Source: an uncultured Alphaproteobacteria bacterium
GTDB lineage: Bacteria > Pseudomonadota > Alphaproteobacteria > GCA-002720895
Assembly (NCBI GenBank): GCA_902607475.1
Contig: CACLKH010000007.1
Coordinates: forward strand, 1-43,062
Direction of reading: 5' to 3'
Length of the DNA: 43,062 bases
Of this stretch, positions 1-43,062 are shown piece by piece. Under the pieces are notes generated by a model. It saw nothing but the letters and a program-made list of their open reading frames with translations, did no database searches and was not told the DNA's origin. A program made the position numbers and the translations under genes. Within the stretch, counting starts at the first letter, position 1; each line of letters starts with the position of its first letter.

Positions 1-2
1 TC

Positions 3-3000
3 CCACAAGGATTTTTTAAAGATTATATAAGATCATTAGGAGTAATCCCTTCAAAGAAAAAAATTGCTGTTGGTATGATATTTTTACCTAGAACCGATAT
101 GGTTTCTCAAGAAATATGTAGAACAATCACTGAACGGGAAATTATTAATTCAGGAAATAAGATTTATTGTTGGAGGTCTGTTCCAGTTAATTTAAGTGCA
201 GTAGGTCAAAAAGCTAATGATAACAGACCTGAGATTGAGCAAATATTTTTTGAAAATACTAAAAATTTAAACGATGAAGATTATGAAAAAGAATTATTTA
301 TTTTAAGAAGAAAAATTGAAAAAAGAATACCACCTAATGCAAAAAAAGATTTCTATATATGTTCTTTATCATCTAAATCTATTGTATATAAAGGCATGTT
401 TCTTGCCGAGCAAATTGATAAATTTTATCCGGATCTAACCCATGAAGAATTTATTTCAAATTTTGCAATTTTTCATCAAAGATATTCAACAAATACTTTT
501 CCAACTTGGTCTTTAGCACAACCTTTTAGGGTTTTGGCTCATAATGGTGAGATAAATACGATTCAAGGAAATATAAACTGGTCAGTAATCCATGAATCTA
601 AAATGTTTTCTGAAAATTTAGGAGATAATATAAAAGAAATTTTTCCTATAATTCAAGATGGTGCGTCTGATTCAGCTGCTTTAGATTCTTTTTATGAGCT
701 TCTGTTAAATTGTGGAAAAGATTTGCCTATGATCAAAGCATTAACTATCCCAGAGGCAAAGAATAAAAATCAAAGTACAAAAGTTGAAGATTTTTTTGAA
801 TATTGTTATTCAGTTTTAGAACCTTGGGATGGACCAGCAGCTATAGCGGCTTATGGAAAAGACTGGGTTATAGCTGGTATGGATAGAAATGGTTTTAGAC
901 CAATGAGGTATACAATTACAAGAAATAATATTTTATTTGTTGGTTCAGAAACTGGAATGGTTCATATAGACGATGCTGATATTAGACAAAAGGGGCATCT
1001 TGGTCCAGGGCAAATAATAGGAGTAAATTTAAAAGAAGGTAAATTTTTTAGTCCAGATGATATTAAGAACGATTTAGTAAATCGTCATCCATATCATAAG
1101 TGGTTAAAAAAAACTAAAAAATTTGTTCTGAAAAAAGATATTAAACAAAACGATTTTTTTTATTTTAAAGAAGATGATTTAAAGAAAAGGCAAATGGCAG
1201 CTGGGTGGAATATTGAAGATTTAGAATTAATTTTAGACCCAATGTCATTAGAAAAAAAAGAAGCTGTTGGTTCAATGGGAGATGATACCCCTATAACTCT
1301 ACTATCAAAAAATTATCGTGGTTTATATCCATTTTTTAGACAAAATTTTAGCCAAGTAACTAACCCACCTATGGATTCATTAAGAGAAACTAATGTTATG
1401 TCTTTAAATACAAGACTTGGAAATTTATGCAATATTTTAGAAGAAAGTGAATCTCAATGTAATTTTATATTACTTGATTCTCCTTTTTTATTTACATCAG
1501 AATATGAATATTTAAAAAATAAATTAAAAAATAAATCAAAAGAAATTGATTGTACTTTTGTTATTAATGAAAAAAATGAAAATTTAGAAAAATCTATAAA
1601 AAGAATTCAACAGGAAGCAGAAGATTCAGTAAGAAGCGGGGTAGAACATATTTTATTAACTGATCGTAAGGTTAATTTGAAAAATGTAGCGATTCCAATG
1701 CCTTTAGCGGTTGGAGCAGTACATACTCATTTAGTTAATGAGGGGCTTAGAAGTTTTACATCAATTAATGTACAAGCATCAGATGTTTTAGATGTTCATT
1801 CTTTTGCTGTTCTGATTGGAGTTGGTGCCACAACTATAAACCCATATTTAGCTGAAAGAACAATATTGAATAGATATAAAAAAAATAACTATTTAGGTAT
1901 AAGCTCAAAAGATATTTTAGAAAATTATAAATCATCTATTAATAAAGGAATTCTAAAAACAATGTCTAAAATGGGTATTTCTGTTTTAAGTTCTTATAGA
2001 GCAGGATACAATTTTGAAGCTCTTGGTTTAAATAGAACTTTAGTAGCAGATTTATTTCCTGGTATGCCATCAAGGATATCTGGATTAAGATTTCATGAAA
2101 TAGAAAATAGAGTTATAAATTTACATTCTAAGGCTTTTAATGAACAATTTTTATCTTTACCTATTGGAGGATATTATAAGTTTAGAAAAAATGGAGAAAA
2201 TCATTATTATCAACCAACTTTAATACATACCTTACAAACTGCAGTTAGTAACAATTCTTATAAAAAATTTAAAATTTATAGTGAAGGAATAGATAATCTT
2301 CCATTAATTAATATTAGGGATTTGTTTGCATTTAGAAATTCAAAAAATAAGGTTTCTCTAAATAAAGTTGAATCTGAAGGAAATATTTGTAAAAGATTTG
2401 GTAGTGGAAGCATGTCACATGGCGCATTATCTAAAGAAGCTCATGAAACTTTAGCAATTGCAATGAATAGAATGGAAGCTTATTCTTGTAGCGGCGAAGG
2501 TGGAGAGGATGAAGGAAGAATTAAAAAACTACCAAATGGAGATAGTAAAAATTCTAGAGTAAAACAAATTGCATCAGGGAGATTTGGTGTTACAGCAAAA
2601 TATTTAAACAGTTGTAAAGAAATTGAAATTAAAATGGCCCAAGGAGCCAAGCCTGGAGAAGGAGGACAGCTACCGGGATTTAAAGTATCAGAAGAAATAG
2701 CAAAATTAAGATACTCAACTAAAGGTGTAACATTAATTTCACCTCCTCCACACCACGATATTTATTCAATTGAAGATCTCGCGCAACTTATTTATGATTT
2801 GAAACAAATAAATCCTAAAGCTAGAGTTTGTGTAAAATTAGTCTCACGCTCTGGAATTGGAACTATAGCAGCTGGTGTTGCAAAAGCAAAAGCAGATACA
2901 ATTTTGATATCTGGACATTCTGGTGGAACTGGAGCAAGCCCCCAAACAAGTATTAAATATGCTGGAACACCATGGGAGTTAGGTTTATCTGAAGTACATC

Positions 3001-4292
3001 AAATTTTAGTTGCTAATAATTTACGTCACAAAGTTCGATTACGAACTGATGGAGGTATAAAAACCGGAAAAGATATTATCATTGCATCTATATTAGGAGC
3101 AGAAGAATATGGTATTGGAACAACTTCCTTAGTTGCAATGGGGTGTATATTAGTTAGACAATGCCATAGTGATGTATGTCCAGTTGGTATATGTACGCAA
3201 AAACCTGAATTAAGAAAAAAATTTGAAGGTACTCCAGAAAAAGTTATAAATCTTTTTTCATTTATTGCTAGGGAGACAAGAGAAATATTATCTAAATTAG
3301 GATTTAAATCTATAAATGAAATTATTGGAAGAACAGAATTAATTAGACAAATTAGTAAAGAAAACATAACAGTTAATACTATTGATTTGAATTCTCTTTT
3401 AGTCAAAGCAGAGTCTAAAAATCCAGTATACTGTACTGTAAAAAAAAGAAATGAAGTTCCAGAAAGTTTAGATAAAAAAATTATTAACGACTTCTTAGAT
3501 ATAAGAAAAAAAAATAAATTAAAAAAAATAAATTTAAATTATTTAGTAAAAAATACAGACAGAGCTATTGGAGCAAAATTATCCTCATATATTACTAATA
3601 ACAAATTAGAAATAAATGAAAATTTAAGAATTCAAGTTAAATTAAGTGGAAGTGCCGGACAATCTTTAGGCGCTTTTCTTGTAAAACAGATTGAATTTTT
3701 TGTTGAAGGGGACGCAAATGATTATGTAGGAAAAGGTTTAAGTGGAGGTAAAATAATAATTAAACCTGGTAAAAACTCCAAATTTATTCCTCATGAGAAC
3801 ATAATTATTGGTAACACGGTATTATATGGAGCAACTAGCGGAGAACTATTCGCTAATGGCCAAGCAGGTGAAAGATTTGCAGTTAGAAATTCGGGAGCAA
3901 ATGCTGTTATTGAGGGGTGTAGTAATAATGGTTGTGAGTATATGACTGGAGGAACGGTTGTGATTTTAGGAAAAGTAGGTGAAAATTTTGCTGCTGGTAT
4001 GACAGGTGGTATGGCTTTTGTGTATGATCCAAATAATTTTTTTTCTAATTATGTCAATTATGAGTCAGTATTTTGTTGCAAATTAGAAAAATCCTATTGG
4101 GAAAATGTTTTGAAAGAATTAGTAGATCGACATATTAGATTTACTAACTCTATGATAGCAAAGGAAATAATTGCAAATTGGGAAATAGAAAAAAATAATT
4201 TTTGGCAAGTAGTGCCAAATGAAGTGTTGGAAACAATAAAACATCCTGTGTCTTCTCAAAATAACAAAGATTTAGAAAAGAAGATGGCTTAA
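3..4292 (+). CDS. gltB: Glutamate synthase (NADPH) large subunit, 5'-truncated by window edge
   Basis: Frame is open upstream of the listed ATG from base 3 (PQGFFKDYIRSLGVIPSKKKIAVGMIFLPRTD...); contains FHQRYSTNTFPTWSLAQPFRVLAHNGEINT, GEGGEDEGR and the C-terminal GXGXG repeat domain. Confidence 0.97.
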   Translation, partial: PQGFFKDYIRSLGVIPSKKKIAVGMIFLPRTDMVSQEICRTITEREIINSGNKIYCWRSVPVNLSAVGQKANDNRPEIEQIFFENTKNLNDEDYEKELFILRRKIEKRIPPNAKKDFYICSLSSKSIVYKGMFLAEQIDKFYPDLTHEEFISNFAIFHQRYSTNTFPTWSLAQPFRVLAHNGEINTIQGNINWSVIHESKMFSENLGDNIKEIFPIIQDGASDSAALDSFYELLLNCGKDLPMIKALTIPEAKNKNQSTKVEDFFEYCYSVLEPWDGPAAIAAYGKDWVIAGMDRNGFRPMRYTITRNNILFVGSETGMVHIDDADIRQKGHLGPGQIIGVNLKEGKFFSPDDIKNDLVNRHPYHKWLKKTKKFVLKKDIKQNDFFYFKEDDLKKRQMAAGWNIEDLELILDPMSLEKKEAVGSMGDDTPITLLSKNYRGLYPFFRQNFSQVTNPPMDSLRETNVMSLNTRLGNLCNILEESESQCNFILLDSPFLFTSEYEYLKNKLKNKSKEIDCTFVINEKNENLEKSIKRIQQEAEDSVRSGVEHILLTDRKVNLKNVAIPMPLAVGAVHTHLVNEGLRSFTSINVQASDVLDVHSFAVLIGVGATTINPYLAERTILNRYKKNNYLGISSKDILENYKSSINKGILKTMSKMGISVLSSYRAGYNFEALGLNRTLVADLFPGMPSRISGLRFHEIENRVINLHSKAFNEQFLSLPIGGYYKFRKNGENHYYQPTLIHTLQTAVSNNSYKKFKIYSEGIDNLPLINIRDLFAFRNSKNKVSLNKVESEGNICKRFGSGSMSHGALSKEAHETLAIAMNRMEAYSCSGEGGEDEGRIKKLPNGDSKNSRVKQIASGRFGVTAKYLNSCKEIEIKMAQGAKPGEGGQLPGFKVSEEIAKLRYSTKGVTLISPPPHHDIYSIEDLAQLIYDLKQINPKARVCVKLVSRSGIGTIAAGVAKAKADTILISGHSGGTGASPQTSIKYAGTPWELGLSEVHQILVANNLRHKVRLRTDGGIKTGKDIIIASILGAEEYGIGTTSLVAMGCILVRQCHSDVCPVGICTQKPELRKKFEGTPEKVINLFSFIARETREILSKLGFKSINEIIGRTELIRQISKENITVNTIDLNSLLVKAESKNPVYCTVKKRNEVPESLDKKIINDFLDIRKKNKLKKINLNYLVKNTDRAIGAKLSSYITNNKLEINENLRIQVKLSGSAGQSLGAFLVKQIEFFVEGDANDYVGKGLSGGKIIIKPGKNSKFIPHENIIIGNTVLYGATSGELFANGQAGERFAVRNSGANAVIEGCSNNGCEYMTGGTVVILGKVGENFAAGMTGGMAFVYDPNNFFSNYVNYESVFCCKLEKSYWENVLKELVDRHIRFTNSMIAKEIIANWEIEKNNFWQVVPNEVLETIKHPVSSQNNKDLEKKMA

Positions 4293-4305
4293 ATTAAAAA
4301 AATTT

Positions 4306-4908
4306 TTATTTATCCCATATTTCAGGTTTTTTTGTACACACAGCGTCTATATGTATTTTTTTTTTTTGAATAAGATTTTTTAATTTTTTTATACTTTGTA
4401 AAGAGTTCTTTTTTACTAATTCAGGAGAGACAATACATATATTAATTTTTTTCTTTCTTAAAATATTAGAAATTGATTTATTTAATGAAAATTTGTTAAA
4501 GTAGTCTACCCAAACCCATTTAACTTTATTTTTTAGGTTGTAAGCAGTTTTTATATCTTCATATTCAGAAAATCTCACAGCACATCTTTTTTCTTTAGAA
4601 TTTATGGTTTTTACAAGAAATGGAAACGATTGGTCAAGAAAGAAAAATTCTTTTATATTTTCTTTTTTTAAAATTTTTCTTATATATCTTTCCAAACCCT
4701 CTTCTTTAATATTAATTATTAAAAATTTATGATTAAATTTTTTAATCCAATTATTAAGAGTTTCCCCATCACTCATTGGATCATGATTTAAAACAATTTT
4801 ATTATTATAACTTCTAACATCTATTTCAACACCGTACTTTATTGGTGTATCAATCAACTGCTTAATTGTATTTTTTCTGTGGCAAATTATTAATGGTTTT
4901 AAATACAA
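4306..4908 (-). CDS. Glycerophosphodiester phosphodiesterase (GDPD/PI-PLC-like) family protein
   Basis: HRKNTIKQLI...YGVEIDVRSYNNKIVLNHDP resembles the GDPD catalytic motif (HR...E.D...HD). Short, 200 aa. Confidence 0.65.
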   Translation of the reverse strand: MYLKPLIICHRKNTIKQLIDTPIKYGVEIDVRSYNNKIVLNHDPMSDGETLNNWIKKFNHKFLIINIKEEGLERYIRKILKKENIKEFFFLDQSFPFLVKTINSKEKRCAVRFSEYEDIKTAYNLKNKVKWVWVDYFNKFSLNKSISNILRKKKINICIVSPELVKKNSLQSIKKLKNLIQKKKIHIDAVCTKKPEIWDK

Positions 4909-4912
4909 AATA

Positions 4913-5614
4913 CTACTTACAATTCTTATTTAATTGAAAACTATAGTTTATAGTCCTTTTTATTAATTTCATTTTATTTTTAAAGCTTGTATTCCAATTT
5001 GATAATCCAAATTTTCTTTTGTAAAATTTCACAGGATACCGATAAATTTTTAGTTTTTGTTTTTTAGCATTATAATAAAAAAATAAATCAAATGAAAAAT
5101 CCAGCGGTATATTATGTAACTTTTTAAGAAATTTTTTATGGATTATATTAGGTTGAGCATTAATATCCCAAAAAATTTTTTTTAATAAGACCATTTCAAA
5201 AACAGACATTGCAGTTGTAAAAAAAATATCTGTAAGCGGTCTACCTAATCTAATTCCTTTAATAAAGATTTTTGTAGACAATTCTTTTTTATATTTTTCA
5301 AACCCTAAAATTACATCGTAAGGATCAGTTTGTAAATCAGCATGTGTCCATGCTATAAAGATCCCTTTGGCTTTTTTTAAACCTTGAAGAATACCATTTC
5401 CATAACCTATATTTTTTTTTAATTTGATTATTTTAAGAAAATTATAACTTTTCTTTAAATTTACCAATATTGATTGTGTTGAATCATTAGAACCATTATT
5501 TACTATAATTAATTCTATATCTTTACGTTTTAATTTTTTAGAAAATTTTTTTACAAGTATTGGAAGACTTTTTGACTCATTAAAAGATGGAATTACGATA
5601 GATAAGTTTATCAT
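4913..5614 (-). CDS. Glycosyltransferase family 2 (dolichol-phosphate-mannose synthase-like)
   Basis: LSIVIPSFNESKSLPILV...ELIIVNNGSNDST...NIGYGNGILQGLKKAKGIFIAWTHADLQTDP is typical of GT2. Confidence 0.85.
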   Translation of the reverse strand: MINLSIVIPSFNESKSLPILVKKFSKKLKRKDIELIIVNNGSNDSTQSILVNLKKSYNFLKIIKLKKNIGYGNGILQGLKKAKGIFIAWTHADLQTDPYDVILGFEKYKKELSTKIFIKGIRLGRPLTDIFFTTAMSVFEMVLLKKIFWDINAQPNIIHKKFLKKLHNIPLDFSFDLFFYYNAKKQKLKIYRYPVKFYKRKFGLSNWNTSFKNKMKLIKRTINYSFQLNKNCK

Positions 5615-5658
5615 TTTAAAAAAGAAAATAATATAATTAATACTATTATTATAAAAAT

Positions 5659-7017
5659 ATGAATAAAAAAATGATAGTAAATATAGTTTTAGATATAGGA
5701 AAAACTAATACAAAAATTTTTTTATTTAATACAAATAATAAAATAATAAAAACTTATTTTAAAAATTTTCAATCTAAAAAAATAAATAAACATTTATCAA
5801 TCTTAGATACTGAAAATATTTGGATTTGGTTAAATAAAAGAATTAATTTAATTTTAAAAAAATATGTAATTGGAGAATTAATACCAATCTGCCATGGTTC
5901 TGCCATTGCCTTTATTTCAAATAAAGATAAATTACTTCACGGTATAATTGATTATGAAAGTAATTTAGGAAATTTAAATTCAAGTTATAAAAAAATTTTA
6001 CCGCCATTTTATGAAACTTACACTCCTTTATTAGATGGCGGTTTAAATCTTGGTAAACAAATTTTTTTTTTGTACAAAAAGAAAAAAGAAATTATAAACA
6101 ACACAAAATATATTTTAAATTACCCTCAATACTGGAATTGGAAATTATGTGGTAAATATAGTTCAGAAATTTCTTATATTGGTTGCCATTCGCATCTTTG
6201 GAATTTTAAAAAAAATACTTATTCCTCATTATTAAAAAAGATGAAAATAGAAAAAAAATTTCCAAAGTTTAATAATGCTGGAAAAGATTTAAAAAATTCT
6301 TTTTTTAGTCCTAAAACTAGAATTTTAAATGGAATGCATGATACAAATGCTTCATATATTTTATATAAAAAATTATTTTTTAATAAATTTACTCTTATTT
6401 CTACTGGCACATGGTTTGTTATTATTAATAATTCTGCAAAAAAAAGTTCTTTAAAATCAAATAAAGATATGTTGGCTAATATAGATATATACGGAAAAAC
6501 ATTACCTACAATTAGACTTATGGGTGGTAGAGAATTTGAAATTTTATGTAAAAAATTTAAAGTTAGTAAAAATTTTAATTTGACATTAAATAAAAGTTCT
6601 TTTTCAAATATTTACAGTAATTTAATTTTACCAAGTTTTGCAATGTCCGGACCTTTCAGTAAAAAAAAAGGTATAATTAAGAATTTTTCTGAATTATCAA
6701 AAAAGAATAAATACTTGCATATATGCTTATACATTTCGTTTATGATAAATTATTGTCTAGATCTTATATTTAGTAAAAATAATATTATTATTGATGGAAC
6801 TTTGATTAAAAATAAAGTAATTCTTCAAATATTATCTACTCTTAGAAAAAAACAAAATATTTATATTAATTCCGAAAAATATGGTCCTGCTATTGGAGCT
6901 AGTCAATTTTTTAATTCTAATAAAAAAAAAACTTTTACTTTAAATAAGATAAAAAAATTCCACATATCAAATATCGATTTATATTATAAAAAGTGGCTAG
7001 ATAGAGTTAAGAATTAA
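5659..7017 (+). CDS. FGGY-family carbohydrate kinase (rhamnulokinase-like by context)
   Basis: N-terminal LDIGKTNTKIFLF, HGSAIAFI, NGMHDTNASY, STGTWF motifs; adjacent to rhaI. Confidence 0.8.
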   Translation: MNKKMIVNIVLDIGKTNTKIFLFNTNNKIIKTYFKNFQSKKINKHLSILDTENIWIWLNKRINLILKKYVIGELIPICHGSAIAFISNKDKLLHGIIDYESNLGNLNSSYKKILPPFYETYTPLLDGGLNLGKQIFFLYKKKKEIINNTKYILNYPQYWNWKLCGKYSSEISYIGCHSHLWNFKKNTYSSLLKKMKIEKKFPKFNNAGKDLKNSFFSPKTRILNGMHDTNASYILYKKLFFNKFTLISTGTWFVIINNSAKKSSLKSNKDMLANIDIYGKTLPTIRLMGGREFEILCKKFKVSKNFNLTLNKSSFSNIYSNLILPSFAMSGPFSKKKGIIKNFSELSKKNKYLHICLYISFMINYCLDLIFSKNNIIIDGTLIKNKVILQILSTLRKKQNIYINSEKYGPAIGASQFFNSNKKKTFTLNKIKKFHISNIDLYYKKWLDRVKN

Positions 7018-7019
7018 GA

Positions 7020-7418
7020 ATGACAAAAAAAATTGGAAAAAAAATATGGATATTCCCGGATGCTTATTTACCTTCAAAAGGCTCATTATATCCTTCATCA
7101 TCTAAATCAAAAGTTTATGGACACGAATCTCTTTGTATTATCAATCCGAATTTAGTTAAAATAAAATTAGAAATAAATTTTTATTTTGAAAATGATAAAC
7201 CTATCAAAGGTTTTTATCAATCTGTAGGTGCTGAAAGAAGTTTACATTTAAGATTAGATAAAATTAATATTCCTAATTACGGATCTTTACCAAGAGAAAA
7301 ACCTTATTCAATAATAGTTAAAAGCGATAAAAACGTTGTTATACAATTATCACGCTTAGATACTACAAGTAAATATAATTCATTTATGTCTGTATTGGGG
7401 TGGGGAGATGATGTTTAA
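7020..7418 (+). CDS. Sensory rhodopsin transducer (ASRT/DUF1362)-like domain protein
   Basis: GKKIWIFPDAYLPSKGS...GHESLCIINPN...INFYFENDKPI...AERSLHLRLDKI...PYSIIVKSDKNVVIQLSRLDTT...GW matches the ASRT family pattern. Confidence 0.85.
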   Translation: MTKKIGKKIWIFPDAYLPSKGSLYPSSSKSKVYGHESLCIINPNLVKIKLEINFYFENDKPIKGFYQSVGAERSLHLRLDKINIPNYGSLPREKPYSIIVKSDKNVVIQLSRLDTTSKYNSFMSVLGWGDDV

Positions 7419-8700
7419 AACAATAAGTAAAGAACAAATAGAAAATCATAATAAAAAAAATATTAATAATTTAAAAAAAGATTATGAATTCTTTTTAAAG
7501 AAAACTAAAGGTTTGGATATTAATATAAACAACATAAAGAAGGAATTAAAAAATTTCAGTATAGCATTACCATCATGGGGCCTTGGAACTGGAGGTACAA
7601 GATTTGGAAAATTTCCAATAGTAGGAGAACCAAATAATATCTTTGAAAAAATTGAAGATTGTGCTGTTATTAATGATTTAATAGGAATTACAAATTCAAT
7701 ATCATTACATTTCCCTTGGGATGATGTTGAAGATTTTAAAGAATTAAAAGAATTTACAAAATCTTATGGATTAAAATTTGATGCAGTAAATTCCAATACT
7801 TTTGAAGATTTTAAAGATTATAAACACTCATTTAAATTTGGAAGTTTAACTCACACAGATAAGAGTATTAGAGATAAAGCAATAGAGTTAAATATAGATT
7901 GTATAAAAAAAGGAGAAAAAATTGGATCAAAAGCTCTTACGGTTTGGATTCCTGATGGAACTAATTATCCAGGACAACAAGATTTTTCAAAATCATTAGA
8001 TAGATATATTAATTCGATGAAAAAAATATATTCAAAACTCCCATCAAGTTGGAAGATTTTTATTGAACATAAACCTTTTGAACCTGCATTTTATTCAACA
8101 GTAATTAATGATTGGGGCTCAAGTTATTATTGTGCAAAATTACTTGGGAAAAAAGCTTTTTGTTTAATTGACTTAGGACATCACTTACCAAATACAAATA
8201 TTGAAATGATTGTATCGAGATTAGCAGATATGAAAAAATTAGGAGGGTTTCATTTTAATGATAGTAAATACGGTGATGATGATCTTGATAGCGGGTCAAT
8301 AAATCCCTTTGCGCTTTTTTTAATTTTTAATGAATTAACAAATGCAAAGAAAAATAAAAAATTAAATTCCATTTCTTATATGATTGATCAATCTCATAAT
8401 ATAACTGACCCTATTGAAAGTTTAATAATGAGTGCAATAGAAATTCAAAGAGCTTTTGCAAAATCACTTTTAATAAATTATAAAATTTTAGAAAAATTTC
8501 AGAAGAAAAACGATGCTATATTTTCTTTAAATCATTTAAAAAATGCTTTTAATATTGATGTAACTCCATTATTACAAATGATAAGATATGAGTCAGGAAA
8601 TGTTATAAATCCTTTAGAATTTTACAGAAATTTTAATTATAGAAAGAAGAAGTCTAAAATAAGAAAAAAAAAATTTGATATATCTGCTACAATACTCTAA
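7408..8700 (+). CDS. rhaI: L-rhamnose isomerase (rhizobial/Pseudomonas type RhaI)
   Basis: PSWGLGTGGTRFGKFPIVGEPNNIFEKIEDCAVI, FKFGSLTHTD, WRxFIEHK-like SWKIFIEHKPFEPAFYSTVINDWG, CLIDLGHH, GGFHFNDSKYGDDDLDSGSINPF. Confidence 0.92.
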   Translation: MMFKTISKEQIENHNKKNINNLKKDYEFFLKKTKGLDININNIKKELKNFSIALPSWGLGTGGTRFGKFPIVGEPNNIFEKIEDCAVINDLIGITNSISLHFPWDDVEDFKELKEFTKSYGLKFDAVNSNTFEDFKDYKHSFKFGSLTHTDKSIRDKAIELNIDCIKKGEKIGSKALTVWIPDGTNYPGQQDFSKSLDRYINSMKKIYSKLPSSWKIFIEHKPFEPAFYSTVINDWGSSYYCAKLLGKKAFCLIDLGHHLPNTNIEMIVSRLADMKKLGGFHFNDSKYGDDDLDSGSINPFALFLIFNELTNAKKNKKLNSISYMIDQSHNITDPIESLIMSAIEIQRAFAKSLLINYKILEKFQKKNDAIFSLNHLKNAFNIDVTPLLQMIRYESGNVINPLEFYRNFNYRKKKSKIRKKKFDISATIL

Positions 8701-10264
8701 CTTTTTTTTTATATGGATGTTTATTCCATAAATCAAAATATTTTTGCCAATAAATGAAAGTTTTTAAATCATTAGGCGTCCCCCATGGCAAATAAGAATC
8801 AATAAAAAAAATTTTACATTTATATCCAAGCTTTAAAGCATTATTTATACACGTATCTATATAATATTCATTATTAATTAAAGATTTTCTTTCCACCATT
8901 TTCTCAATTGAAGATGTTAAATATTTTATTTTTTTAAAAGTAAAAGTACCCAAAACTATTGGGTCTAAACAAGGATTTTTTAATGGTTTTTTTACAGAAA
9001 TATAATCAATTTTATTTTTTTTTGCTTTAATCCAACTAAATTGATTAGGTTTTCGTACTGCTTCAGAATGTTTTTTAATTGACCATACAATTATGTCAGT
9101 TTTAATATCATTAAAAAGTTTAGAAAATTTATTATAATTGAAAATTACACCTGCGTCACAAGAGCCAATAGTTACGGCCATTTCTTTGTTTTCATTTTTT
9201 AATCCTTCAAGACACGTTATAGCTTGTCCTTTTGTTAACTTATTTATAGTACTTATGCCTGTTTTAGGTAAAAATTTTTTTATCTTTTTTTTAAGTTTTA
9301 AATAAGAATTATTTTTTTTTGATATTATTACTTTAGAAAATTGATGATTTGGATAAGTTAGAATACTTTGTATTAACATTGGTTTTCCTGAAATTTCAAT
9401 TAAAGGTTTATGTAATTTATAACCTTCAGATATAAATCTTTTACCTTTTCCAGCTGCGGGTATTAATAACAAACCTTTTAATTTTTTTGTTTTTTTTAAT
9501 TTTTTAATATTCTCAAACTTTTCTGACCAATTTTTATATTCATTAAAATCCTCAGGTGTTCCCCATTGACTAACAAAATTAGTTTCATATAAACCAACTT
9601 TTTTTGTGTCTTCAATCATTGGTTTATAAATCATACTTATATATTGTTCACCATTAATACTTAATTTCTTTTTTAATATTTTGTGAAGGTATTTATTAAG
9701 AATTTCTTTATTTTTGAAGTAGTAAGTGCCATTTGATGTATATTCTTTTACTGGATTTTTTGTAAAAGGCTTTTTCTCTTGTATATCAACAACTTTCTTT
9801 TTTTTTTCTTTTACATAGGCATAATAATGATTGTAAATTGTACTTGGATGAAAATCTTTATAAACAACCACACATCCATCATATTTTTTTTTTATTACAA
9901 CTTTTTTAAAATTATTGTAATTCCAATAACAGTTAAAATCACAATAATTTATTATTATTGGTTCTTTGTCATTGATATGATTAATTATTTTTGAAACACT
10001 AAATACAGGACCAAATTTATGAGAATTAATACCAATTATTTTTCCACTAGGACATTTTTTTTTTAGTATAGAAGCTAATTGTATTTTTTTATTAGATAAA
10101 TGTTTTTTATTGCAAATAAATAAAAAATTCTTTTCACCTGGAAATAAATCTATAATATGTTCAATAACAAATTTGTTATTTATTTTTAATAAAAATTTTG
10201 GGGTTTTAAAACCAGCTTTTTTAAAACGAATGCTTTCTCCTGCCATTGGAATTATTATTTGCAT
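8687..10264 (-). CDS. Tandem two-domain sugar nucleotidyltransferase-like protein
   Basis: Two repeats: IIPMAGESIRFKKAGFKTPKFLLKI...WGTPEDFNEYKNW and LIPAAGKGKRFISEGYKLHKPLIEI...WGTPNDLKTFIYW. Confidence 0.85.
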   Translation of the reverse strand: MQIIIPMAGESIRFKKAGFKTPKFLLKINNKFVIEHIIDLFPGEKNFLFICNKKHLSNKKIQLASILKKKCPSGKIIGINSHKFGPVFSVSKIINHINDKEPIIINYCDFNCYWNYNNFKKVVIKKKYDGCVVVYKDFHPSTIYNHYYAYVKEKKKKVVDIQEKKPFTKNPVKEYTSNGTYYFKNKEILNKYLHKILKKKLSINGEQYISMIYKPMIEDTKKVGLYETNFVSQWGTPEDFNEYKNWSEKFENIKKLKKTKKLKGLLLIPAAGKGKRFISEGYKLHKPLIEISGKPMLIQSILTYPNHQFSKVIISKKNNSYLKLKKKIKKFLPKTGISTINKLTKGQAITCLEGLKNENKEMAVTIGSCDAGVIFNYNKFSKLFNDIKTDIIVWSIKKHSEAVRKPNQFSWIKAKKNKIDYISVKKPLKNPCLDPIVLGTFTFKKIKYLTSSIEKMVERKSLINNEYYIDTCINNALKLGYKCKIFFIDSYLPWGTPNDLKTFIYWQKYFDLWNKHPYKKKVRVL

Positions 10265-10342
10265 TTATAATCATTAATCCCATACAATATATTATAAATC
10301 AATAGAATATCTTTTTTTTAAGAAAGATTAAATTTACGAAAT

Positions 10343-11506
10343 ATGACTATAATTGAAAATAAAAAAAAAATTCTTCAAGTTATACCAGCTATGGAGATGG
10401 GTGGCGCAGAAGCAGGGACAGTTGAAATTTCAAGCTATATGAAAAAGAAAGGTTGGGATGTAATCGTTGCTTCATCTGGCGGTTCATTAGTAAAAAAATT
10501 AAATTTACGAAATATAAGTCATATTAAGCTATCATTAAATTCTAAAAATCCATTAATAATTTTTTTTAATATTTTTAGGATAGCTTGGATTATAAAAAAA
10601 TATAAAATAAAAATCGTACATGTTAGGAGTAGAGCGCCTGCCTGGAGTACTTATTTTGCTTGCTCAATGCTTAGGGGTATAAAAATAGTTTCTACAGTTC
10701 ATGGAGCATATAGCAACCAAAACATTTTCAAAAAAATTTATAATTCAATTATGCTGAAGTCGGTAAAGATTATTGCAATCTCAAATTATATTAAAAATTA
10801 TTTACTTAAAAACTATAAGTTTACAAAAAAAAAGAGGGAGAAAATTGTTATTATTCCTAGAGGAGTAGACTTAGAAAGATTCAATCCAAAAAACATTAAT
10901 TCTAAAAGACTTTTTTTTCTTTCAAAACTATGGGATTTACCCGATGGAATACCAGTTATATTATTTCCATCAAGAATAGCTCCATTTAAAGGTCATAAAA
11001 CTCTTTTAAAAGCAATTTCATTATTAAAAAAAGAATTAGAAATTAAATTTATTTGTTTAATAACTGGGTTACCAAAAAAAAATTCTAATTATATAAGTGA
11101 AATAAATTCAATTATTGAGGATAATGGTCTTTCTGAATATGTAAAGTTTACCGGTTCATGTGCGGATATGCCAGCAGCATATAAAATATCTGATATTGTA
11201 GTATCCCCAGCCAATAAACCCGAAGGATTTGGTAGAATAATTATTGAATCTCAATCAATGAACATACCAGTAATTGCTAGTGCACATGGTGGTTCATTAG
11301 AACTAATTAAAAATAATTATAATGGATTTCTTTTTAAACCTAATAATGAACATGATTTAGCAGATAAATTAAAATATTTACTTTTTTTATCTAAAAATGA
11401 AAGAGATATAATTATCAAGAGAGCAAATATATTGGTTAGAAAAAAATATAATATTGATAAAATGTGTGATTTGAATTTTAAATTATACAATTCTATAATC
11501 AATTAA
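10343..11506 (+). CDS. Glycosyltransferase family 4
   Basis: ILQVIPAMEMGGAEAGTVEIS...ISNYIKNYLL...IPRGVDLERFNP...KPEGFGRIIIESQSMNIPVIAS. Confidence 0.92.
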   Translation: MTIIENKKKILQVIPAMEMGGAEAGTVEISSYMKKKGWDVIVASSGGSLVKKLNLRNISHIKLSLNSKNPLIIFFNIFRIAWIIKKYKIKIVHVRSRAPAWSTYFACSMLRGIKIVSTVHGAYSNQNIFKKIYNSIMLKSVKIIAISNYIKNYLLKNYKFTKKKREKIVIIPRGVDLERFNPKNINSKRLFFLSKLWDLPDGIPVILFPSRIAPFKGHKTLLKAISLLKKELEIKFICLITGLPKKNSNYISEINSIIEDNGLSEYVKFTGSCADMPAAYKISDIVVSPANKPEGFGRIIIESQSMNIPVIASAHGGSLELIKNNYNGFLFKPNNEHDLADKLKYLLFLSKNERDIIIKRANILVRKKYNIDKMCDLNFKLYNSIIN

Positions 11507-11516
11507 AATATACAAG

Positions 11517-12473
11517 ATGGTTTCAAAAAAAAAAAATCTTTTAATTATTAAACATGGTGCTCTTGGTGATTTCATTTTATCTTTTGGACCTTTTAAAGCT
11601 ATAAGAAATTATCACACAAATGATCATATAGTTTTATTAACTACTAATGCTTTTAAAGAATTTGCAAAAGAAAGTAATTATTTTAATGAAATAATTGTAG
11701 ATGACAGACCACCTATTTGGAATATAAAAAAAATATTTAAATTAGCTAATTTATTAAGAAAAAAAAATTTTTTTAGAATTTATGATCTGCAAACATCTCA
11801 AAGAAGTTCTTTTTATTATAATTTTTTTAAAATGAAAGATTATGTAGAATGGTCAGGAAATGCTTTTGGATGTACACATCCAGACAATAATCCTGATAGA
11901 AATAAAATTCATACAATAGAAAGACATAAAATCCAATTAGCAGAGATTGGAATTAAGAATATAAAATTGAGTGATTTATCTTGGGTTAAAAGTATTAACA
12001 ATTTTAGAATTAATAAACCCTATATATTATTCTCTCCAGGCGCATCACCACATAGGCCAAAAAAAATATGGCCAGAAAAAAATTATGTAGAAATAGCAAA
12101 AAAATTTCTCCGAAGAAAAATAACACCAGTGATATTAGGTAATTCTCAGGATTTAGATATAGCAAATTTTATTTCAATGAATGCAAGCGGATGTATAAAC
12201 TTAGTTAATAAAACAACAATTCAAGATCTTTGTTGTTTAGCCCGAGATGCACAATTAGCTATTGGAAATGATACTGGCCCTATGCACGTATTTTCAATGA
12301 GTGGTTGTCATTCATTAGTTTTATTTTCAGATGATTCTAATCCTAATAGATGTGCCCCTAGGTCGATAAGTAAAAAAAAATTAGTAAGGATTATACAAAA
12401 AAAAGACTTAAGAAATCTTGAGGTAAATGAAGTTTTACATTGTTTACGTAATGACTTTAGATACGATTTTTAA
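11517..12473 (+). CDS. Glycosyltransferase family 9 (heptosyltransferase-like)
   Basis: LLIIKHGALGDFILSFGPFKAI...LFSPGASPHRPKKIWPEKNYVEIAK...AIGNDTGPMHVFSMSGC. Confidence 0.88.
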   Translation: MVSKKKNLLIIKHGALGDFILSFGPFKAIRNYHTNDHIVLLTTNAFKEFAKESNYFNEIIVDDRPPIWNIKKIFKLANLLRKKNFFRIYDLQTSQRSSFYYNFFKMKDYVEWSGNAFGCTHPDNNPDRNKIHTIERHKIQLAEIGIKNIKLSDLSWVKSINNFRINKPYILFSPGASPHRPKKIWPEKNYVEIAKKFLRRKITPVILGNSQDLDIANFISMNASGCINLVNKTTIQDLCCLARDAQLAIGNDTGPMHVFSMSGCHSLVLFSDDSNPNRCAPRSISKKKLVRIIQKKDLRNLEVNEVLHCLRNDFRYDF

Positions 12474-12484
12474 TTTGTTATAAT

Positions 12485-14395
12485 TTGACTATTATGGTTT
12501 CAATAAAACTTCCTGATGGTTCAAAAAAAAGTTTTTCTAGTTCAATAAATGGTAATGAACTTGCAAAAAGTATAAGTTCAAGTTTATCAAAATCGGCAAT
12601 TGCAGTTTCAATTAATGGAGAATTAAAAGATCTTCATTATGAAATGAATAAAGATTGTGATGCGGAAATTATTACTAAAGATAGTGATTCAGGAATTGAA
12701 ATACTTAGACATGATGCAGCACATGTTATGGCTGAGGCCGTAAAGTCTTTATTTCCTGATGTACAAGTTACAATTGGTCCAGCTATAGAAAATGGTTTTT
12801 ATTACGATTTTTCAAAAAAGGAACCTTTTTCTCCTGATGACTTAATAAAAATAGAAAAAAAAATGTTAGAAATAATTAATAAAAATGAACCATTTAAAAG
12901 AGAGGTTTGGGATAGAAAAAAAGCAATTAATTATTTTAAAGATCAAGGTGAAATATATAAAACTGAGATTATAAAAGATATTCCAAATAAGGAAGAAATT
13001 TCAATTTATAAACAAGGTAAATTTCTTGATCTTTGTAAGGGGCCTCATTCTCCATCAACGGGAAAAATTGGAAAATTCTTTAAACTTATTAAATTAGCAG
13101 GCGCTTATTGGAGAGGGGACTCTAATAATGAAATGCTACAAAGGATTTATGGCACAGCCTGGTTAACAAAAAAAGATTTAGATAATTATCTTAATATTTT
13201 AGAAGAAGCTGAAAAAAGAGATCATAGAAAATTAGGTCGTGAAATGAACTTATTTCATTTTCAAGAAGAAAGTCCTGGATCTATTTTTTGGCATAGTAAA
13301 GGCTGGGATGTTTTTATGAGATTACAAAATTATTTGAGGGAAAAACAAACAGAAGCAGGATATGAAGAAATAAATACACCAGATATGTTAGATAGATCCT
13401 TGTGGGAAAAATCAGGACACTGGGAAAAATTTAAGGAAAACATGTTTACAATTAATACTAAAGACAAAAGAATTTTTGCACTTAAACCAATGAATTGTCC
13501 AGGTTGTATACAAATTTTTAATCAAGGTATAAAAAGTTATAAAGACTTACCAATTAAGATCTCAGAATTTGGAAAAGTTCACAGATTTGAACCCTCTGGT
13601 GCAGTACATGGAATGATGAGGGTTAGATCTTTTACTCAAGACGACGCACATATATTTTGCACTGAAGATCAAATAACTCAAGAATGTATTGAAGTTACAA
13701 ATTTAATTTTAAAAATATATAAGGATTTTGGATTTTCAAATATAAAAATTAATTTTTCTGACAGACCAAAAAAAAGAGTTGGTGAAAATAAAATATGGGA
13801 TAAATCAGAAAAAGCTTTATTGAAAGCTGCAAAAGAAGCAGGTGTAGAATATACAATTAATAAAGGTGAAGGTGCCTTTTATGGACCAAAAATTGATTTT
13901 ACTTTGAGAGATGCAATAAATAGAGAATGGCAATGTGGAACAGTTCAAGTAGATTTTAATTTACCAGAAAGATTAAACGCAAATTATATTGATGAAAAAG
14001 GTAATAAAAAAAAACCTGTATTAATTCACAGAGCATTATTTGGATCTCTTGAAAGATTTTTAGGTATATTAATTGAGCATTATAATGGAAAATTTCCATT
14101 TTGGTTGGCACCGACTCAAATTGCTGTTTGTACTATAACAGAAAAATTTAATGATTATGGTAAGAAAGTTTGTGAAAAATTAAAAGAAGTGGGTTTAAAA
14201 CTTGAATTTGATTCGAGAAATGAAAAGATTAATTATAAGATAAGAGAACATAGCCATAAAAAAGTACCTGTAATATTTATTATTGGCGAAAAGGAAGAAA
14301 AAGAAAATTCTGTTACAATTAGAGAATTATCTGTTGAAAATCAAAAATTTTTAGAAATAGATAAAGCAATTCAACATATAAAAAAAAAAATTTGA
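12485..14395 (+). CDS. thrS: Threonyl-tRNA synthetase (start may be the second ATG at 12494)
   Basis: TGS domain IKLPDGSKKSF; HDAAHVMAEAV; MNCPGCIQIF; VDFNLPERLNANYID; HRALFGSLERFLGILIEHYNGKFPFWLAP. Confidence 0.97.
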   Translation: MTIMVSIKLPDGSKKSFSSSINGNELAKSISSSLSKSAIAVSINGELKDLHYEMNKDCDAEIITKDSDSGIEILRHDAAHVMAEAVKSLFPDVQVTIGPAIENGFYYDFSKKEPFSPDDLIKIEKKMLEIINKNEPFKREVWDRKKAINYFKDQGEIYKTEIIKDIPNKEEISIYKQGKFLDLCKGPHSPSTGKIGKFFKLIKLAGAYWRGDSNNEMLQRIYGTAWLTKKDLDNYLNILEEAEKRDHRKLGREMNLFHFQEESPGSIFWHSKGWDVFMRLQNYLREKQTEAGYEEINTPDMLDRSLWEKSGHWEKFKENMFTINTKDKRIFALKPMNCPGCIQIFNQGIKSYKDLPIKISEFGKVHRFEPSGAVHGMMRVRSFTQDDAHIFCTEDQITQECIEVTNLILKIYKDFGFSNIKINFSDRPKKRVGENKIWDKSEKALLKAAKEAGVEYTINKGEGAFYGPKIDFTLRDAINREWQCGTVQVDFNLPERLNANYIDEKGNKKKPVLIHRALFGSLERFLGILIEHYNGKFPFWLAPTQIAVCTITEKFNDYGKKVCEKLKEVGLKLEFDSRNEKINYKIREHSHKKVPVIFIIGEKEEKENSVTIRELSVENQKFLEIDKAIQHIKKKI

Positions 14396-14454
14396 AAAAA
14401 TTATAATTTAATAGATAATTTAGTTATTAAAAATTAAAAAAAAGGAGAAATAGA

Positions 14455-14997
14455 ATAATACAAATACAACGTAAGAGATTTTACAAACCACGTGGTCCAC
14501 GAGTTAATCATTATATAAAAGCGGATAAAATAAAGTTAATTGATCATCAAGGAGAAATGCTAGGTGTATTTTCAGTTGATGATGGTATAAAAAAAGCAAA
14601 AGATATTGGACTTGATTTAGTTGAAATATCGCCAAATACTAGCCCTCCGATTTGTAAGATATTGGATTTAGGAAAATATAAATATCAACAACAAAAAAAA
14701 CAAAACAAACAAAAAAAAAAACAAAAGATTTCTATTACTAAAGAAGTTCGTTTTAGACCTGGAATTGATAATCATGATTATGAAATTAAAATGAAACGTA
14801 TTCAAAAATTTTTACAAAAAGGAGATAAAGTTAAAGTTACTTTAAGGTGGAAAGGTAGAGAATTTTATGGAAATAGAGATTTAGGAAAAAATCTTTTTGT
14901 TCGAATAAAAGAAGACATAAAAGAAATTGCTACCATAGAGCAAGAACCAAAAATGTTGGGAAGACAATTAGTAATGGTGTTAAATCCAAACAATTAA
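14455..14997 (+). CDS. infC: Translation initiation factor IF-3; start is a non-ATG codon (ATA at 14455 or 14458)
   Basis: The listed ATG at 14557 is too far downstream. The in-frame upstream region encodes IQIQRKRFYKPRGPRVNHYIKADKIKLIDHQGEML, the conserved IF3 N-terminus. AGGAG at 14443-14447 precedes ATA ATA. Confidence 0.92.
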   Translation: MIQIQRKRFYKPRGPRVNHYIKADKIKLIDHQGEMLGVFSVDDGIKKAKDIGLDLVEISPNTSPPICKILDLGKYKYQQQKKQNKQKKKQKISITKEVRFRPGIDNHDYEIKMKRIQKFLQKGDKVKVTLRWKGREFYGNRDLGKNLFVRIKEDIKEIATIEQEPKMLGRQLVMVLNPNN

Positions 14998-15053
14998 TTT
15001 ATTGATTTTCGTTTAAATACTAAGTATATTTCTAATTTTTTAAGGTTATTTTA

Positions 15054-15254
15054 ATGCCAAAACTTAAGACGAGAAGTGCAGCGAAAAAAAGATTTACTTT
15101 TACAGCTTCAGGTAAACTTAAAAGAAACTATGCTTTTAAAAGACATAATTTAAGAAAAAGATCTCAGTCTATGAAAAGAAAAGCGAGAGGCACAACAATT
15201 TTAAAAAAATCTGATTTCCAAACTATTAAGAATTTTTTACCATATAATAATTAA
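15054..15254 (+). CDS. rpmI: 50S ribosomal protein L35
   Basis: MPKLKTRSAAKKRFTFTASGKLKRNYAFKRHNLRKRS. Confidence 0.97.
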   Translation: MPKLKTRSAAKKRFTFTASGKLKRNYAFKRHNLRKRSQSMKRKARGTTILKKSDFQTIKNFLPYNN

Positions 15255-15261
15255 TATATAA

Positions 15262-15615
15262 ATGGCCAGAATTAAAAGAAGCGTACAAGCAAGAGCAAAA
15301 CATAGAAAAATAATTAAATTAGCTAAAGGATATCGAGGCAGATCAAAGAATGTTTTCAGAATCGCTGTTGAGAAAGTAGAAAAAGGATTGCAGTACGCAT
15401 ATCGAGATCGAAGAACAAAAAAAAGAAATTTTAGAGGTTTATGGATACAAAGAATAAATGCTGGTGTTAGAGAACATGGTATGAGTTATAGCCAATTTAT
15501 TAATGGAGTGAAAAAAGCAGAAATCGATATTGATAGAAAAATTCTAGCTGATATTGCTAAAAATAACCCAACTACATTTAAATTTATTGTAGATAAAATC
15601 AGACAAACGAAATAA
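15262..15615 (+). CDS. rplT: 50S ribosomal protein L20
   Basis: [35 protein letters not shown]...[37 protein letters not shown]. Confidence 0.98.
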
Positions 15616-15628
15616 AAAAAAAATTAAT

Positions 15629-15680
15629 AAAAAACTCTTTATAAAACTGCTAAAATAAATTTTTTATAAGAGTTTTTTTT
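15629..15680 (+). terminator. Hairpin plus T-tract between rplT and pheS (intrinsic terminator or attenuator candidate)
   Basis: AAAAACTCTTtATAAAA...TTTTATAAGAGTTTTTTTT: near-perfect inverted repeat followed by a T run, ending 5 nt before the pheS ATG. Confidence 0.6.
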
Positions 15681-15685
15681 AATCT

Positions 15686-16741
15686 ATGTCAGAAGAATTA
15701 GAAAATCTAGAAAAACAAATAGAAGAAAAGATAACTAATGCTACTACTTTAGATGAATTAAATTCTATTAGAGTAGAAGTTTTTGGTAAAAAAGGTTTAA
15801 TTACTAATCATTTAAAGTCTTTAACTGAATTACCTGAAAATGAAAGAAAAGAAAAAGGAAAAAAAATTAACAATGTTAAAAATAAAATTAACACGCTACT
15901 TCAGCAAAAAAATAAAAATTTAAGCGATAGTGAAATTTCACAAAAATTGCAAAAAGAACAAGTGGATATAACATTATCAACTAGACCATTTGAAGAAGGC
16001 AAGTTAAATCCGATTACTCAAACTATAGCAGAGGTTTCAACGATTTTTCAGAAAATGGGATTTGAAACAGCTCTAGGGCCAGACATTGAGGATGATTATC
16101 ATAATTTTACTGCTTTAAATATTCCCCCAGAACATCCTGCTCGTCAACTACATGATACTTTTTATTTAAAAGGTAAAAATAATAAACTTTTAAGAACTCA
16201 TACATCGCCAGTTCAAATTAGAACATTAGAAAAGAAAAAACCCCCATTAAAGATTATAGCACCAGGAAGAACATACCGTGCTGATTCAGATATAACACAT
16301 ACTCCTATGTTTCACCAAGTTGAAGGATTATGTTTAGATAAAGATATAAATATGAGTCATTTAAAAGGGTGTATTATGGATTTTTGTCGAGAATTTTTTG
16401 AAATAAATGATTTGCCAGTAAGATTTAGACCTAGTTTTTTTCCATTTACAGAACCATCCGCAGAAGTTGATATAGGTTGTTTTAAAGACAAAAAAAAAAT
16501 TAAAATAGGAAGCGGTGGGAGTTGGCTTGAAATTATGGGCTGCGGTATGGTTCATACTAAAGTTTTAAAATACTCCAAAGTAGATGCTAGTAAATATCAA
16601 GGATTTGCATTTGGGTTAGGGGTTGAAAGATTAGCAATGTTAAAATATGGAATTTCTGATTTAAGAAGTTTTTTTGACTCAGATATTAAATGGTTAAATA
16701 ACTTTGGATTCTCAATTTTTGAAAATATAGAAAAAATTTAA
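15686..16741 (+). CDS. pheS: Phenylalanyl-tRNA synthetase alpha subunit
   Basis: NPITQTIAEVSTIFQKMGFETALGPDIEDDYHNFTALNIPPEHPARQLHDTFYL; THTSPVQIRTL; GFAFGLGVERLAMLKYGISDLR. Confidence 0.97.
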   Translation: MSEELENLEKQIEEKITNATTLDELNSIRVEVFGKKGLITNHLKSLTELPENERKEKGKKINNVKNKINTLLQQKNKNLSDSEISQKLQKEQVDITLSTRPFEEGKLNPITQTIAEVSTIFQKMGFETALGPDIEDDYHNFTALNIPPEHPARQLHDTFYLKGKNNKLLRTHTSPVQIRTLEKKKPPLKIIAPGRTYRADSDITHTPMFHQVEGLCLDKDINMSHLKGCIMDFCREFFEINDLPVRFRPSFFPFTEPSAEVDIGCFKDKKKIKIGSGGSWLEIMGCGMVHTKVLKYSKVDASKYQGFAFGLGVERLAMLKYGISDLRSFFDSDIKWLNNFGFSIFENIEKI

Positions 16742-16745
16742 AAAA

Positions 16746-19124
16746 ATGAAATTTACACTTTCTTGGTTGCAAAAATATTTAAAAACAAAAAAAAGCCTTA
16801 GTAATATTTGTGAAAAGCTAACAATGCTGGGTATAGAGGTTGCAGAAGTTATTGACAATCAAAATTTTTTTAAACAATTTAAAATTGCAGAAGTTACTGA
16901 TGTTCAAAACCACCCTAATGCTGATCGATTAAAGTTATGTAAAGTAAATGATGGTAAATTTAATTTAAGTATTGTTTGTGGAGCGCCTAATGTGAAAAAA
17001 GGTATGAAAGTAGTACTTGCGCCTATAGGTACAAAAATGCTAGATGAAGATTTTGTAATTCAAAAATCAAAAATACGCGGAGTTGAGAGCGAAGGAATGC
17101 TTTGTTCTGAAAAAGAGATTGGTCTTGGAATTGACAGCGATGGAATAATACATTTAGAGGAAAAAGCAAAAACGGGCAATTTATTATCAAGTCTTTACCC
17201 TTCAGAAAAAATTATTGATGTAGAAATTACTCCAAATAGATCTGATTGTTTAGGAGTTTATGGTATTGCAAGAGACCTAGCGGCAAGCGGCGAAGGAACT
17301 TTTATAGAAAAAAAAATTTCTAAAGTTAAAGGTAAATTTAAAAGTAAAATCAATATAAAGATTTCTAAAGAAGCTAAATCAACTTGTCCAGTATTTTATG
17401 GACGTTATATAAAAAATGTAAAAAATTGTCAAAGTCCTGATTGGTTAAAAAAACAGTTACAAGCAGTAGGATTAAAACCTATTTCAGCTTTAGTTGATAT
17501 TACTAATTATTTAACTATTGATTGTAATAGACCTTTACATGTATTTGATGCCGATAAAATAAATGGAAATTTAGAAATTTTTTTGGCAAAGGGCGGGGAA
17601 AATTTAAAAACTTTGGATGAACAAGATTATAAGTTATCCAAAGAAATGATAGCTATTAAAGATAACAAAAATTTATTAAGTATTGCAGGAATTATTGGGG
17701 GCGTGTCTTCAATGTGCGAATTAAATACTAAAAATATATTTTTAGAGTCTGCATATTTTGACCCTGTATCTGTAGCAAAAACCGGTAGATTATTAAATAT
17801 AGAAACAGATGCAAGATATCGATTTGAAAGAGGAGTAGATCCAGAAAGTGTTTCTATTGGAATAGAAGAGGCAACAGAGTTAATATTAAAAATTTGTGGT
17901 GGTGAAGTTAGCGAAGTTACTTCTGACGGAAAAATCCCAATAAATAAAAAAAAAATTATTTTTGATATAAATAAAATTGAAAATTTTACCGGATTAAAAA
18001 TTTCAGATAAAATTTTTCAAAGTATTTTAAATAAGTTGGGCTTTGAAGTTTCAAAAAACGGATCTAAATATAAACTATCCCCACCTACCTGGAGACATGA
18101 TATTGAAAATGAGGCAGATATTATTGAAGAAATTGTTCGTATTTATGGTTATGATAAAATTCCATCTCAGTCCATATACATTAGTAATGAAAAAAAAGTA
18201 AATAATCTTTGTCAAACTAGAGAATTAAATATAAAGAGATCTTTAGTACAAAGAGGATTAACAGAAACAGTAACATGGTCTTTTATGTCAAATAAAAATG
18301 CAAAAATTTTTGGTATGAATGATAATTTGGAGATACAAAATCCAATTAGTAGCGATTTAGATGTTATGAGGCAATCAATAATTCCTAACCTTTTAGATGC
18401 TGTACGTTATAATATTGATAATGGAGAAGAAAAAGTTTGTCTATTTGAATTAGGGCCAATTTTTGATAGTAAATTTGAGAACAATCAACAAATATTTTTA
18501 TCAGGAATAAGGTGTGGTCAAAGCAAAAAACATTGGTTGAAAAAAGAAAGACCATATGACATTTTTGATGTAAAACTCGATTTAGAAACAATTCTTAGAT
18601 GCTGTAAACTTCCACCAAAATCATATGTATTAAATAATGATGCCCCAAATTATTATCATACAGGAAAATCTGGCTCTATAAATTTTTTAAATAAATCTAA
18701 GGGAGGTTTTTTTGGTGAAATCCATCCTGATATAATAAAACAATTTCAAATTAATTCTCCTGTTTATGCTTTTGAATTAAATCTAAATACTTTGCCACAT
18801 GAATTTGTAGAAAATAAAAAAGTTTTTAATAGTAAAAATTTTCAAAAAGTTGAAAGAGATTTTGCATTTATTCTTGATAAAAAAATTCAATCACAAGTTA
18901 TAATTGATTTAATTAATAAAGAAGAAAGTAAATTAATTAGCGAAGTTAATATTTTTGATGTATACGAAGGAGAAGGTATACCAGAGGGAAAAAAATCTAT
19001 AGCTGTTTCAATAGTTTTACAACCTGAAGATAGAACTTTAAAAGATGCGGAAATAGAAATAATTTGTAAAAATATTATTTCAAATGTTGTAGAAAACACT
19101 GGTGCAATTCTAAGAAAAAAATAA
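16746..19124 (+). CDS. pheT: Phenylalanyl-tRNA synthetase beta subunit
   Basis: N-terminal tRNA-binding domain (HPNADRLKLCKVN), B5, core and C-terminal FDX-ACB domain (FQKVERDFAFILDKK). Confidence 0.97.
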   Translation: MKFTLSWLQKYLKTKKSLSNICEKLTMLGIEVAEVIDNQNFFKQFKIAEVTDVQNHPNADRLKLCKVNDGKFNLSIVCGAPNVKKGMKVVLAPIGTKMLDEDFVIQKSKIRGVESEGMLCSEKEIGLGIDSDGIIHLEEKAKTGNLLSSLYPSEKIIDVEITPNRSDCLGVYGIARDLAASGEGTFIEKKISKVKGKFKSKINIKISKEAKSTCPVFYGRYIKNVKNCQSPDWLKKQLQAVGLKPISALVDITNYLTIDCNRPLHVFDADKINGNLEIFLAKGGENLKTLDEQDYKLSKEMIAIKDNKNLLSIAGIIGGVSSMCELNTKNIFLESAYFDPVSVAKTGRLLNIETDARYRFERGVDPESVSIGIEEATELILKICGGEVSEVTSDGKIPINKKKIIFDINKIENFTGLKISDKIFQSILNKLGFEVSKNGSKYKLSPPTWRHDIENEADIIEEIVRIYGYDKIPSQSIYISNEKKVNNLCQTRELNIKRSLVQRGLTETVTWSFMSNKNAKIFGMNDNLEIQNPISSDLDVMRQSIIPNLLDAVRYNIDNGEEKVCLFELGPIFDSKFENNQQIFLSGIRCGQSKKHWLKKERPYDIFDVKLDLETILRCCKLPPKSYVLNNDAPNYYHTGKSGSINFLNKSKGGFFGEIHPDIIKQFQINSPVYAFELNLNTLPHEFVENKKVFNSKNFQKVERDFAFILDKKIQSQVIIDLINKEESKLISEVNIFDVYEGEGIPEGKKSIAVSIVLQPEDRTLKDAEIEIICKNIISNVVENTGAILRKK

Positions 19125-19130
19125 TCTGAT

Positions 19131-20933
19131 ATGAAAATTTCTAATATTAGAAACTTTGCTATTATTGCACATATAGATCATGGCAAATCAACTTTAGCTG
19201 ATAGGCTAATACAATTTTGCGGGGGAATATCACAAAGAGAATTTAGAGAACAATTGTTAGATTCTATGGATATTGAAAGAGAAAGAGGAATTACTATCAA
19301 AGCTCAAACAGTGCAGCTAAATTATAAATATGATAATGAAGAATATAAATTAAATTTAATTGATACCCCAGGCCATGTAGATTTTTCTTACGAAGTAAGT
19401 AGGTCTTTAGCAGCTTGTGAAGGGTCAATTTTAGTTGTAGATAGTACTCAAGGAGTTGAAGCTCAAACTTTGGCAAATTCCTATCAAGCTATTTCTAATA
19501 ATCACGAAATAATACCCGTTCTTAATAAAATGGATTTACCAGCAGCAAATCCTGAGAACGCTATTAAACAAATTGAAGATATAATAGGTATTGAAGCAAA
19601 AGATGCAATAAAGATATCTGCTAAGACAGGAAAAGGTGTAGAGGATTTATTAAATTTATTGGTTAAAAATTTACCAGCACCTGAAGGCATTGATGAAAAC
19701 CCACTTCAAGTTTTTGTTATTGATAGTTGGTATGACAAATATCTTGGAGTTATTACTTTGGTTAGAATTAAAGATGGAATTCTTAAAGTTGGACAAAAAA
19801 TTCAAATGATGTCCAATAAAGTTTGCTATGAAATAGAAAAAGTTGGGATTTTTACACCTAAAATAAAATATGTAAATAAATTAACTGCGGGTGAAATAGG
19901 ATTTCTTACAGCTGGTATTAAAAGAGTAGCAGATTGTAAAATTGGAGATACATTAACTGAAGAAAAAAAACCATGCAATAAAGTACTTCCAGGATTTAAA
20001 CCTTCTCAACCTGTTGTTTTTTGTGGTTTGTTTCCATATGACAGTTCTCAATTTAATGATTTTAAAGATAGTTTAGAAAAACTAAGTTTAAATGATTCTA
20101 GTTTTTCATATGAGCAAGAATCTTCTGCAGCTTTAGGCCAAGGTTTTCGTTGCGGTTTTTTAGGGTTATTACATATGGAAGTAATAAGAGAAAGATTAGA
20201 AAGAGAGTTTAATATTCAACTTATAACCACAGCTCCTAGTGTAGTTTATCAGGTAACTGATAATAATAATAAAATTAAAAAAATACAAAATCCAATTGAG
20301 TTTCCAGATCCATCTTTAATAAAAAAAATGGAAGAACCCTGGATTATTTCTACAATTATTGTTCCACAAAATTATTTAGGAAATGTTTTTAAACTATGTG
20401 AATCAAGAAGAGGAGAACAAATTGAACATAATTTTATGGGTAAAACTGCAGTAGTTAAATATAGATTACCTTTGGCTGAAACTATTATTGATTTTTACGA
20501 TCGTTTAAAATCTGTAACAACTGGTTATGCAAGTTTTGATTACCAAATAGAGGGATATAAGGAAAGTAAATTAATTAAGTTAAATATTTTAGTTAATCAA
20601 GAAATTGTTGAACCGCTCTCAATTATTATCCATGCTTCTCATGCGGAACAAAGAGGAAGAGAGATATGCAAAAGATTAAAAGAGGTTCTTCCTCGTCAGC
20701 AATATAAATTACCAATTCAATCTGCTATAGGTGGAAAAATTATTGCAAGAGAAACAGTTCCTGCTTATAGAAAAGATGTAACAGGAAGTTTGTATGGTGG
20801 AGATAGAACAAGAAAAGATAAATTATTAAAAAAACAAAAAAAAGGAAAACAACGATTAAAACAATTTGGTAAAGTTGATATTCCTCAATCTGCTTTTTTA
20901 GAAGCTCTTAAAACTAGCGAAAATAATAAATAA
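19131..20933 (+). CDS. lepA: Elongation factor 4 (LepA)
   Basis: [29 protein letters not shown]...[24 protein letters not shown]-terminal [39 protein letters not shown]. Confidence 0.98.
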
Positions 20934-20953
20934 TATTATTATATATTTATTGT

Positions 20954-21043
20954 GGACAGGTGTCAGAGTGGTCGATTGTGCATCCTTGGAAAGGATGTGT
21001 TCTAGCAATAGAACCGGGAGTTCGAATCTCCCCCTGTCCGCCA
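20954..21043 (+). tRNA. tRNA-Ser (GGA), CCA encoded
   Basis: GGACAGG/CCTGTCC acceptor; anticodon stem CATCC-TTGGAAA-GGATG; long variable arm GTTCTA-GCAA-TAGAAC; T-arm GGGAGTTCGAATCTCCC. Confidence 0.95.
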
Positions 21044-21050
21044 AATAACG

Positions 21051-21123
21051 TGCCCCCTACGAGTTTCGAACTCGTGTTTTCGCGTTGAGAACGCGACGTC
21101 CTAGACCACTAGACGAAGGGGAC
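21051..21123 (-). tRNA. tRNA-Glu (CTC)
   Basis: Reverse complement GTCCCCTTCGTCTAGTGGTCTAGGACGTCGCGTTCTCAACGCGAAAACACGAGTTCGAAACTCGTAGGGGGC. GTCCCCT start is Glu-like; anticodon loop TTCTCAA gives CTC. Confidence 0.88.
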
Positions 21124-21197
21124 AGAATATTTAAGATTCAAGTATCCTATATTCTAAAAAAATTAGAAGAAAAATAAAAAAAATATATTTCAGGGAA

Positions 21198-21407
21198 TTA
21201 TATTTGTTTTATATTAACAGCACTTTGTCTACCATTTTCGTCTTCAACATCATATGATATTTTATCACCTTCATTGAGAACGGAAATGTTGGCTTTTTGC
21301 AAGGCAGTGATGTGTAAAAACATATCTTTCTCATCATCGTCTTGATCAATAAAACCATAGCCTTTTTTTGGATTAAACCATTTGACTTTGCCGGTTTTTG
21401 AACTCAT
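21198..21407 (-). CDS. Cold-shock domain protein
   Basis: GKVKWFNPKKGYGFIDQDDDEKDMFLHITALQKA...GDKISYDVEDENGRQSAVNI. Confidence 0.96.
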   Translation of the reverse strand: MSSKTGKVKWFNPKKGYGFIDQDDDEKDMFLHITALQKANISVLNEGDKISYDVEDENGRQSAVNIKQI

Positions 21408-21560
21408 GTAATCGTATCTCTATAGTAAAAAATTAATAAAGTAATAATTAAACCATTTAAGCAATAATTTAATTTAATGCAATACTTTTTAATTAAAAAA
21501 AGACTTTATTTTATTTAAAAAATTTTTGTTATTTTTCCGTATAGTTTGTAAGATATTTTA

Positions 21561-22724
21561 ATGGTTCTAAGAAGTGTAATTAGAAATTTTGTTAGATTAG
21601 AATCTTCAAGCGGTATAATTCTTCTTATCGCAGGAGTGATTGCTTTAATTTTAAGTAATTCAAATTTCGCTGATTGGTTCAATCATATTCTTCATTTAAA
21701 ATTAAATTTCGGGACTAACTTACCATTATTTTATAAATCTATCCAACATTGGGTAAATGATGGTTTGATGGTTATATTTTTTTTTGTAGTTGGTTTAGAA
21801 ATTAAAAGAGAATTCCTAGAAGGGGAACTTTCTATGCCATCACAAGCAATTTTACCAGTTATTGCTGCAGTGGGCGGCATGGCAGTTCCAGCAATCTTTT
21901 ATTTATTGTTTAATTTTAATGATTCTGAAACATTCCAAGGATGGGCTGTGCCTGCAGCAACTGACATTGCTTTTTCTTTAGGTGTTCTTAGTCTTCTTGG
22001 AAAAAGAGTTCCAATATCATTAAAAATTTTTTTAATGGCGCTTGCAATTATTGATGATTTAGGAGCTATTATAATTATAGCATTATTTTATAGTTCGGAT
22101 TTAGAACTACTTTCTTTATTTGTTGTTTTTTTTATTTTATTTTTTCTTTATCTGTGCAATAAAAAAAACTTACAAAATATTTGGATATATATTTTTCTTG
22201 GCTTCTTGCTTTGGATTTTTATTCAAAATGCAGGAATTCATGCAACCGTCTCAGGAGTTTTGTTAGCAATATTTCTCCCTCATGAAAAAACAAAACAAGG
22301 ATCTTTGCTTACTTGTGCTGAAAACAAACTTCATCCTTGGGTTGCTTATTTAATTATGCCATTGTTTGCTCTAACTAACGCAGGAGTTTATTTGGGTGAT
22401 GTATCTCTAGCATCTTTATCTAAGCCTGTTCCTCTGGGAATTATGACAGGGCTTTTTTTTGGCAAGCAAATTGGAGTTTTTTTTACAACTTTTTTATTAA
22501 TAAAAATGGGCTATGCAAGGCTACCTTCAGGTTCTAATTGGATTCAAATGTATGGTATTGCAGTATTAACCGGAATAGGATTTACGATGGCAATGTTTAT
22601 AAATTTTTTGGCATTTGATAGCGACATATATATAAATCAAGCCAAAATAGCAATCTTGATTGCTTCATTTGTGTCCGCAGTTTTAGGTTACATCTTACTT
22701 AATTTCAAGAGCAGCAGAAATTAA
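21561..22724 (+). CDS. nhaA: Na+/H+ antiporter NhaA
   Basis: IQHWVNDGLMVIFFFVVGLEIKREFLEGEL; AVPAATDIAFSLGVLSLLGKRVP; LAIIDDLGAIIIIALFY. Confidence 0.96.
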   Translation: MVLRSVIRNFVRLESSSGIILLIAGVIALILSNSNFADWFNHILHLKLNFGTNLPLFYKSIQHWVNDGLMVIFFFVVGLEIKREFLEGELSMPSQAILPVIAAVGGMAVPAIFYLLFNFNDSETFQGWAVPAATDIAFSLGVLSLLGKRVPISLKIFLMALAIIDDLGAIIIIALFYSSDLELLSLFVVFFILFFLYLCNKKNLQNIWIYIFLGFLLWIFIQNAGIHATVSGVLLAIFLPHEKTKQGSLLTCAENKLHPWVAYLIMPLFALTNAGVYLGDVSLASLSKPVPLGIMTGLFFGKQIGVFFTTFLLIKMGYARLPSGSNWIQMYGIAVLTGIGFTMAMFINFLAFDSDIYINQAKIAILIASFVSAVLGYILLNFKSSRN

Positions 22725-24302
22725 TTGCTTTGTATATTTCTGTTTAGGTGATTTAAATATTTGATTAGAATTCCCGCTTTCAACAACTTTACCATTTTTT
22801 AAAACAATTAATTGATGGGCAAGTGATCTCACAACTCTTAAATCATGGGAAATAAACACATAACCCAAATTATTTTCTTTTTGTAATTTTTTTAAAAGGT
22901 CAATAATTTGTGATTGAACAGATAAATCTAATGCAGATGTTGGTTCATCTAGAATAAGAAAACGTGGTTTTAAAACAATAGCTCTTGCTATTGCAATACG
23001 TTGCCTTTGACCCCCACTAAATTCATGAGGATAACGATTTATAATAGTTGTACCAAGTTCAACTTTTCTTAATGTATCTAAAATTAACTTTTCTCGCTCT
23101 ATTTTAGTTAGATCTTTCTTATGAATTTCTAATCCTTCCCCTATAATTTCTTTTATACTAAGCCTTGGTGATAAAGATCCGAATGGGTCCTGGAAAACGA
23201 CTTGAATCTCACTTCTTAATGGTTTCATTTGTTTAAAATCAAATTTATTAATACTTAATTTCTGTTTTTTTTGAAAAAAATTAATTTCTCCACTACTTTT
23301 TATTAATCTAAGAACAGCCATACCTAAAGTTGTCTTCCCTGACCCTGATTCCCCAACTATTCCTAATGTTTGTCCTTCAAAGACATTTATGTTTACTTTA
23401 TTGACGGCTTTTATAAAACCAGATGTTCTTTTTAAAAAACCTCTTTTTATTGGAAACCATACTTTTAATTCTTTTGTTGATAATAAAGGATTTTTACTTT
23501 TAATTTTAACGGGTTTTCCTTTTGGTTCTGAGGCTAGAAGTTTTTTAGTATAGATATGTTTAGGTTTAGAAAAAATTAATTTTGTTTTTCCAGATTCAAC
23601 AATTTTTCCATCTGTCATAACAACGACTTTGTCTGTTATATTTTTAACTATTGTTAAATCATGAGTGATTACTATTAAACTCATTTTTAATTTAGTTTGT
23701 AATTTTTTTAATAAGTTTAAAATTTGTGCTTGAATAGTTACATCTAAAGCAGTAGTTGGCTCGTCAGCAATTAATAAATCTGGATCATTTGCAAGGGCCA
23801 TTGCAATCATAACTCTTTGTTTTTGACCACCTGATAATTGGTGCGGGTAATCTTTTAATCTATTTTTTCCATCTTTAAAACCTACTAAATCTAAAAGTTC
23901 TATAGTTTTATCTTCAGCTTCTTTATTGGACAATTTTTTATGTAAGAAAAGTACTTCAGTTATTTGTTTTTTGATGTTATGGAGTGGATTAAGAGAGGTC
24001 ATAGGTTCTTGGAAGATCATAGATATATGGTTTCCTCTAATTTTTTGTAATTCTTCTTCATTTGATTTTAAAATATTCTTATTTTTATAAAAAATTTCAC
24101 CTGATGGATGAAAAGCTTTTGGATAAGGTAATAATTTGAGAACTGAAAGAGCCGTAACAGATTTACCACTTCCTGATTCTCCAACAATTCCAAGCGCTTC
24201 TCCTTTTGCAACATTTAAAGAAATATTTTTTACTGCTTTAGTAATTTTATTTTCAACATTAAAAGAAACTGATAAATTTTTTATTTTTAAAAGATTATCC
24301 AT
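22695..24302 (-). CDS. yejF: Dipeptide/microcin C-type ABC transporter, fused double ATPase (YejF-like)
   Basis: Two Walker A (GESGSGKS, GESGSGKT) and two signature motifs (LSGGQKQR, FSGGQRQR). Confidence 0.93.
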   Translation of the reverse strand: MDNLLKIKNLSVSFNVENKITKAVKNISLNVAKGEALGIVGESGSGKSVTALSVLKLLPYPKAFHPSGEIFYKNKNILKSNEEELQKIRGNHISMIFQEPMTSLNPLHNIKKQITEVLFLHKKLSNKEAEDKTIELLDLVGFKDGKNRLKDYPHQLSGGQKQRVMIAMALANDPDLLIADEPTTALDVTIQAQILNLLKKLQTKLKMSLIVITHDLTIVKNITDKVVVMTDGKIVESGKTKLIFSKPKHIYTKKLLASEPKGKPVKIKSKNPLLSTKELKVWFPIKRGFLKRTSGFIKAVNKVNINVFEGQTLGIVGESGSGKTTLGMAVLRLIKSSGEINFFQKKQKLSINKFDFKQMKPLRSEIQVVFQDPFGSLSPRLSIKEIIGEGLEIHKKDLTKIEREKLILDTLRKVELGTTIINRYPHEFSGGQRQRIAIARAIVLKPRFLILDEPTSALDLSVQSQIIDLLKKLQKENNLGYVFISHDLRVVRSLAHQLIVLKNGKVVESGNSNQIFKSPKQKYTKQLISAALEIK

Positions 24303-24308
24303 TATTCA

Positions 24309-25352
24309 TTAATTCCTTTGTTCTAAATATTTTTTTGGGTCAAAAGCATCACGAACTGCTTCACCAACAAAAATTAACAAACTAAGCATAACTCCCAAAG
24401 TTATAAATACAGTAATGCCTAACCAAGGAGCATTTAAATTTGCTTTTCCTTGTGCTAATAATTCTCCTAAGCTTGGAGATCCAGGAGGCAACCCAAACCC
24501 TAGAAAATCTAGGCTTGTCAGTGTAGTAATTGATCCATTTAAAATAAAAGGTAAAAAAGTTAAAGTTGCAACCATTGCATTTGGAAGTATGTGTCTTTTC
24601 ATTATTGTTAGATTGCCTAGTCCCAGTGCACGAGCTGCATGGACATATTCAAAGTTTCTCGTTCTAAGAAATTCTGCTCTTACTACACCAACCAAAGACA
24701 TCCATGAAAATAACAACATAATTCCCAAGAGCCAAAAAATATTTGGTTCTACAATACTTGCTAGGATTATTAATATATATAAGACTGGTAATCCAGACCA
24801 GATCTCAATAATTCTTTGAAATATAAGATCTGTTATACCACCAAAGAAACCTTGAACTGCACCAGCCGCAATACCAATTACGGAACTAAAAAGTGTTAAT
24901 GATAAGCCAAATAAAACACTTATGCGAAAACCATAAATCAACCTGGCTAATACATCTCGGCCCTGATCATCGGTGCCAAGTAAATTTTCTGTGTCAGGAG
25001 CAGAGGGCGCGGGAGTTGGAATTAAATAATTAATAGTATCATGTGAATAGGGAATTATTGGCCATATCATCCAGCCATCATTTTTTATTTTTTCTTTTAT
25101 ATAGGGGTCTTTATAATCAGCATAAGTTTCAAAATCACCATCGAAAGTTTTTTCTGTATAATTTTTAAAAATCGGAAAATAAAAAGAATTATCATATTTT
25201 ACTAGTAGAGGCTTATCGTTTGATATAAATTCTGCAAAAAGAGTGAAAAAGAATAAAAATAAAAAGATTTTAAAAGATCTGTAACCTCTCTTATTAGACT
25301 TAAAATTTTGAAGTCTTCTGTAATTTATTTCGGATATATTAAAACCAAGCAT
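24309..25352 (-). CDS. yejE: ABC transporter permease (YejE-like)
   Basis: LLGTDDQGRDVLARLIYGFRISVLFGL; follows yejB in the operon. Confidence 0.92.
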   Translation of the reverse strand: MLGFNISEINYRRLQNFKSNKRGYRSFKIFLFLFFFTLFAEFISNDKPLLVKYDNSFYFPIFKNYTEKTFDGDFETYADYKDPYIKEKIKNDGWMIWPIIPYSHDTINYLIPTPAPSAPDTENLLGTDDQGRDVLARLIYGFRISVLFGLSLTLFSSVIGIAAGAVQGFFGGITDLIFQRIIEIWSGLPVLYILIILASIVEPNIFWLLGIMLLFSWMSLVGVVRAEFLRTRNFEYVHAARALGLGNLTIMKRHILPNAMVATLTFLPFILNGSITTLTSLDFLGFGLPPGSPSLGELLAQGKANLNAPWLGITVFITLGVMLSLLIFVGEAVRDAFDPKKYLEQRN

Positions 25353-25354
25353 TA

Positions 25355-26470
25355 TTAAGTATCCCTTGTTTCAAAATCAATTCGAGGATCAATTACAACA
25401 TAAGTTAAATCAGTGATTAAATGTAAAATTAGTCCGAACAAGGTGAAGATGAATAAGGTTCCAAACACGACTGGGTAGTCTCTATTTAAAACTGATTCAT
25501 ACCCAAGAAGACCAAGACCATCAAGTGAAAATATAACTTCTATAAGTAAAGCTCCAGTAAAGAGCACAGATATAAATGCAGCGGGGAAACCAGCTATCAC
25601 TATTAACATAGCATTTCTAAAAACATGCCCGTATAAAACTTTTTTCTCTGAAAGGCCTTTTGCTTTTGCAGTAGATACATATAATTTACTAATTTCATCC
25701 ATAAAAGAATTTTTAGTAAGCATAGTAAGTGTTGCAAAACCTGCAATGACCAGACTTGCGACAGGTAGAGTTATATGCCACAAATAATCTAGAATTTTTT
25801 CAAACCAATTTAAACTTTCCCAATTACTTGAAATTAAACCTCGTAATGGGAAAATGTCTAAGAAACTTCCTCCGGCTAAAAAGACAACTAAGGCTATAGC
25901 AAATAAAAACGAGGGAATAGCATACCCAATTATAATTGCTGTACTTGTCCAGATATCAAATTCAGAACCATCTCTGACAGCTTTTCTAATACCAAGTGGA
26001 ATTGAAATTAAATAAACAATTAAAGTTGTCCAAAGGCCTAGAGAAATAGAAACTGGCATTTTTTCAATTATAAGATCAATTACTTTTTTTCCTTTGAAAT
26101 AACTTTCACCAAAATCAAATTTTAGATAATTTTTTAACATGATAAAGAAACGTTCATGTGCAGGTTTATCAAAACCATAATATTTTTCTAATTCAGCAAT
26201 AAATTCCGGATCAAGACCTTGAGATCCTCTATACTTGCTAGATGCATCACTAGACTGATTTGTTTGAATTCCTGTACTTTGTGAAGAAACATCACCTTTA
26301 TCAGTTCCAGCAATTCTAGAAGTAGAATCTATATTATGTCCTTTGATTTGAGAAATTATTTGCTCTACGGGACCACCAGGTGCTGCTTGTACAATTATGA
26401 AGTTTATAAGCAGTATACCTAGTAGAGTAGGAATAATCAGTAAAAGCCTTCTTATGATATAAGACAACAT
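25355..26470 (-). CDS. yejB: ABC transporter permease (YejB-like)
   Basis: [39 protein letters not shown]...[29 protein letters not shown]. Confidence 0.93.
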
Positions 26471-26485
26471 ATATAAATAATTATA

Positions 26486-28300
26486 TTATTTTATTACAGT
26501 TTCTAATAGTTTAACCCTCTTACTATCGTACCACCAGGTATCTATTCCCAAATCATATTTTGGTTTTATTTTGGGTTGTCCGAATTTATCCCAATAAGCA
26601 ATCCTAAAATTTTGTATGTGCCAATGGGGTACAACATAATATCCAAATAATAAAAATCTATCTAGAGCTTTAGTAGCAGATATTAAATCTTCTCTATTTT
26701 TAGCAGCAATTATTTTATCAATTAAAAAATCGACAGCAGGGCTAGATACACCTGAATAATTTCTGCTTCCATTTATTGTAGCAGAAGTAGAATTCCAAAA
26801 GTCTCTTTGTTCATTACCAGGGCTTAGACTTTGCCCTAGGCTTATAACAGTCATATCAAATGAAAAAGATTCGAGTCTTCTTTCGTATTGAGCACTATCA
26901 ACTGTTCTTACTTTTGCTTCTATACCAATTTTTTTTAAGTTTCTAGCGTATGGTAAAGCAATCCTTTCAAATTCAGGACTAACTAAAAGTATTGTAAATT
27001 TTAATGGCATGCCAGTTTCTTTATTTATTCTTTTACCATCTTTAATAATCCAGCCGGCGTCATAAAGCAATTTATCCGCAATTCTTAAATTCTTTCTTAC
27101 ATCACCCGAACCATTATTTATAGGATTTTCATAAATTGTATTAAAAATTTCATTTGGTAATTGATTTTTAAATGAATCTAATAATTCTAATTCTTCTTTA
27201 GATGGCAGATCTGACGAAGCCAAGTCAGAATTTGAAAAGAAGCTAGATGTTCTTTTATATTGGTCAAAAAATAATATTTTATTAGTCCATTCAAAATCAA
27301 ATGCGTAATTAAGAGCTTTTCTAACAACACGATCTTTAAAAATTTCTTTTCTTGTATTTATGAAGAAACCTTGCATTCCTGTTGGAATTTCATGTTTCAC
27401 TGACTCTTTTTTTACATGACCATTTTCTATTGCATTAAAATTATAAGCATTGGCCCATCTTTTTGCTTGGTTTTCTTGTCTAAAATCATAGTCTCCACTT
27501 TTAAACGCTTCTAATGCAACTGTAGCATCACGAAAGTATTCTATTATTACTTTTTGAAAATTAAACCTTCCCTTATTAACTGAAAGATTTTTTCCCCAAT
27601 AATCATCTACTCTTTCAAATTCAATTGTTCTTCCTGCTTTAAAATTTTTTACTCGGTAGGGTCCAGATCCAACAGGATTTTCTAATAAAATATCTTCAAA
27701 TTTATCTTCCCAATATTTTTTGGACAATATTTTCATTTGTCCTATGATTAATGGAAGTTCTAAATTACGCTCACCTTGAAAAATAAATTTTACCTCATTA
27801 TCACTAATTTTTTCTGCAGTTTTAACATTTCCATAATAAAATTTAAAGAAAGGATGTCCTTTTTCTTTTAATGTATTCAAAGTCCAAATAACATCTTCTA
27901 CTCTAATCGGATTTCCGTCATGAAATTTAGCCTCTTTTCTAATTTTGAAGATTACCCAAGATCTATCTTCAGGAACACTTATGGACTCAGCTACTAAACC
28001 GTACATTGTGAAAGGTTCATCAAAGGATTGTATTAATAAACTGTCATGAACTTGAGATAAATTTACAACAGGGCTTCCTTTTAAAATAAAATTATTTAGA
28101 GTGTCAAAACTTCCAATTTGATGAAGTTTAATTGACCCACCTTTTGGAGCATCAAAATTTACATAATTAAAATGTTTGAAATCTGCATTATATTTTGGTA
28201 TTCCATGCATGCTGATCGCATGAGCATTTTCTAATTTTTCAATTGCAAAACTATTAGAAAAAAATAAAAAAAATATATAAAAACTCAAAAAAATTTTCAT
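26486..28300 (-). CDS. yejA: Peptide ABC transporter, extracellular solute-binding protein (YejA-like)
   Basis: N-terminal signal peptide; AHAISMHGIPKYNADFKHFNYVNFDAPKGGSIKL; SBP_bac_5-type sequence. Confidence 0.92.
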   Translation of the reverse strand: MKIFLSFYIFFLFFSNSFAIEKLENAHAISMHGIPKYNADFKHFNYVNFDAPKGGSIKLHQIGSFDTLNNFILKGSPVVNLSQVHDSLLIQSFDEPFTMYGLVAESISVPEDRSWVIFKIRKEAKFHDGNPIRVEDVIWTLNTLKEKGHPFFKFYYGNVKTAEKISDNEVKFIFQGERNLELPLIIGQMKILSKKYWEDKFEDILLENPVGSGPYRVKNFKAGRTIEFERVDDYWGKNLSVNKGRFNFQKVIIEYFRDATVALEAFKSGDYDFRQENQAKRWANAYNFNAIENGHVKKESVKHEIPTGMQGFFINTRKEIFKDRVVRKALNYAFDFEWTNKILFFDQYKRTSSFFSNSDLASSDLPSKEELELLDSFKNQLPNEIFNTIYENPINNGSGDVRKNLRIADKLLYDAGWIIKDGKRINKETGMPLKFTILLVSPEFERIALPYARNLKKIGIEAKVRTVDSAQYERRLESFSFDMTVISLGQSLSPGNEQRDFWNSTSATINGSRNYSGVSSPAVDFLIDKIIAAKNREDLISATKALDRFLLFGYYVVPHWHIQNFRIAYWDKFGQPKIKPKYDLGIDTWWYDSKRVKLLETVIK

Positions 28301-29079
28301 TTTATTTTTTGAATTATTTTTAGAAGTTGTTTATGAATTTTAGGATCACCTGCGGCTAAAATTCTTCCGTCACTATCTAGATTTAAATCATTTCCATTCC
28401 AGTCTGTAAATTTCCCCCCAGCTCCTGAAATAATAGCTACGCTTGCTATATAATCATAAGGTTTAAGATTGGCTTCTAATAAAACATCAACAAAACCTAA
28501 AGCCATTAATCCATGAGCATAACAATCTGCGCCGAACAGTGTTTCACCTATTTTAGCTCTTACACCTTTGTATACTCTTTGATTTTTTCCTATAAACATC
28601 AAAGGAGAGGTTGAGTACATTTTTGACCCTTTTAGTTTTTTACAATTTCTTGTTTTAACTTTTACATTATTATATCTTGTTTCATTATTTGCTATTCCCA
28701 CCCAACGTTCTTTTAAGATTGGTTGGTTTAAAATTCCAAGATATGGTTTATTATTTTTCATTAATCCTATTAAAGTTCCGAAAAGAGGTTTACCAGTAAC
28801 AAATGATTTTGTTCCATCTAACGGATCAATTACCCATGTATATTCGTTATTTACATTAAGTTTACCAGTTTCCTCTCCAAAAAACCCACATTCTGGAGCT
28901 TTTTTTGTAATTAAATCGCGAATCTTTTTTTCAGATTCTTTATCTGCTTTTGTTACAGGAGTATTGTCAGGTTTTACTTCAATTTTAATTTTTTTTCGAA
29001 AATATTTACTTATTATTCTTCCACTAACATCTGCACATTCATTTGCTAATTTTAAGTATTTGTTTTCTAAATTTTTCAT
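28297..29079 (-). CDS. hisN: Inositol monophosphatase family, probable histidinol-phosphatase HisN (start trimmed from the 29190 ORF)
   Basis: DNTPVTKADKESEKKIRDLI, GFFGEETG, WVIDPLDGTKSFVTGKPLFGTLIGL. In-frame ATG at 29079 gives MKNLENKYLKLANECADVSG; the longer ORF overlaps pheA. Confidence 0.85.
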   Translation of the reverse strand: MKNLENKYLKLANECADVSGRIISKYFRKKIKIEVKPDNTPVTKADKESEKKIRDLITKKAPECGFFGEETGKLNVNNEYTWVIDPLDGTKSFVTGKPLFGTLIGLMKNNKPYLGILNQPILKERWVGIANNETRYNNVKVKTRNCKKLKGSKMYSTSPLMFIGKNQRVYKGVRAKIGETLFGADCYAHGLMALGFVDVLLEANLKPYDYIASVAIISGAGGKFTDWNGNDLNLDSDGRILAAGDPKIHKQLLKIIQKIK

Positions 29080-29154
29080 ATATTTTGTAATAATTAATTT
29101 AAAATTTAAAAATCCATAATATATATATAGCTTCGAAAAAACTAAGGAAAATTT

Positions 29155-29997
29155 ATGAATATTAAAAATATAAAAACAGTTTCTTTTCAAGGCATAGAAG
29201 GTGCTAATTCACATTTAGCCTGTAAAGAATTATTTCCTAAAGCTAAAATTATACCATGTGAAACATTCGAAGAGGTATTTGAAAGTGTAACAACAAATAA
29301 GTCTAATATAGGATTAATTCCAGTAGAAAATTCTGTTGCAGGAAGAGTTGCTGAAATTCACACTTTGATGCATAAAACTCCTTTGAAAATTGTAGGAGAA
29401 TATTTTATGAAAGTAGAATTACACTTATTGGGTGTTAAAAAAATTAAAATTAATCAGGTTAAAAATGTAAGAAGCCATATACATGCCTTATCACAGTGCA
29501 GAAAATTTATAAAAAAAAATAAAATAAAAATGATTGTTACTCCTGATACTGCTTTAGCTGCTAAAGAAGTTAGTGAAGAAAATAATCCTACAGAATCAGC
29601 AATTGCATCGAAACTTGCTGGTAAAATTTATAATTTAAAAATTTTAAAAAAAAATGTTGAAGATAGTTTTCAAAATATAACTCGTTTTATACTACTTCAA
29701 AAAAAACAAATAAAAGTAAATTCTTCTAAAGGAAAAATTTTAACAAGTTTAATTTTTGCAGTTAATAATGTTCCAGCAGCTTTACACAAGGCACTTGGGT
29801 GTTTTGCAATTAATAATGTAAATATGACAAAATTGGAGTCCTATGTTAATGAAACATTTAAACAAGCAGAGTTTTATGTTGATATAGAAGGAGATACTAA
29901 AGACTTTAATGTAGCTTCTGCACTTAAGGAAATAAAAGAATACACAAGGTTTGTAAGAATTCTTGGTACATATTACGCAGATAGATTTCGAAAATAA
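29155..29997 (+). CDS. pheA: Prephenate dehydratase with ACT domain
   Basis: VSFQGIEGANSHLACKELFP...GLIPVENSVAGRVAEIHTLM...NVNMTKLESYVNETFKQAEFYVDIEG. Confidence 0.94.
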   Translation: MNIKNIKTVSFQGIEGANSHLACKELFPKAKIIPCETFEEVFESVTTNKSNIGLIPVENSVAGRVAEIHTLMHKTPLKIVGEYFMKVELHLLGVKKIKINQVKNVRSHIHALSQCRKFIKKNKIKMIVTPDTALAAKEVSEENNPTESAIASKLAGKIYNLKILKKNVEDSFQNITRFILLQKKQIKVNSSKGKILTSLIFAVNNVPAALHKALGCFAINNVNMTKLESYVNETFKQAEFYVDIEGDTKDFNVASALKEIKEYTRFVRILGTYYADRFRK

Positions 29998-30027
29998 TTT
30001 TTTTTTTAATAAATTCTTTACTTCTGC

Positions 30028-30033
30028 TATAAT
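30028..30033 (+). promoter_or_regulatory. Candidate -10 element (TATAAT) for SRP RNA
   Basis: Perfect TATAAT just upstream of the GGGGAG helix start; no clear -35 element. Confidence 0.55.
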
Positions 30034-30036
30034 AAT

Positions 30037-30116
30037 CTGGGGAGGACGCTATTATTAGTTAATCGAGTCAGACGGGGAACCGAGCAGCTCTACCTAGTAA
30101 TTGTGGGTCTCCCCTA
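30037..30116 (+). ncRNA. ffs: Bacterial small SRP RNA (4.5S)
   Basis: GTCAGACGGGGAACCGAGCAGC matches the conserved SRP helix 8 (GUCAG...GGAA...AGCAG); terminal helix GGGGAG/CTCCCC; upstream of dnaX. Confidence 0.9.
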
Positions 30117-30134
30117 TTTATAAAATATAAAAAA

Positions 30135-31805
30135 ATGACAGAATCCTTTCTCGCACTAGCAAGGAAATATAGGCCTAAGAAATTGTCTGAATTAATAGGC
30201 CAAGATGTATTTGTGTCTACAATTCAAAATGCTCTTAAAAATAATAGATTGGCTCACGCCTATTTGTTTAGTGGTGTTCGAGGTATTGGTAAAACTACAA
30301 CTGCAAGGATTTTAGCTCACTTATTTAATGGAGAAAACGAAGTAAAAGGCAATCCAATCGATCTTTTGGAAGTAGATGCTGCAAGATACACAACAGTGGA
30401 TACAATGAGAGAATTGCTGGATGGAATAAAGTACAGGCCATCAAATTGGAAATATAAAGTATATATATTAGATGAAGTACACATGCTTTCTACTTCAGCA
30501 GTAAGTTCACTTTTAAAAAATCTTGAGGAACCACCGGAGCACGTAAAATTTATTTTTTGTACAACAGAACCAAGGAAAATTCCGGCAACAATTATTTCTC
30601 GTTGTCAAAGATTTGATTTAAAAAGAATACCTTTTGATATTTTGGCAAAATATTTACAAGAAATTGCTCAAAAAGAAAAATCAGAAATTGATATCAATGC
30701 GGCTAGTATTATAGCGCGCGCATCTGACGGTAGTGTTAGGGACGCGTTATCGATTCTAGATAAATCTTTATCAACAGGTGAAAAAAAAATAACTGAAAAA
30801 CATATTCAAGAATTACTTGGATTAGTGGATAGAAACAATATTTATTTATTATTTGAGAATTTAATGAATGGAAAAACTAAAGAAGGATTAGAAATATTTA
30901 ATACTCTTTATAACGATGGAGCAGATCCTGGAATAATAATTCAAGATTTATTAGAAATTGTACACTGGGTAAGCAGATTAGTTCTAACTCCTGAAATTTC
31001 TGATGAATCAGGTGTATCGCAAATTGATAGAGAAAAAGGTTTAGAGTTAGCTAAAAAACTGAGCATGTCAGAACTTTCTCAAACTTGGCAAATACTTCTC
31101 AAGGGATATCAAGAATTACAAAGTCATGAAATGCCACATATAGTTGTTGAAATGGTTCTTATACGCCTAGCTTTTGCATCCGAATTACCATCTTTAGAAG
31201 ATATTTCTAACAATTTAAATACTAAGAACAAAAAAGAAGAAACAATAGCAAATGATGAAAACAAAACAACTATTGTAGATGAAAATAAAAAAAAGGATGA
31301 TTTGTCAAAAGATAAAAAACAAACTGGAATAAGCTCCGATACCGTTATGGAAATGAAAAATATTGAAACATTAGCAAAAAAACAAAATTTTGAAGAAAAT
31401 AATAAGCAAAACATAAAGGTTCAAAGAAATATAACGGTTAATAATTTTAAGGAAGTTGCGGATTTATTTTTACAAAAAAAAGAAATTTTATTATTTAATA
31501 ATTTATTTTCTCATGTGCACTTAGTTAGTTTTAAAAAAGGAAAAATTGAACTATATCCAACAAGAGACGCACCAAAGGATCTTGCGAGTAAAGTAGGACA
31601 ATTGTTATTTGAATGGACTAAAGAAAAATGGCATATTTTAATGACGCAAGAAAAAGGAGAACCAACGCTTGAAGAACAAAATGATAAAGAAAAAGACAGA
31701 ATAATCAATGAGTTATCAAAGAATGAAAGAATAAAGGAAATTTTAAATACATTTCCTGGCGCTAAAATAGAAGAAGTAAAAGATAAGGGAGAAGAAGATG
31801 AATAA
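30135..31805 (+). CDS. dnaX: DNA polymerase III subunit gamma/tau
   Basis: LARKYRPKKLSELIGQDVFV...YLFSGVRGIGKTTTARILA...VYILDEVHMLS...LLKNLEEPPEHVKFIF...ISRCQRFD. Confidence 0.95.
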   Translation: MTESFLALARKYRPKKLSELIGQDVFVSTIQNALKNNRLAHAYLFSGVRGIGKTTTARILAHLFNGENEVKGNPIDLLEVDAARYTTVDTMRELLDGIKYRPSNWKYKVYILDEVHMLSTSAVSSLLKNLEEPPEHVKFIFCTTEPRKIPATIISRCQRFDLKRIPFDILAKYLQEIAQKEKSEIDINAASIIARASDGSVRDALSILDKSLSTGEKKITEKHIQELLGLVDRNNIYLLFENLMNGKTKEGLEIFNTLYNDGADPGIIIQDLLEIVHWVSRLVLTPEISDESGVSQIDREKGLELAKKLSMSELSQTWQILLKGYQELQSHEMPHIVVEMVLIRLAFASELPSLEDISNNLNTKNKKEETIANDENKTTIVDENKKKDDLSKDKKQTGISSDTVMEMKNIETLAKKQNFEENNKQNIKVQRNITVNNFKEVADLFLQKKEILLFNNLFSHVHLVSFKKGKIELYPTRDAPKDLASKVGQLLFEWTKEKWHILMTQEKGEPTLEEQNDKEKDRIINELSKNERIKEILNTFPGAKIEEVKDKGEEDE

Positions 31806-32124
31806 TAATTTTAACGATATGATGAAAAAGGCACAAGAAATGCAAAAAAAAATGCAGGAAATGCAAGATAGTCTTTCCAATTTAGAAGTTGAAGGAACTT
31901 CTGGAGGAGGAATGGTTAAAGTAATCATGAATTGTAAAAACGAAGTTAAAAAAATTGATGTAGACCCTAGTATAATTAAACAGGATGATAAGACAATGAT
32001 GGAGGATCTTATTGTAGCTGCGTTAAATGATGCTAAATCCAAAGCTGAAGAAAAATCAAAAGATGAAATGAAAAAATTAACCGGTGGGCTAGGTCTGCCT
32101 CCTGGAATGAAAATGCCTTTTTAA
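31798..32124 (+). CDS. ybaB: YbaB/EbfC family nucleoid-associated protein
   Basis: MMKKAQEMQKKMQEMQDSLSNLEVEGTSGGGMVKVIMNCKNEVKKIDVDPSII. Confidence 0.95.
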   Translation: MNNNFNDMMKKAQEMQKKMQEMQDSLSNLEVEGTSGGGMVKVIMNCKNEVKKIDVDPSIIKQDDKTMMEDLIVAALNDAKSKAEEKSKDEMKKLTGGLGLPPGMKMPF

Positions 32125-32134
32125 AAAAAAAAAT

Positions 32135-32728
32135 ATGCACGACGACGCACTTCAAGAATTAATTCATTTGTTTTCCAAATTACCTGGTATTGGGCCAAAA
32201 TCCGCAAGTAGATTGGTTCTTTTTCTTTTAAAAAATAAAGAAAAACTTATGTATCCCTTAAGCAGGTCGTTATTAGCATCTGGTAAATCTTTAAAGAAAT
32301 GTAAAGTTTGCGGTAATATCGGAGTTAAATTTCCAGATAAGATTTGTAATGACCCTAAAAGAGATAAATCTATTATTTGTGTAGTTGAAGATATTTCTGA
32401 TTTATGGGCACTTGAGAAAACAGGATCATTTAAAGGTCTTTATCATGTTCTAGGAGGATCGTTATCTGCGTTAGATAACATAAATCCTGATGATTTAATG
32501 ATAAAAGAATTAATACAAAGAGCAAAAAATAATAACATCAAAGAAATAATTCTTGCTTTAAACTCAACTGTTAATTCACAAACCACGCTTCACTATATAA
32601 CAGAAAAATTAAATGGCAGTAATGTAAAAATTACAAAAATTGCACAAGGAATGCCATTTGGAGCCGAACTTAATTATGTAGATGAAGGGACGCTTACCAC
32701 TGCAATGAAGGCTAGGAAACCTATTTAA
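32135..32728 (+). CDS. recR: Recombination protein RecR
   Basis: LIHLFSKLPGIGPKSASRLVLFLL; TOPRIM ICVVEDISDLWALEKTGSFKGLYHVLGG; RGMPFG-like QGMPFGAELNYVDEGTL. Confidence 0.96.
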   Translation: MHDDALQELIHLFSKLPGIGPKSASRLVLFLLKNKEKLMYPLSRSLLASGKSLKKCKVCGNIGVKFPDKICNDPKRDKSIICVVEDISDLWALEKTGSFKGLYHVLGGSLSALDNINPDDLMIKELIQRAKNNNIKEIILALNSTVNSQTTLHYITEKLNGSNVKITKIAQGMPFGAELNYVDEGTLTTAMKARKPI

Positions 32729-32735
32729 ATTAATA

Positions 32736-34160
32736 ATGAATTACGTATTTTATGACTTTGAAACTAGTGGGAGTAATAAAGATTTTGATCAGATACTTCA
32801 AATTGGAGCAGTTTTAACTGATGATGGTTTCCAGATTAAAGATAAAATTAATATTTCATGTAGATTAAAAAAAGATATTATACCAGCTCCAGAGGCTTTA
32901 TTAATTAATAAAATATCAATTGACCAATTAAAATCTTATGAAGTTTCCCATTATAGCTTAGTCGAACAACTAAAAAAAAAATTTGAGGAATGGTCACCTG
33001 CCTGTTTTGTAGGATTTAACAGTATTGGTTTTGATGAAGATGTTTTACGCCAAGGGTTGTTTCAATCTTTAAATTATCCATACCTTACAACCTCAAAAGA
33101 TAATCGACGACTGGATGTATTAAAACTAGCAAGAGGCGTAAGTGCATTCGCTCCAAATGCTATCGTTGTTCCTTTAAAAGAGAATAATACACAAAGTTTT
33201 AAATTAGGTGATTTAACTAAAGTTAACCAAATTGATCACAGTAACGCCCATGATGCAATTGGCGATGTTATGGCAACCTTAGAACTTGCAAAAAAAATAA
33301 AAAATAGTGCTTCTGAAGTTTGGGATTCACTTCTTATTTATAAAAAAGGAGATGATATAGGTAAAAAGTTTTTTAATGAAGATTTTGTTTGTTATCAAGA
33401 TCTTGTATTTGGGAAATTATATAATTTTGCTGCTACTTTTGTTTGTTTCCATCCAGTTTACGGTAAATCATGGCTTGCAGCTTTTGATTTAAAGCATGAC
33501 CCAAAATCACTTCTAGATTTGGGTTTTAGCGAATTGAAACAAGCATTGTTTTCTTCACCTGCAAAAATTAGACAAGTATCACTAAATAAGATGCCTATTG
33601 TATTGTCTAAAGAATATTTTAGTTCGCTTGATGATTACAAAGATATTGGTTTAGAAGAAATATTAAAAAGAGCAAAACTTGTTAAAGAAAATCAAGAATT
33701 CTGTAATAAGGTTTTTGAAATACTTGCTGAAAAAACTAAAGAAAAAAAAGAAACTTCCAGTCAAGATCAAGAAGACTATTTTCCTGAACAATTCATTCAC
33801 GAGTCTTCAATCAAAATGTCAAAAGATGATAGAGCTATATTTTATAAATTTCAAAAAAGCAATTGGAATGAAAAGGCAAAAAATTACTTGGATTTTCAAG
33901 ATAATGTTCTTAAACATTTTAGTAGATTATTAATATTTGAAGAAAACCCAGATTCTTTATCTCAAGAGGAGCTGATTTTAGTAAAGAAAGAAATTGCAGA
34001 AAAACTATTAACAACAGACAAGAAGCCTTATATTACTATTCCTGATGCAATGAAAAAAATTGATGATTTAAGAGCTGATGAGAATACAGATAAAAAATTT
34101 TTAAATGATTACGATTTATTTGTTCAAGATTTGGAATCACAACATAAAAAAAATCTTTAA
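32736..34160 (+). CDS. sbcB: Exodeoxyribonuclease I
   Basis: FYDFETSGSNKDFDQILQIGAVLTDD; GFNSIGFDEDVLRQGLF; NAHDAIGDVMATLELA (DEDDh exonuclease); long C-terminal ExoI region. Confidence 0.92.
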   Translation: MNYVFYDFETSGSNKDFDQILQIGAVLTDDGFQIKDKINISCRLKKDIIPAPEALLINKISIDQLKSYEVSHYSLVEQLKKKFEEWSPACFVGFNSIGFDEDVLRQGLFQSLNYPYLTTSKDNRRLDVLKLARGVSAFAPNAIVVPLKENNTQSFKLGDLTKVNQIDHSNAHDAIGDVMATLELAKKIKNSASEVWDSLLIYKKGDDIGKKFFNEDFVCYQDLVFGKLYNFAATFVCFHPVYGKSWLAAFDLKHDPKSLLDLGFSELKQALFSSPAKIRQVSLNKMPIVLSKEYFSSLDDYKDIGLEEILKRAKLVKENQEFCNKVFEILAEKTKEKKETSSQDQEDYFPEQFIHESSIKMSKDDRAIFYKFQKSNWNEKAKNYLDFQDNVLKHFSRLLIFEENPDSLSQEELILVKKEIAEKLLTTDKKPYITIPDAMKKIDDLRADENTDKKFLNDYDLFVQDLESQHKKNL

Positions 34161-34906
34161 TATTTTACAGAATACAAAAATAGACCCCAAGCAGGCGCTG
34201 TTTGACCAGCTGCATCTCTTTTTTTAGCTTTAAGTGCTCTTTCAATATCTTTTTTTTTCCATTTTGCTTTTCCAACCATCATTAAAGTACCTGCAATAAT
34301 ACGCACTTGATTATGTAAAAAAGATTTAGCCTTGATCCATATTTCTATCTCTGAAGACTTTCTAATTATTTTTATAGAATTTATTGTTTTGATAGGAGAC
34401 TTTGCTTGGCATTCGATTGAGCGAAAACTGGTAAAATCATGTTTTCCTTCCAGTGCCTTTGCTGCTTTTTTCATTAATTTTTCATCTAATTTTTTTTTTA
34501 CGTGCCAGACTTTTTTATTTTGAATAGCAGGAGGAGAACGTCTGTCTAAAATTTTGTATAAATAAGTTCTTTCTTTTGCATTAAATCTTGCATTAAAATT
34601 TTTTTCTACTTTTTTACATTTTAATATAGAGATTTTAACTTTTTTGTATAAATTTTTTATGTGAAAATTTAAACCGTCTCTTAATGCATCTATTTTTATT
34701 TTTTTTTCTATATCAAAATGCGCAACTTGATTTAAGGCATGAACACCAGCATCAGTTCTTCCTGCACCTTGAATTATTTTTTTTTCACCTGTTAATTTGA
34801 AAAGTGCATTTTCCAGAATTTCTTGAATAGAAATGCCATTTTTTTGCTTTTGCCATCCAACTAAATTTGTACCTTCATATTCAATATGTATTTTATAACG
34901 TGTCAT
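34157..34906 (-). CDS. truA: tRNA pseudouridine synthase A
   Basis: MTRYKIHIEYEGTNLVGWQKQKNGISIQEILENAL; GAGRTDAGVHALNQVAHFD; NQVRIIAGTLMMVG. Confidence 0.97.
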   Translation of the reverse strand: MTRYKIHIEYEGTNLVGWQKQKNGISIQEILENALFKLTGEKKIIQGAGRTDAGVHALNQVAHFDIEKKIKIDALRDGLNFHIKNLYKKVKISILKCKKVEKNFNARFNAKERTYLYKILDRRSPPAIQNKKVWHVKKKLDEKLMKKAAKALEGKHDFTSFRSIECQAKSPIKTINSIKIIRKSSEIEIWIKAKSFLHNQVRIIAGTLMMVGKAKWKKKDIERALKAKKRDAAGQTAPAWGLFLYSVKY

Positions 34907-34908
34907 TT

Positions 34909-35838
34909 TTATTCAATTTTTTGATTAACTTGGAAGCGAAACCCTCTTATGAATGTATTTATATTCATTTGGGATTTGCCAGATCTTTGTAAAATTTTGG
35001 GATTAATTATATCCCCATTGCCACAAGATATGGAAAATTTTTTATCTAAAATTAAACCAACAGGTTTATTGTTTGGAGAAGAAATATCCGCATCAAAAAT
35101 TTTTATTCTTTCATTATTTACTGTAAACCATGCTCCGGGGATAGGGTTAAATGCCTTTATTTGTCTTAATATATCTTTCCCATTCTTATTCCAATTAATT
35201 TTTGCTTCATCTGTTGAAATTTTTTTTGCATACGTTGCGTTTGCCTCGTCTTGTGGAGTAGTTTTTATTTTTTCTTCTTTTTGTAGTATTTTTAATGCGT
35301 CATTAATTAATTTTCCTCCAATTTTTGCTAATTCATCATGAATTTCTTCTGATGTATTTTTTTCTTTAATTTCTATTTTTTTTTGTAAAACGATTGCACC
35401 TGCATCCAATTTTTCGTTCATTTGCATTATTGTGATACCAGTTTCTTTATCACCGGATAAAATAGCTCGTTGAATAGGCGCAGCACCTCTCCACCTTGGA
35501 AGCAAAGATGCATGAATATTTAATGCTCCAAATTTAGGTATAGATAATATTTCTTCCGGTAATATTATTCCGTATGCTGCGACAACTAGAACATCACAAT
35601 TCATATTTTTTAAATGATTTATTTCTTTTTCTTCTTTAAAATTTTTTGGTGTAAATACTGGCAGGTTATTTTTTATACAAAAGTTTTTCACAGAGGAATG
35701 AGATATTTTTTGACCTCGACCAGCAGGTCTTGAAGGTTTAGTGAAGCAGCCAATTAAATTAAAGTTTTTATAAATGGATTGCAATCCAGGTAGAGCAAAT
35801 TCAGGAGTACCCATAAAAACCACTTTAAGAGATTTCAT
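34909..35838 (-). CDS. fmt: Methionyl-tRNA formyltransferase
   Basis: LKVVFMGTPEFALPGLQSI; GALNIHASLLPRWRGAAPIQRAILSGDKETGITIMQM. Confidence 0.97.
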   Translation of the reverse strand: MKSLKVVFMGTPEFALPGLQSIYKNFNLIGCFTKPSRPAGRGQKISHSSVKNFCIKNNLPVFTPKNFKEEKEINHLKNMNCDVLVVAAYGIILPEEILSIPKFGALNIHASLLPRWRGAAPIQRAILSGDKETGITIMQMNEKLDAGAIVLQKKIEIKEKNTSEEIHDELAKIGGKLINDALKILQKEEKIKTTPQDEANATYAKKISTDEAKINWNKNGKDILRQIKAFNPIPGAWFTVNNERIKIFDADISSPNNKPVGLILDKKFSISCGNGDIINPKILQRSGKSQMNINTFIRGFRFQVNQKIE

Positions 35839-35840
35839 AG

Positions 35841-36398
35841 TTATGTTGTTTGTTCTTTTTCCTTTTGTTGTTTCTTAATTTTACGCAAGATAATATCTTT
35901 TTTAGTTTTAGACATACGATCGATAAATAAAATGCCGTTTACGTGGTCGATTTCGTGCTGTACGCAACGTGCTAAAAGTCCTTTAGCAAGCAATTCTTTT
36001 GATTCGCCGTTTCTATCTAAATATTTTACTTTGCAAGAAGATGGCCTAGTAACGTCTCCCATAATTCCTGGAATTGAAAGACATCCTTCTTCATCTGTTT
36101 CTTTTTTTTCTGAAACCCAGGTTAATTCTGGATTAGCCATTTGAATAGGATTTGGCTTAATTTCTTCCTTTTTTTCATTTTTTTCTTCCTGATATCGCTT
36201 TAAACCTGGTCTTGGCGATGTATCCATAACTATTAATCTTTTATTAATTCCAATTTGAGGGGCAGCAAGACCAATTCCTGGAGCTTTATACATAGTATTT
36301 AGCATTTCATCCATAAGTTTTTTAATTTTATTATCAACCTTATCAATAGGGTTAGATTTTTTTTTTAAAATTGGATTTGGTAGTGTTATAATTTTCAT
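35841..36398 (-). CDS. def: Peptide deformylase
   Basis: PGIGLAAPQIG; EEGCLSIPG; QHEIDHVNGILFIDR. Confidence 0.97.
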   Translation of the reverse strand: MKIITLPNPILKKKSNPIDKVDNKIKKLMDEMLNTMYKAPGIGLAAPQIGINKRLIVMDTSPRPGLKRYQEEKNEKKEEIKPNPIQMANPELTWVSEKKETDEEGCLSIPGIMGDVTRPSSCKVKYLDRNGESKELLAKGLLARCVQHEIDHVNGILFIDRMSKTKKDIILRKIKKQQKEKEQTT

Positions 36399-36434
36399 AT
36401 TGCAAATATATTATTTAAATTTCGTTTATAATAT

Positions 36435-37052
36435 ATGTATTTCTTAAGACTTATTCTAATATTTTTTCTTTTTACCTCAATGTTAACGTTGCAGGGATGT
36501 GTATCTTCGCCTACTTATGCTGGCGATGCCTGTAGTATTTTTGATGAAAAATATTTTTGGTTTAAAGCCGCAAAAAAAAGTTCAAAAAAATGGAAAGTAC
36601 CGATTGCAACACTTATGAGCGTTATAAATCAGGAAAGTGCTTTTAAGCAATATGCAAAACCTCCAAGAAAAAAGTTATTTGGATTTATACCACTTCTTAC
36701 TAGAGAAAGTTCAAGTTTAGGTTATTCTCAAGCCACTAAAGGAAGTTGGGAACATTATAAAAAAGTAACTGGAAAAAGATTTGTAACACGTATTAGCTTT
36801 AAAGATTCAGTTGATTTTGTAGGCTTTTATATTGATCAAGCCAATAAAGAGTTGGGAATATCAAAAAAAGATACTTTCAATCATTATTTAGCTTATCACG
36901 AAGGGATGAATGGATTTAGGAAAAAAACATATAAGAAGAAACCCGAACTTTTGAAAATTGCAAGTAGAGTAGAAAAACAATCTCAAACCTATAATAAACA
37001 GTTATCAAAATGTATGAGTAAATTAGATAGAAATAAATATATACTTTTCTAA
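36435..37052 (+). CDS. Lytic transglycosylase (SLT-like) lipoprotein
   Basis: Signal with lipobox-like LQGC; WKVPIATLMSVINQESAFKQ...SLGYSQATKGSWEHYK; ...YLAYHEGMNGF. Confidence 0.8.
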   Translation: MYFLRLILIFFLFTSMLTLQGCVSSPTYAGDACSIFDEKYFWFKAAKKSSKKWKVPIATLMSVINQESAFKQYAKPPRKKLFGFIPLLTRESSSLGYSQATKGSWEHYKKVTGKRFVTRISFKDSVDFVGFYIDQANKELGISKKDTFNHYLAYHEGMNGFRKKTYKKKPELLKIASRVEKQSQTYNKQLSKCMSKLDRNKYILF

Positions 37053-37055
37053 TTC

Positions 37056-37190
37056 CTAGATATCATCTATTTCATCAAGCTTAATTTTTTTTCTTACATA
37101 TCTTTTTTTAGATTGAATAACTTTAGGTCTAAATGTAGAGGTTCTCAAAGCTTTAGCAGAAGGATTTTTTATAACTTTTTTTTTCTTCAT
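37056..37190 (-). CDS. Small 44-aa ORF, ArfA (alternative ribosome-rescue factor A)-like; not in supplied ORF track
   Basis: Hand translation MKKKKVIKNPSAKALRTSTFRPKVIQSKKRYVRKKIKLDEIDDI*. ATGA overlap with the dapE stop (37187-37190). Pattern A-x-AL-x4-FR-x-[KR]-V-x3-KK..Y-x-RK resembles ArfA. Confidence 0.7.
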   Translation of the reverse strand: MKKKKVIKNPSAKALRTSTFRPKVIQSKKRYVRKKIKLDEIDDI

Positions 37191-38329
37191 TTAAAATATT
37201 CTTTTAAAATTAACTTATAAATTTTAGTTAGATTTTTTAAATCTTTTAATGAAACCTTTTCATTGTTAGTGTGCATTGTTTTACCAACTAAACCAAATTC
37301 TACAACATTTGTATAATCTTTTATAAATCTTGCATCTGAAGTACCCCCATCAGTTGCATACTTAGGATTTCTTTTTGTTATTTTTTTTATACATTTTTTA
37401 ATAAGCTCAGAAAATTTTCCTGGTTTTGTTAAAAATGCATTACCAGAAACATAGGTTTCTAATTTGTATTTAAGACCTACTTTATTGAATTCTTTTTTTA
37501 TCCATTTTGTTAACGATTTAATTGTATGATTAGTGTTAAATCTAATGTTAAAAGAACCTCTTGCTTTTGCTGGTATTACATTTAAAGCTTCATTTCCAAC
37601 ATCTATGGAAGTTACTGAAATTATTGATGGTTGAAAGTGTTTTGTTCCTTTATCTAATACTTTTTTATCTATATTAGTAAGCATTTTCATTAGCCCAGAT
37701 ACTGGATTTATAGTCCTATTAGGCCAAGCAGAATGCCCTTCTTTTCCTTGGACCTCAACCATGCAATTAAATCCACCTCTTCGACCTATTTTTATTTGAT
37801 CTCCTAAAACTTTTAAATTAGTGGGTTCTCCAACTAAACAATTATCAATTTTTATATTTTTTTTTTTCAACCATTGTAAAATTTTTCTTGTTCCAAGCCA
37901 AGCATACGTTTCTTCATCTGATGTAATCATCATAGAAATTTTTCCTTTGAAATTATTATTTTCATTTAAAAAACTTTTTGCGGAAGATAAAAAGCAAGCA
38001 ATAGCAGATTTCATATCTACTGCGCCCCTTCCAATTAAAAAATTATTTTTTATTTTTCCAGCAAATGGATCAATCGCCCACTCTTTTTTTTCTGCAGGAA
38101 CTACATCAACATGTCCAGCAAATGAAAAATGTGGTTTACCACTACCTATTTCAGCATATAAATTACTTATTGAATCATAACCTTTTTCAGAAAATCTTAA
38201 TTTTTTACATTTAAAACCTAAAGCTTTACATTCTTTTTCAACAACTTTTAATGCAGAATCAGCATTAGGGGCTATTGATTTACATCGAATTAATTTCTGG
38301 GCAATTTTAATTTCATTAGAATTTTTCAT
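37187..38329 (-). CDS. dapE: Succinyl-diaminopimelate desuccinylase
   Basis: FSFAGHVDVVPAEKKEWAIDPFAGKIKNNFLIGRGAVDMKSAIACFL; GGTSDARFIKDYTNVVEFGLVG. Confidence 0.96.
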   Translation of the reverse strand: MKNSNEIKIAQKLIRCKSIAPNADSALKVVEKECKALGFKCKKLRFSEKGYDSISNLYAEIGSGKPHFSFAGHVDVVPAEKKEWAIDPFAGKIKNNFLIGRGAVDMKSAIACFLSSAKSFLNENNNFKGKISMMITSDEETYAWLGTRKILQWLKKKNIKIDNCLVGEPTNLKVLGDQIKIGRRGGFNCMVEVQGKEGHSAWPNRTINPVSGLMKMLTNIDKKVLDKGTKHFQPSIISVTSIDVGNEALNVIPAKARGSFNIRFNTNHTIKSLTKWIKKEFNKVGLKYKLETYVSGNAFLTKPGKFSELIKKCIKKITKRNPKYATDGGTSDARFIKDYTNVVEFGLVGKTMHTNNEKVSLKDLKNLTKIYKLILKEYFK

Positions 38330-38335
38330 ATGCTT

Positions 38336-39184
38336 TTATTCACGTAGTAAATCATTAATACTTGTCTTTTTTCTAGTTTTTTCATCCACCTCTTTAATTA
38401 TTACTGCACAATATAAAGATGGTGCTGATGGACTATTTTTATCAGGTAATGTACCAGGCACCACTACTGAATAAGGAGGAATTTTTCCATAAATTATTTT
38501 TCCAGAAGCACGATTTACTATTTTTGTAGATTGGCCGATATACATTCCCATGCTTAATACAGATCCTTCTCCGACAATTAATCCTTCAACAACTTCTGAC
38601 ATTGCTCCTAAAAAAACATTATCCTCAATAATAGTTGGAAGCGCTTGGGCTGGTTCTAAGACTCCACCCACTCCTGAACCTGCAGAAATATGACAATTTT
38701 TTCCAATTTGGCAACAACTTCCTGCTCTTGCAAAAGTATCGATCATTGTACCTTCTCCGATATATGCTCCTATATTTACATAACACGGCATTAGCACAGC
38801 ATTCTTTCCGACAAAAGATCCTTTTCTGACTGGAGAATTAGGAACCATTCTAAATCCTGCCATAACATGATCTTCCTTTGTCCAACCTGCTGTTTTTCCT
38901 TTTAATAAGTGAGCCTTGTCATACCAACTACTGTAAGGACCGCTTAAACTATCCATTTCATTTGTTTTAAAGCTAAGGAGTATAGCTTGTTTGATCCATT
39001 GATTAACAATCCATTTATTATCTTTTTTTTCTGCAACTCTAATTTTACCTTCATCTAATAAATTTATAACTTCATTTACAGCCTCAGGTAATTCACCTTT
39101 AATTTGAGGATTAATTTCTTCGATTTTTTCAAAATTTGTTTCAATAATTTTTTTTAATTGCTCAACATCCATTTTTTTAACCAT
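38336..39184 (-). CDS. dapD: Tetrahydrodipicolinate N-succinyltransferase (start possibly 39172)
   Basis: GFRMVPNSPVRKGSFVGKNAVLMPCYVNIGAYIGEGTMIDTFARAGSCCQIGKNCHISAGSGVGGVLEP. Confidence 0.97.
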   Translation of the reverse strand: MVKKMDVEQLKKIIETNFEKIEEINPQIKGELPEAVNEVINLLDEGKIRVAEKKDNKWIVNQWIKQAILLSFKTNEMDSLSGPYSSWYDKAHLLKGKTAGWTKEDHVMAGFRMVPNSPVRKGSFVGKNAVLMPCYVNIGAYIGEGTMIDTFARAGSCCQIGKNCHISAGSGVGGVLEPAQALPTIIEDNVFLGAMSEVVEGLIVGEGSVLSMGMYIGQSTKIVNRASGKIIYGKIPPYSVVVPGTLPDKNSPSAPSLYCAVIIKEVDEKTRKKTSINDLLRE

Positions 39185-39819
39185 TCTTTCAAATTATTTG
39201 TCATATAATCAATTTTTTTTGATGTTCCATTTAATTCTTTCTGTAGTTTTTTATTATAAACTTGTACAGTTTTTAAACCCAAATCTGCAGCCGGAAACAA
39301 ATTATGTGGAATATCATCAAATAAAATTCCCTTTTTAACATTATAAGTAGATATTAATTTTTTATAGGTCTCCAAATTAGGCTTGGGTAAGAAATTCATT
39401 CTTTCAATATCATATATATCATCAAAGACATTATCTAAATCTAAATTTATTAATATTTTCTCTACGTATGAAATATCCGCATTTGTAAAGACTATTTTTT
39501 TTCCAGAAATTTTTTTTATCAGATCATTTAATTCTTTATCTGGTTTAACGATACTAAAGTCAATATCATGAACATATTCTAAGAATTTTTTTGGATTGAT
39601 ACTGTGGTTCATCATTAAGCCATGAAGAGTTGTTCCATTTTCTACGAAATACTTGTTTTGTAAAATTTTTGCTTTTTTTAAACTAATTTTTAAATTATTT
39701 GAAATAAACTCACCCATTTTTTTATGTATCTGGTCAAATATACCGCTATTAGCACAATATAAAGTATTGTCTAAATCAAAAAACCAATGAGTAAAATTTG
39801 TATTACTATTTTTTTCCAA
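39154..39819 (-). CDS. HAD-superfamily hydrolase (pyrimidine 5'-nucleotidase-like)
   Basis: HWFFDLDNTLYCANSGIFDQI; KIVFTNADISYVEKIL; LFDDIPHNLFPAADLGLKTVQV. Confidence 0.88.
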   Translation of the reverse strand: MEKNSNTNFTHWFFDLDNTLYCANSGIFDQIHKKMGEFISNNLKISLKKAKILQNKYFVENGTTLHGLMMNHSINPKKFLEYVHDIDFSIVKPDKELNDLIKKISGKKIVFTNADISYVEKILINLDLDNVFDDIYDIERMNFLPKPNLETYKKLISTYNVKKGILFDDIPHNLFPAADLGLKTVQVYNKKLQKELNGTSKKIDYMTNNLKEWLKKWMLSN

Positions 39820-40681
39820 TTAACGTTCCAACTCCCCTTTTTGTAAAAATTTCTTTTAGAAGCAACTTGGGGTTTCTTCCATCTAGAATTACAGCAGCTT
39901 TTGCTGATTTTTTTACCGCATTTAAACAAGTTTCAACTTTAGGAATCATTCCTCCTTTTATAATATTTTTTTTTATTAGTTCTTTTGCTTTCTTAGGTGT
40001 AATTTCCTTGATTAGTTTATTATTTTTATCCATAACACCTTTAATATTTGTTATAAAATAAAATCTTGTAGCCGATAGAGAAGATGCAAGTTCACCAGCC
40101 ACAGTGTCAGCATTAATATTAAAAATCTTTTTCCCTTTAAAGCCTAAACTTGCAATGATTGGTATATAATTTTTTTTTAATATATTTTTTATAATTTTTA
40201 TTTTTATTTTTTGAGGGTTTCCAACAAAACCCATTTCCTTTTTCAATGGCGTAACTTCAATCAAACCTTTTTTATATCCTGGTAGACTTATTGCTTTACC
40301 ACCAGCGTTATTAATTAGATCAACAATTTTTTTATTTATTCTTTCTATTAATACTTTTTTAACAATTTTTATAGTTTGAGAATCTGTTACTCTTAATCCA
40401 TTTATAAATTTACTATTTATTTTTCTTTTTTTTAATGTTTCTGATATTTGAACTCCACCACCATGGACAATTACAATATTTATTCCTAATTTCTTTATTA
40501 AAACAAGATCCTTAGCAAAGTTATTTGCAAGATATCTATTACTAAGAGCGCTACCTCCATATTTAATAACAAAGATTTTATTATTAAATTTTTTTATATA
40601 TTTTTCAGCTTCGGTAAACGATAAAGCTTCTTGAAGATATTTTTTTTCGTTTGTAGATAAGTTTATTTTCAATTTTAACAA
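39806..40681 (-). CDS. argB: Acetylglutamate kinase
   Basis: FVIKYGGSALSN; VIVHGGGVQISETLKKRKINSKFINGLRVTD; NINADTVAGELASSLSA; GGMIPKVETCLNAV. Confidence 0.96.
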   Translation of the reverse strand: MLKLKINLSTNEKKYLQEALSFTEAEKYIKKFNNKIFVIKYGGSALSNRYLANNFAKDLVLIKKLGINIVIVHGGGVQISETLKKRKINSKFINGLRVTDSQTIKIVKKVLIERINKKIVDLINNAGGKAISLPGYKKGLIEVTPLKKEMGFVGNPQKIKIKIIKNILKKNYIPIIASLGFKGKKIFNINADTVAGELASSLSATRFYFITNIKGVMDKNNKLIKEITPKKAKELIKKNIIKGGMIPKVETCLNAVKKSAKAAVILDGRNPKLLLKEIFTKRGVGTLIGKK

Positions 40682-40690
40682 TTCTAAATT

Positions 40691-42409
40691 TTATTTTTTT
40701 TCTTTTTCCATCCTTTTTTTTATTAGTATTTGTTGGGCCATGGAAAATAAATTATTGAAAACCCAATATATGACCAAGCCACTTGCAAATGGTGCTAATA
40801 TGAAAGTAAAAAAGATTGGAAGAAACATAAAAATCTTTGCTTGTACCGGATCTGTTGGTTGGGGATTAAGTTTTTGTTGAGCCCACATACTAATTCCCAT
40901 TATTAAAGGCCATATTCCAATATTTATTATCTTTGGTAAAAAATTTGGATCATAGGGCAAAAGTCCAAATAAATTTAAAATAGAAGTTGGATCGGCAACG
41001 GATAAATCACGAATCCAGAAATAAAAAGGTGCCTGGTATAATTCAATACTAACAAAAAGAATTTTATATAAAGCAAAAAATACTGGTATTTGAATAAGTA
41101 TTGGTAGACATCCTGCAGCTGGATTGACTTTTTCTCTTTTGTACAAACCCATCATTTCTTGATTAAGTTTAACTTTATCATTTTTATACATTTCTTTTAT
41201 TCTCATAAGCTGAGGTTGCAACTCCTTCATTTTCTGCATTGCCACATATGATTTGTTTGCAAGAGGAAAAAAAATTAGTTTTATTAAAAGGGTAAGCAAT
41301 ATTATAGAAATCCCAAAGTTTCCAAAAATATTATTGAAAAAAATTAAAATATATAAAAAAGGTTTAGTTAAAAAATAATACCATCCAAAGTCTATGGCAA
41401 AATCTAATCTTGGTATTGAATACTGTTTTTCATATTTATCTAAAAGTTTAACCTCTTTTGCACCTGCATATAATAAATTTTTTATAGTTGCTGATTTATT
41501 AGAAGGTATTTCAATAATGCCTCCTTTATAGTCCACTTGATATTTTTCTTTATTATTTTTTGTATAGAATTGGTATCTTGCAATAACATTTGAATTTTGA
41601 TCAGGTATTAATGTAGCTAGCCAATACTTATCAGTGATACCAAACCAACCCCCTTTTGAATTATATTCAATTGGTCCAATATTTTTTTTTAAATCTTTGT
41701 AATCTAATTCTTCAAGTACATTATCAACAAGTCCAATTGGCCCTTCATGCAGGATGAAAAAACCTAGTGTAACAGGCGTATCGGTTCTACTTATTTTAGC
41801 GACTGGGCTTAGACTTATATTTGCATCTGTATTATTGATAACTTTTTGTTTAATTGTGAACATATAATTTTCATCAATTGAAATTTCTTGTTCAAATTGA
41901 ATTCCTTGGTTATTGGTCCAAGAAAATATAGCAGAATTGTTATTAGTTATCTTTTTTGAATTTGTAGTCCAAATAGTTTGATCATTTGGTAAATCAAAAT
42001 TTTCGTCTGAAGATACTTTTATCCAACCAAAATTAGAAAAATATCCGCCTTTAGTTGAACTTGGTTTAAATAAAGTTACAAGCTTACTATCATTATCCAA
42101 TGTTTCCTTGTAATTTTTAAAAGTAAGATCATCAAATTTTAAGCCTTTTAAAGATATCGAACCTTGTAATTTTGGGGAATCTATTTTTATTCTCTCATCT
42201 TTATTTAATGCATTTTCTAAATCTAGATAACCAGTTATATCATCTTCTAAATTATTAGAATTATTATTTGTTAAATTTTCAGTTTGTTCTATATGTTTTT
42301 TTCTTTCTGCTTCCTTTTTCATTTTTGGTGCTTCAAAAAAGTATTGGAAACCTAGTAAAATTAAAAGTGATAATACAATTGCTAAGAGTAAATTACCTTG
42401 TTCTTTCAC
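40691..42409 (-). CDS. yidC: Membrane protein insertase YidC
   Basis: NLLLAIVLSLLILLGFQYFF; NFGISIILLTLLIKLIFFPLANKSYVAMQKMKELQPQL; NPAAGCLPILIQIPVFFALYKIL. Confidence 0.97.
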   Translation of the reverse strand: MKEQGNLLLAIVLSLLILLGFQYFFEAPKMKKEAERKKHIEQTENLTNNNSNNLEDDITGYLDLENALNKDERIKIDSPKLQGSISLKGLKFDDLTFKNYKETLDNDSKLVTLFKPSSTKGGYFSNFGWIKVSSDENFDLPNDQTIWTTNSKKITNNNSAIFSWTNNQGIQFEQEISIDENYMFTIKQKVINNTDANISLSPVAKISRTDTPVTLGFFILHEGPIGLVDNVLEELDYKDLKKNIGPIEYNSKGGWFGITDKYWLATLIPDQNSNVIARYQFYTKNNKEKYQVDYKGGIIEIPSNKSATIKNLLYAGAKEVKLLDKYEKQYSIPRLDFAIDFGWYYFLTKPFLYILIFFNNIFGNFGISIILLTLLIKLIFFPLANKSYVAMQKMKELQPQLMRIKEMYKNDKVKLNQEMMGLYKREKVNPAAGCLPILIQIPVFFALYKILFVSIELYQAPFYFWIRDLSVADPTSILNLFGLLPYDPNFLPKIINIGIWPLIMGISMWAQQKLNPQPTDPVQAKIFMFLPIFFTFILAPFASGLVIYWVFNNLFSMAQQILIKKRMEKEKK

Positions 42410-42657
42410 TTTGTTTTATTTACCTTTCCTTCAATAGGAGCATAACCGTATTTTCCGAGTGGATTACACTTTATCAATCTAATAATGCTTTTATAAACAC
42501 CTATAATAGGACCATATTTTGATATGGATTGAATAGCATACTGGCTACATGTCGGGGTAAATCTACATGTGCTTTTGTAAAAGAAGGGAGAAAAAAAACT
42601 ATAAAATTTAATTAAATTTACAAAAAATTTTATAAATATCTTATTTATAACACTCAT
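42406..42657 (-). CDS. yidD: Membrane protein insertion efficiency factor YidD
   Basis: CRFTPTCSQYAIQSISKYG...RLIKCNPLGKYGYAPI. Confidence 0.95.
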   Translation of the reverse strand: MSVINKIFIKFFVNLIKFYSFFSPFFYKSTCRFTPTCSQYAIQSISKYGPIIGVYKSIIRLIKCNPLGKYGYAPIEGKVNKTK

Positions 42658-42660
42658 TTT

Positions 42661-43005
42661 TTATTTTACTGTTTTTATAATATCACTCTTTAATTCTTTA
42701 TAATCCATAATTAGACTTTTTTTATTTGCAATAATTACATAATCATAATTTTTTTTTAAGTAATTATTTAAAATCTCTTTAATAATTGCTCTAAAACGTC
42801 TTTTTATTTTATTTCTTACTACCGCACCACCAATTTTCTTTGTAATCGTAAATCCAACTCTAGCCATATTTTCTTTATCTTTGTACGATAAACTTCTTTT
42901 ATATTTTTGAATGATGAACCCTTTTGTAAAAGATTTTTTTCCTTTTTTTGATATTTTTATAAAATCAATTCTTTTTTTTATTGTTTTAAGTAAAACTGCT
43001 GACAT
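42661..43005 (-). CDS. rnpA: Ribonuclease P protein component
   Basis: ARVGFTITKKIGGAVVRNKIKRRFRAIIKEI, the conserved RnpA signature. Confidence 0.93.
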   Translation of the reverse strand: MSAVLLKTIKKRIDFIKISKKGKKSFTKGFIIQKYKRSLSYKDKENMARVGFTITKKIGGAVVRNKIKRRFRAIIKEILNNYLKKNYDYVIIANKKSLIMDYKELKSDIIKTVK

Positions 43006-43011
43006 TAATTT

Positions 43012-43062
43012 TTAAGCTGAAATTTTTTTTCTACCTTTATTTCTTCTTCTAGATAAAATTTG
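43012..43062 (-). CDS. rpmH: 50S ribosomal protein L34, 3' part only (window edge)
   Basis: Hand-translated C-terminus ...QILSRRRNKGRKKISA*, immediately upstream of rnpA, matches the L34 tail. Confidence 0.88.
   Translation of the reverse strand, partial: QILSRRRNKGRKKISA

Follow-up and report, generated by a model that had tools for sequence, protein, structure and literature searches.

A 44-residue ArfA-like protein encoded beside dapE in an alphaproteobacterial metagenome assembly

The window considered here, a whole stretch of 43,062 nucleotides, comes from the metagenome assembly of an alphaproteobacterium (841 kb, 72% complete). Between dapE and a convergent transglycosylase gene it contains an interval in which the supplied ORF track lists nothing, and in which the initial annotation proposed a 44-codon gene for an ArfA-like ribosome rescue factor. 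Is this interval a gene, and does its product belong with ArfA? In surveys ArfA is restricted to beta- and gamma-proteobacteria, with BrfA in Bacillus besides, and not one of 2,376 genomes of Alphaproteobacteria was reported to have it (PMC11633108, PMC8012679). The only report of ArfA linked to an alphaproteobacterium that we found in the literature is the annotation of gp30 in Pelagibacter phage HTVC027P (PMC12753301), and our literature search for DUF7230, the Pfam family closest to the protein, found no mention of it.

The open reading frame and its conservation

The minus-strand ORF, its overlap with the dapE stop and its distance from the SLT gene are exactly as first described (Table 1). 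According to Pfam, the neighbourhood is composed of dapD, dapE, SLT, def, fmt and truA.

Table 1. Coordinates of the ArfA-like ORF, its segments and adjacent genes in the window
Feature	Position	Strand	Remarks
44-aa ArfA-like ORF	37056..37190	minus	MKKKKVIKNPSAKALRTSTFRPKVIQSKKRYVRKKIKLDEIDDI; 44 codons; ATG at 37190, natural TAG stop ending at 37056
dapE (M20 peptidase family, Pfam)	37187..38329	minus	TGA overlaps the ATG of the 44-aa ORF (ATGA)
Convergent SLT_4 transglycosylase gene (Pfam)	36435..37052	plus	end 3 nt from the stop of the 44-aa ORF
dapD (Pfam)	38336..39184	minus	upstream, same gene run as dapE and the 44-aa ORF
F20-R-P-K-V24	37119..37133	minus	gapless alignment to ArfA F25-R-Q-R-V29, the strand-adding segment for RF2 domain 2
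K28-K-R-Y-V-R-K-K35 basic segment	37086..37109	minus	aligned to ArfA K33-K-(GKG)-S-Y-M-R-K

Named near relatives of the window genome are assemblies of marine origin that carry the label Pelagibacteraceae or Alphaproteobacteria. The full-length ORF is found in four of the five assemblies of the same genus (the window's own and three others, with 84-86% protein identity), and these carriers share both the ATGA overlap with dapE and the order dapD-dapE-ORF-SLT-def-fmt. In comparisons within the genus, third codon positions account for 17 of 24 and 12 of 17 substitutions (codon-position counts 6/1/17 and 2/3/12), and NG86 dN/dS is 0.064 and 0.098; ratios of about 0.06-0.10 together with the third-position excess indicate purifying selection on this frame. 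The conservation of the frame near dapE and its dN/dS, which had been put forward as checks, thus both support the ORF, which is a genuine gene, conserved and constrained. A chance, non-translated ORF in AT-rich sequence, which its shortness and absence from the track might suggest, is ruled out for practical purposes by the conserved frame, start, stop and synteny, by a dN/dS of about 0.1 or below, and by homologues throughout the class and in phages.

Adjacency to dapE is restricted to the window's genus and is not seen for the other family members; since the coupling is genus-specific, the tie to the lysine/peptidoglycan pathway that had been suggested is unsupported, and a functional connection with the genes of lysine or peptidoglycan synthesis was rejected.

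Relationship to ArfA and DUF7230

By itself, the 44-aa protein gives no match to the Pfam ArfA model (PF03889, cut-off 25.5 bits), the search that the initial annotation had recommended, and NCBIfam and phmmer against PDB return no ArfA match either, phmmer giving no credible match to any chain there. Its best single-sequence match is DUF7230 (PF23876), with 21.7 bits and E 2.3e-4 over residues 6-37, below the curated cut-off of 27. Homology to ArfA therefore rests on profiles, via intermediates. A class-wide search of 385 alphaproteobacterial genomes, seeded with relatives found through DUF7230, revealed a patchy family present in 32 of them (matches at E below 1e-6) and comprising about 30 alphaproteobacterial relatives, with the core RNPxAKxLRxxxFRPKVVxSKK(GKG)xYxRKxKH.

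A profile of 27 alphaproteobacterial members, compared with all of PDB, matches six E. coli ArfA chains, at E between 1.5e-6 and 4.1e-6, and beyond them nothing significant (next E 0.98); no ribosomal protein is matched, a built-in composition control which shows that richness in lysine and arginine is not the cause. When KGKGS-type members are left out in a jackknife, the profile still finds E. coli ArfA at 25.9 bits (E 6e-5), against 9.7 for the best shuffled ArfA. A profile made of KGKGS-type members only finds the 44-aa protein at 34.9 bits (E 1.4e-7), against 14.2 for the best of 5000 shuffles. Aligned by hhalign to ten bona fide ArfAs, 11 DUF7230-type sequences reach a probability of 87% (E 4e-6), and for a larger set without KGKGS the score against ArfA is 36.9, where 100 column shuffles reach at most 16.1. 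Alphaproteobacterial members with KKGKGS[FY] pass the Pfam ArfA model directly (32.8 and 26.7 bits versus 25.5). The weakest link appears when the profile is restricted to the 11 closest sequences: ArfA chains are then the top three matches in PDB, yet with E of only 0.11. Taken through its alphaproteobacterial family, the homology of the 44-aa protein to ArfA is well supported by these profile comparisons.

The relationship between the two Pfam families is illustrated by the ArfA of Pseudoalteromonas phage J2-1 (L128, 283-438), which passes both cut-offs (ArfA 41.3 against 25.5 and DUF7230 28.6 against 27) and lacks KGKGS although it lies above the ArfA cut-off. This double pass argues for placing ArfA and DUF7230 in one clan. 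Our results as a whole suggest that DUF7230 is part of an ArfA superfamily.

Other family members were observed in many phages of alpha- and gamma-proteobacteria. Proteins of 40-60 aa, unannotated or called 'hypothetical', are encoded by Acinetobacter T4-like phages (L121, L122) and by phages of Agrobacterium, Ochrobactrum, Sinorhizobium and Rhizobium (L116-L120), and weak matches occur in 65 phage records, 44 of them Acinetobacter. Roseobacter phage CRP-212 has a clear ArfA-type ORF (L124:289-411; MRQKNPVAKILRTPRYRQRKVMPKKGKGSYKRNTKHRKETT) in another frame inside the annotated gp38, so that either two genes overlap here or gp38 is mis-annotated. The gp30 of HTVC027P is of the same alphaproteobacterial sequence type (FNPVAKEVRTPKYKSQIIKPKKGRGSFKR) as the 44-aa protein, but is phage-encoded, retains KGRGS and extends further at its N-terminus; its gene (L136) overlaps that of the terminase small subunit, sequence type and position pointing to phage-host exchange. 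Viral contigs searched with the genus alignment contain no close relatives.

The E. coli ArfA sequence with which the protein had first been compared is correct, and the proposed common spacing stands in part: F-R-x-x-V is exact, the KK-x-Y interval is three residues shorter through loss of KGKGS (KK-R-Y versus KK-GKGS-Y), and A..AL is out of register. The equivalent of the Phe25 aromatic and the FR-x-[RK]-V strand are present without gaps (F20-R21-P22-K23-V24), and across the alphaproteobacterial family the F20 position is occupied by F, Y or L. Ala18, whose replacement by Thr inactivates E. coli ArfA, is aligned with Lys13, and most of the alphaproteobacterial family also differs there; the N-terminal RF2-activating fold must therefore differ in detail from that of ArfA.

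In RF2 domain 2, the beta-sheet gains a strand from ArfA residues 25-29; ArfA residues 31-48 occupy the mRNA channel, and the ArfA N-terminus is ordered only on the ribosome with RF2 (PMC5378476). Phe25 packs on RF2 Val198/Phe217, and Leu19, Leu24 and Phe25 touch Trp319 (PMC5378476, PMC6299226). The 44-aa protein retains the strand with its aromatic residue (F20-RPKV24) and a basic channel segment (KK-Y-RKK), and K28-K35 is predicted to occupy the vacant mRNA channel. The RF2 of the window genome retains SPF, F217 and W319, with I for V198, most of these being general RF2 features. Rescue factors of this kind are species-specific (PMC6881298).

In summary, ArfA (PF03889; E. coli YhdL) is of the same size class and shares the core N-[PA]-x-x-x-x-L-x-x-P-x-[FY]-R-x-[RK]-V-x-x-x-K-K-(GKG)-x-Y-x-R-K. 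Because the 44-aa protein falls below the Pfam ArfA cut-off, lacks KGKGS and Ala18 and ends at a natural stop without hairpin, whereas E. coli arfA is made as a non-stop message, we file the gene as an ArfA-like variant in the wider ArfA/DUF7230 family and not as a canonical ArfA. The kinship first claimed therefore holds at the level of profiles and of relatives with an in-ORF terminator, but the gene alone fails the Pfam ArfA model.

In-ORF terminators and two gene forms

In E. coli arfA, a hairpin/terminator precedes the stop codon and yields a message without stop (PMC8012679). We scanned the interval from the YxR core to the stop codon, requiring a hairpin plus a T-run, a procedure that also recovers the hairpins of E. 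coli, Proteus, Vibrio and Pasteurella arfA. Among the 11 alphaproteobacterial members with at least 23 codons after the core, 10 carry such a terminator-like structure before the stop, versus 1.8 predicted by shuffles; the same scan finds none in short-tailed alphaproteobacterial members. Among 98 control ORF ends taken from these loci, a hairpin of the same stability (-12 kcal or better) occurs only once. Hairpin position and stem are conserved between pairs of related genomes, and L050 and L057 differ by paired changes (AU/UA to GC/GC) under a constant GCTCC/GGAGC stem. These in-ORF terminators, an arrangement common to ArfA and several alphaproteobacterial relatives, are evidence for ArfA kinship that is independent of sequence profiles. 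They are not limited to KGKGS-type members, since L045 (genome G225), which lies above the DUF7230 cut-off and lacks KGKGS, has one.

Two forms of the gene are proposed: a terminator-controlled one, which would be made only when trans-translation fails, and a short one, which would be always on and translated with the upstream gene. Members of the first type mostly have their own GGAG-like Shine-Dalgarno sequence, and several natural-stop members start as an ATGA overlap or within 40 nt of the upstream gene. The gene of the window is of the short, natural-stop form, with 11 codons after the core and the ATGA coupling to dapE; its natural stop had been read correctly from the start, and the ORF is free of hairpins (z = +1.7 versus -3.7 for E. 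coli arfA). The annotated Pseudoalteromonas ArfAs L131 and L135 are short too and have no in-ORF terminator, so that ArfA function is compatible with a natural stop.

In family f98, L053 and L061/L063, from two genera, are KGKGS-bearing and KGKGS-less members that lie near the same neighbour gene, and both start as ATGA overlaps with the upstream gene, which suggests that KGKGS was lost within one orthologous lineage.

Proposed function and its alternatives

The context in which a rescue factor would work was examined through the other rescue systems. In the six genomes of the window's family, SmpB is present in four and alpha-tmRNA in three, so trans-translation exists in this lineage. The window's own assembly yields neither, which is due to its incompleteness since relatives have both, and missing trans-translation was for this reason dropped as an explanation of the 44-aa gene. 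Searches for the RF1/RF2 family in the six genomes return full-length RF1 and RF2 (343-365 aa) and no ArfB, and the 44-aa protein, without GGQ, is not itself an ArfB (NF006718). The proposed survey of ssrA and arfB thus gives a genus that has tmRNA/SmpB and in which ArfB is undetected; the chance that ArfB was missed in all five genus assemblies through incompleteness is about 0.001.

Class-wide, ArfB occurs in 128 of the 385 genomes, and its association with the ArfA-like family is weakly negative (Fisher p = 0.03; 0.09 without the window's genus), five genomes carrying both. A class-wide replacement of ArfB was rejected, since the association is weak and both genome size and phylogeny confound it; replacement in the window's genus only is a possibility. 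As a separate observation, genomes G342, G060 and G367 (families f39, f56 and f80) have the ArfA-like gene and no ArfB, whereas the other genomes of these families have ArfB, which is suggestive of possible rescue-factor swaps within each family.

We consider it probable, with good though incomplete confidence, that the 44-aa ORF encodes a short ArfA relative acting as an RF2-dependent and probably constitutive non-stop rescue factor. RF2-dependent rescue is, judging from the retained residues, the most likely function, and ribosome binding, RF2 recruitment and rescue activity are attributed to the protein by analogy with ArfA. The protein would bind ribosomes that have run to the end of a message lacking a stop codon. 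With the basic KK-Y-x-RKK segment in the empty mRNA channel and the FRPKV strand docked on RF2 domain 2, RF2 would open and hydrolyse the stranded peptidyl-tRNA. Constitutive expression through the coupling to dapE is plausible, and in this genus the protein may back up tmRNA-SmpB in place of ArfB.

The main alternative, which we judge unlikely, is a small basic DUF7230-type protein that shares ancestry with ArfA but recruits no release factor and has a different ribosome-linked role, for instance in assembly or hibernation or as an accessory subunit factor. DUF7230 is a family without assigned function, Pfam prefers it to ArfA for this protein, KGKGS and Ala18 are absent, and the coexistence with ArfB in five genomes would be compatible with a different role. 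However, members such as L045 carry the in-ORF terminator characteristic of ArfA, an arrangement that fits a product needed when trans-translation fails, and the neighbouring gene shared by KGKGS-bearing and KGKGS-less members in two genera of f98 also speaks against this reading.

A smaller probability, low enough to be called improbable, is given to an ArfT-like factor whose basic tail senses the empty channel and which recruits RF1, or RF1 and RF2, by a different contact. Francisella ArfT has 40 aa, a KKGGSTNKK motif and no hairpin (PMC6299226). The Francisella tularensis protein resembles ours in length (about 40 aa), in its natural stop and its basic stretch at the C-terminus, in lacking KGKGS and Ala18 and in not being regulated as a non-stop message, but it uses RF1 or RF2 and has no equivalent of Phe25, which is kept here as F20; moreover the kinship of the 44-aa protein to ArfA is one of sequence, beyond mere similarity of layout, whereas kinship to ArfT is undemonstrated. 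BrfA of Bacillus subtilis is likewise a small basic rescue protein that depends on RF2, binds the channel with its tail and supplies RF2 with an extra strand, but it has two N-terminal helices, is made from a non-stop message and is reported to be unrelated in sequence.

Returning to RF2-dependent rescue, a broader proposal, to which we give even chances, is that an unrecognised branch of ArfA, including DUF7230, exists in Alphaproteobacteria and their phages in terminator-controlled and always-on forms, the latter having replaced ArfB as second rescue system in the window's genus, which is marine and streamlined. If this is true, ArfA-type rescue would be wider than thought and probably older or more mobile, being phage-borne; DUF7230 would gain a function, and the missing backup would be identified for a lineage without ArfB. 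The occurrence of terminator-controlled and natural-stop forms in one family would make emergency versus standing ArfA a testable question.
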